From positions 1 to 64,000 of the forward strand of contig JADZEX010000072.1 in NCBI GenBank assembly GCA_020850355.1: DNA of 64,000 nucleotides, in the 5' to 3' direction. The position numbers and the translations under genes are program-made. The DNA is from Fimbriimonadaceae bacterium (GTDB lineage: Bacteria > Armatimonadota > UBA10988). The notes under the pieces were generated by a model. That model was not told where the DNA came from. It saw only the letters and a list, made by a program, of their open reading frames with translations, and did no database searches. Positions 1 to 64,000 of the stretch are shown here, one piece after another. The stretch's first letter is position 1. Each line of letters starts with the position of its first letter.

Positions 1-140
1 ATCGTTTCGCAACCGGTTTTGGGGCCCCCGGGGAGCCAGCGCCGACTCCCGGATCGGCTCTACAGGCCGATTGTGACCCAACTGACGAGCGGCGGCCCCC
101 AGCGGGGGGTGGCCGAGATTCGTCAGTAACGGAGCTGTGT

Positions 141-346
141 TCAAATCCATTCTAGATCGTCCCATGTGTCTCTGTGTTCGAGAGCCTCCTGCAGCGCGTG
201 GGCGACCTGGTTGGGGGGCCGGTGGCCACGGCTGGCGATGGCGGCGTGGCGGTTGAGAGTCCGTTCGACGCGGCTGGCGTAGTCCTGCGCGGGGCCCGGC
301 GGGCGGCAGAGCTTAAGGAAACGCCATTCGGGTCTGACCCCTTTGT
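141..346 (-). pseudogene. 3' remnant of an unrecognised gene
   Basis: Read on the minus strand this stretch gives about 60 codons with the GC-rich third positions of real genes here. It ends EHRDTWDDLEWI followed by TGA at 141-143. A segment PEWRFLKLCRPPGPAQDYA precedes a basic helix-like SRVERTLNRHAAIASRGH. There is no start codon or ribosome-binding site in frame, and coding character stops at a GGTCTGACCCCTTT half-site around 331-344. I do not recognise the family. The likeliest reading is the C-terminus of a gene cut off by a REP-type element; a chance open frame is possible. Confidence 0.4.
326..346. repeat. REP-like half-site
   Basis: The sequence GGGTCTGACCCCTTTG matches one arm of the GGGGTCAGGACC inverted repeats found intact at 17153-17251 and 38483-38542. 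Only one arm is visible. It lies exactly where the upstream gene remnant loses coding character and about 60 bp before the first complete gene. Confidence 0.5.
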
Positions 347-406
347 TTGACAGGCCTGTTCGCGCGGCGGGGGACGTGCTATAACCGCGGCGAAGTGGAG
401 CGGCCG

Positions 407-1474
407 ATGGAGAAGGTGCGGATCGGGTTCGTCGGCGTCGGCGGGATGGGGCAGTGTGCGCACTTGCGCAACTATGCGACGCTGCCGGAGTGCCAGGTGG
501 TGGCGCTGGCCGAGGTGCGGCCGGAGCTGGCGGCGCGGGTCGCTGCGAAGTACGGTGTGCCGCGGGTCTATGCCAACCACGAAGAGCTGCTGGCCGCCGA
601 AGAGGTCGATGGTCTGGTCGCCTCGCAGCCGTTCACGCGCCATGGGGTGCTGGTCCCCGAGTTGCTGGCCGCCGGTCGGCCGGTCTTCACCGAGAAGCCG
701 ATCTCCGGGTCGATCGCGGTCGGTGAGCGGATCGTCGCCGCGACGGCGGCCGCCGGGACCTGGCACATGGTGGGGTACCACAAACGCAGCGATCCGGCGA
801 CTGTGTGGGCCAAGGAGCGGATCGCCGAGCTGACCGCCAGCGGTGAGCTGGGTCCGCTGCGCTACGTCCGGATCACGATGCCCGCGGGCGACTGGATCGC
901 CGCCGGGTTCACCGATCTGCTGCACAGCAGCGAGCCCCTGCCGCCACTGACCTGGGATGCCCCGGAGCCGGATCTGGACGAGCAGGGCAACAAGGACTAC
1001 ATCAGTTTCGTCAACTACTACATCCACCAGGTCAACCTGCTGCGCCACTTGCTGGGCGAGCCGTACCGCGTGACCTACGCCGAGCCGTCGGGGGTCTTGC
1101 TGGCGGTGCAGAGCGCCAGCGGCGTGGCCGGGGTGATCGAGATGACGCCCTACCAGACCACCGTGGACTGGCAGGAGACCGCCCTGATCGCGTTCGAGAA
1201 GGGCTGGCTGCAGCTCACGTTGCCAGCGCCGTTGGCGAGTAACCGGCCCGGACAGGTTGAACTCTATCGCGACCCGGGCGGGGGGCGCACGCCGGAGCGG
1301 ATCACCCCAACCTTGCCCTGGGTCCACGCGATGCGGGCGCAGGCGGCCAACTTCTGTCGGGCGATTCGCGGCGAGGCCCCGCCGCCCTGCGACGGGCGGG
1401 AGGCGTTGGAGGACCTGCGCGTGGCCCGCCAGTACCTCGATCTCGCCCGCGCGGCCAAAGGAGCGGGAGCATGA
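407..1474 (+). CDS. Gfo/Idh/MocA family oxidoreductase
   Basis: A 355-residue NAD(P)-dependent dehydrogenase of the Gfo/Idh/MocA superfamily, which oxidises or reduces sugars and polyols in the cytosol. The Rossmann motif GVGGMG is at residues 10-15, the EKP motif (E96-K97-P98) carries the usual catalytic lysine, and H207 in NYYIHQVNLL fits the C-terminal substrate-binding domain. I chose the ATG at 407 because it starts directly before the first Rossmann strand and has a GGAG 7 nt upstream; an in-frame upstream start would add an unlikely tail. The stop overlaps the next start as ATGA, so the two genes are translationally coupled. The substrate cannot be read from sequence. Confidence 0.93.
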   Translation: MEKVRIGFVGVGGMGQCAHLRNYATLPECQVVALAEVRPELAARVAAKYGVPRVYANHEELLAAEEVDGLVASQPFTRHGVLVPELLAAGRPVFTEKPISGSIAVGERIVAATAAAGTWHMVGYHKRSDPATVWAKERIAELTASGELGPLRYVRITMPAGDWIAAGFTDLLHSSEPLPPLTWDAPEPDLDEQGNKDYISFVNYYIHQVNLLRHLLGEPYRVTYAEPSGVLLAVQSASGVAGVIEMTPYQTTVDWQETALIAFEKGWLQLTLPAPLASNRPGQVELYRDPGGGRTPERITPTLPWVHAMRAQAANFCRAIRGEAPPPCDGREALEDLRVARQYLDLARAAKGAGA

Positions 1475-2658
1475 GGCAGATCCGAACGCAGTTGCTACCC
1501 CTCGAGCGGTTGACTCGGGAGCCGGGGCAGCACTTCTTCGGCTACTACGACGTGCAGCCCTTCAGCGCCGACGGGCGCTACCACCTGGTGCATCGCGTCG
1601 ACTTCCGCGACCGCCTGACCGCGGCCACGGACCGCGCCGAGATCGGCCTCGTGCGGCTGTCCGACCTGCAGTACACCGCCGTCAGCAGCACCTACGCCTG
1701 GTGCTTCCAGCAGGGCTCGATGCTGCAGTGGCATCCGGTCGACCAGGACACCCGCATCCTGCACAACGCCTTCGTCAACGACAGCTTCCGGACCCTGGTG
1801 GTCGACATCACCAGCGGCGCCCAGCAGGTGCTCTCACGTCCGCTGGCGACGGTCGATCCGCTCGGGCGCTACGGTCTCAGCGTCAACTTCGCTCGGCAGT
1901 ACGACTTCCGGCCCGGTTACGGTTACGCCGGCCCGCGCGACCCCTGGATCGATGTCGCGCAGCCGGCCGACGACGGCATCTGGCGGGTCGATTTGGCGAG
2001 CGGCAAGTCCGACCTGCTGTACAGCCTGGCCGACCTCGCGGCGCTCTTTGACCACCCCTGGTTGCCCGGCGCCAAGCTGCTGATCAACCACCTCACCTGC
2101 AACTCGGATGGCAGCCGCTTCGTGGCGCTGCTGCGCAACTTCCCGCAGCCGGGCGTGACCTGGCAGACCGCGACCATTTTCGGCGACGCCACCGGTGGGC
2201 GGCTGTGGGTCGGCAACGACTTCGGCCACGCCAGTCACTACGGCTGGCGCGATCCGGAACACCTGCTGATCTGGGCCGACTGGCGCGACGCCGGCCGCGG
2301 CCTCTCCGTGGTCAACATCGAGACCGGTGAGGCGGAGCTGCTGGACCACGACTACTTCACCGCCGATGGCCACTGCAGCTACTCGCCCGACCTGACCAAG
2401 GTGCTCTACGACAGCTACCCCACGGCCGAAGGCTACCGCCGGCTGTACCTCTACGACGTCGAGAGCCGCCAGGGCGTGACGTTGGCGGAGCTCCGCACGG
2501 CGCCGCACGCCAGTCTGGCCTGCATCGACATCCGCTGCGACCTGCACCCGCGGTGGAACCGCCAGGGCACGGCGATTTCGTTCGACAGCGTGCACGAGGA
2601 TCACCGCCACGTCTACTGGTGCGAGCTGGGCGACCTGGCGGGCCGCTGGCAGCGCTGA
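1471..2658 (+). CDS. TolB/oligogalacturonate-lyase-like propeller protein
   Basis: A 395-residue protein with no signal peptide. It starts with GQHFFGYYDVQPFSADGRYH and ends with DIRCDLHPRWNRQGTAISFDS. Both resemble the repeated SPDG/WNxDG blades of WD40-like (PD40) propellers and the oligogalacturonate lyase-like family. Other blades show as GRYGLSVNF, NSDGSRFVAL and SPDLTKVLYDS. The ATG overlaps the stop of the dehydrogenase upstream, so a sugar-catabolic pair is plausible. Whether it is a lyase or a binding propeller is undecided: conserved histidines (HFF, HC, HPRW) could bind metal, but I cannot verify the active site. Confidence 0.7.
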   Translation: MRQIRTQLLPLERLTREPGQHFFGYYDVQPFSADGRYHLVHRVDFRDRLTAATDRAEIGLVRLSDLQYTAVSSTYAWCFQQGSMLQWHPVDQDTRILHNAFVNDSFRTLVVDITSGAQQVLSRPLATVDPLGRYGLSVNFARQYDFRPGYGYAGPRDPWIDVAQPADDGIWRVDLASGKSDLLYSLADLAALFDHPWLPGAKLLINHLTCNSDGSRFVALLRNFPQPGVTWQTATIFGDATGGRLWVGNDFGHASHYGWRDPEHLLIWADWRDAGRGLSVVNIETGEAELLDHDYFTADGHCSYSPDLTKVLYDSYPTAEGYRRLYLYDVESRQGVTLAELRTAPHASLACIDIRCDLHPRWNRQGTAISFDSVHEDHRHVYWCELGDLAGRWQR

Positions 2659-2686
2659 ACCGCGCCTGCCGAGCCGCGGCGCGGGC

Positions 2687-2715
2687 TTGACAGATCCACA
2701 GCTCCGGGGCACAGT
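2687..2715 (+). promoter_or_regulatory. Promoter of rmlC-like gene, predicted leaderless
   Basis: TTGACA at 2687-2692 is separated by 17 bp from CACAGT at 2710-2715. The start codon at 2722 begins only 6 nt after the -10 hexamer, so initiation at the normal distance would place the first transcribed base at or next to the ATG. No Shine-Dalgarno sequence is present. Confidence 0.6.
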
Positions 2716-2721
2716 GCGGCC

Positions 2722-3303
2722 ATGGGAACCGACTGCGTGGTGACGCCCGAGACCGTCCGCGCGCCGCGCCGCACGGCGACGGCGATCGCGGGCGTCTGGC
2801 ACCATCGCCTGGACTCCCACCCCGATTCGCGCGGCGACTTCACCGAGGTCTGGCGCGACGAGTGGGCGCTCTGCCGGCAGCCGGTGCAGTGGAATCTGGC
2901 CCGCAACCGGGCCGGGGTGCTGCGCGGCGTCCACCTCCACCACCGGCATCACGACTACTTGGTCCTGACCGCCGGCAGCGCGGTCTTCGGGCTGGCCGAC
3001 CTGCGGGCCGGCTCGCCGACGGAGGGCGTGCGGATCTGTCTGACGATCACCTCCGAGACCTTGCAGGGCCTGGTGATCCCCCCCGGCGTGGCGCACGGCT
3101 TCTGGTTCGCCGAGCCGGCGACGCACCTCTATGCCGTCAGCCACTACTGGGCCCACGACGACGAACTGGGCGTGCGCTGGAACGATCCCGACCTGGCGTT
3201 GCCCTGGCCGGCGGCGGTCGGCGCGCCGCTGCTGTCGCCGCGCGACCAGACTCTCGGGCCGTTGGCCGACCTGCTGCCACAAGTGCCGGTCCACCAGGCT
3301 TAG
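2722..3303 (+). CDS. dTDP-4-dehydrorhamnose 3,5-epimerase-like protein
   Basis: A 193-residue cupin of the RmlC family, which epimerises C3 and C5 of dTDP-4-keto-6-deoxyglucose on the way to dTDP-rhamnose. Typical landmarks are RGDFTEVWRDEW near residue 40, the catalytic-histidine motif RGVHLH with H71, the GVAHGFWF motif with H125, and the C-terminal GVRWNDPDLALPWP block. The length matches the family. No rmlA, rmlB or rmlD lies nearby, so the gene may serve another NDP-sugar. It ends convergently with the next gene, their stop codons overlapping. Confidence 0.85.
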   Translation: MGTDCVVTPETVRAPRRTATAIAGVWHHRLDSHPDSRGDFTEVWRDEWALCRQPVQWNLARNRAGVLRGVHLHHRHHDYLVLTAGSAVFGLADLRAGSPTEGVRICLTITSETLQGLVIPPGVAHGFWFAEPATHLYAVSHYWAHDDELGVRWNDPDLALPWPAAVGAPLLSPRDQTLGPLADLLPQVPVHQA

Positions 3304-4241
3304 GGCGCTACGCCGGCCGCCCGACGGATCGCCGCGACGGCGCGCACCACCGCCAGCCCGGCGGCCGCGTCGGTCGGTGGCGGTGGCCCGCCGCGGAGGT
3401 GGTCCACGAACCAGGCCAGCTCGCGGAGGAGCGGCAGCTCGGCGCTGAGCGGCCGGTCCTCCGAGGCCATGTCGAGACCGTCGCCCGTCGGGCGGTGGAC
3501 GGTGACGCTGCTGGCGTACCCGTCGGCCAGCACCGCCACGCCCTGCGCACAGGACAACGCAAACCACCGCCGCCGCTCCGGGGAGTTCGCCGAGACCTCC
3601 AGGCTGAGGTAGGGCTGGGCCCCGAACCAGGCGTAGCAGTGCGTTACCGCACCGGCCGGGTTGACCTCGGCCACGGCCCCCCGCAGCGCCGGCAACTCAC
3701 GCAGCACCGCCTGCGCAATGGACAGACCGTGCGGTGCCAGGATCCAGAGCACGTCCACGTCGTCGTGCGGCTGTCCCCAGCTCAGGTGCTGCATCCGCAG
3801 CCCCTGGACCGCCCCCAACTCGCCGCTGGCGGCGATCCGCGCCAGTTCCTGCACGCCCGGGTGGTACCACCACTTGTGCATCACAAAGACCCGCTCCCCG
3901 GCGGCGGCGACGATGGCCGCCGCGGACTCCTCGTCGCAGGTCAGCGGCTTCTCGACGAATAGCGGCACCTCTCGCGACAGCAGCGCCTGCACCACCGCGG
4001 CATGGGTACTGGTCGGCGTCGCCACCACGACTCCCGCGACGGCCGGCAGGGCGGACAACCGGTCGACCAGTGCGACGGCCCCCGCCTCGGCGGCGCGCTG
4101 CCGGCTGGCCTCCGAGCGCGCGACCACCGTCACGTGGCAGCCGAGGGCGACCAGATCGCGCACGATGTGGCGCCCCCATCGCCCGCAGCCAACGAGGCCG
4201 ACGGGCAGGTCGGCGCGCGCTTGAGCACAATCGGACGGCAT
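3300..4241 (-). CDS. Gfo/Idh/MocA family oxidoreductase
   Basis: A 313-residue cytosolic NAD(P)-dependent dehydrogenase. The Rossmann motif GLVGCGRWGRH lies near residue 15, ATPTSTHAAVV forms the next nucleotide-contact strand, and VEKPLTCDE holds the catalytic lysine. The C-terminal half contains HLSWGQPHDDVDVLW and a histidine-rich strand expected of the substrate domain. Proteins of this size often act on nucleotide-linked sugars, which would suit the epimerase it converges on, but this is inference. The ATG at 4241 lacks a clear ribosome-binding site. The AT-richer island begins just upstream. Confidence 0.9.
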   Translation of the reverse strand: MPSDCAQARADLPVGLVGCGRWGRHIVRDLVALGCHVTVVARSEASRQRAAEAGAVALVDRLSALPAVAGVVVATPTSTHAAVVQALLSREVPLFVEKPLTCDEESAAAIVAAAGERVFVMHKWWYHPGVQELARIAASGELGAVQGLRMQHLSWGQPHDDVDVLWILAPHGLSIAQAVLRELPALRGAVAEVNPAGAVTHCYAWFGAQPYLSLEVSANSPERRRWFALSCAQGVAVLADGYASSVTVHRPTGDGLDMASEDRPLSAELPLLRELAWFVDHLRGGPPPPTDAAAGLAVVRAVAAIRRAAGVAP

Positions 4242-4297
4242 TGGCGACGGCTCCGCGGTTCAGCGCACCCGTTCGCCGGCCCGTCAACCGATCCTCG

Positions 4298-4327
4298 CCG
4301 GCTACCCCGATCCCGTGCCTTGCGACG
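4298..4327 (+). repeat. Left copy of 30-bp direct repeat flanking the island
   Basis: This 30-bp sequence (CCGGCTACCCCGAT, then CCCGTGCCTTGCGACG) recurs at 5471-5500 in the same orientation with a single C/T difference. The two copies bracket the AT-richer gene at 4571-5413. The flanks outside the 30 bp differ apart from a weak GCCGCC similarity after each copy. Confidence 0.85.
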
Positions 4328-4570
4328 GTTGCCGCCGGTGCGCCTGGCAGTTACGGAGCTAGCCTAGACCGCGAGTTGGGCGACTCGACATCGCAGTTTG
4401 GCCTTGCGAACCTGATGCCTGTCGGTCTGGCGATGCGCTATTGTAGGAGGTGTTTGCGAGTAGCTCGTTCAGGCTTGACGCCACGCCTAGTCTAGCATAC
4501 CATCCGGCCCTGAGATGAAGTTGGTGGATGTGCGAGGACATCTAGCACGGAGGGCCAGGGAGCAGCATCG
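4328..4570. other. AT-richer leader region of the island
   Basis: No gene is visible between the left direct repeat and 4571. Base composition falls from the GC-rich background to an even mix, with runs such as GCGCTATTGTAGGAGG and TAGTCTAGCATACC. It contains the promoter at 4475-4503 and a roughly 60-nt untranslated leader. The composition matches the gene that follows rather than the chromosome around it. Confidence 0.6.
4475..4503 (+). promoter_or_regulatory. Promoter of HEPN-like gene
   Basis: TTGACG (4475-4480), a 17-bp spacer and TACCAT (4498-4503) form a sigma-70-type promoter. A GGGAG at 4558-4562 lies 8 nt before the ATG at 4571, so this transcript has an ordinary leader, unlike several chromosomal genes in this window. 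Confidence 0.6.
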
Positions 4571-5413
4571 ATGGGGAACAGAAGGTATTTCTCGGAACGG
4601 GCAGGACGCCACCCGACTGGGGGCAAGTTCGACCTAGATGGGCTTCGATCCCTGTTTCTTTCGACGTACCGACAACTGGCCTCGGATGGCTACTTCCAGG
4701 AAGCTCTTGGCTATGACTGTGTAGATGCAGGTCGAGTTCCTGGAAGTTGTGGCTCAGATCTCAATGCGTTCTTCTACACCCAGCTGGCAAGACCATCGCT
4801 CTGGCCGATCGAGGAGAAGAGCGCCGATTACTCGGAAGATGACGTCTTCGATGTCATCGAGCTACTACACGACATCTCATCCAAGGGTATTGAGGGCACA
4901 TATCACCAGTACGGTGACTGTGGTATGCATTACACCGCATTCGACCAAGATGCCGGTCGGCAGATGTACCGTCAGGCAGTGCAGCGGTTCCTGCGCCGCT
5001 ATCGAACGGGGTTCGATCTCAGCGTCGACGGCCAGATCGTAGCCATGGCACCGGACGGTCTCGGCGATCTGCTGGACCAGCCCCCGCCAAGCCGCGAGCC
5101 CGCCGGAGTCGGTGGGCTCGTAGCTCGTGCGGTGCGCAAGTTCCGCCATCGCGGTGCGACGGAGAGTGACCGACGCGAAGCGGTCAGAGACTTGGCGGAC
5201 GTGCTTGAATACCTGCGGTCCGAAGCCAAGCGTTCACTTACTTCTAAGGACGAGGGCGATCTGTTCAACATCGCCAACAACTTCGGCATCCGGCATTGCA
5301 ATGATCATCAGAAGACGGACTACGATCCGGAGATCTGGTTGGACTGGATCTTCTACTGGTATTTGGCTACCATACACGCCATCAGTCAGGTGATCGAGAA
5401 GCGGAACCAGTGA
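4571..5413 (+). CDS. Hypothetical protein with C-terminal HEPN-like motif
   Basis: A 280-residue protein with no signal peptide or membrane segment. The C-terminal third has an R-x4-H motif (R241 to H246, in IRHCNDHQKTDYD) between predicted helices, with W- and Y-rich WLDWIFYWYLATIHA after it. This is the pattern of HEPN-domain RNases and abortive-infection proteins. The N-terminal part (GGKFDLDGLRSLFLSTYRQL) is not recognised; a basic linker lies around residues 170-210. Composition is clearly more AT-rich than all neighbours, and 30-bp direct repeats flank the gene, so recent transfer is likely. The HEPN call rests on one motif and helix pattern. A non-catalytic HEPN relative or an unrelated helical protein is possible. 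Confidence 0.6.
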   Translation: MGNRRYFSERAGRHPTGGKFDLDGLRSLFLSTYRQLASDGYFQEALGYDCVDAGRVPGSCGSDLNAFFYTQLARPSLWPIEEKSADYSEDDVFDVIELLHDISSKGIEGTYHQYGDCGMHYTAFDQDAGRQMYRQAVQRFLRRYRTGFDLSVDGQIVAMAPDGLGDLLDQPPPSREPAGVGGLVARAVRKFRHRGATESDRREAVRDLADVLEYLRSEAKRSLTSKDEGDLFNIANNFGIRHCNDHQKTDYDPEIWLDWIFYWYLATIHAISQVIEKRNQ

Positions 5414-5470
5414 TCCAGATAAGGCAGCCGAGAGTGCAGCCAGCGTATTCTGGCTTGTCCGCGGCGGCCC

Positions 5471-5500
5471 CCGGCTACCCCGATTCCGTGCCTTGCGACG
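5471..5500 (+). repeat. Right copy of 30-bp direct repeat
   Basis: It differs from 4298-4327 only by T for C at the fifteenth base. Its last bases, CCTTGCGACG, provide the -35 hexamer of the promoter for the gene at 5538, so the copy next to 5538 looks like the functional original. Confidence 0.85.
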
Positions 5501-5521
5501 CTCGCCGGCGGCGGGTAGAGT
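5493..5521 (+). promoter_or_regulatory. Promoter of DUF4832-like glycosidase gene
   Basis: TTGCGA (5493-5498), a 17-bp spacer and TAGAGT (5516-5521). The -35 element lies inside the right direct repeat. A GCGGAG at 5526-5531 is 6 nt before the ATG at 5538 and can serve as ribosome-binding site. Confidence 0.55.
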
Positions 5522-5537
5522 CAACGCGGAGCCTGCC

Positions 5538-6878
5538 ATGTGGTCGTTATGCGCCTTGCTCGGTCCTGCCCTGACCGCCGCCCCGGTGGTGGTGCAGCCG
5601 GTTGAGAGCGACGCTGTCTTCGCCAATCCGCATCAGGGCTGGCAGACCTTCCACCGCACCGCCGCGGCCGATCCGGCGCTCGCCGGGTTGCCCAGCGCGT
5701 CGGCCTACTACCGCTTCTACTGGCGGGACCTCGAACCGGTCGCAGGGCAGATTGACTTCGCGCGGCTCGATGCGCTGCTGGAGCAGTGCCGGGCGGCGGG
5801 GCAGCAACTGGCCTGGCGGCTGATGTGCCTTGGCACCGACCGGCGGCCTTGCGACACGCCCGACTGGCTCCGCGCGAAGTGTCCCGGGACGGAGTTCCAG
5901 CTCGGCGACGATGGCATCACGCGGTGGGCGCCCGACCTGGACAGCCCGGTCTTCCAGGAGGCCCACGCCCGCACGGTGCGGGCGCTGGCGGCACGCTATG
6001 ACGGGCATCCGGACCTCGACCTGCTGGACATCGGCACCGTCGGCCTGTGGGGCGAGTGGCACATGTCCGGCACCGGGGTCAAGATGCCCAGCCTGGCGAC
6101 CCGGCAGGCGATCGTCGACCTGTGGCGGGGCAGCTTCCCGCGGACCGCGACGGTGATGCTGATCGGCGACCTGGACCCGCTGCGCCACGCCCTGGCGGGC
6201 GGTGCCGGCTGGCGCGCCGACTGCCTCGGCGACCTCGGCGGGTTCTCACCGACCTGGAACCACATGCAGCACTTCTACCGCCAGCAGCTTGAGAAGGCAG
6301 GCGGCAACGAGGCCTGGAAGCAGGCGCCGGTCGCATTCGAGTCGTGCTGGGACATGCGCAAGTGGGTCGCCGAGGGCTGGCCGCTGCGGACCATCTTCGA
6401 CTACGCCCTGGACCTGCACGCCAGCTACCTCAACAACAAGTCGGCGCCGCTGCCCGAGGGCTCCCGTCCCGAGGTGGAGCGCTTCCTGCGCAAGCTGGGC
6501 TACCGCCTGGTGCTCCGCCGTCTGACCCACCCCGCCACGGCGCCCGCCGGCAGCACCCTCGAGGCGGTCACCGCCTGGGACAACGTCGGCGTCGCCCCGC
6601 CCTACCACGACTATCACCTGGCCTTCCGCCTGCAACAAGCGGCCGGCGGGCCACCGCTGCTGCTGACCGATCCTACCACCCTCCGCGGCCGGTTGCCCGG
6701 GTCGTGGACCCAGACCAGCCGTCTCAGCCTGCCCGCCGACCTGCCGCCGGGCGACTCCCAGCTCGCCCTGGCCTTCGTCCGGCCCGGCGAAACGACGCCG
6801 GCGCTGCGCCTGGCGATCGAGGGGCGCGGTGAGGACGGCTGGTCTGCGCTCAGCCGAGTGACGGTGATGGCGCGGTAG
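5538..6878 (+). CDS. Exported DUF4832/GH42-like glycosidase
   Basis: A 446-residue protein beginning with a short signal peptide (MWSLCALLGPALTAAP). It continues with NPHQGWQTFHRT near residue 30 and YYRFYWRDLEPVAGQIDF, the opening of a TIM barrel as in GH42-like and DUF4832/DUF4874 proteins. GLWGEWHMSG (about residue 170) supplies a candidate acid/base glutamate. A beta-rich C-terminal domain starts near residue 330 (VLRRLTHPATAPAGSTLEA) and looks like the DUF4832 sandwich. It probably acts on polysaccharide outside the cytoplasm. The ATG at 5538 is chosen because the signal peptide starts there. Its 3' end overlaps the convergent PepSY gene by 29 bp. Confidence 0.75.
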   Translation: MWSLCALLGPALTAAPVVVQPVESDAVFANPHQGWQTFHRTAAADPALAGLPSASAYYRFYWRDLEPVAGQIDFARLDALLEQCRAAGQQLAWRLMCLGTDRRPCDTPDWLRAKCPGTEFQLGDDGITRWAPDLDSPVFQEAHARTVRALAARYDGHPDLDLLDIGTVGLWGEWHMSGTGVKMPSLATRQAIVDLWRGSFPRTATVMLIGDLDPLRHALAGGAGWRADCLGDLGGFSPTWNHMQHFYRQQLEKAGGNEAWKQAPVAFESCWDMRKWVAEGWPLRTIFDYALDLHASYLNNKSAPLPEGSRPEVERFLRKLGYRLVLRRLTHPATAPAGSTLEAVTAWDNVGVAPPYHDYHLAFRLQQAAGGPPLLLTDPTTLRGRLPGSWTQTSRLSLPADLPPGDSQLALAFVRPGETTPALRLAIEGRGEDGWSALSRVTVMAR

Positions 6879-7965
6879 GGCGCCGCCGCCAAGGCCACCA
6901 GAGATACAGACCGCTGCCGAACAGCCCAGCGGGAGTCAGACCACCGACGGTGTACAGCAGCTTGGTGACCCAACCACCGGTCAGCCCGAAGTGGAGGTCA
7001 TCGAGGGCCACCTCGAAGCGCTTTCCACGCGACGCCGTGTCGCCGCGCTGGACCAGCAACACCCGCGCGTCGGCCGGATCGAGCCAGACCTCCGCAGCTT
7101 GCGCCCATCCGCGCGGGGAGCGGAAGGCGGCTACGAAGGGCTCTCCAGAGCCGAATCCGGGCTCGACCAGCACCAGTGGCAGGTCGGGTACGGCGGCGCG
7201 GGCTGTCGCCACCAGTTGGTCCAGCCCAAGCCGTGGCCGACCAGGCTTCGGCACCACCGGCGCGGGCTCTCCGAGCCAGTGGGCCAGGCGCCCCGCCGTG
7301 ATGGTCTCGGAGACCAGCAGCACCGCCGTGGTGGTGGTCAGCAGCAGGACCGGCAGGCCGGTCAGGCCGCCGAGGTTGTGCCAGGCGAGGAGTTGTCGCC
7401 GCGGAGGTGTCCCGCGCCGCGGCCGCAGGCTGCGCCAGCAAGCAGAGCGACTGCGCGGCCACCAGGTCCAGAGCCCGGAGCCGAGCAGCACCACTGCCAG
7501 GGCGCTGCACCAGCCGTTCAGGAGGAGCCCACGAGGGCCGAGCAGCAGATTCTCATGGAACGCCGAGACCAGGCCGATCCAGAGGTCGGTCTTGCGGTAG
7601 GGTTGGTAGACGGTGCCGTCGAACGGGTCGATCTTGTAGACGATGCCGCCACTGCGACGAAGCGGGACCAGAAAGTGCGGGTAGCGGAAGTTCGGTATCA
7701 CGATCAGGCGCAGGTCCGTGAGCTGGATGGTGGGGTCAGCCTGTTGCAGGGCGGCCACCACCTGGCTGAGCGGCAGCCGCGGCTGATCGAGCGCCTGACG
7801 CCGGTAGGGATGGCGCCAGAGCAGCTCGCTCCGAATCAGCTCCGGGCCCCAGGCCAACACGCTGCCGGTGGCGCCGATCAACGCCAGCCAGCCGCCCAGC
7901 AGCAGGCCCAACCACAGGTGTACCTGGCGCCAGAGGCGTCGCCAGTCGACGGTCCGCCGTCGCAT
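6850..7965 (-). CDS. PepSY-associated TM helix protein
   Basis: A 371-residue inner-membrane protein with four hydrophobic segments: residues about 15-37 (LWLGLLLGGWLALIGATGSV), 145-165, 195-220 and 345-360. Conserved features of the PepSY_TM family are HLWLG in the first helix, FHENLLLGPRG before the second, WHNLGGLTGLP at the third and DDLHFGLTGGW before the last. Members are usually linked to siderophore uptake or reductive iron release. Its gene follows the pseudopilin gene by 54 bp on the same strand, and a Fur-like palindrome lies upstream of the pair, which agrees with an iron role. Substrate and partners are unknown. Confidence 0.88.
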   Translation of the reverse strand: MRRRTVDWRRLWRQVHLWLGLLLGGWLALIGATGSVLAWGPELIRSELLWRHPYRRQALDQPRLPLSQVVAALQQADPTIQLTDLRLIVIPNFRYPHFLVPLRRSGGIVYKIDPFDGTVYQPYRKTDLWIGLVSAFHENLLLGPRGLLLNGWCSALAVVLLGSGLWTWWPRSRSACWRSLRPRRGTPPRRQLLAWHNLGGLTGLPVLLLTTTTAVLLVSETITAGRLAHWLGEPAPVVPKPGRPRLGLDQLVATARAAVPDLPLVLVEPGFGSGEPFVAAFRSPRGWAQAAEVWLDPADARVLLVQRGDTASRGKRFEVALDDLHFGLTGGWVTKLLYTVGGLTPAGLFGSGLYLWWPWRRRPTAPSPSLG

Positions 7966-8019
7966 CGCGCCCTCCCGGCCCCGTCAGCCGGCCGTTCGCC
8001 AGCCGGCTGACGGCGCGTC

Positions 8020-8808
<789 letters not shown>

Positions 8809-9201
8809 CGCGTTATCTCCTCGGGCTCCACCACGCTGCACCACCGCAGCGTTCAACGCCATGATTCTGATTCTGAGAATCATAATCATATTGATCGCCT
8901 GCCCCCAGAGTACCAGAGCAGCCGCGACTTCGTCAAGGGGGTCGGCGCGACCGGCACCCGCGCCGGGTCCGAGTTGGGTAGATTTGCGCATGTGCGCCAG
9001 GCGGCGCAGGCGCTAGCCTGGCAGCCACGGGCTTTCATCAACGAGGATCGACACAGCACTCCAGGCGAGTTCAACCCACGAAACCTCAAGCAACCAGGTG
9101 GGGCAAGACTTTCTGTGGACTGTACAGAGGCCTTGTTGCTGAAAATGGCGGACCGCTTTGACGTTGAGTCGGCGGTCAGGAGTGCGGGTGAGGAGAGCGA
9201 C
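8809..9201. other. Divergent intergenic region
   Basis: About 390 bp without a supported gene, between the pseudopilin start and the NHL lipoprotein start. It contains the Fur-like palindrome at 8862-8888 and an unusually AT-rich patch around it. The part near 9202 has the AGGAG ribosome-binding site but no convincing -35/-10 pair. I do not recognise a riboswitch. Confidence 0.6.
8862..8888. promoter_or_regulatory. Fur-like operator palindrome
   Basis: A 27-bp near-perfect palindrome, TGATTCTGATTCT-G-AGAATCATAATCA, with one mismatched pair between its 13-bp arms. Its core TGATTCT-G-AGAATCA follows the 7-1-7 layout of Fur boxes (TGATAAT-N-ATTATCA). It lies 54-80 bp before the pseudopilin start. 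AT-rich symmetric sequence stands out sharply in this GC-rich chromosome. Confidence 0.65.
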
Positions 9202-10872
9202 ATGCGACTCCCTGGTTGGTGGATTGGCCGTGACGGTCTACGCCTGGCGATGGCAGGCCTGGTGCTGTTGGTGGCAGGCTGCGGCGGGGGACTCGCCCCG
9301 GTGCCGGACGGCTCGGCACAGCCGACGCGGGCGTGGGCAGAGCAGCAGGCGGGCTTCGATTTCCTGCCGCCGCTCAACGCGCGGCGCGACGGGGTCGGCA
9401 GCAACGTCTCGACTGCCATGCCGGTGGTTGAGGTCTGGACCGGCACCGAGGCCCAGAAGGGCGCCCTGGTGGCGTCCTTCGAACGGCCCCAAGTGCTCCT
9501 GCAAGAGGGCTGCTACAGCGTCGATTGGGACACCGCTGGCAGCGGCACCGCGTTGCCGCCCGGCACGACGACCTGCGTGATCGAAGTCTGGTGGGGCGAC
9601 CGCCAGCTCGGCTTCGTGGACTGCCAGATCGACCGCAACAACGGGAACGGCAAGAAGGCCGCTGATCCGGAGTTCTTCGGCCTTAAGAACGGTCGCACCT
9701 TGCCCATCAAGTTCGTGATCGATGCCACTGTGCCGCTGCCGCAACCGATCTCGGTGGCCGTCACCCCGTTGACTGCCTCCCTGGCGCCGGGCGGTACGCA
9801 GCAGTTCCAGGCCGCCGTGGCGCACGCGCGGCTGACCACCGTGACCTGGTCTGTCACTGAGCCCGGCGGCGGCAGTGTGGACAGCAGCGGTCTGTATACC
9901 GCCCCAAGCACGCCAGGCGTCTACCACGTCGTGGCCACCAGCGTCGCCGATCCCTCGGCGATGGCGGCGGCTGAGGTGACGGTGGTAAGCCCGGATGTGC
10001 CCCTGACGTTCGGTGGCTACGGCTCAGGTGACGGGCAGTTCCGCGGTCACATCTACTTGGCGGCTGGACCAGGCGACGAGATCTTCGCCACGGACACCTA
10101 CCCCAATCGGCGGATCCAGGTCTTCAGCAGCGGCGGCCAGTTCTTGCGGAAGTGGGGCGGCGCCGTGGGCAGTGGACCGGGCCAGTTCATCTCGCCCGCC
10201 GGCCTGGCGGTCACCACCGACGGCCTGGTCTACGTGGTTGACAATGGCCGCGATGACGTCCAGGTGTTTGACTCGCAGGGCGTCTACCAGCGGGAGTTCG
10301 GCGAGCATGGCAGCGGCCCGGGCCAGCTCTGGGTGCCGTACGACGTCGCCGTCAGCCCCGACGGCCAGAACGTCTACGTGACCGACACCGAGAACTACCA
10401 GGTCGACCAGTTCACGGCGCTCGGGACCTTCGTCCGCTCCTGGGGCGGGCGCGGTGGCGGCAACGGGCAGTTCGGTCGGCCGGAGGCGATCCACTGCGAC
10501 ACCGCGGGGAACGTCTGGGTCAGCGATGGTCAACTGCACGGGCAGAACAACCACCGCATCCAGAAGTTCGACGCGGCCGGCCAGTGGCTGGCGACCTACG
10601 GCGGGCCCAGCACGCTCAATGAGCCGATGGGCCTGATCGTGGTCGGCAACTTGCTGCACGTGGCGGACTTCCGCAACTACCAGATGGAAGCCATCAACGT
10701 GCTCACCGGCGCGACCTCCAGCATCTGGGCGCAGGGGCCGGGGAGCGCCCTCGGCCAGGTCGACAAGCCGTTCGACGTGACCGTCGATTCCCGCGGCAAC
10801 CTATACGTCGGCGAGTCCTACGAGTTCGGGTCGGGCAATGCCCGCATCCAGAAGTTCGTGGGGGTGAACTAG
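9202..10872 (+). CDS. Ig-like and NHL-repeat lipoprotein
   Basis: A 556-residue exported protein. The lipobox LVAGC places the lipid-modified cysteine at residue 27. After a 150-residue N-terminal region comes a BIG2/Ig-like domain (about 180-265, VAVTPLTASLAPGGTQQFQA to AAAEVTVV). At least five NHL blades follow, each with GxxGQF and xxDxxNxRIQ(K/V)F: near YPNRRIQVF, NGRDDVQVF, TENYQVDQF, NNHRIQKF and GNARIQKF. NHL six-bladed propellers bind proteins or carbohydrate, and secreted forms are often surface or stress sensors. The ATG at 9202 has AGGAG 6 nt upstream and starts directly at the signal peptide. A strong hairpin follows the stop. Confidence 0.85.
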   Translation: MRLPGWWIGRDGLRLAMAGLVLLVAGCGGGLAPVPDGSAQPTRAWAEQQAGFDFLPPLNARRDGVGSNVSTAMPVVEVWTGTEAQKGALVASFERPQVLLQEGCYSVDWDTAGSGTALPPGTTTCVIEVWWGDRQLGFVDCQIDRNNGNGKKAADPEFFGLKNGRTLPIKFVIDATVPLPQPISVAVTPLTASLAPGGTQQFQAAVAHARLTTVTWSVTEPGGGSVDSSGLYTAPSTPGVYHVVATSVADPSAMAAAEVTVVSPDVPLTFGGYGSGDGQFRGHIYLAAGPGDEIFATDTYPNRRIQVFSSGGQFLRKWGGAVGSGPGQFISPAGLAVTTDGLVYVVDNGRDDVQVFDSQGVYQREFGEHGSGPGQLWVPYDVAVSPDGQNVYVTDTENYQVDQFTALGTFVRSWGGRGGGNGQFGRPEAIHCDTAGNVWVSDGQLHGQNNHRIQKFDAAGQWLATYGGPSTLNEPMGLIVVGNLLHVADFRNYQMEAINVLTGATSSIWAQGPGSALGQVDKPFDVTVDSRGNLYVGESYEFGSGNARIQKFVGVN

Positions 10873-10881
10873 CAGCGGGCA

Positions 10882-10914
10882 CGGTGCCGCAGCAGCCGTG
10901 CTGCTGCGGCACCG
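10882..10914. terminator. Bidirectional hairpin between convergent genes
   Basis: A perfect 14-bp stem (CGGTGCCGCAGCAG with its complement) and a 5-nt loop stand between the convergent genes ending at 10872 and 10960. There is no T-run on either side, so it would be a Rho-assisted or structural terminator. Confidence 0.6.
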
Positions 10915-10959
10915 CCCCTGCCGCGCTGCTGCGCTGCCGCCGCCGCAGCGGACCGTCAA

Positions 10960-12336
10960 CTACGGCCGCAGGTGCGCGTTGAAGAACGCCCTGGCCACCG
11001 TCCGCGCCGCCGTGCTGGCCGCACCGTCGGCGCCGCTGGTCTTGCCGTCGAAGCTGTGGCTGGCGTCGGCGAAGGCCTGCAGGGCGGTGGGGTTGCCGTT
11101 AGCCGCCGAAGCGCCGCCGTTGACCGCCTTCTGGACCAAGACCGGCGGGTAGCCGCCGGTGTAGAGCGGGTCGCGGGCGGCGTGCAGGATGGCCAGCGGC
11201 GCAGTCGGGCGGTACTTGCCACTGTTGGCGTTGCCGGGACTGCCCCAGTAGCTGTAGAAGCCGCAGCCGGGGTAGTAGGCCACGCCACAGGCGAAGCCGC
11301 CGGCGGCCGGCGGGGCCTGCGGCGCGGCGACTGGCCAGGTGACGCCGCCGCTCTTGACGGTCCAGGTTGGCTGCGCCACGTAGGCCGTGTCGACCAGCGC
11401 GGCGATGGCCGTCTCGGCGCCATGGCTGAAGCCCAGCACGCCGATCCGATCGGCGTCGACATAGGCCAGGCCGCGCAGGTAGTTGAGTGCCCCGAAGGCG
11501 TCCTTGGTGCGCTCGTAGGCGGGCGAGCAGACCGCGTCGTCGGGTGGAGCCTTGGCGCAGAAGCTTGGCAAGTTGCGCGGGCCGAAGCTGTCGACGAACA
11601 GCGCTACGAAGCCCTCTTCCTGGCAGATCGCCGCCCAGTCCTGGAACTGCCCCTTGAGGACCCAGTTGGCGGCGTCGTCCCAGAGCCCCTGGCAGCCGTG
11701 CAACACCACCAGCGCCGGCAAGGGGCCGGTACCGGCGGGCGTCACCAGCCGCCCCCGGAGCGGCAGACCGGCGGTGTTGTCGAACGCCACGACGGTGTTG
11801 GAGGCTGCCACGGTGAGGTCCGTGGGCGCCGGCGTCTCGGGGTCGGTGACGGTCGGCTGCGTGCCGCCGTCTTGTCCGCCGCTGCCGCTGCCGGCGTCGC
11901 TGCCGGAACCGCTGTTGCTGGAGGCGGTCAGGTTGCCTTCGCCGGTGCGGGTCTGGGCGTTGGCGACCAAGGTCAGCCGGACTCGCGAGCCGTTGCTGAG
12001 CCAGTCGATCAGCACCGCCCAGGTGGTCGCCCGAGTGGTCGCAAGCTGACCCTCAATCACCGTGCCACTGGCCCGCGTCACCGTCACGCGATCGTCGTTG
12101 AAGGTCTCGTCGGCGCTGTCGAGTTGCACCAGCGGCAGAAGCGGGTCTTCCGGGTTGTCGGCGACGGTCACGCTGACCGCGGTCGGCGTGTCACCCAGCG
12201 TCAGCGGCACGCTGAAGAGCCGCGATTCCCCCGCCTGCAACCCAAGCTGCGGGGGCGCCGCGCCGCCATTGCCGCCGCAGCCCGCGAGCTGTCCGAGCAG
12301 CCCCGCCCACCACAGCAGCCAACCTGTCCGCTTCAC
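10960..12336 (-). CDS. Dienelactone hydrolase-like lipoprotein
   Basis: A 458-residue predicted lipoprotein with the lipobox LAGC at residue 20. A beta-rich N-terminal domain (about 30-165) and a Ser/Gly-rich linker (SSNSGSGSDAGSGSGG) precede an alpha/beta-hydrolase domain of the dienelactone hydrolase family. The domain shows LPALVVLHGCQGLWD (oxyanion region), nucleophile S304 in GFSHGAE, acid in AARDPLY and histidine in DASHSFD. Classical dienelactone hydrolases use cysteine, so the serine suggests an esterase. I chose the GTG at 12336 because it opens the signal peptide and has GGGGAGA upstream. It lies 70 bp after a Gfo/Idh/MocA gene on the same strand. Confidence 0.8.
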   Translation of the reverse strand: MKRTGWLLWWAGLLGQLAGCGGNGGAAPPQLGLQAGESRLFSVPLTLGDTPTAVSVTVADNPEDPLLPLVQLDSADETFNDDRVTVTRASGTVIEGQLATTRATTWAVLIDWLSNGSRVRLTLVANAQTRTGEGNLTASSNSGSGSDAGSGSGGQDGGTQPTVTDPETPAPTDLTVAASNTVVAFDNTAGLPLRGRLVTPAGTGPLPALVVLHGCQGLWDDAANWVLKGQFQDWAAICQEEGFVALFVDSFGPRNLPSFCAKAPPDDAVCSPAYERTKDAFGALNYLRGLAYVDADRIGVLGFSHGAETAIAALVDTAYVAQPTWTVKSGGVTWPVAAPQAPPAAGGFACGVAYYPGCGFYSYWGSPGNANSGKYRPTAPLAILHAARDPLYTGGYPPVLVQKAVNGGASAANGNPTALQAFADASHSFDGKTSGADGAASTAARTVARAFFNAHLRP

Positions 12337-12406
12337 CGCACGGTCTCCCCGGCCGGGCCCGCGGCCCGCTCCAGGGGCAGTATGCCGCCAAGTGACCAAA
12401 ACGTCG

Positions 12407-13408
12407 TCAGATCGTTGACGGCTCGACCGCGGCCCACTCGCCGCTGGCGCCGGAGCGGTAGACCGCCGCCAGCACGTCGCAGGTCTGCAGCAGGTCGCGG
12501 CTGCTCAGGCGCGTCGGCCGGCCGCTGCGGGCGGCGGTCAAGAAGTCATCGACCAGGGCGGCCACCCCGCTCTGGGAGCTCGGTCCATCGCTCTCGGAGG
12601 TGTAGCTCAGCGCGCCGGCACGGCCCTGCAGGTACGCCGCCAGCCGTGGCCGCAGGTCGCCCTCGGGCAGCCGGCCGAGCTCCAGCCGGCCGGTCGCGCC
12701 GCCGTCGCAGCGCAGCTCGACCACCGCGTAGTCCTCGCAGCGCAGCTCCAGATAGGCCGGGTACCACTGGCTCTGCAGCTCGGCCCGCACGGCGCAGATG
12801 CGCTGTCCCAGCGCGGCCTCCAGCCAGAGCACCCCATAGCCGCTGAAGATCGCCGCTTCACCGCCGCTGAGCGCCGTCGCCGGCAGCTCGTCGTCGCGGA
12901 AGTGCGGCGTGCTGGTGCAGTGGCGCGGCCCACCCGTCGCCAGGTAGCGGAAGCTGGCCGCCTGCGGCTGGCCCACCTCGCCGCGTCGCGCCAAGAGGTC
13001 GGCCCAGGGCTGCCCGTACCGCGTCAGCGCCAGTGCTGCCAGCAGTGGCGCGTCGGCCACGCGCAGCGCCTGCGCCAGATAGGCCGTCGCCGCGGTCGAC
13101 CCGCTGAGCGGCTTCTCACACAGCGTCGGCAACCCCTTCACCAGACAGGCCGCCGCCACCCGGTGGTTGATCGCGGGCGGCACCTGCACCACCGCTGCGT
13201 CCAGCGGCACCCGGCGCAGCAGCTCCATCGGATCGTCGTAGAACGGCACGCCAGTCTCGTGGACCAGTTGGTCCAGCCGCGCCCGGACCTCGTCCGACGG
13301 CCCGTCGTAGCCCGCCACGGCGGCGAGCTCGACGTCCGGGTCGGCCAGGACCGTCCGGGCGTACTCTTCATGCCCCCACAGCCCCAACACGCCAACCCGC
13401 AACGGCAT
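12407..13408 (-). CDS. Gfo/Idh/MocA family oxidoreductase
   Basis: A 333-residue protein with N-terminal RVGVLGLWGHEEYAR in the Rossmann position; it lacks the usual GxGxxG glycines. CEKPLSGS, with the catalytic-type lysine, lies near residue 105. The degenerate dinucleotide motif may mean altered cofactor binding or a non-catalytic member. The start at 13408 has GGAGAG 5 nt upstream; another ATG 18 nt upstream is in frame but worse placed. It is divergent from another family member at 13529, with 120 bp between them. Confidence 0.85.
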   Translation of the reverse strand: MPLRVGVLGLWGHEEYARTVLADPDVELAAVAGYDGPSDEVRARLDQLVHETGVPFYDDPMELLRRVPLDAAVVQVPPAINHRVAAACLVKGLPTLCEKPLSGSTAATAYLAQALRVADAPLLAALALTRYGQPWADLLARRGEVGQPQAASFRYLATGGPRHCTSTPHFRDDELPATALSGGEAAIFSGYGVLWLEAALGQRICAVRAELQSQWYPAYLELRCEDYAVVELRCDGGATGRLELGRLPEGDLRPRLAAYLQGRAGALSYTSESDGPSSQSGVAALVDDFLTAARSGRPTRLSSRDLLQTCDVLAAVYRSGASGEWAAVEPSTI

Positions 13409-13528
13409 CACGCTCTCCGGCGGCATTATGCCATGCGGCCGCTGCCGGCGGGGCGTTGGCCGGTCCGCCACCGGGCCAGGAGGAGTCCTCGGCCGGCGGC
13501 GAACGGGGCGGTGTCAGGAGACGTCGCC

Positions 13529-14479
13529 ATGTTGCGCCTGTCGCTGGTTTCCGCGGCCACCTATGGCCAGACCGACCGCACGCCCGGCTCGTTCCACGGG
13601 ACCGCCTTCGCCTCGGCCTTCAACGGCTACGATGACGAGTACCGCAAGCAGTTCCAGTGGACCTTTGCCGCTTCCACCGAGCGGCTGCCCGATTGCCAGG
13701 TCGTCAAGATCCAGGACCCGCACCGCGAGTGGGCTGAGCGGTTGGCCACGGCCTGCCACATCCCGCAGGTGGTCGACACCTACGAGGAAGCCGCCGAGGA
13801 CGTCGACGCGGTGATCGTGGTTGACGACGGCTCGCGCAAGCAGTACCTCTGCGCGCTGCCGGCCCTGCGCAAGGGGCTGCCGGTGTTCATCGACAAGCCC
13901 CTGGCGATGACCGCCGCGGAGGTCGCCGACGTGCTGGCCTACGCCGACCGCTACGGCGCCAAGGTGATGAGCGCCTCGTCGCTGCGTTATGTGCCCGACA
14001 TCCAGCAGGTCAAGGCCGCGGCGCCCAGCCTGCAGCCGATTCCCATCGCCACCACCATCTGCGGCAACGAACTGATCTACTACGGCATCCATGCGCTGGA
14101 AATGGCCTACGAGGTGCTCGGCCCCGGCGCGGTCAGCGTGCTCAATGTCGGCCGTCCTGGCCGCAACCTCTGCCGGGTGCGCTTCGCGTCGGGCACCGAC
14201 CTGATGCTGATGGTTGGCGAGGGCGAGTACATGCGCGCCGGCTACCAGATCGCGCTGCACGGCAAGGGCGGCTGGCAGACCTGCGCGCCGGACCTCAACA
14301 ACCTGTATGTCTACCTCCTGGAACGCTTCGTGAAGATGGTCCAGACCGGCGAGCAGCCCGTCCCGAACGCCGAAATGCACGAAGTGATCGCCGTCCTGGA
14401 AGCCGGCAAGCGCTCGCTCTTGACCGGCCAGGAGGTCGAGGTGGCGGCAGTGCTGGCGGAGCGGGGGCCGGGGCTATAG
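13529..14479 (+). CDS. Gfo/Idh/MocA-like oxidoreductase
   Basis: A 316-residue protein of the same superfamily, quite diverged. The N-terminus (LRLSLVSAATYGQTDRTPGS) lacks a GxGxxG, but a later strand DVDAVIVVDDGSRKQYLCALP and FIDKPLAMTAAEVADVLAYA match the second half of the Rossmann domain and the catalytic DKP/EKP motif. LYVYLLERFVKMVQTGEQPV is the typical family C-terminus. CAGGAG lies 8 nt before the ATG. It may share regulation with the divergent homologue at 13408. Whether it still binds NAD(P) is uncertain. Confidence 0.8.
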   Translation: MLRLSLVSAATYGQTDRTPGSFHGTAFASAFNGYDDEYRKQFQWTFAASTERLPDCQVVKIQDPHREWAERLATACHIPQVVDTYEEAAEDVDAVIVVDDGSRKQYLCALPALRKGLPVFIDKPLAMTAAEVADVLAYADRYGAKVMSASSLRYVPDIQQVKAAAPSLQPIPIATTICGNELIYYGIHALEMAYEVLGPGAVSVLNVGRPGRNLCRVRFASGTDLMLMVGEGEYMRAGYQIALHGKGGWQTCAPDLNNLYVYLLERFVKMVQTGEQPVPNAEMHEVIAVLEAGKRSLLTGQEVEVAAVLAERGPGL

Positions 14480-15014
14480 GGTCGGGGCTCCTACCCACGC
14501 AGTTCCACAGTCCGGGTCAGGCGCCAGGGGAGCGGGCAGCGCAGGGTGGTGCTGTCCGCTCCCACCGTGGCGGTCACCAGGCACTGGCCAGCCGGAGTTC
14601 GAGCAGGCGGTCGGCGAAGGCCGCCAGGCCACGGCGCGGCGATCCGCGTCTGGTGCCGCCGAGCCAGTGAGCAGCCGCACGCGCGAGTATTGCCTGTGGT
14701 TGAGGCTGCGGTCGCAACGTACCAGGCCGCCAGGTCGCCGTCCTCCACGAACCCGACCGCGCCGGCGGCGACCGGTCTGGGTAATGCCCAGAGCAGCAAC
14801 GAGGGCAGGCGGCGAGGCAGCCTCGGCGATGTCCTGTGTCGGTAGTGTGGCACACCGCGGCAGGGCCGGTCGGCCCGCCGCCCGGCCCGCGGCGCCGATG
14901 CCGCGGGGAGGAGTTGGTTGGCCCGCCGACGATCTGGGGATCGACCGCACGAGGGGCTTCTGGTCGCTGGGGCAGGGCCCTGGCCGTGATGGGCCGGGGC
15001 AGAGGAGCAGACCG
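14480..15014. other. Gene-free spacer containing a decayed gene
   Basis: About 535 bp without an intact gene between two plus-strand genes. The left two thirds hold a minus-strand pseudogene (see 14491-14853). The right third is GC-rich, has the GAGGAG ribosome-binding site of the SIMPL gene at 15002-15007, and otherwise shows nothing I can name. Confidence 0.6.
14491..14853 (-). pseudogene. Frameshifted gene remnant
   Basis: Coding-like peptide segments appear one after another in different minus-strand frames: GFVEDGDLAAWYV, then DRSLNHRQYSRVRLLTGSAAP, then GLAAFADRLLELRLA, then CLVTATVGADSTTLRCPLPW and a natural-looking C-terminus LTRTVELRG before TAG at 14491-14493. Joined, they would make one continuous domain of about 100 residues. 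At least two frameshifts are needed, so the gene is dead or the assembly has indels here. The family is not recognised; the end looks like a beta-sandwich. The 5' part may extend further right, but I see no start. Confidence 0.45.
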
Positions 15015-15779
15015 ATGGTACGGTCCCGATCGTGGTACGGTGTGCTGGCGGCGGCGGTGCTCGGGGTGGCGGCGGTCGTCTGCACGAGTCTGCTGACGGC
15101 CGGTGCAGTGCGGGTTAAGAACACCGACGAGCAGATCCGCGTCACCGGCTCGGCGCGCAAGTTCATCAAGTCCGATCTGATCGTCTGGGGCGGCACCATC
15201 CGCTGCCGTGCCAACAGCTCGGCGGCGGCCTACAAGGGCCTCAAGTCGGGCCTCGAACAGGTCCGGTCGTACCTCCAACGCCAGGGCCTGCCGGAGACCG
15301 AGGTCTCGGACACGCCGATCGAGACGCGGGCGCTCTACGAGCCGCTCCCGAAGGATCTGCAGAGCAGCTACGGCAGCGAAAACGTGCTGCGCCAGGTGGC
15401 CGCCTACGAGCTGTCGCAGGGGATCCAGGTCCGCTCGAACAAGGTGGAGCTGGTGGACAAGGTCTCGCGCGGGGTGACCGAGCTGATCAGCAGCGGCGTG
15501 ATCTTCGACTCCGAGGCCCCGGAGTACCTCTACACGAAGCTCGGCGAGCTGAAGGTCGAGATCCTGGCTGAGGCCGCCAAGGACGCGCGGGTCCGGGCCG
15601 ATCAGATGGCCAAGAACGCCGGCTGCCAGCTCGGCCCGGTGCGCTACGCCAGGATGGGGGTGATGCGGATCACGCCCGCCTATGCCACAGTCGAGCTGGA
15701 CGAGTTCGGGACCTACGACACGTCGACGGTCGACAAGGAGATCACGGCGGTGGTCACCGCCGGCTTCGCGATCCGGTGA
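15015..15779 (+). CDS. SIMPL-domain (DUF541) exported protein
   Basis: A 254-residue protein with an N-terminal hydrophobic anchor or signal (residues 8-32), then a SIMPL/DUF541 domain. Its landmarks are IRVTGSARKFIKSDLIVWGG, FDSEAPEYLYTKLGELKVEILAEAAKDARVRADQMAKNAGCQLG (residues about 165-210, quoted in part) and a closing TVDKEITAVVTAGFAIR. These periplasmic or outer-membrane proteins oligomerise into rings; their role in oxidative stress or envelope homeostasis is not well defined. GAGGAG lies 7 nt before the ATG. Unlike most relatives it sits alone. It converges on purA with 36 bp between the stops. Confidence 0.88.
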   Translation: MVRSRSWYGVLAAAVLGVAAVVCTSLLTAGAVRVKNTDEQIRVTGSARKFIKSDLIVWGGTIRCRANSSAAAYKGLKSGLEQVRSYLQRQGLPETEVSDTPIETRALYEPLPKDLQSSYGSENVLRQVAAYELSQGIQVRSNKVELVDKVSRGVTELISSGVIFDSEAPEYLYTKLGELKVEILAEAAKDARVRADQMAKNAGCQLGPVRYARMGVMRITPAYATVELDEFGTYDTSTVDKEITAVVTAGFAIR

Positions 15780-15815
15780 GCCGGTCGGCCGACCGGGTAG
15801 CCCCGGGCGGCGGTG

Positions 15816-17093
15816 TCAGCCCCGGACGACCATCTCGCTGCGTTCGGCGCCGACGCTGACCCACTCGATCGGCACGCCGACCAGGGCTTCGAGCCGCTCG
15901 ACGTAACGCTGCGCCTCGACCGGCAACTCCAGGAAGTCGCGAGCGGTGTTGGTCGGCTGGTGCCAGCCGGGATGGGTCTCCAGGATCGGCTTGACCTGTT
16001 CCAGCAGGCGGGTGGTCGGGACGTGGTCAAAGACCTGGTCGCCGACGCGGTAGCCGGTGCAAATACGGATCTCGTCGAGGGCGTCCAGCACATCCAGCTT
16101 GGTCAGCGCGATGGCGGTGAAGCCGTTGAGCATCGCGGCGTGGCGCACGGCCAGGGCGTCGAACCAGCCACAGCGGCGGGGGCGGCCGGTGGTGGCGCCG
16201 TACTCCTGTCCGACGGCGCGGAGCTGCTCGCCGACGGCGTCATGCAGCTCGGCCGGGAACGGCCCGGCGCCAACGGCGGTGGTGTAGGCCTTGGCGACAC
16301 CAACGACATGGGTGATGCGGTGCGGCGGGATGCCGGCGCCCGACGCCGCGCCGCCGGCGGTCGGCGAACTGGAAGTGACGTACGGGTAGGTGCCCCAGTC
16401 GATATCGCGCAGGGCACCGAGCTGGCCCTCCAACAAGATGCGCTGGTTCTGGCGGAGCGCGCCGTGGACCAGGGGGAGGGTGTCTCGAACCAGCGGCTGA
16501 AGCTGCTGGGTCTGCTCCCAGAGCGTCTCGAAGACCTCTTCGGCCTGCAACGGCTCCGCCTGGTAGATCTGCTGGATGACCACGTTCTTGGCAGCCACCA
16601 GGGTGGCCACCTTCTGGCTGAGCCAAGTGCGGTCGAGGAGGTCGCCCATCTGCAGGCCGACGCGCGCAAACTTGTCGGTGTAGCAGGGCCCGATGCCCTT
16701 CTTGGTGGTCCCAATGGCGTTGCCGGCGGTGCTCCGCTGGGCCTCGTCCAGCCCGTCCAGGAGCAGGTGGTAGGGCATCACGACGTGCGCCCGCTCGCTG
16801 ATCAGCAGCTTGTCACAGTTGCCGCCGCCGCTGGCGATCTCGGCCATCTCCGTCAGCAGGTCGCCCGGATTGACGACGCAGCCGGCCGAGATGACGTTCC
16901 AGCAGTCGGGATTGAAGATGCCCGACGGCACATGGTGCAAGCGGAAGGTGCCGAACTCGTTGACGACGGTGTGACCGGCGTTGTTGCCGCCCTGGAAGCG
17001 CACCACAAGCTGCGAATCCTGCGCCAACAGGTCGACCACACGCCCCTTACCCTCATCACCCCACTGCGCCCCGACCACCGCCGTCACGGACAT
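15816..17093 (-). CDS. purA: Adenylosuccinate synthetase
   Basis: A 425-residue cytosolic enzyme that joins IMP and aspartate with GTP to make adenylosuccinate, the first committed step to AMP. The N-terminal GAQWGDEGKGRVVD, GGNNAGHTVV, TTKKGIGPCYTDKFAR, LEGQLGALRDIDWGTYPYVT and TGRPRRCGWFDA blocks are all present. The usual EGAQG P-loop-like strand reads EGQLG here. The ATG at 17093 starts exactly at the first strand and has AGGAGG upstream; a 19-residue longer frame is possible but would remove the ribosome-binding site. It is transcribed alone from the promoter at 17121-17150, just beyond a REP-like element. Confidence 0.97.
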   Translation of the reverse strand: MSVTAVVGAQWGDEGKGRVVDLLAQDSQLVVRFQGGNNAGHTVVNEFGTFRLHHVPSGIFNPDCWNVISAGCVVNPGDLLTEMAEIASGGGNCDKLLISERAHVVMPYHLLLDGLDEAQRSTAGNAIGTTKKGIGPCYTDKFARVGLQMGDLLDRTWLSQKVATLVAAKNVVIQQIYQAEPLQAEEVFETLWEQTQQLQPLVRDTLPLVHGALRQNQRILLEGQLGALRDIDWGTYPYVTSSSPTAGGAASGAGIPPHRITHVVGVAKAYTTAVGAGPFPAELHDAVGEQLRAVGQEYGATTGRPRRCGWFDALAVRHAAMLNGFTAIALTKLDVLDALDEIRICTGYRVGDQVFDHVPTTRLLEQVKPILETHPGWHQPTNTARDFLELPVEAQRYVERLEALVGVPIEWVSVGAERSEMVVRG

Positions 17094-17120
17094 CCGAGCC
17101 TCCTTCCGAGGACCGCGCGG

Positions 17121-17150
17121 ATTGTACCACCCCCCCGCATGGCGCGGCAA
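17121..17150 (-). promoter_or_regulatory. purA promoter
   Basis: On the minus strand, TTGCCG (17150-17145), an 18-bp spacer and TACAAT (17126-17121). The start codon is 28 nt beyond the -10 hexamer, leaving room for the AGGAGG site. Confidence 0.65.
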
Positions 17151-17152
17151 GC

Positions 17153-17255
17153 CCAGAAAGGGGTCAGGACCATTTACTGCGTAAATGGTCCTGACCCCTT
17201 TCTGGTGACCCCTTTCTGGGGTCGCAGTAAATGGTCCTGACCCCTTTCTGGGGTC
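17153..17255. repeat. REP-like inverted-repeat cluster
   Basis: Arms 17153-17177 and 17181-17205 are a perfect 25-bp inverted repeat (CCAGAAAGGGGTCAGGACC, then ATTTAC) around a 3-nt loop. A third copy of the right arm follows at 17227-17251. Two small GACCCC-TTTCT-GGGGTC hairpins lie at 17207-17223 and 17239-17255. The right edge provides the TGA stop of the DUF3604 gene (17254-17256), and the left edge abuts the purA promoter. Confidence 0.9.
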
Positions 17256-19230
17256 AACCGGCGGCGGGCGAGAGGTAGATGGGGCTGGACCAGGCCATGT
17301 GGAGGTTCTGCTGACCGCTGGCGCCGGCGGGTTGCTGGGTGGCCCGGAGGTAGTAGTAGCAGGTCGGCGGGTTGCCCACCTCGGTGCCCAGCCAGCACTC
17401 CGCCAGCGGGGTGGTGTCGGCGAACTCGAACTCGCCGCGGGGGCCGCCGGGGGCGGTGCTGTAGATCACCTTGCCGTTGCGGACCAGCTCGAGCGCGGTC
17501 AGTGGCACGGTGGTCTCGACGGCGGCGCGGAAGCGGCGGGTGGTCCAGCGCGGGTCGCCCGGCGGCAGGCGCAACTCGTCGCCCATGATGGCCTCGCCGA
17601 GGCTGAAGCGGAGGTTGACCCGCGGGCCGGTAGTACACCAGGTGTGGCGGGCCTGGATTGCCTTGAACAGCTCGTCGCGCTCCAACCGCGGGGCCAGCAC
17701 CGCGGTCAGGTCGAAGTTACCGGCGCGGCCAGAGTGGTCATCGCTGGCGGCGACCAGCCCGAGGCGGTGCCCGCGGGCCAGGATGGCCTGCACGTTGTTC
17801 CCCGGCACCATGCCCTTGCCCGGCAGCAGCGGCTGGTTCTCGTGGTACTCGTAGCGCCCGTGGTTGGAGTGGATCTCGATCGCCCGTTCCTTGGTGGCGT
17901 CGATCTCGTCGAAGCGGGCGGCGTTCTTGTTCATCGGATGCAGGTGCGGAATGGTCACCACGTCGCCCGGCCGGTAGAGCTTCCAGAACTGCTGGATGGT
18001 GATCGGACCGGCGGCCATGTAGAACGGGTCGGCGTCGCCGAGGTAGTAGGCATTGGTGTCGCCGCGGGCACAGCGTTGCTCGCAGGCGGTGAAGGTGACG
18101 AAGCGTCCGGGCTGCAACAGCTCGCGGCTGGCGGCCTGCACTTCGGCAAACTCCGCCGCGGTCATGTTCTGCTGCCGCAGGTTCCCGCTGTGCATCGCAT
18201 GGTCGGTGACCGCGCAGAAGTCCAAGCCGTTGACGTCGCGCGCCCAGGCGAACTGGTCGCGCGGCCGCATCCGACAGCCGCCCCAGTTGCGGGCGTCGTA
18301 ACTGAGCACGCCGTGGTTGTGCAGCTCGCCCCACCAGGCCCGCAGCGGCGGCGCTGTCGGCAGCACTTCGAGCGTCAAGGTGTCGGCGGCGAGGCCCTCC
18401 AGGGCGCGGTCGGCGCGGAGGGTGACAGTCTGGCGCCCCGCGCTGGTGAAGACCACCGGCAGGGCCGACTTGCCGGCGTCGGTGGCGCGCAGCGTGAGCT
18501 TCGCCGGCAGCTCGGCCCGCGCGTCGCTGCAGCTCGCCAACAGGTCCCCAGCGAAGCCCGGCGCCGGGTTGCCGAAGCGGTCCAGCACCGTCGTCGCGAA
18601 GCGTGCCGGCTCGCCCACCACGGCCTGCGTGGTGCCGCGCAGGCGCACCTGGAACGGCGCCGCGGCGGCGATGGCGTACTGCGGCAGGCCGGGCACCTCA
18701 ACCCACTCGGTCGACCCCGGCAACTGCGTCTGCAGGCGGTAGCCGCTGGCGTTGGCGGCGGGATCAGCAAACAGCGCGGTGCGGCTGACGGTGACGTTGG
18801 GGAAGCGTACGGTGAGCTGGTCGCCCGGTTCGAGGGCGTTGCCGCCGACCACCAGGCGCAGGCAGCGGACCACGTCCTGGGCGGTGTAAGGCGGCCCGCG
18901 GTCGGACCACTTCTCGTAGAACGGTTCGAGCGTCACGCCCCCGGTGGCCGCTTGCAGCTCCCAGGTGGGCGTCGACCAGCCGAACTTGGCTTCTTCCTTG
19001 GACGGATCGGGCGACGGTTTGGTCCAGCCGCCCTCCCTTGGCGTCAGCACGCGAACCATGCCGCCGGCGGGCAGCCGTATCGTGAACTTGGCGCTGACGG
19101 TGAACTCGCCGACCTTGGTGCCCGCCTCGTAGCATTGCGGCGCCGGGGTGCCGGAGCCCTGCGCCAGCGGCTCGGCGGAAGCGGCGGTCAGGACCAGGGC
19201 GACAGTGAAGACGCTCCAGTGAAGCGGCAT
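17254..19230 (-). CDS. Exported DUF3604/PHP-like metallohydrolase
   Basis: A 658-residue protein with a signal peptide (MPLHWSVFTVALVLTAASA). The N-terminal half is beta-rich, with a surface-domain-like segment (VLDRFGNPAPGFAGDLLA). From about residue 300 it matches DUF3604/PHP phosphoesterase-like proteins: WGELHNHG (H304, H306), FCAVTDHAMH, TIPHLHP, IEIHSNHG and VAASDDHSGRAG supply the metal-binding residues. Family members are often encoded among polysaccharide-degradation genes, but no reaction is established. GGAGG lies 6 nt before the ATG. The stop codon comes from the REP-like element downstream, so the original C-terminus may have been replaced. Confidence 0.82.
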   Translation of the reverse strand: MPLHWSVFTVALVLTAASAEPLAQGSGTPAPQCYEAGTKVGEFTVSAKFTIRLPAGGMVRVLTPREGGWTKPSPDPSKEEAKFGWSTPTWELQAATGGVTLEPFYEKWSDRGPPYTAQDVVRCLRLVVGGNALEPGDQLTVRFPNVTVSRTALFADPAANASGYRLQTQLPGSTEWVEVPGLPQYAIAAAAPFQVRLRGTTQAVVGEPARFATTVLDRFGNPAPGFAGDLLASCSDARAELPAKLTLRATDAGKSALPVVFTSAGRQTVTLRADRALEGLAADTLTLEVLPTAPPLRAWWGELHNHGVLSYDARNWGGCRMRPRDQFAWARDVNGLDFCAVTDHAMHSGNLRQQNMTAAEFAEVQAASRELLQPGRFVTFTACEQRCARGDTNAYYLGDADPFYMAAGPITIQQFWKLYRPGDVVTIPHLHPMNKNAARFDEIDATKERAIEIHSNHGRYEYHENQPLLPGKGMVPGNNVQAILARGHRLGLVAASDDHSGRAGNFDLTAVLAPRLERDELFKAIQARHTWCTTGPRVNLRFSLGEAIMGDELRLPPGDPRWTTRRFRAAVETTVPLTALELVRNGKVIYSTAPGGPRGEFEFADTTPLAECWLGTEVGNPPTCYYYLRATQQPAGASGQQNLHMAWSSPIYLSPAAG

Positions 19231-19280
19231 GGCGGTCCTCCGCCGCCAGCGTAGCCCGCAGTGCGGTCGACGTCAAACCC

Positions 19281-19309
19281 TTGACCGCCCCCGCCCACGC
19301 TGCTACGGT
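19281..19309 (+). promoter_or_regulatory. Promoter of glycosyltransferase gene, predicted leaderless
   Basis: TTGACC (19281-19286), a 17-bp spacer and TACGGT (19304-19309). Seven bases then separate the -10 hexamer from the ATG at 19317, and no ribosome-binding site is present, so transcription should begin at the start codon. Confidence 0.65.
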
Positions 19310-19316
19310 GCCGCCC

Positions 19317-20303
19317 ATGATCAGCGTGCTGTTGCCGGTCTACAACGCCGCGGCGACGCTGCCGACGGCCCTCGCCAGCGTGCTGCGGCAGAGCCACCGC
19401 GACTTCGAGGTGGTGGCAGTCGACGACGGCTCGACCGACGACTCGCTGGCGATCCTGCGCCGCCTGGCCGCCGCCGACCCGCGCCTGCGGGTGGTCGCCG
19501 AGCCGCATCGCGGGCTGGTCACGACGCTGCAGGCCGGGCTGGAGCGGTGCCGTGGCGAATGGCTGGCGCGCTTCGATGCCGACGACTTGATGCACCGCGA
19601 CCGGCTGGCTCTGCAACACGCCGCGGCCTTCGACGGGGTGCTCGGCTGCGCCGTGCAGACCTTCCCGCGCGCGGGCCTGACCGACGGCCTGCGGCGGTAC
19701 GAGAGCTGGCTGAACAGCCTGCTGACCGACGCGGCGATCCGGCGTGACCTGTTCGTGGAGTCGCCGCTGGCGCACCCCACGGTGCTGCTGCCGACGGCGC
19801 TCCTGCGGTCGGTCGGCGGCTACCGCGACTGCGGCTGGCCCGAGGACTACGACCTCTGGCTGCGCCTGGCCGCCGCCGGGACACGCTTCGCCAAGCTGGC
19901 GCCGGTGCTGCACTACTGGCGGGACCACCCCGGCCGCCTGAGCCGCGGCGGTGGCCCCTACGGCCGCGCCGCCTTCCGGCGCTGCAAGCTGGACCACCTG
20001 CTGCGCAGCCACCTCGCCGAGCGCACCGAAGTGGTGATCTGGGGTGCTGGCGACGGCGGCCGGGAGTGGTCCCGCTTGCTGACCGGCGCCGGTCGCCGGG
20101 TGGTGGCGCAGGTCGACATCGACCCGGCCAAGATCGGCGGTCAGGTCCGCGGCGCGCCGGTGGTCGGCCCCGACTGGCTGCGACCCCGGCGGCCCGAACT
20201 GCTGCTGCTGACCGTCGGGGTCCACGGCGTGCGCGAGCAGTTGCGGGAGCAGTTGGCGGGCTGGGGATACGTCGAGGGTGTGGACTTCGTCTGTCTGGCG
20301 TGA
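19317..20303 (+). CDS. Family 2 glycosyltransferase
   Basis: A 328-residue cytosolic or peripheral membrane GT-A fold transferase. MISVLLPVYNAAATLPTAL opens the fold, D36-D37 in VAVDDGSTDDS and the D87-A-D89 motif in RFDADDLMHRD bind the nucleotide sugar and metal, and GWPEDYDLWLRLAAAG holds the ED acid pair. A C-terminal extension (about 245-328, VVIWGAGDGGREWSRLL to VDIDPAKIGG) resembles the small Rossmann-like domain that follows some surface-polysaccharide transferases. The ATG at 19317 directly begins the fold. It is divergent from the DUF3604 gene, with 86 bp between them. Confidence 0.92.
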   Translation: MISVLLPVYNAAATLPTALASVLRQSHRDFEVVAVDDGSTDDSLAILRRLAAADPRLRVVAEPHRGLVTTLQAGLERCRGEWLARFDADDLMHRDRLALQHAAAFDGVLGCAVQTFPRAGLTDGLRRYESWLNSLLTDAAIRRDLFVESPLAHPTVLLPTALLRSVGGYRDCGWPEDYDLWLRLAAAGTRFAKLAPVLHYWRDHPGRLSRGGGPYGRAAFRRCKLDHLLRSHLAERTEVVIWGAGDGGREWSRLLTGAGRRVVAQVDIDPAKIGGQVRGAPVVGPDWLRPRRPELLLLTVGVHGVREQLREQLAGWGYVEGVDFVCLA

Positions 20304-20305
20304 GA

Positions 20306-20378
20306 TGGGTCATTCAGGACTCGAACCTGAAACCAACGGATTAAGAGTCCGCTGCTCTACCGATTGAGCTAATGACCC
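20306..20378 (-). tRNA. tRNA-Lys (CTT)
   Basis: A 73-nt cloverleaf on the minus strand, beginning GGGTCATTAGCTCAATCGG, with anticodon loop CTCTTAA (anticodon CTT), T-loop GGTTCGAGTCC and acceptor end TGACCCA. The 3' CCA is not encoded. Confidence 0.97.
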
Positions 20379-20389
20379 GGCAAGCGCCA

Positions 20390-20418
20390 AAGCTACCAGC
20401 CGATCCCGAATCTGTCAA
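20390..20418 (-). promoter_or_regulatory. tRNA-Lys promoter
   Basis: TTGACA (20418-20413), a 17-bp spacer and TAGCTT (20395-20390). The mature tRNA begins 11 nt after the -10 hexamer. Confidence 0.7.
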
Positions 20419-20547
20419 CCGGCTGTAGGCGCCTACTAGCAGCGCCGCAGCGGGCCGCCATGGGGGACTGCCGCAGGATCCCAGGGGTCGCCCCGGCGCC
20501 CCTGCCAGAGCCCGGGATCGGCCGCCAGCGACGGCCGGCGGACGCCG

Positions 20548-21876
20548 TCAGTCGAGCAGCCGCACGCCCTGCTGTTGCAGCTTCTGGCGCACCGCGCGGC
20601 CGTCCAGGCGGTCGGGGGTAGTGCCCTCGGCGGCGGCCCAGGCGGCGGCCAGGCCGGCGGCCTGACCGGTCGCGAAGCAGGTGCCGGTAACGCGGTAGCT
20701 GGCGTGCGCCTCGTGCGTGCCGCTGATCAGCCGGCCGGCCAGCAGCAGGCCGCCGACATCGGCTGGCAGCAGGCAGCGGTACGGGATCTCGTACGGCCGC
20801 ATCGCGGTGTGGTGAGCGGTCGGCACCCCCGCGCCGGGGGCCGGTTCGTGGATGTCGACCCCGAAGGCACAACTGGTCACGGCGTCGTCGAAGCGCTGGC
20901 CGGCGACCAGGTCGTCCAGGGAGAGGGTGTACTGACCAACCACCCGGCGCGCTTCGCGGATGCCGATGGCCGCGGCGGTGTGGGTCAGCCGCAGGTCGGC
21001 GAACTGCGGCAGGTGGCGTAGCACGGCGACCGCCTCGGCGGCTTGCCGGCGGGCGCTGACCGTGGCGCGGGTGACCGCCGCCGGATCGAGCGGGTTGACG
21101 CGGTAGACGTGTGTCAACTGCACATCGGCGACGCCCGGGGCCGGCGTGTTGATGATCCACGGCGCGTAGTTGCAGCGTTCGATGGGTGGCAGCCAGTCCA
21201 ACCCGGCGGCTTGCGCTGCGGCGGTCAGCTCATCGAACAGCGTCGGCGCGTCGGGCTGGATCCAGTCGCCCACGCCGCTGACCTCGAACATCAGCGTCAG
21301 CGGCTGCACCAGCCCATCGACCGGGCGACCCAGCTCGTAGCGGCAGCCCGCCCGCGCGGCGACGTCGCCATCGCCAGTGGCGTCGATCACGACCTTCGCC
21401 AGCACCGCCTCGCGGCCGGCCTTGCTCTCGATGATCACCCCGCGCAGGCGGTCGCCCTCCAACACGGCGTCGGTCACCAGGGTCTGGTAGAGCAGCTCGA
21501 CGCCAGCGCCGCTGAGCAGCGTTTCGAGCTCGCGGCGCAGCGTCTCGGTGTCGAAGCAGTGGCTGAACTTCCAGCGCCGCCAGGCACCGCAGGCCGTCAG
21601 GTGGGCGACCAGCTCGTCGCCCAGCCAGCCGCGGCCGGTGGCCTCGAAGAACGGGTTCAGCAGCCCGGCGGTCCAGACGCCACCGAGTTGGCCCCAGCGT
21701 TCGAGCAGCAGCGTCCGGGCGCCCAGTCGCGCGGCGGCCCAGGCGGCGCCGACCCCGGCCGGGCCACCGCCGCAGACCAGCACGTCGACCTCGTCACGCA
21801 GCGCGACCCGGCGCGGGCTTTCGAGTACGGCGTCGGGCAACAGCTCTTTGGCGTGCGGCTGGTCACGGACCGGCAT
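20548..21876 (-). CDS. FAD-dependent oxidoreductase
   Basis: A 442-residue flavoprotein of the FAD_oxidored type. The dinucleotide motif CGGGPAGVGAAWAAARLGAR (glycines at 36-41) is followed by LLLERWGQLGGVWTAGLLNP. IDATGDGDVAARAG is the second FAD-contact motif, and LISGTHEAHASYRVTGTCFATGQAAGLAAA closes the FAD domain (quoted in two parts by position, residues about 385-415). Members occur beside sugar-degradation genes and oxidise unidentified substrates. No signal peptide is seen. A short N-terminal tail precedes the first strand; the start has GGAG upstream. It is divergent from the TauE/SafE gene. Confidence 0.88.
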   Translation of the reverse strand: MPVRDQPHAKELLPDAVLESPRRVALRDEVDVLVCGGGPAGVGAAWAAARLGARTLLLERWGQLGGVWTAGLLNPFFEATGRGWLGDELVAHLTACGAWRRWKFSHCFDTETLRRELETLLSGAGVELLYQTLVTDAVLEGDRLRGVIIESKAGREAVLAKVVIDATGDGDVAARAGCRYELGRPVDGLVQPLTLMFEVSGVGDWIQPDAPTLFDELTAAAQAAGLDWLPPIERCNYAPWIINTPAPGVADVQLTHVYRVNPLDPAAVTRATVSARRQAAEAVAVLRHLPQFADLRLTHTAAAIGIREARRVVGQYTLSLDDLVAGQRFDDAVTSCAFGVDIHEPAPGAGVPTAHHTAMRPYEIPYRCLLPADVGGLLLAGRLISGTHEAHASYRVTGTCFATGQAAGLAAAWAAAEGTTPDRLDGRAVRQKLQQQGVRLLD

Positions 21877-21914
21877 CGGCGGCTCCTCAGGCTGATCCTA
21901 CCACGGCGACCCGC

Positions 21915-21942
21915 TTGACAGGCCGTGCGGCTGTGCCAGACT
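21915..21942 (+). promoter_or_regulatory. Promoter of TauE/SafE gene, predicted leaderless
   Basis: TTGACA (21915-21920), a 16-bp spacer and CAGACT (21937-21942). The ATG at 21950 follows after 7 nt, again predicting a transcript that starts at or next to the initiation codon. Confidence 0.55.
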
Positions 21943-21949
21943 GGGGGCG

Positions 21950-22729
21950 ATGCACGACCCCGCCCTGTTTGCCGACTGGTCACACTACCTGCTGCCGTTC
22001 GCGATTCTGTGCGGCGCGGCGTTTGTGCAGGGCGTCACCGGCTTCGCCTTCGGCATCCTCAGCATGGCGGGGTTGACGCTGTTGTGGGAGCCGCAACCGG
22101 CCAACGTGGTGGTCACGCTGCTGACCGTCTTCTCGACGCTCGGCACGCTCTACAGCGTGCGCCACGGGATGCGCTGGCTGCGCCTGCGGCCGTTGCTGCT
22201 GGGCATCGCGGTGGGCATGCCGCTCGGCGTCCAGGTGATGGTCCTGCCGGGCTCCGGCCCGGCGCTGCGCGGTCTGGTGGCCATCGCCTGCCTGCTGGTG
22301 GCCTGGCAGAACTGGGCCCCGCGCGCCGCCGAGCCCGGCTGCGAGCGGTGCGCGCCACGCTGGCTGGGACTCGGCTCGGGCCTGGCGTCCGGGTTCTTCA
22401 GCGGCTCGGTCAGCAGCGGCGGCCCGCCGATCCTGTGGTACGTCTACCGTCAGCCCTGGAGCCGCGACGAGCTCAAAGCCACCACCCTGGCGATCTTCTT
22501 CGTGGCGACCGCCTACAAGCTCGGCATGTGGCTGGTGATGGCGGCCGCCGGGGCGGGCACCTTGCTGACCTGGTCGCGGGTGCAGATGGCCGGCAGCCTG
22601 CTGCCCGCCGTGCTGCTCGGCACGACGATCGGCATTCGGGTCTTCGCGCGGATCGACCGCGACCAGCTCCGCCGCATCGTCTGCGTGCTGCTGGTGGTGA
22701 TGGCCGCCGCCATCGTCGCGACGATCTAA
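21950..22729 (+). CDS. TauE/SafE family membrane transporter
   Basis: A 259-residue inner-membrane protein with about eight hydrophobic segments. The family motif appears twice, as FVQGVTGFAFGILSM in the first helix (about residues 25-40) and SGFFSGSVSSGGPPILWY near the middle. TauE/SafE proteins export sulfite, sulfoacetate or related organic anions. Two sulfatase genes lie within 3-7 kb, so export of sulfur compounds is attractive but unproven. The stop is one base away from that of the convergent glycosidase gene. Confidence 0.88.
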   Translation: MHDPALFADWSHYLLPFAILCGAAFVQGVTGFAFGILSMAGLTLLWEPQPANVVVTLLTVFSTLGTLYSVRHGMRWLRLRPLLLGIAVGMPLGVQVMVLPGSGPALRGLVAIACLLVAWQNWAPRAAEPGCERCAPRWLGLGSGLASGFFSGSVSSGGPPILWYVYRQPWSRDELKATTLAIFFVATAYKLGMWLVMAAAGAGTLLTWSRVQMAGSLLPAVLLGTTIGIRVFARIDRDQLRRIVCVLLVVMAAAIVATI

Positions 22730-22730
22730 C

Positions 22731-25214
22731 TCAGAACCGCACCACACCGGACTGGTCAGGCGCGTCGAGCGGCTCGACCGCGGTCACCTCGACCTGCCCG
22801 TCGACCACCAGCAGCGGCAGGCCAGGCGCCAGGTCGAGCGGGCTGAGGGCGCCTGGCAAGGCGTCGCCCATCAGGTTGACCGCCCGCGGCTGACCCCCCG
22901 TCACGCGCAGCGTCAGGCGCTGGCGGGTCGCCGCCCAGAAGGCCGTGCCGCCGGCCGCCGTGACGCCCCAGACACGGTCGGGCAGCCCGGCGACCGGCCG
23001 GGGGGCCAGCGCCAGCGTGCGGCAGACCGTCGCCAGCGCGCGATAGGCCGGCTTCGGGGTCAGGTCGCCCCGCACCACGCCGAAGTTGTGCTCGTTATAG
23101 AACGGGTCGCCGCCATCGTTGCGGAAGTCGTACCAACTGATGTTCGTGCAGGCCCCCGAGGCAACCGCGGTGAGGTAGCAGCGAGCCAGCAACTGCGCCT
23201 GAGTGCGTTCGTCCACGCCGCCGTTGAGCTGAGTTGGCCAGCCCATTTCGGTGATCCAGACCGGCCGCCCCCCGACGAGGGCCTGCACGTCGCGTAGTTC
23301 TTTGGCGAAGGCCTTGTCATCGAGCTGGCCGCGGTAGGGGTGGATCGTCAGGATGTCGAAGGGCGCCTGGGCGTCGAGGCAGCGCTGGATGAACCCACGG
23401 TCGATGCCGGCGGTGGAGCAGCCCAGCACCTGAGCCGTCGGGTCCTCCTCCTTGATCGCCCGGTAGGCCTGCTGCAGCATCACCGGATAGAGCTCCTTCG
23501 GGCCGGACCAGAAGAAGATGTTCGGTTCGTTCCAGATCTCCCAGTGCTTGACGCGGTCCTTGTAGCGCCGCACCACCTGCCGCACCCAGGCGACGTAGTC
23601 GGTCACGCCCTCCGGGGTGTAGGCCTTGGTCCAGCGCGACCAGTAGGCCAGCAGCCCGTAGACGCTGATACCGTGGCGCTGCGCCGTGGCCAGCATCTGG
23701 TCGTAGTAGGTCCAATCGAACTTGCCCCGCTCGGGCTCCAGGCGGTGCCACTGCAACTCCTCGCGCGACCACTTCACGCCGGCCGCCGCCCCGAGCGCGG
23801 CCGCCCGGTCCATCCGTGCCAGGCCGGCGGCGTCGCCCGGGTAGCGGTACAGGTAGAGCCCCATGCCCCACGGCGAAGCCGGCCGCGGGGCCGTCTCGGC
23901 GGGCGCCTCGACTGGACGCGTGAAGCCCGCCCGCGAGGTCACCGGGGGCAGCTCACCGACCGTGTAGCTGGCCTCCAGGTCGGCGAAGCGCAGGTCGGCC
24001 GGCACGCTGAACTCGACGGTCTGTTCCTGTGGCACCCCCGCGGCGGGAAGCTGCCAGGGCAGCTCACGGCGCTCCAGCTCGCGGCCGTCCCAGTCGCGGA
24101 GCACCCCGCGCAACGTGCCCTCCACGGCGGTCGGCTGCAGGTTCCAGCCGCGCACCGTGCCGCGGAGCGTGCGCTGGCCACCGTTGACCGCGGCCTCGCT
24201 GAGCCGGGAGAGCAGCGTCACCGCGCGCGAGCGGGCGGTGCTGGTGACGCACCGCAGGCTGTCCAAGTGCACGAAAGCCGGCCCGGCCGGGGCCTCGCCG
24301 CGCTCCAGCAGCAGCACCGCCAGGCGGAGCGGCGGTTGCACCCGGCCGTTGTTCTCACCGCCCCAGAACTCCCACCCCTCGGGCGGCACCGGCACGGTGA
24401 AGGTCTGCGGCCCGCCGCGGAGCGTGCCCAGCCCGCGGCCGAAGGTCTGAAAGTGCGAGCCGAGCTGCAACGACAGCCGCGCGCCGGGCGTGCCGTCGGC
24501 GACGCTGAGTTGCAGCTCGCGCGGCGCCCCGAAGAGGCTCAGGCTGTGGTGCAGCAGGGCGTTCGGCCGAGCGCTCAGATCGGCGCTGAAGCGCTGCTTG
24601 ACGAGCTCGCCGCCACTGGCGCCGAACCCCGCGTCTGGGCCGAAGTCGGTGACCAGGTAGCTGCCGACCAGATTCTGTTCGACCGGTCCCGCCTCGCCGC
24701 GAGTGGCCACGACCTGGCGGAAGCGGACCTCCCCAACCGGCTGACTGAGGCCGGTCTGCTCCACCAGCACCCCCAACTGCTGGAACGGCGGCCGCACGAC
24801 CCCGTCGTCGGGGCCGCCCCAGTGGCCGGTCCAGCCCTGCAACAGGCTCCCTGCGAGCGGCGTCCAGCCGGTCTCGTCGTAGCGCACGCTGCGCTGGTGG
24901 GTCTGGCCGCTGGAGTCGGTCGCCCGGAAGGTGATGGTGGCGCCTTCCGGCTGGCGCAGCTCCAACCGCAGGGCGGTCAGCGGCGCGGGCGGGTCGAGCG
25001 TGCGGTAGGCCGCGACGTAGGCCCCGCCGTTGCGGAAGTCGAAGCTCAGCACAGCCTCGCCGCTGGGCTCCACGCGCAGGGCACCGGTCGCGCCGGGGAA
25101 CTCACCGCCCGGCGAGAAGCTCCAGCCGGCCGCGGCGGCGGGGCCGGTCGTGGTCAGCAGCAAGTCGTCGTCGGCGGTCAGCAGCAGCGGCAGCAGCAGG
25201 AACGGCGTCGGCAT
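22731..25214 (-). CDS. Exported clan GH-A glycoside hydrolase
   Basis: An 827-residue secreted protein with a short hydrophobic start (MPTPFLLLPLLLTA). Two beta-rich regions occupy about residues 20-400. A TIM barrel from about 470 to 740 carries the acid/base E563 in HWEIWNEPNIFF and nucleophile E656 in VWITEMGWPTQ, the hallmark pair of clan GH-A as in GH39 and GH5. A beta domain ends the protein. Substrate is unknown. The ATG at 25214 has GGTGA upstream and is divergent from a Tat-exported sulfatase gene with 59 bp between starts, suggesting joint control of sulfated-glycan breakdown. Confidence 0.87.
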   Translation of the reverse strand: MPTPFLLLPLLLTADDDLLLTTTGPAAAAGWSFSPGGEFPGATGALRVEPSGEAVLSFDFRNGGAYVAAYRTLDPPAPLTALRLELRQPEGATITFRATDSSGQTHQRSVRYDETGWTPLAGSLLQGWTGHWGGPDDGVVRPPFQQLGVLVEQTGLSQPVGEVRFRQVVATRGEAGPVEQNLVGSYLVTDFGPDAGFGASGGELVKQRFSADLSARPNALLHHSLSLFGAPRELQLSVADGTPGARLSLQLGSHFQTFGRGLGTLRGGPQTFTVPVPPEGWEFWGGENNGRVQPPLRLAVLLLERGEAPAGPAFVHLDSLRCVTSTARSRAVTLLSRLSEAAVNGGQRTLRGTVRGWNLQPTAVEGTLRGVLRDWDGRELERRELPWQLPAAGVPQEQTVEFSVPADLRFADLEASYTVGELPPVTSRAGFTRPVEAPAETAPRPASPWGMGLYLYRYPGDAAGLARMDRAAALGAAAGVKWSREELQWHRLEPERGKFDWTYYDQMLATAQRHGISVYGLLAYWSRWTKAYTPEGVTDYVAWVRQVVRRYKDRVKHWEIWNEPNIFFWSGPKELYPVMLQQAYRAIKEEDPTAQVLGCSTAGIDRGFIQRCLDAQAPFDILTIHPYRGQLDDKAFAKELRDVQALVGGRPVWITEMGWPTQLNGGVDERTQAQLLARCYLTAVASGACTNISWYDFRNDGGDPFYNEHNFGVVRGDLTPKPAYRALATVCRTLALAPRPVAGLPDRVWGVTAAGGTAFWAATRQRLTLRVTGGQPRAVNLMGDALPGALSPLDLAPGLPLLVVDGQVEVTAVEPLDAPDQSGVVRF

Positions 25215-25273
25215 CGCGGTATCACCTGTCGCTGGAGTTGGCGCACGGCCGCGCCACTCCTGCGGAGTCAACC

Positions 25274-26722
25274 ATGCGGCGACGAGACTGGTTGGGCGGG
25301 AGTCTGGCGGCGGGTCTGCTGGCCGGGAGCGCGCGGCGCGGCTGGTCGCAGCGGCCGGACCGGCCGAACGTGCTGCTGGCAATCAGCGACGACCAGAGCT
25401 GGTGTTCCACCTCGCGGGCCGGCGACCCCGTGGTGCGCACCCCCGCCTTCGACCGCGTCGCCGCCGCCGGGGTCTGGTGCCCGCACTGCTTCACCAGCGC
25501 CCCAAGCTGCACCGCCAGCCGCGCCGCGCTGCTGACCGGGCGCCACGCCGGCAGTCTGTGCGAGGGAGCCAACCTCTGGGGCACCCTGCCGCGCCGCTTC
25601 GCCAGCTACCCGGACCTGCTGGAAGCCGCCGGCTACCAGGTGGCGGCCTTCAGCAAGGCCTGGAGCCCGGGCAACTTCGCGCCCGGCGGCTGGACCCGCA
25701 ACCCGGCCGGGCCGAACCTCGGTGCGTTGCCGAAGTTCCTGCGCGAGCGGGACAGCAGCAAGCCGTTCTGCTTCTGGCTCGGCACCACCGACCCGCACCG
25801 CCCCTACGAACTCGGCTCGGGCGTCGCCGCCGGCCTGGCGCCCGACCGCGTCGCGGTGCCGGCCCACCTGCCCGACAACGCCGTCACGCGCCGCGACCTG
25901 TGCGACTACGCCCACGAGATCCACCGCTGGGACCGCGCCCTGGCCGAGGCCCTGACCGCGCTGGAAGCGGCCGGTGAGTTGGACCGCACCATCGTGATCG
26001 TGACCAGTGACAACGGGATGCCGTTCCCGCGGAGCAAGGCCAACTGCTACGACTACGGCACCCGCCAGCCGCTGGCGATCTGCTGGCCCGGCAGCATCCC
26101 GGCCGGGCGACAGATCGACGACTTCCTCAGCTTCACCGACCTGGCGCCCACCATCCTGGCAGCCTGCGGCGTCGCCGCGCCGGTCGCCCAGCACACCGGC
26201 CGCAGCCTGCTGCCCTTGCTGACGGCGGCCGGCAGCGGCCGGCTCGATCCGACGCGGGACCAGGTGATCACCTGCCGCGAACGCCACGCCGATGTCCGCG
26301 CAGGGCACGTCGGCTACCCCGTCCGCGCGGTCCGCACCGCCGACTGGCTCTACCTCCGCAACTACGCCCCCGACCGCTGGCCGGCCGGCGACGCCCCCGG
26401 CTTCGGCGACATCGACGGCGGCCCCACCCAGAACTGGCTGCTGGAGCACCGCACGGACCACTCCGCCGCAGCACTATTCGCCGCGGCCTGCGAGCGCCGC
26501 CCTGCCGAAGAGCTGTACGACCTGCGCCAAGACCCGGACCAGCTCCGCAACCTGGCGGGCGACCCCACCCACCAGGCCGAGCTGGCCCGCCAGCGGCAAC
26601 GTCTGCAGGCCAGCCTGACCCGCCTCGGCGACCCCCGCGCCGAAGGCGCCGCCGCGGTCGACTTCGACCGCTTCGACTACTACCTCGGCGACGGCCGGCC
26701 GAAGGACCTCAGCAAGCCGTAG
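25274..26722 (+). CDS. Tat-exported sulfatase
   Basis: A 482-residue type I sulfatase. The N-terminus MRRRDWLGGSLAAGLLAG is a twin-arginine signal. The alkaline-phosphatase-like core begins RPNVLLAISDDQSW (metal-binding DD). The formylglycine motif is C79-T-A-S-R83, so activation by a formylglycine-generating enzyme is expected, although none is encoded in this window. TSDNGMPFPRSKANCYDYGTRQP, cited by position around residues 240-262, has the second metal site. The ATG at 25274 has GGAG 6 nt upstream and directly starts the signal. It cleaves sulfate esters, probably from host or algal polysaccharide; the exact substrate is unknown. Confidence 0.93.
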   Translation: MRRRDWLGGSLAAGLLAGSARRGWSQRPDRPNVLLAISDDQSWCSTSRAGDPVVRTPAFDRVAAAGVWCPHCFTSAPSCTASRAALLTGRHAGSLCEGANLWGTLPRRFASYPDLLEAAGYQVAAFSKAWSPGNFAPGGWTRNPAGPNLGALPKFLRERDSSKPFCFWLGTTDPHRPYELGSGVAAGLAPDRVAVPAHLPDNAVTRRDLCDYAHEIHRWDRALAEALTALEAAGELDRTIVIVTSDNGMPFPRSKANCYDYGTRQPLAICWPGSIPAGRQIDDFLSFTDLAPTILAACGVAAPVAQHTGRSLLPLLTAAGSGRLDPTRDQVITCRERHADVRAGHVGYPVRAVRTADWLYLRNYAPDRWPAGDAPGFGDIDGGPTQNWLLEHRTDHSAAALFAAACERRPAEELYDLRQDPDQLRNLAGDPTHQAELARQRQRLQASLTRLGDPRAEGAAAVDFDRFDYYLGDGRPKDLSKP

Positions 26723-27053
26723 CAGGCCATGGCCACCGCGGCGCGACCCAGTCCCGCGTTGGTCCAGCCCGTCGACGATGCGATGCGCTCGCCGGCCGGA
26801 CGACCGCAAGGGTCGCCCCGACAGTCGGCGGAGGGCGATCGGGGCCACCCGTTCCCGCGCTGTTCCACCGCCCAACCGCTTGTCCTGAGCCGCCGCGTAG
26901 CGGCGAGTCGAAGGGCGAGGCACCCGATCCCAGCGCGGTGCGCTCACCGTCGCCAACCCGGCCCGGCGAGACGGCCGGCGGCCTCCTCCAGACCAGCGGG
27001 TTGGGGTTGGTCGGCTGCGAGGCGGGCGGCATTCGCCGGCGGGGCTGCCGCAG
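26723..27053. other. Gene-free spacer with dispersed repeat hairpins
   Basis: About 330 bp between two convergent sulfatase genes. It holds two repeat-like hairpins. One, at 26798-26818, is GGACGACC-GCAAG-GGTCGCCC with one mismatch. The other, at 26879-26917, is TTGTCCTGAGC followed by CGCCGC-GTA-GCGGCG and GAGTCGAAGG. The second resembles the TTGTCCTGAGC...TCGAAGG intergenic repeats common in many bacteria. No gene or promoter is evident. Confidence 0.55.
26879..26917. repeat. Dispersed intergenic repeat with hairpin
   Basis: Sequence of the TTGTCCTGAGC...TCGAAGGGCGA type, with an internal 6-bp stem CGCCGC-GTA-GCGGCG at 26891-26905. The resemblance to a widespread repeat is from memory; only one copy is in this window. 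Confidence 0.5.
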
Positions 27054-28499
27054 CTATCGCTCCAGCCCCGGCGGCGGCGGGTAACCGGCACTGAGGAGCG
27101 GGTCGGCGAGGCGGCGCATCTCGGCGATCAGTCGGGCGTGCAGGTCGCTGGCGACCGCGGCGATGTCGGCTTCGCGGTAGGCTGGGGCGGTCCCGCGCTC
27201 GGCCCAGGGGTCGGGGCGCCAGGACTTGCCGCCCTGCTCTTCGGCCAGCCGCAGGCGGCGGCGCCAGGGCCGCAGCAGGTCGACCTGCTCCAGCGCGTCG
27301 TGCTGCAGGTCGTGCAGCGTGTAGCGGCCGACCAGCGGGTACCAGCCGAGCTTCCAGCGTTCCGTGCGCAGGCAGCGCTGGGTGTGGCGGAGCGGCTCGC
27401 CGGGCTGTTCGGGGCTGTAGAACTCGCAGAGCGTGTGCTCGCGCACGCGGTCGACCCGGCCGTGCAGCAAGGGTACCAGGCTGTGGCCGTCGGCGGCGCT
27501 GGCGGGGCGCGCCAGGCCGGTCAACTCGCAGAGCGTCGGGAACAGGTCGACATGGTGGCTGAGCGCCGCGCTGCGTCCGCCGGCCGGGATGCCGGGGCCG
27601 GCCAGGATCAGCGGCGAGGCGATGCTGTGGTCGTACATGCTCTCCTTGCCGAGCAGCCCGTGCGAGCCGATCGCCAGGCCCTGGTCGCCGGTGAAGACGA
27701 CGATGGTGCGGTCCAGGCTGCCGTCGGCGGCGAGCCGGCCGAGGACGCGGCCAAGGTGATAGTCGAGGTGGCTGATCAGACCGTAGTAACGCGCCCGGTA
27801 GCGCCGTAGCAGGGCGTCGGTGCGCGGCCACGGCGCAAGGCGTTCGTCACGGATCACCAGGTCACCGTTGTCGAAAGGGTGCTCCGGACACCAGTTGGCG
27901 ACGGGCGGCAGCGTCGCCGGGTCGTAGAGCGTGTCGAACGGCGCCGGGCTGTCGTGCGGGTCGTGCGGCGCGTGGTAGGCCAGATAGCAGAACCAGGGCC
28001 GGTCGGTCGGCGCGGCGGCCAGCTCCTCCAGCGCGGCGGCGGTGAACAACTCGGTGCTGTGACCGACGACCTCGCCACTCTCCTCGGCGAAGCGCATCTG
28101 GTGGCCCCAACGCTGGTAGTCGTGGCGGTTGTCGTTGTGGAAGACCCGCCGCACGCGGTCGTAGCCCTTGTCGCGCGGATGGCCGTCGTTGTGCCACTTG
28201 CCGACGTGCACGGTGTGGTAGCCCGCCTGCTGAAAGGCCTGCGGCAGCAGCGTCAGCGCCGGGTTGATGGGCATCCCGAACCAGGGCACGTGGTTGCCGA
28301 AGCTGGTGCAGCCGGTGAGGATCTCGGCCCGCGCCGGGGTGCAGATGGGCGTGGTGCAGAACTGCTTCTCGAAGGCATACCCGCGGCGCACGAGGCCGTC
28401 CAGAGTGGGTGTCGAGAGGTGCGGGTTGCCTAACGCGCCGACGGTGTCGAAGCGCTGGTCGTCGGTCAGCACGAACAGCACGTTCGGGCGGTCTGCCAT
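27054..28499 (-). CDS. Sulfatase
   Basis: A 481-residue type I sulfatase without a recognisable signal peptide. RPNVLFVLTDDQRFD gives the N-terminal metal-binding aspartates, and C53-T-P-A-R57 is the formylglycine motif. HVGKWH, YHAPHDPHDSP and VVFTGDQGLAIGSHGLLGKE are further active-site blocks. The start at 28499 is firm: the protein fold begins immediately and the upstream reading frame is an out-of-frame shadow of the membrane-protein gene. It is the third gene of a unit with the TPR protein (30371) and the membrane protein (29242), 29 bp downstream of the latter. Confidence 0.93.
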   Translation of the reverse strand: MADRPNVLFVLTDDQRFDTVGALGNPHLSTPTLDGLVRRGYAFEKQFCTTPICTPARAEILTGCTSFGNHVPWFGMPINPALTLLPQAFQQAGYHTVHVGKWHNDGHPRDKGYDRVRRVFHNDNRHDYQRWGHQMRFAEESGEVVGHSTELFTAAALEELAAAPTDRPWFCYLAYHAPHDPHDSPAPFDTLYDPATLPPVANWCPEHPFDNGDLVIRDERLAPWPRTDALLRRYRARYYGLISHLDYHLGRVLGRLAADGSLDRTIVVFTGDQGLAIGSHGLLGKESMYDHSIASPLILAGPGIPAGGRSAALSHHVDLFPTLCELTGLARPASAADGHSLVPLLHGRVDRVREHTLCEFYSPEQPGEPLRHTQRCLRTERWKLGWYPLVGRYTLHDLQHDALEQVDLLRPWRRRLRLAEEQGGKSWRPDPWAERGTAPAYREADIAAVASDLHARLIAEMRRLADPLLSAGYPPPPGLER

Positions 28500-28528
28500 G
28501 GCGGCCTCCACCCGGTGCTTCGGACGCG

Positions 28529-29242
28529 CTACGCGGTGTCCTGCGCGCCGCGCAGCCAATCCGGCTCCGCCAGGCGCCGTGCGCGGGCGTAGGCCTCGAC
28601 CTGCAGCACCCACAGCAGCGAACCGGCGGCGTGGTTCGGGAAGAGCCGCCCGCCCGGCAGGAAGCTGCTCAGCGCGACCGCCGCCAGCAGCACCGCGCCC
28701 CAGGCCAGCAGCGGCACCAGCGCCGCCTCGGCACGGCTGCGGGAGGCGGCGATCGCGGCGCCGACCGTCGCCGGCCGCTGCAACACCAGCACCGCCGGCA
28801 GCGGGGCCAGCAAGGCGGCCAGGTTGGCGGACAACGGCAACAGCAGCAGCGCCAGGACCGGCAGCAGGTTGACCTGCCCGACCTGCTGCTCGCCCGCCGG
28901 CCGCAGGGCTCCGGCGACCGCTACCAGCAGCACCGGCGACCAGACCAGCGCGGCGCGCGCCAGGCCGGCCGTCAGCAGCCGCGGGGTCGCCCGGAGGTCG
29001 GCCGCGAGGGCGCCCGCCGCGGTCGGCCCGCCGGCCGCCCGCCGCGCCCAGGCCGCGGCCGTCCAGACCTGTCCCAGCCACGAGGCACCCAGCAGCAGGA
29101 CGCCGCGGAGCACCTCGACCAGGGCCTCGTCGGGCCAGCGGCCGGCCGCCGTCAGGGCCAGCAGGTTGAGCAGGTAGGCCAGCAGCAGCGCTGGCCAGAG
29201 CGCCGGCAGCAACTGCCACCAGGACCGCACGACTCGTCGCAT
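28529..29242 (-). CDS. Multi-pass membrane protein, unknown function
   Basis: A 237-residue protein with about five to six hydrophobic segments (residues about 10-30, 38-58, 80-105, 115-140, 165-190), rich in alanine and leucine. The N-terminus RRVVRSWWQLLPALWPALLLAY and the last helix FPNHAAGSLLWVLQVEAYARAR show no motif I can place. It starts 7 bp after the stop of the TPR lipoprotein-like gene and precedes the sulfatase gene by 29 bp. The three probably form one operon. A glycerophosphoryl-diester-like or permease-like membrane domain is possible but not supported. Confidence 0.7.
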   Translation of the reverse strand: MRRVVRSWWQLLPALWPALLLAYLLNLLALTAAGRWPDEALVEVLRGVLLLGASWLGQVWTAAAWARRAAGGPTAAGALAADLRATPRLLTAGLARAALVWSPVLLVAVAGALRPAGEQQVGQVNLLPVLALLLLPLSANLAALLAPLPAVLVLQRPATVGAAIAASRSRAEAALVPLLAWGAVLLAAVALSSFLPGGRLFPNHAAGSLLWVLQVEAYARARRLAEPDWLRGAQDTA

Positions 29243-29249
29243 CGGCGGG

Positions 29250-30371
29250 CTACGGCAGGCGGCCGACCGGCTCGACGCCGACCGTGGCGTAGCGTTCGAG
29301 CCGCTCCTTGGCCAGGGCGTTGGTGGGATCGAGCTGCAGGATCCGCTCCCAGTCCTTCTTCGCTTCGGGCACCAGGCCGCTGCGGTAGCGCGCCACGGCA
29401 CGGTTGTGGAGCGCGCGGAGGTCGTTCGGCGCGAGCATCAGCGCCGAGTTGGCCGCCAGGATCGAGGTGTCGAGGAAGCCGAGTTCGAGCCGGGCGGCGC
29501 TCAGGCCGACGTAGGCGTCGAGGTAGGTGTTGCGCAGCGCGACGGTCTGCACGTACATCGACTCGGCGGCGCGGTACTGCCCGAGGTCCATGTAGATTTC
29601 GGCCAGATGAAACGCGGCGACCGCGTTCTGGGGCTCCGCGGCGACCTGCCCCCGGTAGAAGTCGAGCGCCTGTTGCAGCAGGCGGCGGCGGTACAGATAA
29701 CCGGTCTCGGCCAGCGCCTCGCCGGCCAGCCGACAGCTCGGCTCGGCCGCCAGGGCCTGCCGCCAGAGCTTGAAGGCGTCCTCGGGCGTGCCGGGGTCGT
29801 AGGCCCGCCAGCCCCGGCCAACCAGGTTCAGCGCCTCCAGGCTGCCGCCCGGCTCGTACTTCGCGAAAGCGTCCAGCGCTTCCGGCTTCAGGCGCAGCCC
29901 GAGGTTGGGCAGGAAGCGCTTGCCGATCAGCTCGGCCTGCGGCGCGAAGAGCTGCTCCAGCGGCACCTCCTGGGTGACCGACCAGACCCGCGCCGGCTGC
30001 TTGCTGGCGATGCAGCAGGTCACCGCGAGCTTCTCGCCTTTGTCTTCGATCAGCCCGCCCAGCACGTACTGGCAGCCCGCCGACTCGGTCAGCGACTGGC
30101 AGTGTTGTTCGACCAGCGCGGTACTCTGCAGCGCGACGCTGCCGGCCAGCGGGCGCAGCGTGAGGGGCATCACCACCACCACATCGGGCAGCAGAATCAG
30201 CCGCCGCGCGAGCACCTCGCTGTAGACGTAGCCCAGCCAGTAGCGCGGCTCGCCGAGCCCGGTCACGGCGAAATCAGCGACCCCCACCTGGACCACCTGC
30301 GGCGGCGCCGGAGCGGCCGTCAGGCGGCCCAGGCAGAACAGCAACCCCAGTCCTAGCATCACCCGCTGCAT
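29250..30371 (-). CDS. Exported TPR-repeat protein
   Basis: A 373-residue protein with a signal peptide (MQRVMLGLGLLFCLGRLTAAP). Residues about 25-160 are an alpha/beta domain (VVQVGVADFAVTGLGEPRYW, QYVLGGLIEDKGEKL) like those that precede TPRs in some periplasmic proteins. From about 185 come at least four tetratricopeptide repeats (DAFKLWRQALAAEPS, ALDFYRGQVAAEPQNAVAAF, AESMYVQTVALRNTYLDAYV, AKKDWERILQLDPTNALAKE). TPRs hold partner proteins. The ATG at 30371 is chosen because the signal starts there; 120 codons of upstream frame are not coding-like. It heads the unit with the membrane protein and sulfatase. Confidence 0.85.
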   Translation of the reverse strand: MQRVMLGLGLLFCLGRLTAAPAPPQVVQVGVADFAVTGLGEPRYWLGYVYSEVLARRLILLPDVVVVMPLTLRPLAGSVALQSTALVEQHCQSLTESAGCQYVLGGLIEDKGEKLAVTCCIASKQPARVWSVTQEVPLEQLFAPQAELIGKRFLPNLGLRLKPEALDAFAKYEPGGSLEALNLVGRGWRAYDPGTPEDAFKLWRQALAAEPSCRLAGEALAETGYLYRRRLLQQALDFYRGQVAAEPQNAVAAFHLAEIYMDLGQYRAAESMYVQTVALRNTYLDAYVGLSAARLELGFLDTSILAANSALMLAPNDLRALHNRAVARYRSGLVPEAKKDWERILQLDPTNALAKERLERYATVGVEPVGRLP

Positions 30372-30433
30372 CGTCGACCCTCCACGTCCACCGCTCTCCA
30401 GGTAGCATCGTACCACGCCACCCGCCCGCGCCG

Positions 30434-30571
30434 CTATGGCGACCCGGCCGCCCCGCGGAGTTCGGCCGCCAGCGCCGGCAAATCGCCGATGGCGACCGCC
30501 GCGGTGGTGGCGTTCAGCGGGTAGCTGCGGTCGCCGGCGGTGCCTGTCGTAGCGGGAACCCGGCCAGACAT
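30434..30571 (-). CDS. Small ORF or gene tail, unknown
   Basis: A 45-residue frame starting MSGRVPATTGTAGDRSYPLN and ending LPALAAELRGAAGSP before TAG. Codon third positions are strongly GC-rich, and TTAAVAIGDLPALAAELR looks like a genuine helix-strand end of a larger enzyme. There is no ribosome-binding site at the ATG, which lies exactly at the edge of the inverted repeat 30570-30610. So this may be the 3' end of a gene truncated there. I do not recognise the family. Confidence 0.3.
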   Translation of the reverse strand: MSGRVPATTGTAGDRSYPLNATTAAVAIGDLPALAAELRGAAGSP

Positions 30572-30610
30572 CCTTGAAATCTAGTAGCACCGCTCCTGTT
30601 TTTCAAGGAT
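30570..30610. repeat. 10-bp inverted repeat
   Basis: ATCCTTGAAA (30570-30579) and TTTCAAGGAT (30601-30610) are perfect complements around a 21-nt AT-rich loop. The AT-rich patch is foreign to its surroundings and abuts the truncated-looking frame at 30434-30571. A mobile-element scar or terminator is possible. Confidence 0.6.
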
Positions 30611-30649
30611 CTCCGGACGAGGGCGGCGCGGCTCGCGGGGCGGCCGGGT

Positions 30650-30679
30650 TTGACGGCGGGATGAGGTGGGGGCTAGAGT
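30650..30679 (+). promoter_or_regulatory. Promoter of DUF4129-GTPase operon
   Basis: TTGACG (30650-30655), an 18-bp spacer and TAGAGT (30674-30679). GGAGGAGG at 30689-30696 then serves the ATG at 30698, with about 18 nt between -10 and start. Confidence 0.6.
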
Positions 30680-30697
30680 AGTTGTCTCGGAGGAGGC

Positions 30698-31615
30698 ATG
30701 GGCAGCGGTCCGCGACCGGGCTGGGGGGGCTGGCAGATCCGTGGCGGGGGGCTGCTGCTGGCGGCGGTCGCCAGTGCGGCGGAGCCGGCGCTGCCGGCGA
30801 GGGTGGCCCGCTGGCAGGCGCAGGCCGCGGCGGTGCGGGCGGGGCGCGCGGCGCCGGGGAGTCTGGCGCGGCAGTTACCAGCCGGCGAGCTGCGGGTGGA
30901 CGGCGCGCCGGTCGACCTGCGCTGGCTGCACGCCGCCGCGGCGCGCTCGGATGCCGCCAGCCAGGTGCTGGTCGACGAGCGGCTGCGGGCCTGGGCCGAG
31001 GCGTTGCAGCCGGGGCCGGCGCACGACAACACCCAGATTGCCGCGGTGACCCGCGAGATTCTGGCCGCCGAGGCCTTCCAGCCGATCCGCGCAGCGTCCT
31101 GGATCGACCCCTGGATCCCGACCATCGAGCGGGTCCTCGACTGGCTGCTGGCACCTTTCACACGGCGGGGCGGGCCGGCGGGCGAGGGCAGTGGGCTGCT
31201 CGCCAGCGGGCTCTATCTGGCCGTCAGTGTGGCGCTGCTGTGGGCGCTGCGGCGCGTCGTCCGCCCGCGGCAGCGTGGCCCGGTCCGCCCGCCCCCGCCG
31301 CTGGTGGTGGGCGCTCGCGCGCCGAGCGCCGCGACCTGGCGCCAGCGCCGCGTGGAGTTGGCCGCGGTCGACCCGGCCGCCGCCCTGGCCGCCCTCTGGC
31401 GCGCCCTGACGCTCCGTCTGGCGGAGACCGGCCGGCTGGCCTGCCAGGCGCACCAGACGCCTCGCGAGGTGCTCGCGGCGGCGCCGCCGGAGCTGGCGGC
31501 CGCGCTGCGGTCGTGGGTCAGTTCGGCGGAGCAGGTCTGGTACGGCGGCCGGCCCCCGCGACAAGAGGATCTGGCCGCCGGCGACGAACTGCTGGCGCGA
31601 TACTGGAACCCATGA
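30698..31615 (+). CDS. DUF4129-like membrane protein
   Basis: A 305-residue protein: an N-terminal signal or anchor (GGLLLAAVASAA), a soluble region (about 30-160), one strong membrane helix near residues 168-187 (LASGLYLAVSVALLWALRRV), and a C-terminal helical domain ending QVWYGGRPPRQEDLAAGDEL. The last part matches DUF4129, normally found beside DUF58, MoxR or transglutaminase genes, none of which is here. GGAGGAGG precedes the ATG. The stop overlaps the GTPase start as ATGA, so the two are translationally coupled. Confidence 0.72.
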   Translation: MGSGPRPGWGGWQIRGGGLLLAAVASAAEPALPARVARWQAQAAAVRAGRAAPGSLARQLPAGELRVDGAPVDLRWLHAAAARSDAASQVLVDERLRAWAEALQPGPAHDNTQIAAVTREILAAEAFQPIRAASWIDPWIPTIERVLDWLLAPFTRRGGPAGEGSGLLASGLYLAVSVALLWALRRVVRPRQRGPVRPPPPLVVGARAPSAATWRQRRVELAAVDPAAALAALWRALTLRLAETGRLACQAHQTPREVLAAAPPELAAALRSWVSSAEQVWYGGRPPRQEDLAAGDELLARYWNP

Positions 31616-32934
31616 ACCCCACGCTGCCCGAGACCGCCTTGGAGGATGTTCGTCGCGAGCTCGCTCGCGACATTGGCCGGTTGCGCGAGCTACTGAACTC
31701 CTCGAGCGGCCTGACCGCTGCCCAGAAGCAGGAGTTCGAGAGCGAGTTCGGCCAGCTCGACGAGCTGCTGGAACGCCTCGAACAGGGCTACATCTACCTG
31801 GCGGTGTTCGGCAAGGGTTCGGTCGGCAAGTCGTCGCTCGTCAACAGCATCTTGGGGCTGCCGGCCGACCATCCCGATGCCGCGCCGATGCACCCGGTGA
31901 TCGGCACCACCGCCCACGAGTTCGAATACCGCTGGGGTGGTAAGTGGGTCCTCTGCGACACCCCCGGCACGCTCAGCAATGCCGACCACGAGCGGGTGGC
32001 GCTGGAGGCCGCCAGCCGCGCGCACGGCCACCTTTTCGTGATCACCGACGAGCCCGTGCGGGAGGAGGCGCGGCTCTTCGACACCGTCGTCGAGCGCTTC
32101 CCGAACTCGCCGCGGCTGGTCTTTGTCAACAAGACCGACACCTGGCCGCACCGCTACACGCTGGAAGAGCAGATGGCCCTGCGGCGCCACCTGCGAGGGG
32201 TCTGCCAGCGCTGGGTCCGAACGCCCGAGGACATCGTCTTCGGCCACGCCTCACACATCGAGGCCGGCGTGCGGCTGCTGGACCGCGTGCCCGAGCTGAT
32301 CGAACGGATCTACGCCCAGACCAACGAACTCGGCGAGCTGGCGGCGCTGCTGGACCCCGCCGGGCTGGCGGTCGGCGTGGGCAGCCGGATCCGCGAACGG
32401 CTGCGCGAGGTGCGCCGGCGCGTCGCCGAGGGCTACCTCAAGCCGTTCGCTGGCGTCGCCGCGGCGACCGGCCTGATCCCCGCCCCGGGCGTCGACGTCG
32501 CGGCCTTCGCACTGTCGCAGGTCGGCATGATCGTCACCCTGGCGAGCTGTTTCGACCTCAAGCTGACCCGTCGCGAGGCCAGCCAGGTCGCCCTGACCAT
32601 TGCCCGCTCGATCGGCACCACCCTCGGCGGCTGGGCCATCTATGTGGGCGGGGTGATGGTGGTCGATAGTCTGCTCAACCTGATCCCCGGCGTCGGCGGC
32701 TGGCTGTCGAACTTGCTGATGGGCACCGCGCGCACCGCCGGGGTGGGGTACTGGACCTACCTGATGGGCCGCGTCGCGATCGAGTTCTTCGCCGCCGAGA
32801 TGCGCTGGGACGGCGAACAGATGACCGGCGCGATCCGCCGGATCCACGAGGAGCTGGCGGCCGAGTGGTTCGGCAAGCAGGGCCAACCGCCGGCTGGCCC
32901 GCCCCGCCGCCCGCGGCGCCCCGACCGCCGGTAG
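31612..32934 (+). CDS. GTPase with C-terminal DUF697 domain
   Basis: A 440-residue protein. A helical N-terminus precedes an Era/YcjX-like GTPase domain with P-loop GKGSVGKSS (67-75), G3 DTPGT (116-120) and G4 NKTD (173-176). From about 285 a DUF697-type region follows (FAGVAAATGLIPAPGVDVAAF, then amphipathic or membrane-associating helices GGWAIYVGGVMVVDSLLNLIP, cited by position 345-370). DUF697 GTPases associate with the inner membrane, often with a partner protein encoded next to them. Here the partner would be the DUF4129-like protein. A proline- and arginine-rich tail ends the protein. Role unknown. Confidence 0.85.
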   Translation: MNPTLPETALEDVRRELARDIGRLRELLNSSSGLTAAQKQEFESEFGQLDELLERLEQGYIYLAVFGKGSVGKSSLVNSILGLPADHPDAAPMHPVIGTTAHEFEYRWGGKWVLCDTPGTLSNADHERVALEAASRAHGHLFVITDEPVREEARLFDTVVERFPNSPRLVFVNKTDTWPHRYTLEEQMALRRHLRGVCQRWVRTPEDIVFGHASHIEAGVRLLDRVPELIERIYAQTNELGELAALLDPAGLAVGVGSRIRERLREVRRRVAEGYLKPFAGVAAATGLIPAPGVDVAAFALSQVGMIVTLASCFDLKLTRREASQVALTIARSIGTTLGGWAIYVGGVMVVDSLLNLIPGVGGWLSNLLMGTARTAGVGYWTYLMGRVAIEFFAAEMRWDGEQMTGAIRRIHEELAAEWFGKQGQPPAGPPRRPRRPDRR

Positions 32935-32955
32935 CCGTCGCCCTTGGCCCGCCGC

Positions 32956-35718
32956 TTACTCCACCCGCAGCGGCTCGGGCGCCGTCAGGTCGACCAGCAG
33001 GCGCGTCGTCTGGCCCCCGACCGTGGCGGTCAAGGTGGCGCCCGTGGCGGTCCGCGTGACCGTCACCTGCGGCCGTTGGCCGGCCATCTGAATCGCCCAG
33101 CCGACGATCGCCTCACGACCCTGGACGCGGCGGATGGTGGCGGTCGGCCGGTCGGCCTCGCGTGGCATGAAGCCGCGCCCGGCCCAGGTCTCGCCGCTCG
33201 GCGAGGTCACCGCCAGGGCGACCTGCAGCTTGCCGCCGACATCAATCAACGGCAGCTCGCCGGCCACCTTGACAACATCCTTGAGGTGCTGGTAGCCAGG
33301 CCTGGCCGGCAACCTGACGGGCTCGCCGGCGGGCGCGGTGAGCCACTGGCCGCCGTTGTGCCAGGCGATGTCGAAGGTGCTGTCGGCCGCGGCGGTGGCC
33401 AGGTCGAGCATCACGAAGAGGTCCTCGCCGATCAGGGCGATGGCACGGTGGTAGGTGACGCCCTCGTAGATCGCGCCAGCCGACGCCAACGCTGCGCTGA
33501 CTCCGGGACGGCTGACGAAGGCCAGCGACTTGCCCTCGGCCGGCTTCTGCGGCAGCTCGTTGACGGTCAAGGTGTTGTGCGCCAACGTCGCGCGGTACCA
33601 CTCCATCTGCAGCGGCACGCCGTAGGCGGTCGTGCCGGGATCCAGGCCGAGGAGCTGCCCGCGCCGGTAGAGCGCCACGTTGAGCTTGTCGGGATGCCCG
33701 TGGCCGCCGCCGTGAGGGCCCCACTTGAGGCAGGCCCAGGCCGCGTCGGGAGCCGCGCCGTGTTCCAGCACGGTGTACCCCGCCGCCGCCAAGACGCGGC
33801 TGCCGCGGTTGCTGGCGGGCGCCGCCGGGAGGGTCTCGAGGCCGTTCAGCAAGGCCTCGATCCCGGCGCGGTTGGCCGGCAGCACCGCCGCGTAGCGCGG
33901 GTCCTGGTACCAGGCCAAGGCGTTCTCGTAGAGCCGGTTGCCGCGCGCGCTGGCCAGGCCGCTGTCATTGAAGGCAGGCAGCGTGAGGTTCGGCATCGCC
34001 AGGTCCAGCGGTCCGTCGAAGAGCCGGCGGTAGCCGACCCCGTCCCGCTCGAACTGCGCCAGCGGCAGCCCGCAGCGGCGGCCGGCGTCGACCAGCGGCG
34101 TGCACGCCGAGAGGGTGTAGAAGTGGTAGCCCCAGGCGCCCTCGTACCACTGCCCGTCGCGGTTGACACCCTTCGCCATCTGCTCGAAGAAGCCGTGCTC
34201 GCTGGCTACCGCATCGGCCACCAGGGCCTCGTCGCCGAGCAGCAGGCCGACCAGGCCAACGGCGCTGTTCTTCCAGCACTGGATGTTGTGGATGCCCATC
34301 CTGTGCTGCGTGATGGTCTCCGCCGCTGGCCGGAAGAGCCCCTCGGCGAGGGTCTGCTGGTCGGCTGGCGAGAGCGTCTCCCAGACCAGGTCGGCGCCCT
34401 GGGTGATCGGAATCAGCCAGGTCGATTCGTCGAGCGTCTGCGGCCCGACCCGCCCGCCCCCAACGCGCTCCTTGCCGTTGATGTCGTGCAGCGGATACTG
34501 CCGGTAGCGCTCGGCGTAGGCCAGCAGGATCTGCCGCGCCTTGGCCGCGTAGCGTGCCTCGCCGGTGAGCTGGTAGACCAGCCCCAACGTCCGCACAGCG
34601 TCGCTGAAGCGGCCGTGGATCCGGTCGATCACCACGTCGTCGTAGGGCCAGCCGGTGTAGACGGTCTGGCAGACCGGGCAGACGTGCTCGGTCGGCGACT
34701 TGGTCTGGAGCCGGCCGCCGTCCTTCTTGCAGGCGTACCAATGCCACCATTGGCTGCCCCGGTCGGGCAACTGCACTGGGTCGGTCAGCAGGCCGTCAGC
34801 GCTCTTCAACAGGCCGTCGGCGATGGCCTTGGCCCACGGCAGGCGCGCGATGCGGTCCTTCAAGGCTGGCAGCTCGCTGGCCGCCAGGAGCAGCCGCGGG
34901 CGGGCCGGCAGCGTCAACGGTTTCACGAACTCGACTCCCACTTCCTGCCGTGTGGCGGGGTTGCCGACCGCCTCGACGGTCAGGCTGCTGCGCAGCTTCG
35001 CCAGCGGCGCCGTGGCCGCCACCTCGGCCGCCGGCAAGGCCACGCTTACCTCGATCGACTGCTTCGCACCGGCCGGCAGCGGCACCGTGCGGTTCACGCC
35101 AGGCCCGCTGAGGCTGAGGTTGACGGCCTGCCGCTGGGGATTGCCCAGGTGCAGTGGCACCAGGCCGACCTCGCCCTGCAGCCTGGTGGTGCCCACCGCC
35201 AGCGTGTAGAGCCGCGGCACCAGGACCACGTCGTCGACATCGAAGGTCAACGCCGCGCCAGCCGTCGGCTCGACCCGGAACTGCAGGTTGCGTGCGGCCA
35301 GGTCGGGTTTGTCGCCCCACTGCATGAACTCGCTGCCCAGGTCCACGGCCGCGCGATGCCACTGCCCGTCGGCGGCGGTGCGGGGCAAGATCGCCCAGGT
35401 CGCCTGCCAGCCAGCAGACAGCACCGGGTCCACCACCTTCAGCATCAACGACGACTCGCCCTGGCCGCTGAAGCGGTACCAGAAGCACAGGACCATGTGC
35501 CGGTTGAACTCGAACTGCAGCCCCTGCAGGTCGAACGGCAGCCCCAACGCGCCGCCGGTGGCCGGCAGCCGAAAGCGCACCGCCTGCCGGCCCACCTTGG
35601 CGTCGCTGATCAGCTCGGCACGGCCCCAACCCCGCAGGGTCTCGGCATCGCTCAGCAGGATGTTGGTCTGGGCCCTGGCCGGCAGCACGAGCAGGGCCAG
35701 CAGCAGCAGCTTGCGCAC
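32956..35718 (-). CDS. Exported heparinase II/III-like polysaccharide lyase
   Basis: A 920-residue secreted protein. A signal (VRKLLLLALLVLPARAQ) leads into two beta-sandwich regions (about 20-290) and an alpha/alpha toroid (about 300-600) with a CPVC pair, WPYDDVVIDRIHGRFSD and YQLTGEARYAAKARQILLAYA. The central GIHNIQCWKNSAVGLVGLLLGDE and EGAWGYHFYTLSACTPLVDAGRR (positions about 500-560) match heparinase II/III-like lyases; GPHGGGHGHPDKLNV supplies candidate catalytic and metal histidines. I chose the GTG at 35718, which has GGAGAG 5 nt upstream and directly begins the signal. It probably cleaves acidic polysaccharide, complementing the sulfatases. Confidence 0.87.
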   Translation of the reverse strand: MRKLLLLALLVLPARAQTNILLSDAETLRGWGRAELISDAKVGRQAVRFRLPATGGALGLPFDLQGLQFEFNRHMVLCFWYRFSGQGESSLMLKVVDPVLSAGWQATWAILPRTAADGQWHRAAVDLGSEFMQWGDKPDLAARNLQFRVEPTAGAALTFDVDDVVLVPRLYTLAVGTTRLQGEVGLVPLHLGNPQRQAVNLSLSGPGVNRTVPLPAGAKQSIEVSVALPAAEVAATAPLAKLRSSLTVEAVGNPATRQEVGVEFVKPLTLPARPRLLLAASELPALKDRIARLPWAKAIADGLLKSADGLLTDPVQLPDRGSQWWHWYACKKDGGRLQTKSPTEHVCPVCQTVYTGWPYDDVVIDRIHGRFSDAVRTLGLVYQLTGEARYAAKARQILLAYAERYRQYPLHDINGKERVGGGRVGPQTLDESTWLIPITQGADLVWETLSPADQQTLAEGLFRPAAETITQHRMGIHNIQCWKNSAVGLVGLLLGDEALVADAVASEHGFFEQMAKGVNRDGQWYEGAWGYHFYTLSACTPLVDAGRRCGLPLAQFERDGVGYRRLFDGPLDLAMPNLTLPAFNDSGLASARGNRLYENALAWYQDPRYAAVLPANRAGIEALLNGLETLPAAPASNRGSRVLAAAGYTVLEHGAAPDAAWACLKWGPHGGGHGHPDKLNVALYRRGQLLGLDPGTTAYGVPLQMEWYRATLAHNTLTVNELPQKPAEGKSLAFVSRPGVSAALASAGAIYEGVTYHRAIALIGEDLFVMLDLATAAADSTFDIAWHNGGQWLTAPAGEPVRLPARPGYQHLKDVVKVAGELPLIDVGGKLQVALAVTSPSGETWAGRGFMPREADRPTATIRRVQGREAIVGWAIQMAGQRPQVTVTRTATGATLTATVGGQTTRLLVDLTAPEPLRVE

Positions 35719-35777
35719 ACAGCTCTCCGTTCTTGGAGGCGTCGACGACGGCTCGGCGGGTCTGGTTCGCGGCGGCA

Positions 35778-35792
35778 GGAGGTGACACCTCC
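35778..35792. promoter_or_regulatory. 15-bp palindrome before the methyltransferase gene
   Basis: GGAGGTG-A-CACCTCC is a perfect 7-1-7 palindrome between the divergent heparinase and methyltransferase starts. It contains a strong anti-16S sequence that is 20-30 nt too far from the ATG at 35811 to serve it, so an operator or a folded leader is more likely. Confidence 0.45.
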
Positions 35793-35810
35793 CGCCCCGA
35801 ACTGAGCGCC

Positions 35811-36821
35811 ATGCCACCCTCCGACGAGCCTCGCCACCATCCAAGCAACCAACTCAACGACCTGACCGGTCGGGACTGGCTGCGGTTCACCCGGACCTGG
35901 TTCGAGCAGGCTGCCGCCGACGCGCCCGAGGCCGCGCTGCAGGAGCTGCTGCAGCGCTTCACCAGCGACCTGGCGGCGGCGGCGGCCACCGACAGCGCGC
36001 TCCACGACCTGTCGCCAGCGGAGTGCCTGGAGACGGTGCAGAGCTGGTTCGTCGCCGACAGCCCGCGCTACCACCGCAACAAGACCACCGAGCTGCACCC
36101 CGCGCGGTATCCCGAGGAGATGGTCGCACGCTTCGTGCGCTTCTTCACGAAGTCTGGCGGCTGGGTGCTCGACCCCTTCGCCGGCTCGGGAGCGACGCTG
36201 GTGAGCTGCCTGGAGTGCGGTCGCCGCGCGGTCGGCTGGGAGGTCAATCCGCGTTACGCCGACACCGCCCGCGCGCGGCTCGGGCTGGGCGTCGAGGACG
36301 CCGCGGTGGTCTGCGCCGACAGCCGCCACCTGCTCGACCCCGCACGCTGGCCCGAACTGGCCTGCGACCACGCCAACGGCCTGCCGCAGTTCGACTTCAG
36401 CATCAGCAGCCCCCCTTACTTCAACATGCTCCGCACCGCCCGCGGCAACGTCGTCAGCAGCCACCGGCAGCGCGCGGCCGCCGGGCTCGACACCCACTAC
36501 AGCGAGCTGGCCGAGGACCTCGGCAACCTCACCGACTACGACACCTTCGTGGCGGCCCTGGCGGCGCTTTACAACCAGCTCCCGGCCCTGCTGAAGCCCG
36601 GCCATTACGCGGTCATCGTGGTGCAGAACCTGCGCGATCCGGCCGGCGACATCCGGCCGTTGGCCTGGGACCTGGCCCGCGCCGTGAACCCACCGCTGCG
36701 CTTTCAGGGCGAGCAAATCTGGTGCCAGAACAGCAAGCGGCTCGGCATCTGGGGCTACCCCAAGGTCTTCGTGCCGAACTACCACCACCACTACTGCCTG
36801 ATCTTCCGCCACGAACCGTAG
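35811..36821 (+). CDS. Orphan DNA methyltransferase (N4/N6 type)
   Basis: A 336-residue AdoMet-dependent enzyme. A helical N-terminus precedes HPARYPEEMVARFVRFFTKSG, the FxGxG AdoMet site DPFAGSGATLVS (121-132) and the catalytic motif S200-P-P-Y203. SPPY points to N4-cytosine methylation more than N6-adenine. The order AdoMet motif before catalytic motif, with a motif-X-like block in front, is a permuted arrangement. No restriction gene or specificity subunit is next to it, so it is an orphan. The ATG at 35811 is chosen for its fit to the fold; a TTG at 35733 would overlap the divergent promoter region. Confidence 0.85.
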   Translation: MPPSDEPRHHPSNQLNDLTGRDWLRFTRTWFEQAAADAPEAALQELLQRFTSDLAAAAATDSALHDLSPAECLETVQSWFVADSPRYHRNKTTELHPARYPEEMVARFVRFFTKSGGWVLDPFAGSGATLVSCLECGRRAVGWEVNPRYADTARARLGLGVEDAAVVCADSRHLLDPARWPELACDHANGLPQFDFSISSPPYFNMLRTARGNVVSSHRQRAAAGLDTHYSELAEDLGNLTDYDTFVAALAALYNQLPALLKPGHYAVIVVQNLRDPAGDIRPLAWDLARAVNPPLRFQGEQIWCQNSKRLGIWGYPKVFVPNYHHHYCLIFRHEP

Positions 36822-36905
36822 CCGCCGGGGATCCGATCCGGCCTGACCGCCGGCCCTTGCGCTGGCGCGCCCGATGCGGTATGCCATCGTCGACTGGAGT
36901 TCGTC

Positions 36906-38489
36906 ATGTGCCTCGCCCTTGCGCTCTGGCCGTTGCTGTCGCTCGCCGCACCGCCGCCGATTCAGCGCGTCGAACTCGGCCCGCAGCGTGAGTGGCGGGT
37001 TAACGGGCAGCCGTTCCTGCCGATCCTGATCTGGCTGCAGAACCCCGAGAACCTCGCCAAAGCGGCGGCCGCCGGCTGCAACACCGCCGCCGGTTACTGG
37101 CCCCAGGCTGGCGGCACCAAAGACGTTGTCGAGTACCAGCAGTTGCTCACCACGGCCGGCCTCTACGGCGTGCTGCCCGAGCACGCCGGCCTGGTCGGCC
37201 ACCCCGGCCTGCTGGCCTACCTGCACGACGACGAACCCGATCTGACGCATCCCGTCAGCGACGCCAAAGTCGAGCCCGGACCCGGCCTGCGAGCCAACAA
37301 CGGGGCGCCACTGTGGAAGATCCTGGACGGCGTCACCAGCAGCTGGTCGGTCCTCGACCCGCTGGCCGGCGCGCAGGTGACCTGTCGCTTCGCCCAGCCG
37401 GTCACCGTCGCGAGATTCGGCCTGCACCCGACCGTCTCGCCCGGCCTGGCCGTCGCCAAGACCATCAAGCTCTACGGCGACGGCCGCGAGCTGGCCAGCG
37501 CCACCCTGGAAGCCAGGCGTGGCCGCCAGGAAGTGCCGCTGCCCGCCCCGGCCACCTTCCGCGAACTGCGCCTGGAGATCGTCGACACCACACCCGGCGA
37601 GCAGGTCTGGGGCTCGCTCGGCGAACTCGAGGGCCTCGACGCCGGCGGCAACAACGTCCTGGCCAGCCCGCCGCGACAGGTCGCCCAAGCCACGCCGGCG
37701 GAGACTGCCGCCATCTACCAGCGGCTCCGCGCCGCCGACCCCAGCCGGCCGGTTTGCATGACCCTCACCGCCGGCTTCATGCCCCAGTTCCGCCGCCTGC
37801 CCGAAGAGGTCGCGGCGGTCGACTATCCGCAGTACGTCCAAGCCACCGACGTCGTCGGGTTCGACATCTACCCGCTCTACGGCTGGGCCCGCCCCGACTG
37901 GATCGACCGCGTCCTGACCGGCGCCCGCGACCTCACCGCCCTCGCCGCCGGCCGGCCGACCTACGCCTGGATCGAGACCAGCAACGGCAGCCAATGGGTC
38001 AAAGACAGCGATGCCAACCGCGTCACCGGCCGCCACATCAAGGCCGAGGTCTGGATGTCCCTGTGCGGCGGCTGCACCGCCGTCGGGTACTTCACCCACG
38101 TCTGGAAGCCGGCCTACAACCAGTTCGGCGTGCCCCCCGATAACCTCATCGCGCTGCAGGCCATCAACGCCCAGTTGACCACCCTCGCCCCGGCGATCCT
38201 GGCCGCCGCCTGCCCGACGCCGCCGACCATCCAGATCGCCGGCGACCTCCCCGCCGCGGTGATCGGCCGCGTCCACGACGGCAGCACCTGGCTCTTCGCC
38301 GTCAACGCCGACCCGAAAGACCGCGGCGGCCTGGCCACCATCACCGTCCCCGGCCTGCCCGCCGGCCGCCCCATCGAGGTGATCGACGAAGCCCGCACCC
38401 TCACCAGCGGCCCCGGCACCCTGCAAGACGAGTACGGCCCTCTGGCAGTCCACCTCTACCGCATCCGCGACTGGGTGCCGGTGCATTAA
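36906..38489 (+). CDS. Exported TIM-barrel glycosidase-like protein
   Basis: A 527-residue secreted protein with a short signal (MCLALALWPLLSLAAPP). FLPILIWLQNPENLAKAAAAG and GYWPQAGG begin a (beta/alpha)8 fold. An inserted beta domain (about 140-235, DGVTSSWSVLDPLAGAQVT to GSLGELEGLDA) looks like an F5/8 type C discoidin sugar-binding module. The barrel resumes with GFDIYPLYG, TYAWIETSNGS (candidate catalytic E) and EVWMSLCGGCTAVGYFTH. A beta domain closes the protein. TGGAG lies 6 nt before the ATG. Its stop codon TAA is inside a REP-like inverted repeat. Substrate unknown. Confidence 0.75.
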   Translation: MCLALALWPLLSLAAPPPIQRVELGPQREWRVNGQPFLPILIWLQNPENLAKAAAAGCNTAAGYWPQAGGTKDVVEYQQLLTTAGLYGVLPEHAGLVGHPGLLAYLHDDEPDLTHPVSDAKVEPGPGLRANNGAPLWKILDGVTSSWSVLDPLAGAQVTCRFAQPVTVARFGLHPTVSPGLAVAKTIKLYGDGRELASATLEARRGRQEVPLPAPATFRELRLEIVDTTPGEQVWGSLGELEGLDAGGNNVLASPPRQVAQATPAETAAIYQRLRAADPSRPVCMTLTAGFMPQFRRLPEEVAAVDYPQYVQATDVVGFDIYPLYGWARPDWIDRVLTGARDLTALAAGRPTYAWIETSNGSQWVKDSDANRVTGRHIKAEVWMSLCGGCTAVGYFTHVWKPAYNQFGVPPDNLIALQAINAQLTTLAPAILAAACPTPPTIQIAGDLPAAVIGRVHDGSTWLFAVNADPKDRGGLATITVPGLPAGRPIEVIDEARTLTSGPGTLQDEYGPLAVHLYRIRDWVPVH

Positions 38490-38542
38490 AGGGGTCAGGA
38501 CCATTTTCTGGGTACAGAAAATGGTCCTGACCCCTTTAATGC
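38483..38542. repeat. REP-like perfect inverted repeat
   Basis: Arms 38483-38510 and 38515-38542 are a perfect 28-bp inverted repeat around GGTA. They share the core GGGGTCAGGACCATTT with the cluster at 17153-17255. The TAA stop of the glycosidase gene (38487-38489) lies in the left arm. A GCTGACCCC follows the right arm. Confidence 0.92.
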
Positions 38543-38600
38543 TGACCCCAATGCCGTGCCCCGAATGACGACGCCAGACGAGGTTCAGCCAGCGGCGCCC

Positions 38601-38650
38601 TGTCCAGGGCGTTGCCCTGGGCTCGCGCGAATCGCCCCTCCGGGGCTTCC
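38601..38650. repeat. Tandem hairpin repeat
   Basis: Two short stems lie in a row: CCAGGGC-GTT-GCCCTGG (38604-38620) and GCCCC-TCC-GGGGC (38634-38646). This layout recalls intergenic repeats seen in many environmental bacteria. It lies between the two REP-like elements, so 38483-38684 is a compound repeat region. Confidence 0.55.
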
Positions 38651-38651
38651 G

Positions 38652-38684
38652 GCGCGGAAAATCGGGTCAGGACCGTTTTCAGAC
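38652..38684. repeat. Degenerate REP-like half-site
   Basis: GGGTCAGGACCGTTTTCAGACC keeps the GGGTCAGGACC core and TTTTC of the intact elements, with two changes. It provides the TGA stop (38679-38681) of the minus-strand gene that follows. Confidence 0.65.
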
Positions 38685-39287
38685 CACGGCGCGCTGGTCG
38701 TCCCACCAGACGCGGTGGCGGAGGGCGCTGATGCGTTCGCGGAGGGCCTGACGGATGAACACGGCGGTGCCCAGGAGTTCGTCCAGCTTGACGTCGTGGC
38801 CGGCCACCTCGCGCAGGCGCTGGATCAGGGCGATGGCGCGTTCGAGGTGGCGGTAAGCCTCGCGGCACTTCACGATGTTGCCACAGATGTGGGCTTCCTC
38901 GTAGCCGATGCCGTGGCCTGCGGCGATGGCTGCGGCGACGCGGCCCGTGGCCGCGCTGAGGTCGGCCCACAGCGGTTCGATCCAGATCCGCACGACGGCC
39001 CGCCCGCGCTCGGCGGTCCAGCCGGCTTCGACCGCGGCGGCCAGGCTGGCGGCCAGGCGGAAGGCGGGGATGAAGCGCAACTCCGCGTACTCTTCGTCGC
39101 CAAAGTGCTCGCGTTGCAGGTCGCCCGGGCGGGCCTCACCGCGCAAGCCAAGCTCCCGGAAGACCCGCACGTCGGCCTCGGGGGACACGCCACGCGCGGC
39201 CACCGCGGCGTCGTGGTCGCGAATGAAGCGCTCCCACTCGGCCTCGGTCCACGGCGGCTCCTCGGACCAGTAGCCCTCGCTCTGCAT
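38679..39287 (-). CDS. Hypothetical protein
   Basis: A 202-residue soluble protein, mostly helical. It starts MQSEGYWSEEPPWTEAEWER and ends RISALRHRVWWDDQRAVV. Its middle has RGRAVVRIWIEPLWADLSAA and HGIGYEEAHICGNIVKCREAYRHLERAIALIQRLR (about residues 125-160), with a CGN...C pair. No catalytic motif or family is recognised. The stop lies in a degenerate REP-like site, so the native C-terminus may be altered. It is alone, 129 bp after purD on the same strand. Confidence 0.65.
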   Translation of the reverse strand: MQSEGYWSEEPPWTEAEWERFIRDHDAAVAARGVSPEADVRVFRELGLRGEARPGDLQREHFGDEEYAELRFIPAFRLAASLAAAVEAGWTAERGRAVVRIWIEPLWADLSAATGRVAAAIAAGHGIGYEEAHICGNIVKCREAYRHLERAIALIQRLREVAGHDVKLDELLGTAVFIRQALRERISALRHRVWWDDQRAVV

Positions 39288-39416
39288 GCCGTTTCTCGAC
39301 GACTGCGTCTTAGAGTCGACGCCTTCGCCCGCGTTCCGTGACTGCTGTCAGCGGTTCGCCAGCGTGATGGCGACACCTTCGTCGCGCGTCCGGCGAGATT
39401 CGGCACCAAGGTAACT

Positions 39417-40688
39417 TCAGGATGAAACCGCCTGGCTGGCGATGTCGCGGCGGAACTGCACGCCCGGCCAGGCGATCCGGGCAACGGCCTGGTAGGCCCG
39501 CTGGATCGTCGCCGGGAGGTCCTGACCGAGGGCCGTCACGCCCAGCACACGGCCGCCAGCGGTCACCGTCGCCGCACCCTCGCGGCGGGTCCCGGCCTGG
39601 AAGACCATCACGTCCTCCAGCAGCGCCGCGTCGCTGAGCCCATCAATCGGGAATCCCGTGGCGTACTCGGCAGGGTAGCCGCCGGCGGCCAGCACCACAC
39701 ACACCGCCGCGCGGTCGCTGCAGGTGAGCTGCACCTCGGCCAGCCGGCCGGTCGCGCAGGCCAACAGGATCTCGCCGAAGTCGCCCTCGACCCGCGGCAG
39801 GATCACCTGCGCCTCCGGGTCGCCGAAGCGGCAGTTGTACTCCAAGGTCGAGATCCCGTCGGGGGTCAGCATGTAACCGCCGTAGAGCACGCCCTGGTAG
39901 GGGCAGCCGGCCGCCACCAGCGCCCGCGCCGTGGGCTTCAGGAACTCCTCGACGATCTGCTGGATCACGCTGGGATCGACTTGCGGCACGGGGCTGTAGG
40001 CCCCCATGCCGCCGGTGTTCAACCCGCGATCACCGTCCAGGGCGCGCTTATGGTCTTGGGCGACCGGCAGCGGCACGACCTGCTCGCCGTCGACCAGGGC
40101 CATCACGCTGAGCTCCGGGCCGCTCATCATCGCCTCGATCACGACCCGCTCGCCCGCCGCGCCGAAGACCCGTTGGCGCATCACCTGATCGACCGCCGCG
40201 TGGGCCTCATCGAGGGTGGCACACAGAATCGCGCCCTTGCCGGCACAGAGTCCGTCGGCCTTGACGACGATCGGGGCGCCGACCTGCCGCAGGTAAGCGT
40301 CGGCGGCGGCGGGATCGGCAAACACCTCAAAGGCCGCGGTGGGAATCCCGGCGTCCCGCAGCAGCTCCTTGCAGAAGACCTTGCTGCCCTCAATCTGCGC
40401 GGCCGCCGCGGACGGCCCGAAGACGGCGCAGCCGGCGTCGCGCAGGCGGTCGGCGAGCCCGTCGACCAGCGGCGCCTCGGGGCCCACGACGACCAGATCA
40501 ACCGCCTCGCGGCGGCACCAGTCGAGGATCCCGGCCTGGTCATCGACCCGTCCCGGAACACAGGCGCCGAGCGCGGCGATGCCCGGATTGCCGGGCCAGG
40601 CCGACAGCCGGTGGACGCTCGGACTGCGCTCCAGCCGCCAGGCCAGGGCGTGCTCACGGCCACCACCGCCAATCACCGTGACGTGCAT
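39417..40688 (-). CDS. purD: Phosphoribosylamine-glycine ligase
   Basis: A 423-residue ATP-grasp enzyme that joins phosphoribosylamine and glycine to GAR, the second step of purine synthesis. The N-terminal [72 protein letters not shown] (cited near residue 215-236) and [16 protein letters not shown] blocks are complete. It follows dnaB by 52 bp on the same strand, so it may be read with rplI-dnaB. A third purine gene, purA, is 22 kb away on the same strand. Confidence 0.97.
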
Positions 40689-40740
40689 CGTTCGGCTCCT
40701 GATCGGATCGGCGCGACGCCGGGCCGGTCGCCAGGCCGGC

Positions 40741-42162
40741 TCAGCCGCGCGACGGCGGCGCCTCGCTCCAACTGACGAACAACTTGAACTGCCGTTGGAA
40801 CCCGAGGTTGATCTTGCCGGTCGGCCCGTTGCGCTGCTTCGCGATGCTCAGCTCGGTGTGCTCAGCCGGCGCGTCGTCCGACAGCACGTCGCGCTCGGGC
40901 GGCGCATCGGCCGTGCCCTGCGCCTTCTTCTTCTGCTGGTCCTCGTAGTACTTCTCGCGGTACAGGAACAGCACCACGTCGGCGTCGGCCTCAATCTGCC
41001 CCGACTCGCGCAGGTCGCTCAGCATCGGCTTTTTCTCGGTGCGCTGCTCGACCGCCCGGCTGAGCTGCGAGAGCGTCATCACCGGCACCTGCAGCTCCTT
41101 GGCGAGCCCCTTCAGAGCGCGGGTGATGTCCGAGATCTCGTTGACCCGGCTGCCATCGGCGCGGCGCACCGAGGAGTGCATCAACTGCAGGTAATCGATT
41201 ACCAGCAGACCTAGCGGCCCGGTCTCGGCCCGCAGGCGGCGGGCCCGCGCGCGCAGGTCCATCGGCGACATCGCGGCGGTATCGTCGATGTAGAGTGGCG
41301 CGCCGCTGAGGTCCTGCATCGCCTGCGCGATGCGCCACCAGTCTTCCTTGGACAGGTTGCCCGATCGCCAGCGCGCCAGATTGACACGGGCCAGCGTGCA
41401 GATCATCCCCTCGACGATCGACTCTTTGCTCATCTCGAGGCTGAAGATGGCCACCGGCAGTTTCGCCCGCACGGCGGCATGCAGCGCCATGCAGATCGCC
41501 AGCGAGGTCTTCCCCATGCTCGGGCGGGCCGCCAGGATCACCAGGTCGCCGCCCTGCAGGCCGCTCAGGTAGCGGTCCAGATCGGGGTACCCGGTGGGCG
41601 TGCCGGTGGTGTCGCCGCCCTGCCGCGAGCGCTCGTCGGCGGCGCTCCAGACCCGCACGGCGACCTCGCTGGCCATCTCGAAGTCGCGGCCCGAACGGTC
41701 TTCGGCGATCCGCAGCACGTTCTGCTGCGCGCCGTCGATCACCTCGCGGGCGGTCTGCTCGCCGTCGAAGCAGGACTCGGAGATCTGCTGCGAGCAGAAC
41801 AGCAGCCGCCGCAGGAGCGACTTGTCGTGGACGACTCGCGCGTACCGCTCGACATTCTGCGAATAGGGTGTGGCGCGACAGAGCCGGTCGAGGAACTCGA
41901 ACCCGCCGGTGCTCTCGAGACGGTCCCGCGCCCGCAGCTCGGAGGCGACGCTGACCACATCGACCGGCTCGCCGCGCTCGAAGAGCGTCAGGCAGGCGCG
42001 GTAGATCTCGCCGTGGGCCTGGCGGTAGAAGTCTTCGGGGCGCAGCAGATCGGCGATGCGAGCAGTCGTGTCACCGCCCAGCAAGAGCGACCCGAGGGTG
42101 GCCTGCTCGGCCTCGAGGTCCTGCGGCGGCAGTCGGTCGTAGTCGCTGCCCCCGTCAGTCAT
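40741..42162 (-). CDS. dnaB: Replicative DNA helicase
   Basis: A 473-residue hexameric 5'-3' helicase that drives the replication fork. The N-terminal DnaB domain ([19 protein letters not shown]) leads into the RecA-like core with Walker A residue K218 in [12 protein letters not shown], Walker [13 protein letters not shown] and [23 protein letters not shown] with DnaB motif H4. [17 protein letters not shown] and GKINLGFQ close the core. No intein is present. The gene starts 7 bp after rplI, the common rplI-dnaB arrangement. Confidence 0.97.
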
Positions 42163-42169
42163 CGCCGGC

Positions 42170-42709
42170 TCAGCTCTCGCGCGACGAGTCCGACACGATG
42201 ATCGGCTTCGGCTTCGGAGCCTTCTGCACGTCCGCGGTGGCTGGCTCGGGCTGGTCGGAGCCCTCCAACGCCTTCACCGTGACGGTCACCTCGGCGGCGA
42301 TGTCTTTGTAGAATCCGAACCGGACGGTGTGTGAATCCACCGTGCGGAGGTGCTCGGCGAGTTGGCAGCGATCGGCGTCAATCACGATGCCGTGGGTCTC
42401 GCGCAGCGCTTCGACAATCTCGCGGGCGGTCACCGAGCCGTAGAGGTGCCCCTGCGCGTTGGCGCGGGCCCGCACGGTGATGTTGCGGCCGTGCAACCGC
42501 TCCCGCTCGACATTGGCGGCGTCGCGGCGGCGCTGCTCGCGCCGGGACTCGGCCCGCTGCATGTCCTCGGCCTGGCGGCGCGCGCCCTTGGTCGCCAGGA
42601 TGGCGATGCCCTTCGGCAGGAGGTAGTTGCGGGCGTAGCCGTCGGCGACCTTCACGACATGGCCGCGCTCGCCCAGCTTCTGGACCGTTTGCTTCAGAAC
42701 CACTTCCAC
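42170..42709 (-). CDS. rplI: 50S ribosomal protein L9
   Basis: A 179-residue large-subunit protein with the usual MEVVLKQTVQKLGERGHVVKVADGYARNYLLPKG N-terminal rRNA-binding domain (residues 1-33), a central helix and the C-terminal domain (GRNITVRARANAQGHLYGSV, ending near residue 150). A 30-residue lysine/proline-rich tail (VQKAPKPKPIIVSDSSRES) is longer than usual. The start is GTG at 42709 with GGAGG upstream; the translated first residue is methionine. It heads rplI-dnaB-purD. Confidence 0.96.
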   Translation of the reverse strand: MEVVLKQTVQKLGERGHVVKVADGYARNYLLPKGIAILATKGARRQAEDMQRAESRREQRRRDAANVERERLHGRNITVRARANAQGHLYGSVTAREIVEALRETHGIVIDADRCQLAEHLRTVDSHTVRFGFYKDIAAEVTVTVKALEGSDQPEPATADVQKAPKPKPIIVSDSSRES

Positions 42710-42842
42710 CGTCAGCCACCTCCGCCTCAGTGCGCAGCAAGGCTACGACCAAGGACAAGTCGGTAGGATACCACAGCGCCGCGCAGCGGCCAAGGCCCGA
42801 ATCAGCAGCGCGCCGCCCCCGGTGGCCGCGGCGCCGACGAGC

Positions 42843-43508
42843 CTAGTCGGTGCAGACCGCGGTGTACTTGCCGCGACCGGTGCCGAACATCGTGGCCCAG
42901 GCGAACCACTTGACGTGCCCGTCGACATAGGCGTAGACGCCGCCTTCGTTGTGGCGCCTGGCGACCTGCCCGGTGCCGTTGGCGGCGGTTGCGGCGATGC
43001 TGCTGTAGAGGCGCTCGTTGTTGGCCACGCCGCGGGCGGCGAAGTCCTCGGTGTCACCAATCAAGATGGTGTCGGCGGGGCACTTCACGCGGGACAGCTT
43101 GGTTGCCCAGCCCCAGTTCGGAGCGGTCGCCGGGGCGTCGCCGAAGTAGAGGTAGTTCCAACCGTAGCTGTTGATGGTGTCGGTCTTCTGCGACGGGCAG
43201 ATGAAGAGCTGCCGGTTGGACACCTGGCTGTAGATGCTGTCGACCCAGCGGAAGGTGGTGTTCTGGTAGACCGGCCCGTTGACCGCGGGGGTGGTGAAGC
43301 AGAGCGCTCCGAGCGGCAGCTTGCCGTCGTAGTCCTCGGCATAGCCGCGCACGGCCGTCAGAATCTGCTTCAGGTTGCTGGTGCAGTTGCTGGTGCGGGC
43401 CTTCTCGCGGGCCTTCGCAAAGACCGGGAAGAGAATCGCCGCGAGGATCGCGATGATGGCGATCACCACCAGCAGTTCGATCAGCGTGAAGCCGCGCCGG
43501 GTCCGCAT
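42843..43508 (-). CDS. Type II pseudopilin-like protein (DUF1559, H-x9-DG)
   Basis: A 221-residue protein with a canonical class III signal, [24 protein letters not shown], near residues 5-27. [22 protein letters not shown] follows, and [20 protein letters not shown] supplies the H-x9-DG motif. The ATG at 43508 has GGAGAG 6 nt upstream. It is monocistronic and, unlike the homologue at 8808, has the normal glycine at -1 and no Fur-like site. Partners such as the prepilin peptidase and secretion ATPase are not in this window. Confidence 0.92.
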
Positions 43509-43626
43509 GGTACTCTCCGCGCGCCGCCGGCTGACATCTCGAGGCGCTGCGGCGGCGTGCCTGTTGGCTAGATGCCCTTCCCCTGCGCGGCGCAAACCCC
43601 TTCCTGACACGGCCCGGCAACAAACA

Positions 43627-43657
43627 CAACACCGCGGCGCAGGGCGCCGCGGCGTTG
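43627..43657 (-). terminator. glnB terminator
   Basis: A stem of 14 bp with one mismatch (CAACaCCGCGGCGC and its complement) and a 3-nt loop, followed on the minus strand by TTGTGTTTGTTG. It lies 26 bp after the glnB stop. Confidence 0.75.
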
Positions 43658-43682
43658 CGGTGGACCGTCGATCAGAGGCTGC

Positions 43683-44021
43683 TCAGAGCGCCTCGCCGCC
43701 TTCCTCACCAGTGCGGATGCGGACGACGCGTTCGAGGCTCTGGACGAAGATCTTGCCGTCGCCGATCTCGCCCGTGCGCGCCACTTCCATCATCGTCTTG
43801 ACCACCTCCTCGACCTTGTCGTCGGAGGTCGCGACGGTGATCTTGATTTTCGGCAGCAGCGACACCGTGTACTCATTCCCACGGTAGAGCTCATGCCGGC
43901 CCTTCTGCTGACCGCAGCCGCGGACGTCGGTGACGGTCATGCCGACCACCCCGATCTCCGCCAGCGCGTCTTTGATCTGCGCCAGCTTGATCGCTCGCGT
44001 GATGCACTCGACCTTCTTCAT
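43683..44021 (-). CDS. glnB: Nitrogen regulatory protein P-II
   Basis: A 112-residue trimeric signal protein that senses ATP, ADP and 2-oxoglutarate and controls nitrogen enzymes and transporters. The T-loop is complete: RGCGQQKGRHELYRGNEY with Y46 and the modifiable Y51. The B-loop reads ARTGEIGDGKIFV. No amtB neighbour is present; ilvC is 109 bp upstream on the same strand, so the two may be linked to nitrogen and branched-chain amino-acid supply. GGGGAGAG lies upstream of the ATG. Confidence 0.95.
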   Translation of the reverse strand: MKKVECITRAIKLAQIKDALAEIGVVGMTVTDVRGCGQQKGRHELYRGNEYTVSLLPKIKITVATSDDKVEEVVKTMMEVARTGEIGDGKIFVQSLERVVRIRTGEEGGEAL

Positions 44022-44130
44022 GGTCTCTCTCTCCCCGTGCCGCTTGTTTTTGCCATGGCCCTGGTCTGCGTTGTCGGGGGAGAAACGACTGGCATCCCGG
44101 GGGCTGTCGGCGAGGCACGAACCTGCTTGC

Positions 44131-45123
44131 TTAGCGCTTCTTCATCCAGGGCATGTAGCTGCGCAGCTCGGCGCCGACCTGCTCGATCGGGTGCTCCGCG
44201 GCGCGGCGCCGGAGCGCCTGGAAGACCGCCTGGTTGGCCTGGTTCTCCAAGACCCACTCACGGGCGAAGACGCCCTCCTGGATGTCCTTCAGCAAGGCCT
44301 TCATGCGTTCCTTGACGCCGCCGTCGATGATCCGCGGCCCACGCGTCAGGTCGCCATACTCGGCGGTGTTCGAGATGCTGTAGCGCATCCCGGCGAGACC
44401 GCCCTCGTTGATCAGGTCCACGATCAGCTTCAGTTCGTGGCAGACCTCGAAGTAGGCCATCTCGGGGGCGTAGCCGGCTTCGACGAGCGTCTCGTAGCCA
44501 GCTTGCACCAGGGCGCTGGTGCCGCCGCAGAGCACGGCCTGCTCGCCGAAAAGGTCGGTCTCGGTCTCTTCGCGGAAGCTGGTCTCGAAAACGCCGGCGC
44601 GGGTCCCGCCGATGCCCTTGGCGTACGCCAGCGCCCGCTGGCGAGCCTGGCCGCTGGCGTCCTGATGAATCGCGATCAGCGACGGCACGCCTTTGCCTTC
44701 GGTGAACATCCGGCGGACGATATGCCCCGGACCCTTCGGCGCGACCATCACGACGTCGATGTTGGCCGCCGGGACGATCTGGTTGTAGAGAATGTTGAAC
44801 CCGTGCGCGAAGCCGAGCGTGCTGCCGGGCTGCAGGTGCGGCTCGATCTCTTGCCGGTAGACCCCCGCCTGGCGCTCGTCGGGGAGCAGGATCTGCACCC
44901 AGTTGGCCTGCGCGACGGCCTCGGCGACGCCGCTGACGGCGAACCCATCGGCCTGCGCCGCCTCGAAGCTGCCGCCTGGCCGCACTCCGATGATCACCTC
45001 GCAGCCGCTCTCGCGCAGGTTCTGGGCGTGCGCATGAGCCTGGCTGCCGTACCCCAGGATCGCAATCTTGACACCGGCGAGGTGCTGCAGATCGGCGTCC
45101 GCGTCGTGGAAAACTTTCGCCAC
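44131..45123 (-). CDS. ilvC: Ketol-acid reductoisomerase (NADP+)
   Basis: A 330-residue class I enzyme that converts acetolactate to dihydroxyisovalerate in valine, leucine and isoleucine synthesis. The Rossmann motif [13 protein letters not shown] begins at residue 24, and [56 protein letters not shown] (cited near residues 225-255) complete the metal and substrate sites. The GTG at 45123 gives the conserved start, with AAGAGG upstream; an 85-residue longer frame is not coding-like. No ilvB or ilvH is adjacent. The promoter is at 45147-45176. Confidence 0.96.
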
Positions 45124-45146
45124 GATGGCCTCTTCCTTGCTTCCAG

Positions 45147-45176
45147 AGTGTACCACGAGCCGCCGGCAGGCGACAA
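45147..45176 (-). promoter_or_regulatory. ilvC promoter
   Basis: TTGTCG (45176-45171), an 18-bp spacer and TACACT (45152-45147). AAGAGG lies before the GTG start at 45123. Confidence 0.6.
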
Positions 45177-45311
45177 GGCCAGGGCGCGAGTTACGGGCCA
45201 CCCGCCCGCCGCGCGGCCACCTCCCGGGCCGCGGCGCGGGCTGTCGGGGGCCGGTCCGGCCGGCCCGCCCGGCCGGCTGAGCGGTGACCCGCCGCGCGGT
45301 TAACTTCGGGC

Positions 45312-45340
45312 TTGACACTTGGCCGACCCTTCGCTAGACT
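45312..45340 (+). promoter_or_regulatory. tRNA-Leu/tRNA-Gly promoter
   Basis: TTGACA (45312-45317), a 17-bp spacer and TAGACT (45335-45340), an excellent sigma-70-type site 15 bp before tRNA-Leu. Confidence 0.75.
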
Positions 45341-45355
45341 CGACGACGTGCTCGC

Positions 45356-45437
45356 GGGTGAGTGGCGAAACTGGCATACGCGCATGACTTAGGATCATGT
45401 GGGGCGACCCGTGCGGGTTCGAGTCCCGCCTCGCCCA
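45356..45437 (+). tRNA. tRNA-Leu (TAG)
   Basis: An 82-nt class II tRNA: acceptor GGGTGAG pairs with CTCGCCC, anticodon loop CTTAGGA gives TAG, and a long variable arm precedes GGTTCGAGTCC. No encoded CCA. Confidence 0.95.
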
Positions 45438-45457
45438 ATCGGCCATTCGCGAAACCT

Positions 45458-45530
45458 GCGGGGGTAGCTCAGTTGGTAGAGCATCTGCTTGCCATGCAGA
45501 AGGTCGCGGGTTCGAGCCCCGTCCCCCGCT
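45458..45530 (+). tRNA. tRNA-Gly (GCC)
   Basis: A 73-nt cloverleaf from GCGGGGG to CCCCCGC plus T. Anticodon loop TTGCCAT gives GCC. It lies 20 bp after tRNA-Leu and is probably cotranscribed. Confidence 0.97.
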
Positions 45531-45660
45531 TGCAGGTCCGATCCCTCCGATCGGCCGGTAGCCAGTACCACAGCAGCCACGGGTCTCGTCGCAAGAGAGT
45601 GCGCGGCGAGGCCCTTGTTTTTGCGCCCCAACGATAACTCCGACGAGGGAGAGCAGTCCC

Positions 45661-47040
45661 GTGGATGTTCGTCACGAGCGTGATGCCAGCGGCATGACGT
45701 CAATCCGGATCGACGTTCCGACAGCGGTCGTCGATGAGGTCTACGCCGCGACGGTGCGCGAGCTGAAGCGGCAGATCACCGTGCCGGGGTTCCGCCGCGG
45801 CAAGGTGCCGCCGAAGATGGTCGAGTCGATCATCGGTCGGGAACAGATTCTCGACTACGCCAAGGAGCGGCTCCAGGAGCGGGTTTACCCCGAGGCGATG
45901 GCCGAGCTGCCGACGCTGGTGACACTCGACGAGCCGGACCTGCAGCTCGAGCGGTTTGTCAAGGGCGAGCCCTGTGAGCTGACCGTCAAAGTCCTCACGG
46001 CGTTGGTTGACCTCGGCGAGTGGGAGGGCCGCGCAGTCGAGCAGGCCGACCCGCCGGTGCCGGCCGACGAGTTGGAGGCCGCCTGGACGCGCTTCTGCCG
46101 CGAGAACCGCGAGCAGCTTGAGGCCGACCACACCGACGCGCGGACCGGCGATGTGGTCTCGTTCATGCTGCGGATCGTGCGCGACGGGTTCCTGATGGAG
46201 GAGTACGGCGAGGACGACCCGCTGCAGGTCGAACTCGGCAACAACAGCCTCAACCCGAACATCGACGAGCATCTGGTCGGCCTGGCCGTCGGGCAGCCGG
46301 CGACCTTCGCGGTGACCTACCCCGAGGACTACGGCAACGACGAGTTGAAGGGCCAGACCGTCGAGTTCACCGTGACTTTGACCGAGCTGCTGGCGGCCGA
46401 ACAGCCGGCGGCGATGCTGCAGCGGCTGGGCAGCGACGGCGATATCGACGCGGCGAAGCGCCGGCTGGCCGACTCGCTGCAGAGCCAGCGGCGGTCGATG
46501 GCGCGGATCTACGCGCGTGAAGACGCTGTTCGGCAGGCGCTTGAAGGCGCCCGGATCGACATCCCGCGGGCCCACCTCGAAGCCGAGATCATGGAAGAGA
46601 TCGAGGAGTACGAGGAAGGGCTGACCGCCCGTGGTGTCGAGCTGGACGGCGACGACCAGGCGGCGATCGCGCACGAGGAGCAGCACATCCGGGAGCGGGT
46701 GGAGTTCGACACGCGGCGCGAGGTCTTCCTGCGGGCCCTGGCGCAGAAGGAGCAGGTCGAACTGCAGCCCGAGGACATCGCCAACGAAGTCAGCATGTTG
46801 TCGATGTACAACCGGGTGGAAGCGCGGCTGCTGATGCGGCGGCTGGAGGAGAACGGCGAGTTGCCGCGGATCGCGCGCGCCGCGCGGATCCGCAAGGCGG
46901 CCGAGCTGGTCTTCGAGAAGGCCACCGTGACCGTCGTCGAGAAGCCGCTGCCGGTGCAAGGTGGTCACGATCACGAGCACCTGCATCATGATGAAGAAGG
47001 TGCCGCCGTAGACGAGGGGGCGCCGGCGGAGAACGAGTGA
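45661..47040 (+). CDS. tig: Trigger factor
   Basis: A 459-residue ribosome-bound chaperone and peptidyl-prolyl isomerase. The ribosome-docking signature reads [15 protein letters not shown] (about residues 39-53), the FKBP-like domain spans about 150-240 ([33 protein letters not shown]), and the helical C-terminal arms follow. A histidine-rich tail ([14 protein letters not shown]) ends it. The start is GTG at 45661 with GGGAGAG upstream. Its stop overlaps the clpP start by one base, forming the usual tig-clpP-clpX-lon group. Confidence 0.95.
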
Positions 47041-47642
47041 TGCCTTTGATTCCGATGGTTGTCGAGCAGACCCCGCGGGGGGAGCGCTCGTACGACATCT
47101 ACTCCCGCTTGCTGCAGGACCGCATTATCTTCCTGGGCACGCCGATTGACGACTACATCGCCAACCTGGTGATCGCCCAGTTGCTGTTCTTGGCGAAGGA
47201 AGACCCCAACCGCGACATTGACTTGTACATCAATAGCCCCGGCGGCGGGGTCTATGCCGGGCTGGCGATCTACGACACGATGCAGCACATCAAGCCGGAT
47301 GTGGCGACCATCTGCGTCGGCCTCGCCGCCAGCATGGGCAGCTTCCTGTTGGCCTCCGGGGCGCCGGGCAAGCGCTCCTCGCTACCGCACGCGCGGATCA
47401 TGATCCACCAGCCGACCGGCGGCTTCTACGGCCAGGCGACCGACATTCAGATCCAGGCCGAGGAGATCCTACGGCTGAAGAACGATCTGAACCGCATGTT
47501 GGCCGAGCACACCAACAGCCCGATCGAGAAGATCGAGCGCGACGTGGAGCGCGACTACTACATGTCGGCGGCGGAAGCCAAGGAGTACGGACTGGTCGAC
47601 GACATCCTCGGCGAGGGTGCGATGCGACCGACTCCGGCCTAG
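47040..47642 (+). CDS. clpP: ATP-dependent Clp protease proteolytic subunit
   Basis: A 200-residue serine protease that forms the double-heptamer chamber fed by ClpX. The catalytic triad is S98 ([11 protein letters not shown]), H123 ([10 protein letters not shown]) and D172 (ERDYYMSA). The N-terminal axial loop ([19 protein letters not shown]) and handle helix are normal. The ATG at 47040 overlaps the tig stop (TGATG), indicating coupled translation. A GTG one codon earlier is possible. Confidence 0.97.
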
Positions 47643-47663
47643 ACTCGCGCAACGTCGGCGGCT

Positions 47664-47704
47664 GGCGGGGGTCCAACTGCGGGGCCTGCGGTGGAACCCC
47701 CGCC
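47664..47704 (+). terminator. Hairpin after clpP
   Basis: GGCGGGGGTCCA (47664-47675) pairs with TGGaACCCCCGCC (47692-47704) with one bulged A. It stands 22 bp after the clpP stop and has no T-run, so it may be an attenuator or RNA-stability element rather than a full terminator. Confidence 0.5.
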
Positions 47705-47737
47705 GCCGCCGGGGCGCTTAAGTAAACAGGGGGCTGG

Positions 47738-47760
47738 GGCTGTCGGCCTGCGCGACAGCC
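47738..47760 (+). promoter_or_regulatory. Hairpin directly before clpX ribosome-binding site
   Basis: A perfect 8-bp stem (GGCTGTCG, 7-nt loop, CGACAGCC) ends 3 bp before the GGAGG at 47764-47768. It is placed to affect clpX translation or to mark a processing site. Confidence 0.45.
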
Positions 47761-47773
47761 GGTGGAGGTACCG

Positions 47774-49054
<1,281 letters not shown>

Positions 49055-49082
49055 GTCGGTCAACCTAAAGGGGTAGGGCGGC

Positions 49083-51435
<2,353 letters not shown>

Positions 51436-51449
<14 letters not shown>

Positions 51450-52470
51450 CGGTCAGCCGCAGTTCGCCCCCCGCGCCGTCGTCGGCCCGCAGGCGGACGG
51501 CATCCAGGCCGCGGTACCAGTACGGCTCACCGCGCGACTCGCGGCTGCCCTCGCCGCCGCGTACCGGTGGCACCGTGCGGGTCGCCAAGGCCGCCAGCGC
51601 GGTCGCCGCGGCCAACGCGCCGGAGGCGCCCCAGCACTCGCCGTAGAGCCCTTTGGGCGCGGCGCAGAGGGCGTCGTGCGGGCGTGGTGCGGTGCCGTTG
51701 GCGTCGCACAAGATCAGGTCGGCGGGGCGCGGCGCGAGGTCCAGCAGGCCACGGATTCGGGCCCCCCGGGCCGTCGCGCGGGCGAGCGGTTCGAGCAACA
51801 GCAGGCCCGCCCCTTCACCCAGCAGCAGGCCCGCGGTGGCAAACGGGTCGTGCTCGTCGGGGTCGTCGGTCGGGTCGTACTCGGCGCGGTGCGCGGCCAG
51901 CAGTTCGGGCGACAACGCCTCGGCGCCGCCAGCCAGCAGCGCGTCGGCGTGGCCACAGGCCAGCGCCACCAGCGCGGCGTGCAGCGCCAGGCTGCCGCTG
52001 GCGGCGCCGGCGGTGACCGTGGCGTGGTGGCCGCGGAGGTGGAAGTCGATGGCCAGCAGGCTGGCCGGCGTGTTGGCGAAGGCGTGCGTGAAGAGCACCG
52101 GCGTCGCGAACTTGACCCCGCGCTGCCGGACCCGCGCCGCGTAGCCGGCGGCGGTGGTGCCACAGCCGTAACGCGTGCCGAGCACCACGCCGGCGCGCTC
52201 CTCGGGGCAGGGCAGGGCGTCGAGTCCAGCATCGTCAAGGCACAGCTTGGCGGCCGCCAGGGCCAGTTCGCTGCAGCGGTCGAGGTAGGTCTTCTCGGCC
52301 ACCAGGTAGTCGTTGACCTGCCAACCGACCAGCTCGGCGGCCAGCAGCGTCGGCTCGTGCGACCAGGGCCCCAGCCCGCTGACGCCCTGCGTGACGGCCT
52401 CGGCGAACGCCTCGAAGCCGCAGCCAATGGCGCTGACCACGCCCACGCCCGTGATGGCCACCTGCGTCAT
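51436..52470 (-). CDS. Ketosynthase-like protein without catalytic residues
   Basis: A 344-residue thiolase-fold protein of the beta-ketoacyl synthase family (VAITGVGVVSAIGCGFEAFAEAV). Aligned with the intact ketosynthase next door, the active-site cysteine is A156 (TVTAGAASGS), the first histidine is D256 (CDANGTAP) and the second is E278 (YGECWGASG). It is also shorter than the partner's 383 residues. It therefore cannot catalyse condensation; the best analogue is a chain-length factor of type II polyketide or aryl-polyene systems. The ATG overlaps the partner's stop (ATGA), so they are translated as a pair. It is the last gene of the nine-gene unit. Confidence 0.85.
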
Positions 52471-53618
52471 GCGCACCGTCCCAACAGCACTGCGGCGTTG
52501 TTGCCACCAATCCCGGCGCTGATCGAGAGCGCCACCTCGAAGCTCGCGGCGCGGGGCACGCCGGGGACGCAGTCGAGGTCGCAGGCCGGGTCGGGGTCCG
52601 TCAGATTGAGCGTCGGCGGGGCGAGCTGGTGCTGCAAGGCCAGCACCGTGACCACCGCCTCCAGCGCCCCGGCCGCGCCCATCGCGTGGCCCGTGGCGGC
52701 CTTGATGGCGCTCACCGGCACGTCGTAGGCGTGGGCGCCGAGCACCTCTTTGATGGCCGCCGTCTCGGCCGGATCGTGGTACTCGGTGCCGGTGGCGTGG
52801 GCATTGACATGCCCGATGCGCTGCGGCGCAACCTCCGCCTGCGCCAGGGCCAGGCGCATCGCGGCCACCATCCCGGCGCCGCCCTTGTCGGGCGCCGTCA
52901 TGTGCCAGGCGTTGTTGTTGACGCCGTAACCCAGCACGCTGGCCAACGGTCGCGCCCCGCGGGCGGCTGCGAAGGCGGCGTTCTCGACCACCAGCGCGCC
53001 GGCGCCTTCGCCGAAGATGGTCCCGCTGCGTTGCCGGTCGAAGGGCCGGATGGTGTCGGTGCTGACGGTGTGCAGGATGCTCAGGCCGCTCAGACAGAAC
53101 AGCCCCAGTTCGTCGACCCCCACCGCCAGCGCGGCATCGCAGAGGCCAAGCCGGACCAGGTCGGCGGCGTGCCCCAGCGCCTGGGTGCCGCTGGAGCAGG
53201 CATTGGAGAAAGTCACCGTCGGCGCACAGCCAGCCGCGGCGAGCGCGGCGGCGACCTGGTGGAACTCGCCGCTACGCTGCGCGGCGCCCGGCTCCGCAGC
53301 GGCCCAGAAGGCCTCCTGCCCGCCAAAGTTGGTGGCCACCACGGCGGCCATGTTGACCTCGGCCCCGGGCTCGTAGCCGGCTTGGGCCAGGGCCTCGGCC
53401 ACCGCCAGGTCGGCGAAGCGTCGCCAGGGGGCCTGCTCGGCCGGCGGCAGGGCGGCCAGGTCGACCTCCCCGGCCAGCCGGTTGCGCAGCCCGTCGGCCG
53501 GCCAGCGGGTCAGGGGGCGCAGCCCGCTGTCGCCGGCCAACAGCCGGCGCCACAACGGCTCGACCCCACAGCCCAGCGCGCTGACCGCGCCCAGGCCGGT
53601 GACCACGACGTCGTTCAT
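52467..53618 (-). CDS. Beta-ketoacyl-ACP synthase, FabF/KS-alpha type
   Basis: A 383-residue condensing enzyme with a full triad: C141 in TFSNACSSGTQ, H274 in NAHATGTEYHD and H311 in TGHAMGAAG. The N-terminus MNDVVVTGLGAVSALGCGVE is typical. It extends an acyl-ACP by two carbons in fatty-acid or polyketide synthesis. The N-terminus overlaps fabG and the C-terminus overlaps the degenerate ketosynthase, so the three are coupled. The tight pairing with a non-catalytic paralogue suggests a KS/CLF heterodimer rather than housekeeping fatty-acid synthesis. Confidence 0.92.
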   Translation of the reverse strand: MNDVVVTGLGAVSALGCGVEPLWRRLLAGDSGLRPLTRWPADGLRNRLAGEVDLAALPPAEQAPWRRFADLAVAEALAQAGYEPGAEVNMAAVVATNFGGQEAFWAAAEPGAAQRSGEFHQVAAALAAAGCAPTVTFSNACSSGTQALGHAADLVRLGLCDAALAVGVDELGLFCLSGLSILHTVSTDTIRPFDRQRSGTIFGEGAGALVVENAAFAAARGARPLASVLGYGVNNNAWHMTAPDKGGAGMVAAMRLALAQAEVAPQRIGHVNAHATGTEYHDPAETAAIKEVLGAHAYDVPVSAIKAATGHAMGAAGALEAVVTVLALQHQLAPPTLNLTDPDPACDLDCVPGVPRAASFEVALSISAGIGGNNAAVLLGRCA

Positions 53619-54358
53619 GCGCTCAACCCGCCATCGATCACGAAGACCTGCCCGGTGACGTAGGCCGCCAGCGGTGAGGCCAGGTAGACCACCAGCGCGG
53701 CGACCTCTTCCGGCCGGCCGAACCGTCCGAGCGGGATCTGGTCCAACAGCTTCTCCATCCGCGGCGCTGGCATCGCCGCGGTCAAGTCGGTGGCGATCAG
53801 CCCCGGTGCGACGGCGTTGACGGTGATCCCGCGCTTCGCCAGCTCCCGGGCGGCAGCCTTGGTGAGTCCGATCAGCCCCGCTTTGGCGGCCGAGTAGTTG
53901 GCGCGCAGCACATCGCCGCGCAGGCCCGCCACCGACGAGATGTTGATCACCCGCCCGCTGCCCGACTGCCCGAGCGCCCGAGCGCCGTGCTTCAGCGTGT
54001 GGAAGGCCCCGCGCAGGTTGGCGTCGAGGACCTCGTCCCATTCGCTGGTGCTCATGTAGGTGAGGTACTTGTCACGCAGCAGACCGGCGTTGTTGACCAG
54101 AATGTCGAGCCCCCCGAGGGCTGCCGCGGTGTCGGCCAGCAACGTCTTGACGGCGTCTTCGTCGGCCACGTCGGCCGGCAGGGCGACAGCCTGGCGACCC
54201 ATCGCCTGCAACTGCGTCACGACCGCGGCGGCCTGCTCGCCGGAGCTGCGGTAGTGCACGGCGACCTCGGCGCCGGCCTCGCCGAGAGCGAGAGCGACCG
54301 CGCGCCCGATGCCTTTGGCCGCCCCGGTGACCAGGGCCCGCTTGCCGGCCAACAACAT
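53615..54358 (-). CDS. fabG: 3-oxoacyl-ACP reductase
   Basis: A 247-residue short-chain dehydrogenase that reduces beta-ketoacyl-ACP with NADPH. The cofactor motif TGAAKGIGRAVALALGEAG starts near residue 11; NNAG is near residue 90; the catalytic S-Y-K triad includes Y155 and K159 in NYSAAKAGLIGL. IDGGLSA is a typical end. Its start follows acpS by 13 bp and its stop overlaps the ketosynthase start (ATGA). Within this operon it would act as the ketoreductase of the condensing pair. Confidence 0.92.
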   Translation of the reverse strand: MLLAGKRALVTGAAKGIGRAVALALGEAGAEVAVHYRSSGEQAAAVVTQLQAMGRQAVALPADVADEDAVKTLLADTAAALGGLDILVNNAGLLRDKYLTYMSTSEWDEVLDANLRGAFHTLKHGARALGQSGSGRVINISSVAGLRGDVLRANYSAAKAGLIGLTKAAARELAKRGITVNAVAPGLIATDLTAAMPAPRMEKLLDQIPLGRFGRPEEVAALVVYLASPLAAYVTGQVFVIDGGLSA

Positions 54359-54371
54359 GCTGTCCTCCCGG

Positions 54372-54764
54372 TCAGGCCTCCAGCAGGGCCTGCGCCACGG
54401 CGGTGTCGCGGCAGTGCGAGATGCTGAGATGCCAGCGCCGCCCGCCGAGCTGGGCGCAGCGCGCCGCGGCGCCGCCCGACAAGGTGACTCGAGGCACCCC
54501 CGCCGAATCGTTGACGATTTCGATGTCGGTGAAGTTCACGCCGCCGCCCCAGCCGGTGCCGAGGGCCTTCATGACGGCTTCCTTGGCCGCAAAGCGCCCG
54601 GCCAGCCGCGCCTCGGGATGCGCCAGAGCGGCCACCGCGGCGCGCTCGGTCGGGGTCAGCAGCCGTGCCAGGAAGCGCTCGCCGTGGCGCTGGTAGAGGC
54701 TGGCGATGCGGTCGATCGCCACGATGTCGATACCGCTGCCGACGATCCCGGCGGGAGGCTGCAT
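54372..54764 (-). CDS. acpS: Holo-[acyl-carrier-protein] synthase
   Basis: A 130-residue phosphopantetheinyl transferase that arms acyl carrier proteins with the coenzyme A arm. The magnesium-binding D13 in GIDIVAIDRI and E62 in RFAAKEAVMKALG are conserved, as is HLSISHCRDTAVA. It lies 3 bp after a metallo-beta-lactamase-fold gene and 13 bp before fabG. No carrier protein is encoded in the operon or elsewhere in the window, so the substrate ACP must come from another locus. Confidence 0.92.
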   Translation of the reverse strand: MQPPAGIVGSGIDIVAIDRIASLYQRHGERFLARLLTPTERAAVAALAHPEARLAGRFAAKEAVMKALGTGWGGGVNFTDIEIVNDSAGVPRVTLSGGAAARCAQLGGRRWHLSISHCRDTAVAQALLEA

Positions 54765-54767
54765 CGC

Positions 54768-55724
<957 letters not shown>

Positions 55725-55740
55725 GGGCTGGCTACCCCGT

Positions 55741-56076
55741 TCAGGCCGTCAACTCGGCGACGGCGGCCGCGGCCGACTCGCGAATCTCGAAGAGCTTCGT
55801 GAACCCGGCGATATCGAAGACCTCCCGCACGGCGTCCTGCATACCGCAGAGGCGCATCGCGAACTGGCCGCCCAGCGCGCGCTTGGCCAAGGTGATCAAC
55901 ACGCGCAGCCCGGCGCTCGAGACGTAGTCGGTCGCACTCAGGTCGACCACCAGGTGTTTGCCGGCCGCGACCTGCTCCTGCAACTTCTCTTCGACGTCGG
56001 GCGCCGTGTAAGCATCGACGCGGCCCCGCACGGCCACCACTGCCAAGGCGTCGGTGCCGCCAACTTCAATCTCCAT
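55741..56076 (-). CDS. Anti-sigma factor antagonist, STAS domain (RsbV/SpoIIAA-like)
   Basis: A 111-residue STAS protein of the anti-anti-sigma type. VVDLSATDYVSSAGLRVLI holds the phosphorylatable serine (S53 or S54) in its usual place. In partner switching the unphosphorylated form binds the serine kinase and frees its target. The kinase gene lies directly upstream and overlaps it by 11 bp. No cognate sigma factor or PP2C phosphatase is encoded in this window. Confidence 0.93.
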   Translation of the reverse strand: MEIEVGGTDALAVVAVRGRVDAYTAPDVEEKLQEQVAAGKHLVVDLSATDYVSSAGLRVLITLAKRALGGQFAMRLCGMQDAVREVFDIAGFTKLFEIRESAAAAVAELTA

Positions 56077-56509
56077 CCACCGCTCCCTCCCTGTCGGGAA
56101 GCTCCTTGCTCAACACGATCTCCTTACCCGCGCCCACCGGCCGGAGCTCGACCCGGTCCATCACCCGCCGCATCAAGTAGAGCCCCAGCCCGCCCACCTT
56201 GCGCTGTTCCACGGGCGCCTCCAAGTTTGGCTCGGCGACGCTCTCCCAGTCGAACGGTGGCGCCTCGTCGCGCACGCGCACCCGGAGGCAGGTCCCTTCC
56301 TCCTCGCAAATCACGCGAAACGTCTCGAACTGCGCTGTCTCCACCGCGTGGAGCACGACGTTGGCCGCCGCTTCGTCGACGGCCAGCCGAATCCGCGCCA
56401 CCTCGCTCGGCGGAAAGCCGACCCGCCGGGCCACAAACCCGACGAAGTCGCCGATCAGCTCGAGGTAGGCCGCCTCGGTCGGCACCACCAGCTCGGAAAC
56501 CTTGACCAC
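56066..56509 (-). CDS. Anti-sigma serine kinase (RsbW/SpoIIAB-like ATPase)
   Basis: A 147-residue GHKL ATPase. The N-box reads DEAAANVVLHA (E46, N50), the G1 box RDEAPPFD, and the G2 box GGLGLYLMRRVMD. It would phosphorylate the adjacent STAS protein and sequester a target. The GTG at 56509 is the most likely start; GTG at 56521 or TTG at 56518 would overlap the end of the UlaG-type gene. The target is normally a sigma factor, but none is nearby, so a sigma factor elsewhere or a protein of this operon could be the target. Confidence 0.88.
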   Translation of the reverse strand: MVKVSELVVPTEAAYLELIGDFVGFVARRVGFPPSEVARIRLAVDEAAANVVLHAVETAQFETFRVICEEEGTCLRVRVRDEAPPFDWESVAEPNLEAPVEQRKVGGLGLYLMRRVMDRVELRPVGAGKEIVLSKELPDREGAVDGD

Positions 56510-56514
56510 CGTCC

Positions 56515-57201
56515 TCAACACTCCAAGCTGTCGCCCGGCGCCAGGAGGCGCACCTCCGCGGCGTCGCCGACCGCGGCCGCGAAGGCCGCCGGGTCTTGCC
56601 GGATCGCCGGAAACGTGTCGTAGTGACACGGCACGGCGATCCGCGGCCGGATCAGCCGCACCGCCTCCGCCGCGTCGTCCGGGCCCATCGTGAAATGGTC
56701 CCCAATCGGCAGCAGCGCGACGTCGATGCGATGGCGCCGTCCGACTAGCTCCAGGTCCGCGGTCAGCCCGGTGTCACCGAGGTGGTAGACGGTCCGACCC
56801 GCGGCGGTGTAGAGAATGCCCGCCGCGCCGCCGCAGTAGGTGATCGTCTGGTTGGCCTCGTCGACATACCCGGTGCCGTGGGTCGCATGGGTGAACTTGA
56901 CGCGCCCGAAGGGATAGTCGCAAGCCCCCCCGATGTGCTGCGCCCGCGCGTCGACGCCGCGCCAGCCCAACAGCGTGGCGAGTTCGTAGACCGCCACCAC
57001 CGGCGCCTGCGTGCGGCGGGCGATGCTGACCGCGTCGCCGACATGATCGCCGTGACCGTGCGTCAGCAAGACCGCCTCGACCTCGACCTGGTCGGGCCCG
57101 ACGCTGGCCTGGTCGTTGCCGCTCAGGAAGGGATCGAAGATCACCCGGCCGGCGGCCGACTCGACGATGAAGCAGGCGTGGCCGAGGAACGTCACTCGCA
57201 T
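56515..57201 (-). CDS. UPF0173/UlaG-like metal-dependent hydrolase
   Basis: A 228-residue metallo-beta-lactamase-fold protein with the metal motif H48-G-H-G-D-H53, LGHACFIVES at the N-terminus, HLGDTG near residue 140 and a late PCHYDTFP. UPF0173 proteins are predicted hydrolases without an assigned substrate. Its start overlaps the DHH gene by 10 bp, and its stop is 5 bp before the kinase start. Confidence 0.9.
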   Translation of the reverse strand: MRVTFLGHACFIVESAAGRVIFDPFLSGNDQASVGPDQVEVEAVLLTHGHGDHVGDAVSIARRTQAPVVAVYELATLLGWRGVDARAQHIGGACDYPFGRVKFTHATHGTGYVDEANQTITYCGGAAGILYTAAGRTVYHLGDTGLTADLELVGRRHRIDVALLPIGDHFTMGPDDAAEAVRLIRPRIAVPCHYDTFPAIRQDPAAFAAAVGDAAEVRLLAPGDSLEC

Positions 57202-58118
57202 CGTGGGGCTCCTTGCCCGACGCTGGCCGCGACGCCCTGGATGCGGCTCACTAACTCGCCGGTCAAGGCGTGCAGAACATCCAGCCCGAGCGGCGCGCCG
57301 CTGGCCTTGGGGTGGCCGCCGCCGTCCAACGCCTCGGCGATGGCGTTGGAGTTGATGGCGTCGGACTTGGTCCGGAAACTGTACTTGGCCTGCCCCCGCT
57401 CCAACTGCCGCAGGTCCAGCAGCACCATCAGCGTGTGCGGATCGCCCAGCTCCTCAGCCACTTCGTTGACCGAACCCCAGCAGCAGACCGCCAGGATCCG
57501 CTGGTCGTCGCCCAGCGGGCCTGACACCGCCGTGGCCCGCGCCAGGGTGATGCTGCGCCGCCGTGCGGCCTGGGTCTGTTCGGCCGCCTCGCGCATCCGT
57601 GGCGACCAGTCGTAGACCCGCAGCGGGTCGGCGGTCAGCTCGTCGTACAGCTCCTGCACGCTGAGACTGCCCAAGATGTCGTTGAACTCCTGCGCTGCCG
57701 GCAGGTGGCGGATCCAGAGGTCCTGGTCGTGCGCGTAGTCGGCCAGCGTCTGGACCGGCACGGGAATCTCGAGCCCCTGCTCCAGCAGGTACTGCTTCAC
57801 CACGTCGGCTGCGCAGCGCTCGCCGGAGAGGTCGATCCGGCACTCGACCATCCAGTCCTGGCGCAGCGAGCTGGCGTGGTGGTCGAACCAGTAGCACTCG
57901 ATCCCGGCGGCGCGGATCTCCTCGAACAGCGGCTCGTCACGCATCGAGAGATCGGTGAACCACATCACGTCGTAGCGCTGCAACCGGGCGCGCACGGTGC
58001 CGGGCAGGCCGCTGTACTCGCAGAAGTAGACGTCGGCGTCGGGCAAGGCCACGCGGGCCAGCAGCGCACTGACCAGACCGTCCAGGTCGTTGTGCGTGAA
58101 TATGGCTCGGTGGCCCAT
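57192..58118 (-). CDS. DHH-family phosphoesterase
   Basis: A 308-residue protein with metal ligands D11 and D13 in HNDLDGLVSAL and the D79-H-H81 signature (WFDHHASS), and the DHHA1 domain motif GGGHPKASGAPLG near residue 275. Relatives are oligoribonucleases, pAp phosphatases and c-di-AMP phosphodiesterases. There is no membrane or PAS domain as in GdpP. It is the first gene of the nine-gene unit; the promoter is about 120 nt upstream. Confidence 0.9.
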   Translation of the reverse strand: MGHRAIFTHNDLDGLVSALLARVALPDADVYFCEYSGLPGTVRARLQRYDVMWFTDLSMRDEPLFEEIRAAGIECYWFDHHASSLRQDWMVECRIDLSGERCAADVVKQYLLEQGLEIPVPVQTLADYAHDQDLWIRHLPAAQEFNDILGSLSVQELYDELTADPLRVYDWSPRMREAAEQTQAARRRSITLARATAVSGPLGDDQRILAVCCWGSVNEVAEELGDPHTLMVLLDLRQLERGQAKYSFRTKSDAINSNAIAEALDGGGHPKASGAPLGLDVLHALTGELVSRIQGVAASVGQGAPRCE

Positions 58119-58236
58119 CTTGCCTCCCTTCTACCGTCTCTCGGACAGCCCCGCCGCCGACCTGCGCACACCTCGGCACAGACCGTCTCGGGCCAGGCTG
58201 GCAGACCGCCGGGAGCCGGTTGCTGGGTAGCGCCTC

Positions 58237-58265
58237 ACTATAGGCTGCTGCCCGGCGGGTGTCAA
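58237..58265 (-). promoter_or_regulatory. Promoter of the DHH-to-ketosynthase operon
   Basis: TTGACA (58265-58260), a 17-bp spacer and TATAGT (58242-58237): the best sigma-70-type site in the window. The leader to the DHH start is about 110 nt and GC-rich. No comparable promoter is evident in the short or overlapping gaps between the nine genes that follow. Confidence 0.8.
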
Positions 58266-58285
58266 CCGTGTTACCGCGCTGTAAT

Positions 58286-58302
58286 CCCGCTGCCAAAGCG
58301 GG
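58286..58302 (-). terminator. Small hairpin after cysteine desulfurase
   Basis: CCCGCT-GCCAA-AGCGGG, a 6-bp stem 26 bp past the desulfurase stop, without a T-run. A weak terminator at best. Confidence 0.35.
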
Positions 58303-58327
58303 CTGTCGACCCTCTCTTGAACTCGCT

Positions 58328-59482
58328 TCAGGCCGCTGTGGCCGCCGCTGGCAGCAGCTCCCGCAGGCGCTCGGCGGCCGGGGGCAAGGCCTCCAGCAGG
58401 GCGTCGATCTCGGCCTCCGTGGTGGTGTGCGCCAAGCTGATCCGCAACGAGCTGAAGGCTCGCTCGCGGCCCACCGTGGCCAGCAGCACGTGCGACGGAT
58501 CGGTGGCGCCGCTGGCACAGGCCGAACCCGTCGAGACGCAGATCCCCGCACCGTCCAGCAAGATCAGCAGGTTTTCGCCGCTGACGCCGGCGATGCTCAG
58601 GTTCACGTTGTTGCCCAACCGCGGCGCCGGCGCACCGTTCAGCGTCCAGTCCGTGAGCTGCGCCTGCAGGCCGCGCAGCAGACGTTCGCGCAGCAGCTCC
58701 AGGCGGCTGCTCCGCGCGGCGCGTTCGGCCACCGCCAGGTCCAGGGCCGTCGCCAGCCCGACGATCCCGGCGACGTTTTCGGTGCCGGCCCGGCGGTTGC
58801 GTTCCTGCGTGCCGCCCAGAATCAGCGGCCGCGGTCGGGTGCCGGTGCGGACGTAGGCGAAGCCGCAGCCGAGCGGGCCGTGCAGCTTGTGGGCGGTGCC
58901 CGCCAGCAGGCTGACTCCGAGTTCCTGCACATCGACCGCCAGCAGCCCCAGCGATTGCACCGCGTCGCACTGCAGGGGCACCCCGGCGGCGCGACAGATC
59001 GCGCCCAGCGCCGCGACCGGCTGCACCGTACCGATTTCGTTGTTGGCGTGCATCACCGCCACCAGCGCGGTCTCGGGCCGCAGCCGAGCGGCCACTTCGG
59101 CCGGATCGACGAAGCCGTCGGGCGAGGCTGCCAGGTACTCCAGCTCGAAGCCCTCGCGCGCCAACTGCTCCATCGCGTGCAGCACGGCGTGGTGTTCGAG
59201 CGGCGAGCAGAGCAGGTGGCGCCCCTTGGCGGCGCGGGCGCGCGCCGTGCCCAGAATGGTGTAGCTGTCGCTCTCACTGCCGCCCGAGGTGAACACGATC
59301 TCGGTCGGCCGCGCACCGATCTGGGCGGCGATCCGCTCCCGGGAGTCCTCGACCACTTTGCGCGCAGCGCGGCCAGCCTGGTGCAGGCTGCTGGCGTTGC
59401 CGCCGCCCTGCAGGTAGGGCAGCATCGCGTCCAGGACGCGCGGATCGAGCGGCGTGGTGGCAGCGTGGTCGAGGTAGATCAT
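58328..59482 (-). CDS. Cysteine desulfurase (NifS/IscS family)
   Basis: A 384-residue PLP enzyme that takes sulfur from cysteine for iron-sulfur clusters or thiolated tRNA. MIYLDHAATTPLDPRVLDAM opens the protein, K199 in GTAHKLHG binds PLP, H98 stacks over it, and C322 in STGSACASGA carries the persulfide. The short active-site loop is typical of the NifS/IscS group. No scaffold gene (iscU/nifU) or mnmA is adjacent. It begins 10 bp after the cyclase stop, so the two may be cotranscribed. Confidence 0.94.
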   Translation of the reverse strand: MIYLDHAATTPLDPRVLDAMLPYLQGGGNASSLHQAGRAARKVVEDSRERIAAQIGARPTEIVFTSGGSESDSYTILGTARARAAKGRHLLCSPLEHHAVLHAMEQLAREGFELEYLAASPDGFVDPAEVAARLRPETALVAVMHANNEIGTVQPVAALGAICRAAGVPLQCDAVQSLGLLAVDVQELGVSLLAGTAHKLHGPLGCGFAYVRTGTRPRPLILGGTQERNRRAGTENVAGIVGLATALDLAVAERAARSSRLELLRERLLRGLQAQLTDWTLNGAPAPRLGNNVNLSIAGVSGENLLILLDGAGICVSTGSACASGATDPSHVLLATVGRERAFSSLRISLAHTTTEAEIDALLEALPPAAERLRELLPAAATAA

Positions 59483-59492
59483 CGCGCCACCC

Positions 59493-61679
59493 TCAGCCCG
59501 CCGCCGCGATGGCTTCGTCGGCCCGCACCAGCCAGGCGCCGACCAGCTCGGTGTCGATGCCCTTCAGGCTGGAACTGCGCAGGTCGATGGCGGACAATGG
59601 CACCGTCGAGAGCAGATTCTGGCGGGTCGTCTCGCTGATCACCATCCGCGTGCCGTACTGGTAGTCCAGCGAGCCAGCCAGACTCTGCAGGCGCTGCGCC
59701 AGGTTGACGTGGTACCCCAGCACGGTGTAGTCGCGCCGCAGCAGCGGGCCGAAACAGCCGGCCACCACCTCGCCGGTGTTGACGCCGATGGTCGCCTCCA
59801 AGACGCTGGCTCCAGTGCGCTGGCGGATCTGCTTGGTGGCCTCCATGTACTCGATGATCTCCAGCCCCGCCCGGGTCGCCGAGTCCGCGCCGTCGACCGA
59901 GTCCTGCAGGCCGAAGACCGCCATCACGCAGTCGCCGATGAACTTGTCGACCGACCCGCTCCAGCGCATGATGATGCGCACCACGGGCCCGAGGAAGGCC
60001 GACACCACCTCGCTCAGATCGAGCGGCGTCAGCGTCCCCGAGAGGGCCGTCGCGCCGCGCATGTCGACAAACATCACGGTGGCGGTTTCGAGCCGCCCCT
60101 CGGCCTCGCCCTGCCGCAACTCGTCAACCGCGCGGCCGGGCAGGTAGGGCTTCAGCATCAGCCGCTGCGCCTCGGTCACATCGACCTGCCAGAGCGCGTC
60201 GACGGCCTGCTGCCAGAGGTCGCGCGAGCCCAAGATGCCGGCGGTGTCGACGGCCAGCGTGAGGTGCTGCTTGGTCTCGTCGATCTGCTCCAACTCGCGA
60301 TAGACCAGCCCAATCTCGAAGTGCGTCGAGGCCAGCTCGCGCGAGGGGTGCGCCTGGTCGAGCAGGGCGACCGACGCCTCCAGCGCCTGCACCGCCTCGG
60401 GCAGCTCGCCGCGCGCCCGCGCCAACTGGCCCCAGGCGCGCAGCAGCGCGGCTCGGTCGTGGTCGCGGCCGCCGTCGCCGGCGGCCTGCCGGGCGGCCTG
60501 GATCATCTCGGCGGCCTCGTCGACGCGCCCCGCGTCGACCAGGATGCGGCCCAGCAGCACGCGGACCTGGTTCGCCTCGCCCTCGCGCCCCATGTTCAGG
60601 AAGTGCGCCATGCTGGCGCGGGCGTGCTCCTCGGCGCGGGCCAGGTCACCCATCAGGCGGTAGCAGTCGGCGATCTTGCGGTTGCAGTGGCCCAGCGCCT
60701 GCTCGTCCTGCAGGGTCGCCGAGATCGCCAGGTCCTCGCGGAAGAGCTGCACTGCCGACTGGTAGTCGCCCTCGCGCAGCTCCAACTCGGCGAACGACGA
60801 CTTGCTCTTGCCAAGCTCCGGCTTGAGGTCCAGCCGCTGCGCCGTGGCGGCGCACTGCTCCAAGCAGATCCGCGCCGTGCGCAGGTCACCCATGTCGGTG
60901 TAGCTCTGGCTGAGCGACCAGTAGACATCGTAGCGACCCGGCTCGAAACGCACCCGGTCGTACAGGTCAAGCGCGATGTTGAGGTGTCGGATGGCCGCCG
61001 AATAGCCCTGCTGAACCTCGTGCAAGATCGCCAGTTGGCGGTGGTAAGCCGCGCGCGTGACGGCGTGCGGCACGGTTTCGGCGAGGTCGCGGACCGCCTG
61101 CAGGCAGCTCAGCGCTTCGGCCGGCTGGTGCCTGCGGAAGTGCAGCAGCGAGAGCACGGTGCGGGCCGCCACCAGCACCAGCGCCTGTTCGGCCGGTTGC
61201 TCGGCGAGGGTCGCCGTGGCGGCCGCCAGGACCTCGTGCAGCAGCGGCTCGGCCTCGTCGCTGCGGCCGCGGTCGCTGAGGACGCGGGCCAGGGGCACCC
61301 GGCTGAACAGCAGGCCGACCTGGTCATCCAGCGACGCGGCCATCGCCACGGCCACCTCGGCGAACTGCAGGGCCTCGTCGTAATGCCGGCTGCGGCGGGC
61401 GATTTCGCTCAGCAGACGGTAGGCCCGGCAGGCCCGCGGCTGGCCGTCGGGGGTGTGCTGCAGGTCGCAGACCTTCCGGAACTCGGCCGCCGCCGCCGCC
61501 CAACGGCCGAGGTGGCGCAGCGAGTCGGCCCGCAGGAAGTACAACTCACCGCGGTCGCCGGCCGCCACGGTGGCCGCGTCAGCCAGGCTGAAGGCGGCCG
61601 CGCTGAGGTCGACCACCGCCTCGTGGCGCGCCTCGTCGGCGGCGACCTGGGCCATCTGTAGCGCGTCGGCGAAAGTCAC
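59493..61679 (-). CDS. TPR-repeat protein with class III nucleotide cyclase domain
   Basis: A 728-residue cytosolic protein. Residues about 1-510 are a long array of tetratricopeptide-like helices with no membrane segment. The catalytic domain (about 530-715) keeps the metal aspartates D539 (VMFVDMRGA) and D583 (IGDCVMAVFG), the purine-selecting lysine region VDKFIGD and the transition-state N-R pair in YHVNLAQRLQS. It should make cAMP or cGMP in response to a TPR-bound partner. The stop is 10 bp before the desulfurase start. A phosphodiesterase-like MBL gene is in the next operon. Confidence 0.88.
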   Translation of the reverse strand: MTFADALQMAQVAADEARHEAVVDLSAAAFSLADAATVAAGDRGELYFLRADSLRHLGRWAAAAAEFRKVCDLQHTPDGQPRACRAYRLLSEIARRSRHYDEALQFAEVAVAMAASLDDQVGLLFSRVPLARVLSDRGRSDEAEPLLHEVLAAATATLAEQPAEQALVLVAARTVLSLLHFRRHQPAEALSCLQAVRDLAETVPHAVTRAAYHRQLAILHEVQQGYSAAIRHLNIALDLYDRVRFEPGRYDVYWSLSQSYTDMGDLRTARICLEQCAATAQRLDLKPELGKSKSSFAELELREGDYQSAVQLFREDLAISATLQDEQALGHCNRKIADCYRLMGDLARAEEHARASMAHFLNMGREGEANQVRVLLGRILVDAGRVDEAAEMIQAARQAAGDGGRDHDRAALLRAWGQLARARGELPEAVQALEASVALLDQAHPSRELASTHFEIGLVYRELEQIDETKQHLTLAVDTAGILGSRDLWQQAVDALWQVDVTEAQRLMLKPYLPGRAVDELRQGEAEGRLETATVMFVDMRGATALSGTLTPLDLSEVVSAFLGPVVRIIMRWSGSVDKFIGDCVMAVFGLQDSVDGADSATRAGLEIIEYMEATKQIRQRTGASVLEATIGVNTGEVVAGCFGPLLRRDYTVLGYHVNLAQRLQSLAGSLDYQYGTRMVISETTRQNLLSTVPLSAIDLRSSSLKGIDTELVGAWLVRADEAIAAAG

Positions 61680-61693
61680 CGGGCTCTCCTGCG

Positions 61694-64000
61694 TTAGTAC
61701 GGCAGATCCCGCAGGTCGATCTTGAACTGCGCGATCCAGTCCGGCTGCGAGCGCTGGCCGATGTAGATCGTCGGACCGGCCCGGAACTCGTACGCGGCGT
61801 GGCGCGAGAGGTAGCCGCGGTTGCGCAGCTCCAGGCTGAAGCGGTCGCGCAGGTCGGCCCCGGTGGCGGTGCCGTTGATCAGCTCGCGAAGCTGATAGGC
61901 CGCGCTCACCTCGACCGGTCCGACATGCAGATAGGGCCAGGTGTAGCGGCTGCGCAGCTGGTCGCAGAGCCGCCAGTCATAGCGCACCTCGCCGCTCAGC
62001 AGCCAGCGCTGGCTCTCGGCCTTGGTGAAGTCCTCGCCGTCGAACCAGTTGAGGTTGATCCCGGTCGAGAGCTTCGCCCGCGGCGAGGGGGCGTAGAACC
62101 GGCCGACCCAGGTGAGGTCGGTGTTGAAGTAGTCGAGCTGGCTGCCGAAGCCGTGGTCGGCCCGCGTGATCTTGACCCGCGCGGTCTGCTCACCGATCCC
62201 CGGCAAGACCTCGGAGCGGTCATAGCCGATGCTCAACGCACCGATCTTGGCGCCCTGTGGGGCCGGGCGGAGGACCCCGCCGATGGTCGCGAAGGGTTGC
62301 CGCTCGGCCATTTCGTAACCGAACTGCAGCTTATCCTGGCTGTAGGCGTTGTGGCCGACCACAATCGGCAACTCCGCCAGCAGCTCGAAGCCGAGGGCCG
62401 TCTCGGCGACCAGGGCGTTGCGTTCGCCACGCAGCGGCGGCACCCGGCGGAAGAAGTTGGCGCCGACCTGGAACTGCGTCTGGTGGTTGGTGTAGCCCGC
62501 CTCGAAGCCGATCTGGTCGCTGCGGCCGGTGCCGTAGTCGAGTTGCGCGGTGAGCTGGTGCTGCAGCAGCGGATCGGCGAAACGGGTCCGCACGCCGAAG
62601 ACGTCGCCCAGGCCGTCCTGGTCCTTGTAGGGGCGGGTGATGTAGGGCACCATCCGCTGGATCCCGCGGTAGGGCCGGCTGGCGGTCGGCGCCGAGCGCG
62701 GCGCCGTGGCGGCCGTCCCGGTCGCCGGGCCGTAGACCGGCCGGCTGTCGGCCAAGGCCGAGGGGCGCACGCTGGTCGCGGCCGCCACCGTCCCGACCGC
62801 GGCCACCTGGATGGTCGCCGGTTGCAGGTCGGCCGCCGCGGGCGCCACGCTGCTGGGGGCCGCGGCCATCTGGAGGTCAGCCAGCGGCAACTGCCGCAGC
62901 GTGGCGTGGCGCACCTGGAACAGACTGAACAGCAGGCTGCGGCTGTCGGCCGACCAGGTCGGGTAGTAGCAGCCCCCCGAGGTGCAGTTGGTGACCCGGG
63001 TCGGCGGCCCGCCGGCGGCGCTGACCAGGTAGAGGTCGGTGGCGGCGACCGACAGCCCGGAGGCTTCGGCCGAGACCGCCGCGTCGGTGCGCCGGCCGTC
63101 GGGCTGGCGGTAGGAGACGAAGGCAATCCACTTGCCGTCGGGGCTCCAGGCGGGGTACTGGTCCGGCGCGGCGTCCTGCGTCAACCGCAACAGGCCCTGG
63201 CCGTCGGCCCCAATCACCGCCAGGTCGGCCCCCTGCGGGCCGGCCAGCGAGAAGACGATCCGCTGGCCGTCGGGCGACCAGGCCGGGCTGAAACAGTGCT
63301 CCGCGATGTCGCGGCCGAGGTACTGCACGTCGCTGCCGTCGACCTTCATGGTCGCCAGGATCGGCCGCTCGTGGTGGTACGCCACAAACGCGATGCGGCT
63401 GCCGTCCGGGCTCAGCGCCGGCTCGCCGAGGCGGACGCCGCCCGAGGCGACGTGCTGCGTCTGCTGGCGCTCCAGGTCGTACAGGTAAGCCTGCGTGACG
63501 ACGCTACCCTTGCCATTCTTGTGGCGGCCGGCGTAGAGCACGCGGCGGCTGTCGGCCGACCAGGTGATCCGCCAGGAGTCGTACATGTCGAGGTTGGCGG
63601 CGATCTTGCGGAAGCGACGGCCATCGGCGCTGCGCAAGAACAGCCCCGGAATCGGCTCCTCCCAGTTGGCCACGCCGTACAGGGCAACCCACTGCCCGTC
63701 GGGCGACGGCGCACCGCCCAGGACCGCCTCCAGCGGCGTCTCCACGGCACTGCTCCGCTGCAGCGTCGGGTCGGCCGCCGGCCGCCCGGCGAGCTTGCTC
63801 TCGACGAAGCGGATCCACTCCCAGTAGAAGGCCTCGACGGTCTGCCCGGTGGCCGCCAGGAAGCTGATGTCGAACTCCGGGGTGTGGCCGTACTGCTCCA
63901 GGACCCGGGCGAAGATGTCGTCGCCGTAGCGCTCGGCCAGGTAGGCGCACATCGACTGACCCTGGCGATAGACGACGGCCGTTTCGATCACGTCGAAGCG
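61694..64000 (-). CDS. Peptidase MA-like, TolB-propeller and beta-barrel fusion, partial
   Basis: At least 768 residues; the 5' end is outside the window. The frame is open to the last base (RFDVIETAVVYRQGQ). The first visible part (VYRQGQSMCAYLAERYG, TVEAFYWEWIRF) matches the C-terminal end of peptidase MA-like gluzincins. Then come TolB/PD40 propeller blades, each with SPDGxxIAF or WSxDSRxLLF (about residues 90-360), a low-complexity alanine/serine linker (about 390-450), and a C-terminal beta barrel from about 470 ending FKIDLRDLPY. It is probably an outer-membrane protein. It ends 14 bp before the cyclase start. Confidence 0.82.
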   Translation of the reverse strand, partial: RFDVIETAVVYRQGQSMCAYLAERYGDDIFARVLEQYGHTPEFDISFLAATGQTVEAFYWEWIRFVESKLAGRPAADPTLQRSSAVETPLEAVLGGAPSPDGQWVALYGVANWEEPIPGLFLRSADGRRFRKIAANLDMYDSWRITWSADSRRVLYAGRHKNGKGSVVTQAYLYDLERQQTQHVASGGVRLGEPALSPDGSRIAFVAYHHERPILATMKVDGSDVQYLGRDIAEHCFSPAWSPDGQRIVFSLAGPQGADLAVIGADGQGLLRLTQDAAPDQYPAWSPDGKWIAFVSYRQPDGRRTDAAVSAEASGLSVAATDLYLVSAAGGPPTRVTNCTSGGCYYPTWSADSRSLLFSLFQVRHATLRQLPLADLQMAAAPSSVAPAAADLQPATIQVAAVGTVAAATSVRPSALADSRPVYGPATGTAATAPRSAPTASRPYRGIQRMVPYITRPYKDQDGLGDVFGVRTRFADPLLQHQLTAQLDYGTGRSDQIGFEAGYTNHQTQFQVGANFFRRVPPLRGERNALVAETALGFELLAELPIVVGHNAYSQDKLQFGYEMAERQPFATIGGVLRPAPQGAKIGALSIGYDRSEVLPGIGEQTARVKITRADHGFGSQLDYFNTDLTWVGRFYAPSPRAKLSTGINLNWFDGEDFTKAESQRWLLSGEVRYDWRLCDQLRSRYTWPYLHVGPVEVSAAYQLRELINGTATGADLRDRFSLELRNRGYLSRHAAYEFRAGPTIYIGQRSQPDWIAQFKIDLRDLPY

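Follow-up and report, generated by a model that had tools for sequence, protein, structure and literature searches.

In the 64,000-nucleotide stretch of Fimbriimonadaceae bacterium DNA analysed here (contig JADZEX010000072.1, positions 1 to 64,000; hereafter the window), a lone gene for a 280-aa protein (4571-5413, plus strand) lies between two direct repeats, and the stretch between these repeats looks like a horizontally acquired insertion. The protein belongs to an unnamed, uncharacterised and widely transferred two-domain family. Insertion-like anatomy, foreign composition, the spread of the family, a set of conserved residues and the defence-type neighbourhoods of some relatives were all observed. 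The full reading, to which we give an even chance, is of a horizontally acquired one-gene effector of the abortive-infection type; its HEPN-like site would be a variant one, and it is presumed to act as an RNase and to defend against phages.

The repeats have 30-bp cores at 4298-4327 (left) and 5471-5500 (right), both on the plus strand, which differ at one base. This confirms the description in a first-pass annotation made from the sequence, and the copies can be extended to 41 bp (4298-4338 and 5471-5511) with 37 of 41 positions identical and four different. With up to three mismatches allowed, the 30-mer was matched twice in the window and never in 100 shuffles, and the pair was the best of three direct repeats scoring at least 20 within 6 kb in a scan of the window. 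The 20-mer core is intact only at these two sites in the 6.67-Mb assembly of the same genome, with three further matches at three mismatches (one for the backwards control). A 28-mer, with up to three mismatches, was present in one of 61 genomes, namely the source genome itself, and absent from the 60 relatives. The repeats are 76% GC, and the pair encloses the only 800-bp stretch of the window below 62% GC. When 1 kb was scanned on each side of the gene in 42 relatives and the window, a comparable flanking repeat was detected only in locus L012. This indicates that the repeats are special to the window site and are not a family-wide feature. The L012 repeat, 153 bases long and of low identity, lies in direct orientation at 5707-5859 and 6978-7130, one copy on each side of the relative.

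Repeats of 30-41 bp exceed the usual target duplications of transposons in length. They fit the action, in trans, of a recombinase on a site of 30-41 bp, or recombination assisted by short homology. A phage origin of the repeat was looked for in viral contigs, with 0 matches, and tRNA-linked integration was rejected since the three tRNAs of the window all lie far off. A possible promoter of the next gene (TTGCGA at 5493-5498, TAGAGT at 5516-5521), seen by eye and missed by the promoter scan, overlaps the right repeat. Elsewhere in the window, the right arm of a near-perfect palindrome (approximately 17156-17208) recurs just after it (pair 17181-17205 and 17227-17251), and this structure (17156-17251) appears to resemble REP/REPIN elements.

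GC content shifts at the repeats, from 73% before them to 59.5% in the AT-richer upstream part of the insert (4339-4570, plus strand) and 57.3% in the gene, with 65% in the short tail. The GC3 of the gene is 66.4%, against 90-91% for the flanking genes (72-74% GC) and a mean of 90.3% (sd 3.2) for the 38 other coding-like ORFs of the window, which places the gene at z -7.5 and bears out the earlier remark that it is visibly more AT-rich than its surroundings. A promoter of its own had also been proposed; one sigma-70-like site does occur in the upstream part (4475-4503), but it is weak, with 9 of 12 matches and 0.4 such sites expected by chance. The gene is the only one between the repeats, and no integrase or recombinase is encoded in the insert. 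Its neighbours encode a Gfo/Idh-type oxidoreductase (minus strand) and a protein matching DUF4832 and glycosyl-hydrolase-42 (plus strand); neither is a defence gene and none was seen beside the window copy.

The nearest genomes available for comparison were of other genera. A match to the gene was found in one of 100 other genomes drawn as relatives. This match (L002 1501-1647; G086:C46) covers 47 residues at 45% identity and contains two stops; it may be what is left of a decayed copy. Synteny of the flanking genes, looked for as a route to an empty site, was not detected in the relatives: the one genome with good orthologues of both genes (G002) carries them on different contigs and not as neighbours. 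Where relatives have the downstream gene, no repeat-like sequence occurred close to it. The insertion reading is drawn from the anatomy of the site, with which all present features fit: the composition shift coincides with the repeats, these are unique within the genome and among its relatives, and 99 of the 100 other genomes drawn as relatives gave no match to the gene.

A scan of genome contigs identified 45 loci of the family, spread over many phyla; for 42 of these, identity is 39-53% across most of the protein. Usable proteins were obtained from 40 of the 45 loci, giving an alignment of 41 rows with the window protein included (the 41 members below). One supported clade of the tree mixes Pseudomonadota, Campylobacterota, Acidobacteriota and Cyanobacteriota. 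Nine pairs of loci share at least 75% DNA identity, and in seven of these, among them a Marinobacter and a Litchfieldella locus at 90.4%, homology ends less than 60 bp from the gene; the exceptions with wider homology are L031/L032 and L017/L027. Within Aeromonas, the genus of L031, the gene is present in only 2 of 37 genomes. Matches were found in 36 of 72,556 plasmid records (23 of the 36 from Streptomyces) and in one viral contig, with none among 50,697 phage records. Neither Pfam nor NCBIfam assigned a confident family, the NCBIfam matches being scattered.

The AlphaFold2 model of the whole protein (mean pLDDT 86, pTM 0.78) consists of an alpha+beta N-terminal domain (residues 1-165, 4571-5065 on the plus strand; mean pLDDT 92 when modelled by itself) and a predicted HEPN-like four-helix bundle (residues 174-280, 5090-5410, plus strand), with helices at 180-192, 198-222, 225-237 and 253-279 and pLDDT of 61-90 in blocks of this C-terminal part. 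A four-helix core is what the HEPN assignment made at first pass called for. The HEPN structures 1wty, 7bxo, 7ae6, 7ae8 and 2hsb were recovered at Z 5.1-6.5, tied with unrelated bundles (vinculin, catenin and designed proteins). Foldseek returned nothing at E 0.001 for the model or for the N-terminal domain alone, a viral fold library gave no match at E 0.001, and sequence searches of the PDB gave no significant match. The best Z for the N-terminal domain, 4.2, was to bromodomain-like entries, a match we do not trust. Residues 83-161 matched AbiJ_NTD4 (PF18863) weakly, at 18.5 bits against a Pfam cut-off of 34. C50, H112 and C117 of this domain are present in 41 of 41 members and H120 in 40 of 41 (codons within 4718-4930), and judging from this conservation the four residues could bind a metal.

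HEPN RNase character had initially been argued from an R-x4-6-H motif, R241-x4-H246. This motif is present in the window protein but is not conserved in the family: H occupies position 246 in 2 of 41 members (mostly K, Q, R or N), R241-x4-6-H occurs in three members and is absent from 38, and any R-x4-6-H in the last 130 aa was found in 6 of 41. The residues that are conserved, in all 41 members, are N236, R241 and H242, together with E213, D207, D210 and D227, while position 243 is H in 39 of 41 members and C in the window protein. The invariant N236-x4-R241-H242 motif (5276-5296, plus strand), just after helix 3, therefore supersedes the motif first proposed, which is not borne out as evidence for a HEPN RNase. 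In the model, R241-H242 directly follows helix 3 (225-237) and E213 lies within helix 2 (198-222). HEPN motifs have been placed at the end of helix 3, with an acidic residue in helix 2, in the sections consulted of a survey (PMC3710099), which also describes alternative HEPN active sites and HEPN domains without the motif that are probable RNA binders, some motif-less ones being toxic. R241-H242 and E213 thus sit where HEPN motifs sit, which is a matter of position and not proof. The HEPN assignment survives as HEPN-like with a variant site. The wider proposal of a single-gene defence or toxin cassette without an integrase is likewise retained for its lone foreign gene between direct repeats, the lack of an integrase of its own and the defence-type neighbours of some relatives, and loses its R-x4-H argument.

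Several relatives lie beside genes of defence type. L003, the member closest to the window protein by path length in the tree, carries a methyltransferase, a specificity subunit, the gene and HerA on one strand (2541-8651), and these three neighbours also match PADLOC mad2, mad5 and mad8. At L010 the gene follows a methyltransferase-specificity fusion, with a HEC-05 gene farther on. On a Methylobacterium plasmid (L071, 4228-6635), an Abi_C gene ends five bases upstream and a BrnT/BrnA toxin-antitoxin pair lies downstream; SIR2 and PIN-like genes lie upstream at L074, and a TIR gene adjoins the relative at L022. When the 149 ORFs that neighbour the gene at 40 loci were compared with PADLOC, no single family matched more than five of them, and the Pfam phage integrase family matched three. 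This indicates that most relatives are outside obvious defence islands. A Leptospira plasmid (NZ_CP092667.1) carries a partial family match and an annotated AbiJ-NTD4 protein (9262-9879 and 12553-13404) approximately 2.7 kb apart.

Some relatives have the features of integron cassettes. Of the 41 genes, 11 have the core site GTTRRRY in the 80 bases upstream of them and one has the reversed motif there; counted for the relatives, the figure is 11 of 40, compared with 28 of 366 for the remaining ORFs at these loci (p 0.0005). Downstream it is not enriched (7 versus 6 of 41). A whole-locus attC scan was uninformative, with 54 sites on the real strands and 54 on controls, so the enrichment is confined to positions just upstream of the gene. 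For the Sulfurimonas pair L019/L024 (92.9% identity over 924 bp), the shared sequence extends upstream as far as GTTAAAT and downstream as far as GTTAGAA or GTTAGAC, with a strong palindrome ahead of the downstream site (z -5.4 in L019); such borders delimit integron cassettes. At L022, attC-like hairpins flank the gene (-26.9 and -58.7 kcal/mol). Integron integrases above the cut-off were detected in 10 genomes of a set of 17 and in 4 of a set of 22, and in 7 of 10 genomes with an upstream core site versus 7 of 29 without (p 0.019), the sets not being blind. HEPN-type proteins in integron cassettes were noted as early as 2013 (PMC3710099, in the passages available), and integrons as stores of defence genes are already in print according to the accessible text of two papers (PMC12409362, PMC12444791). 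Within one literature collection, 'AbiJ' and 'integron' occurred together only in PMC3710099.

The cassette features of these relatives, namely the upstream core sites, the hairpins of L022 and the borders of L019/L024, are what would favour reading the window copy too as an integron gene cassette or the relic of one. At the window gene, however, no GTTRRRY was found in the spans searched at either end, and the repeats contain neither RYYYAAC nor GTTRRRY and fold no better than shuffles. In the source genome, whose assembly is 95% complete, the best integron-integrase match reaches 82.5 bits, below the cut-off of 265. A cassette identity for the window copy was accordingly rejected and, being mostly refuted, is highly improbable. 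It is equally far-fetched that the repeats are unrelated to the AT-rich gene, which would then be ancestral and enclosed by a local duplication that arose by chance or at an earlier time. The four differences over 41 positions and the lack of an empty site for comparison would suit such a history, but it leaves aside the coincidence of the repeats with the composition shift, their uniqueness in the genome and its relatives, and the 99 of 100 other relatives without a match to the gene.

Among the closest known systems is PDC-S32, a phage defence candidate of PADLOC-DB (models PDLC04995 to PDLC04997), to which the family is likely to be distantly related on the evidence of sequence. PDC-S32 likewise consists of one gene, of approximately 280-310 aa, with an N-terminal domain, and its members L098-L100, found with PDLC04995, have a C-terminal helical domain with N-x4-R-H, as in the window family. 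PDLC04995 matches 41 of 41 members at E ≤0.1, in output that gives no curated cut-off. The match is weak (3.6e-7 for the window protein and 8.9e-15 for the best member, whereas two members recovered by the model itself reach 2.8e-75 and 1.8e-52), and the N-terminal halves of PDC-S32 and the window family differ. No paper was found under the name PDC-S32. A relation to AbiJ-NTD4 proteins (PF18863) is plausible. These also have an alpha+beta N-terminal domain ahead of a HEPN-type domain, as far as they are described in the excerpts of PMC3710099, and AbiJ_NTD4 at E 0.1 matches 28 of 41 members. In L063, L064, L069 and L070, R-H stands at the same place as in the window family, whereas L065 and L067 keep R-x6-H, and no counterpart of the H-x4-C-G-x-H in the family's N-terminal domain was visible in the AbiJ-NTD4 rows. 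When profiles were compared with AbiJ-NTD4 proteins, the comparison failed with the 41-row alignment and aligned only weakly with an 11-row one (GIRH on GIRH, probability 18.6%). R241 and H242 are the sole invariant columns in an alignment of 19 rows (L098-L100, L063, L064, L069, L070 and 12 wider-family members including plasmid relatives at 30-45% identity), which joins remote sequences and whose N-terminal part is not to be trusted.

Two further proteins invite comparison. Tha, as characterised in the portion consulted of PMC11087260, is a lone 301-aa protein whose C-terminal domain is of HEPN type, is activated by a phage protein and is thus a functional analogue; unlike the window protein it has the canonical R265-x4-H270 and is borne by S. 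aureus prophages, and the two are set side by side by description only. The HEPN family from integron cassettes (PDB 3jrt, included in the part of PMC3710099 consulted) was not returned by the PDB sequence searches, and the window copy is no cassette.

In the proposed mechanism, the N-terminal domain would sense a phage-linked trigger and hold the protein off until then. The C-terminal HEPN-like bundle, probably dimeric, would then cleave cellular or phage RNA, at a variant site that may be formed by N236, R241 and H242 together with the helix-2 acid E213. An unlikely alternative accepts the same family and insertion and takes the C-terminal domain for no nuclease at all, so that it would bind RNA or a partner protein and block growth or phage development without cleavage. 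The rarity of R241-x4-6-H (3 of 41 members) speaks for this, as do the motif-less HEPN domains held to be probable RNA binders, some of them toxic, in the text seen of PMC3710099. However, the alternative active sites described there, and the invariance of N236, R241 and H242, where a HEPN active site would lie, along with that of the helix-2 acid, suggest a chemical role. It is similarly improbable that the protein has no part in defence and is a mobile stress, regulatory or metabolic protein that shares the helical bundle and, like much cargo, is enriched in mobile contexts. The majority of relatives' neighbour ORFs are without a defence role, and the lack of a confident Pfam or NCBIfam assignment would also accord with such a protein. 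Against it stand the PDC-S32 signal in all 41 members, the position of the gene within the restriction operons of L003 and L010, and the TIR, Abi_C and SIR2 neighbours.

A broader and tentative extension of the effector reading, rather unlikely as a whole, is that the family represents an unrecognised class of single-gene immune effectors with N-x4-R-H in place of R-x4-6-H, a site that would be common to PDC-S32 and part of AbiJ-NTD4. Such genes would spread alone via restriction operons, plasmids and an integron cassette and, in the window, by insertion of the single gene at a 30-41 bp repeat, catalysed by a trans-acting recombinase. If true, an unnamed family that crosses phyla would join the single-protein abortive-infection effectors, and the pair of residues to mutate would be corrected. 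The R-H dyad common to PDC-S32 and some AbiJ-NTD4 proteins raises the question of whether a HEPN-like bundle can cleave RNA with an adjacent arginine and histidine. A defence-type gene that travels by itself along different routes, being found in restriction operons, on plasmids, in cassette-like settings and, here, as a solitary insertion, would, if right, be a clear case of its kind.
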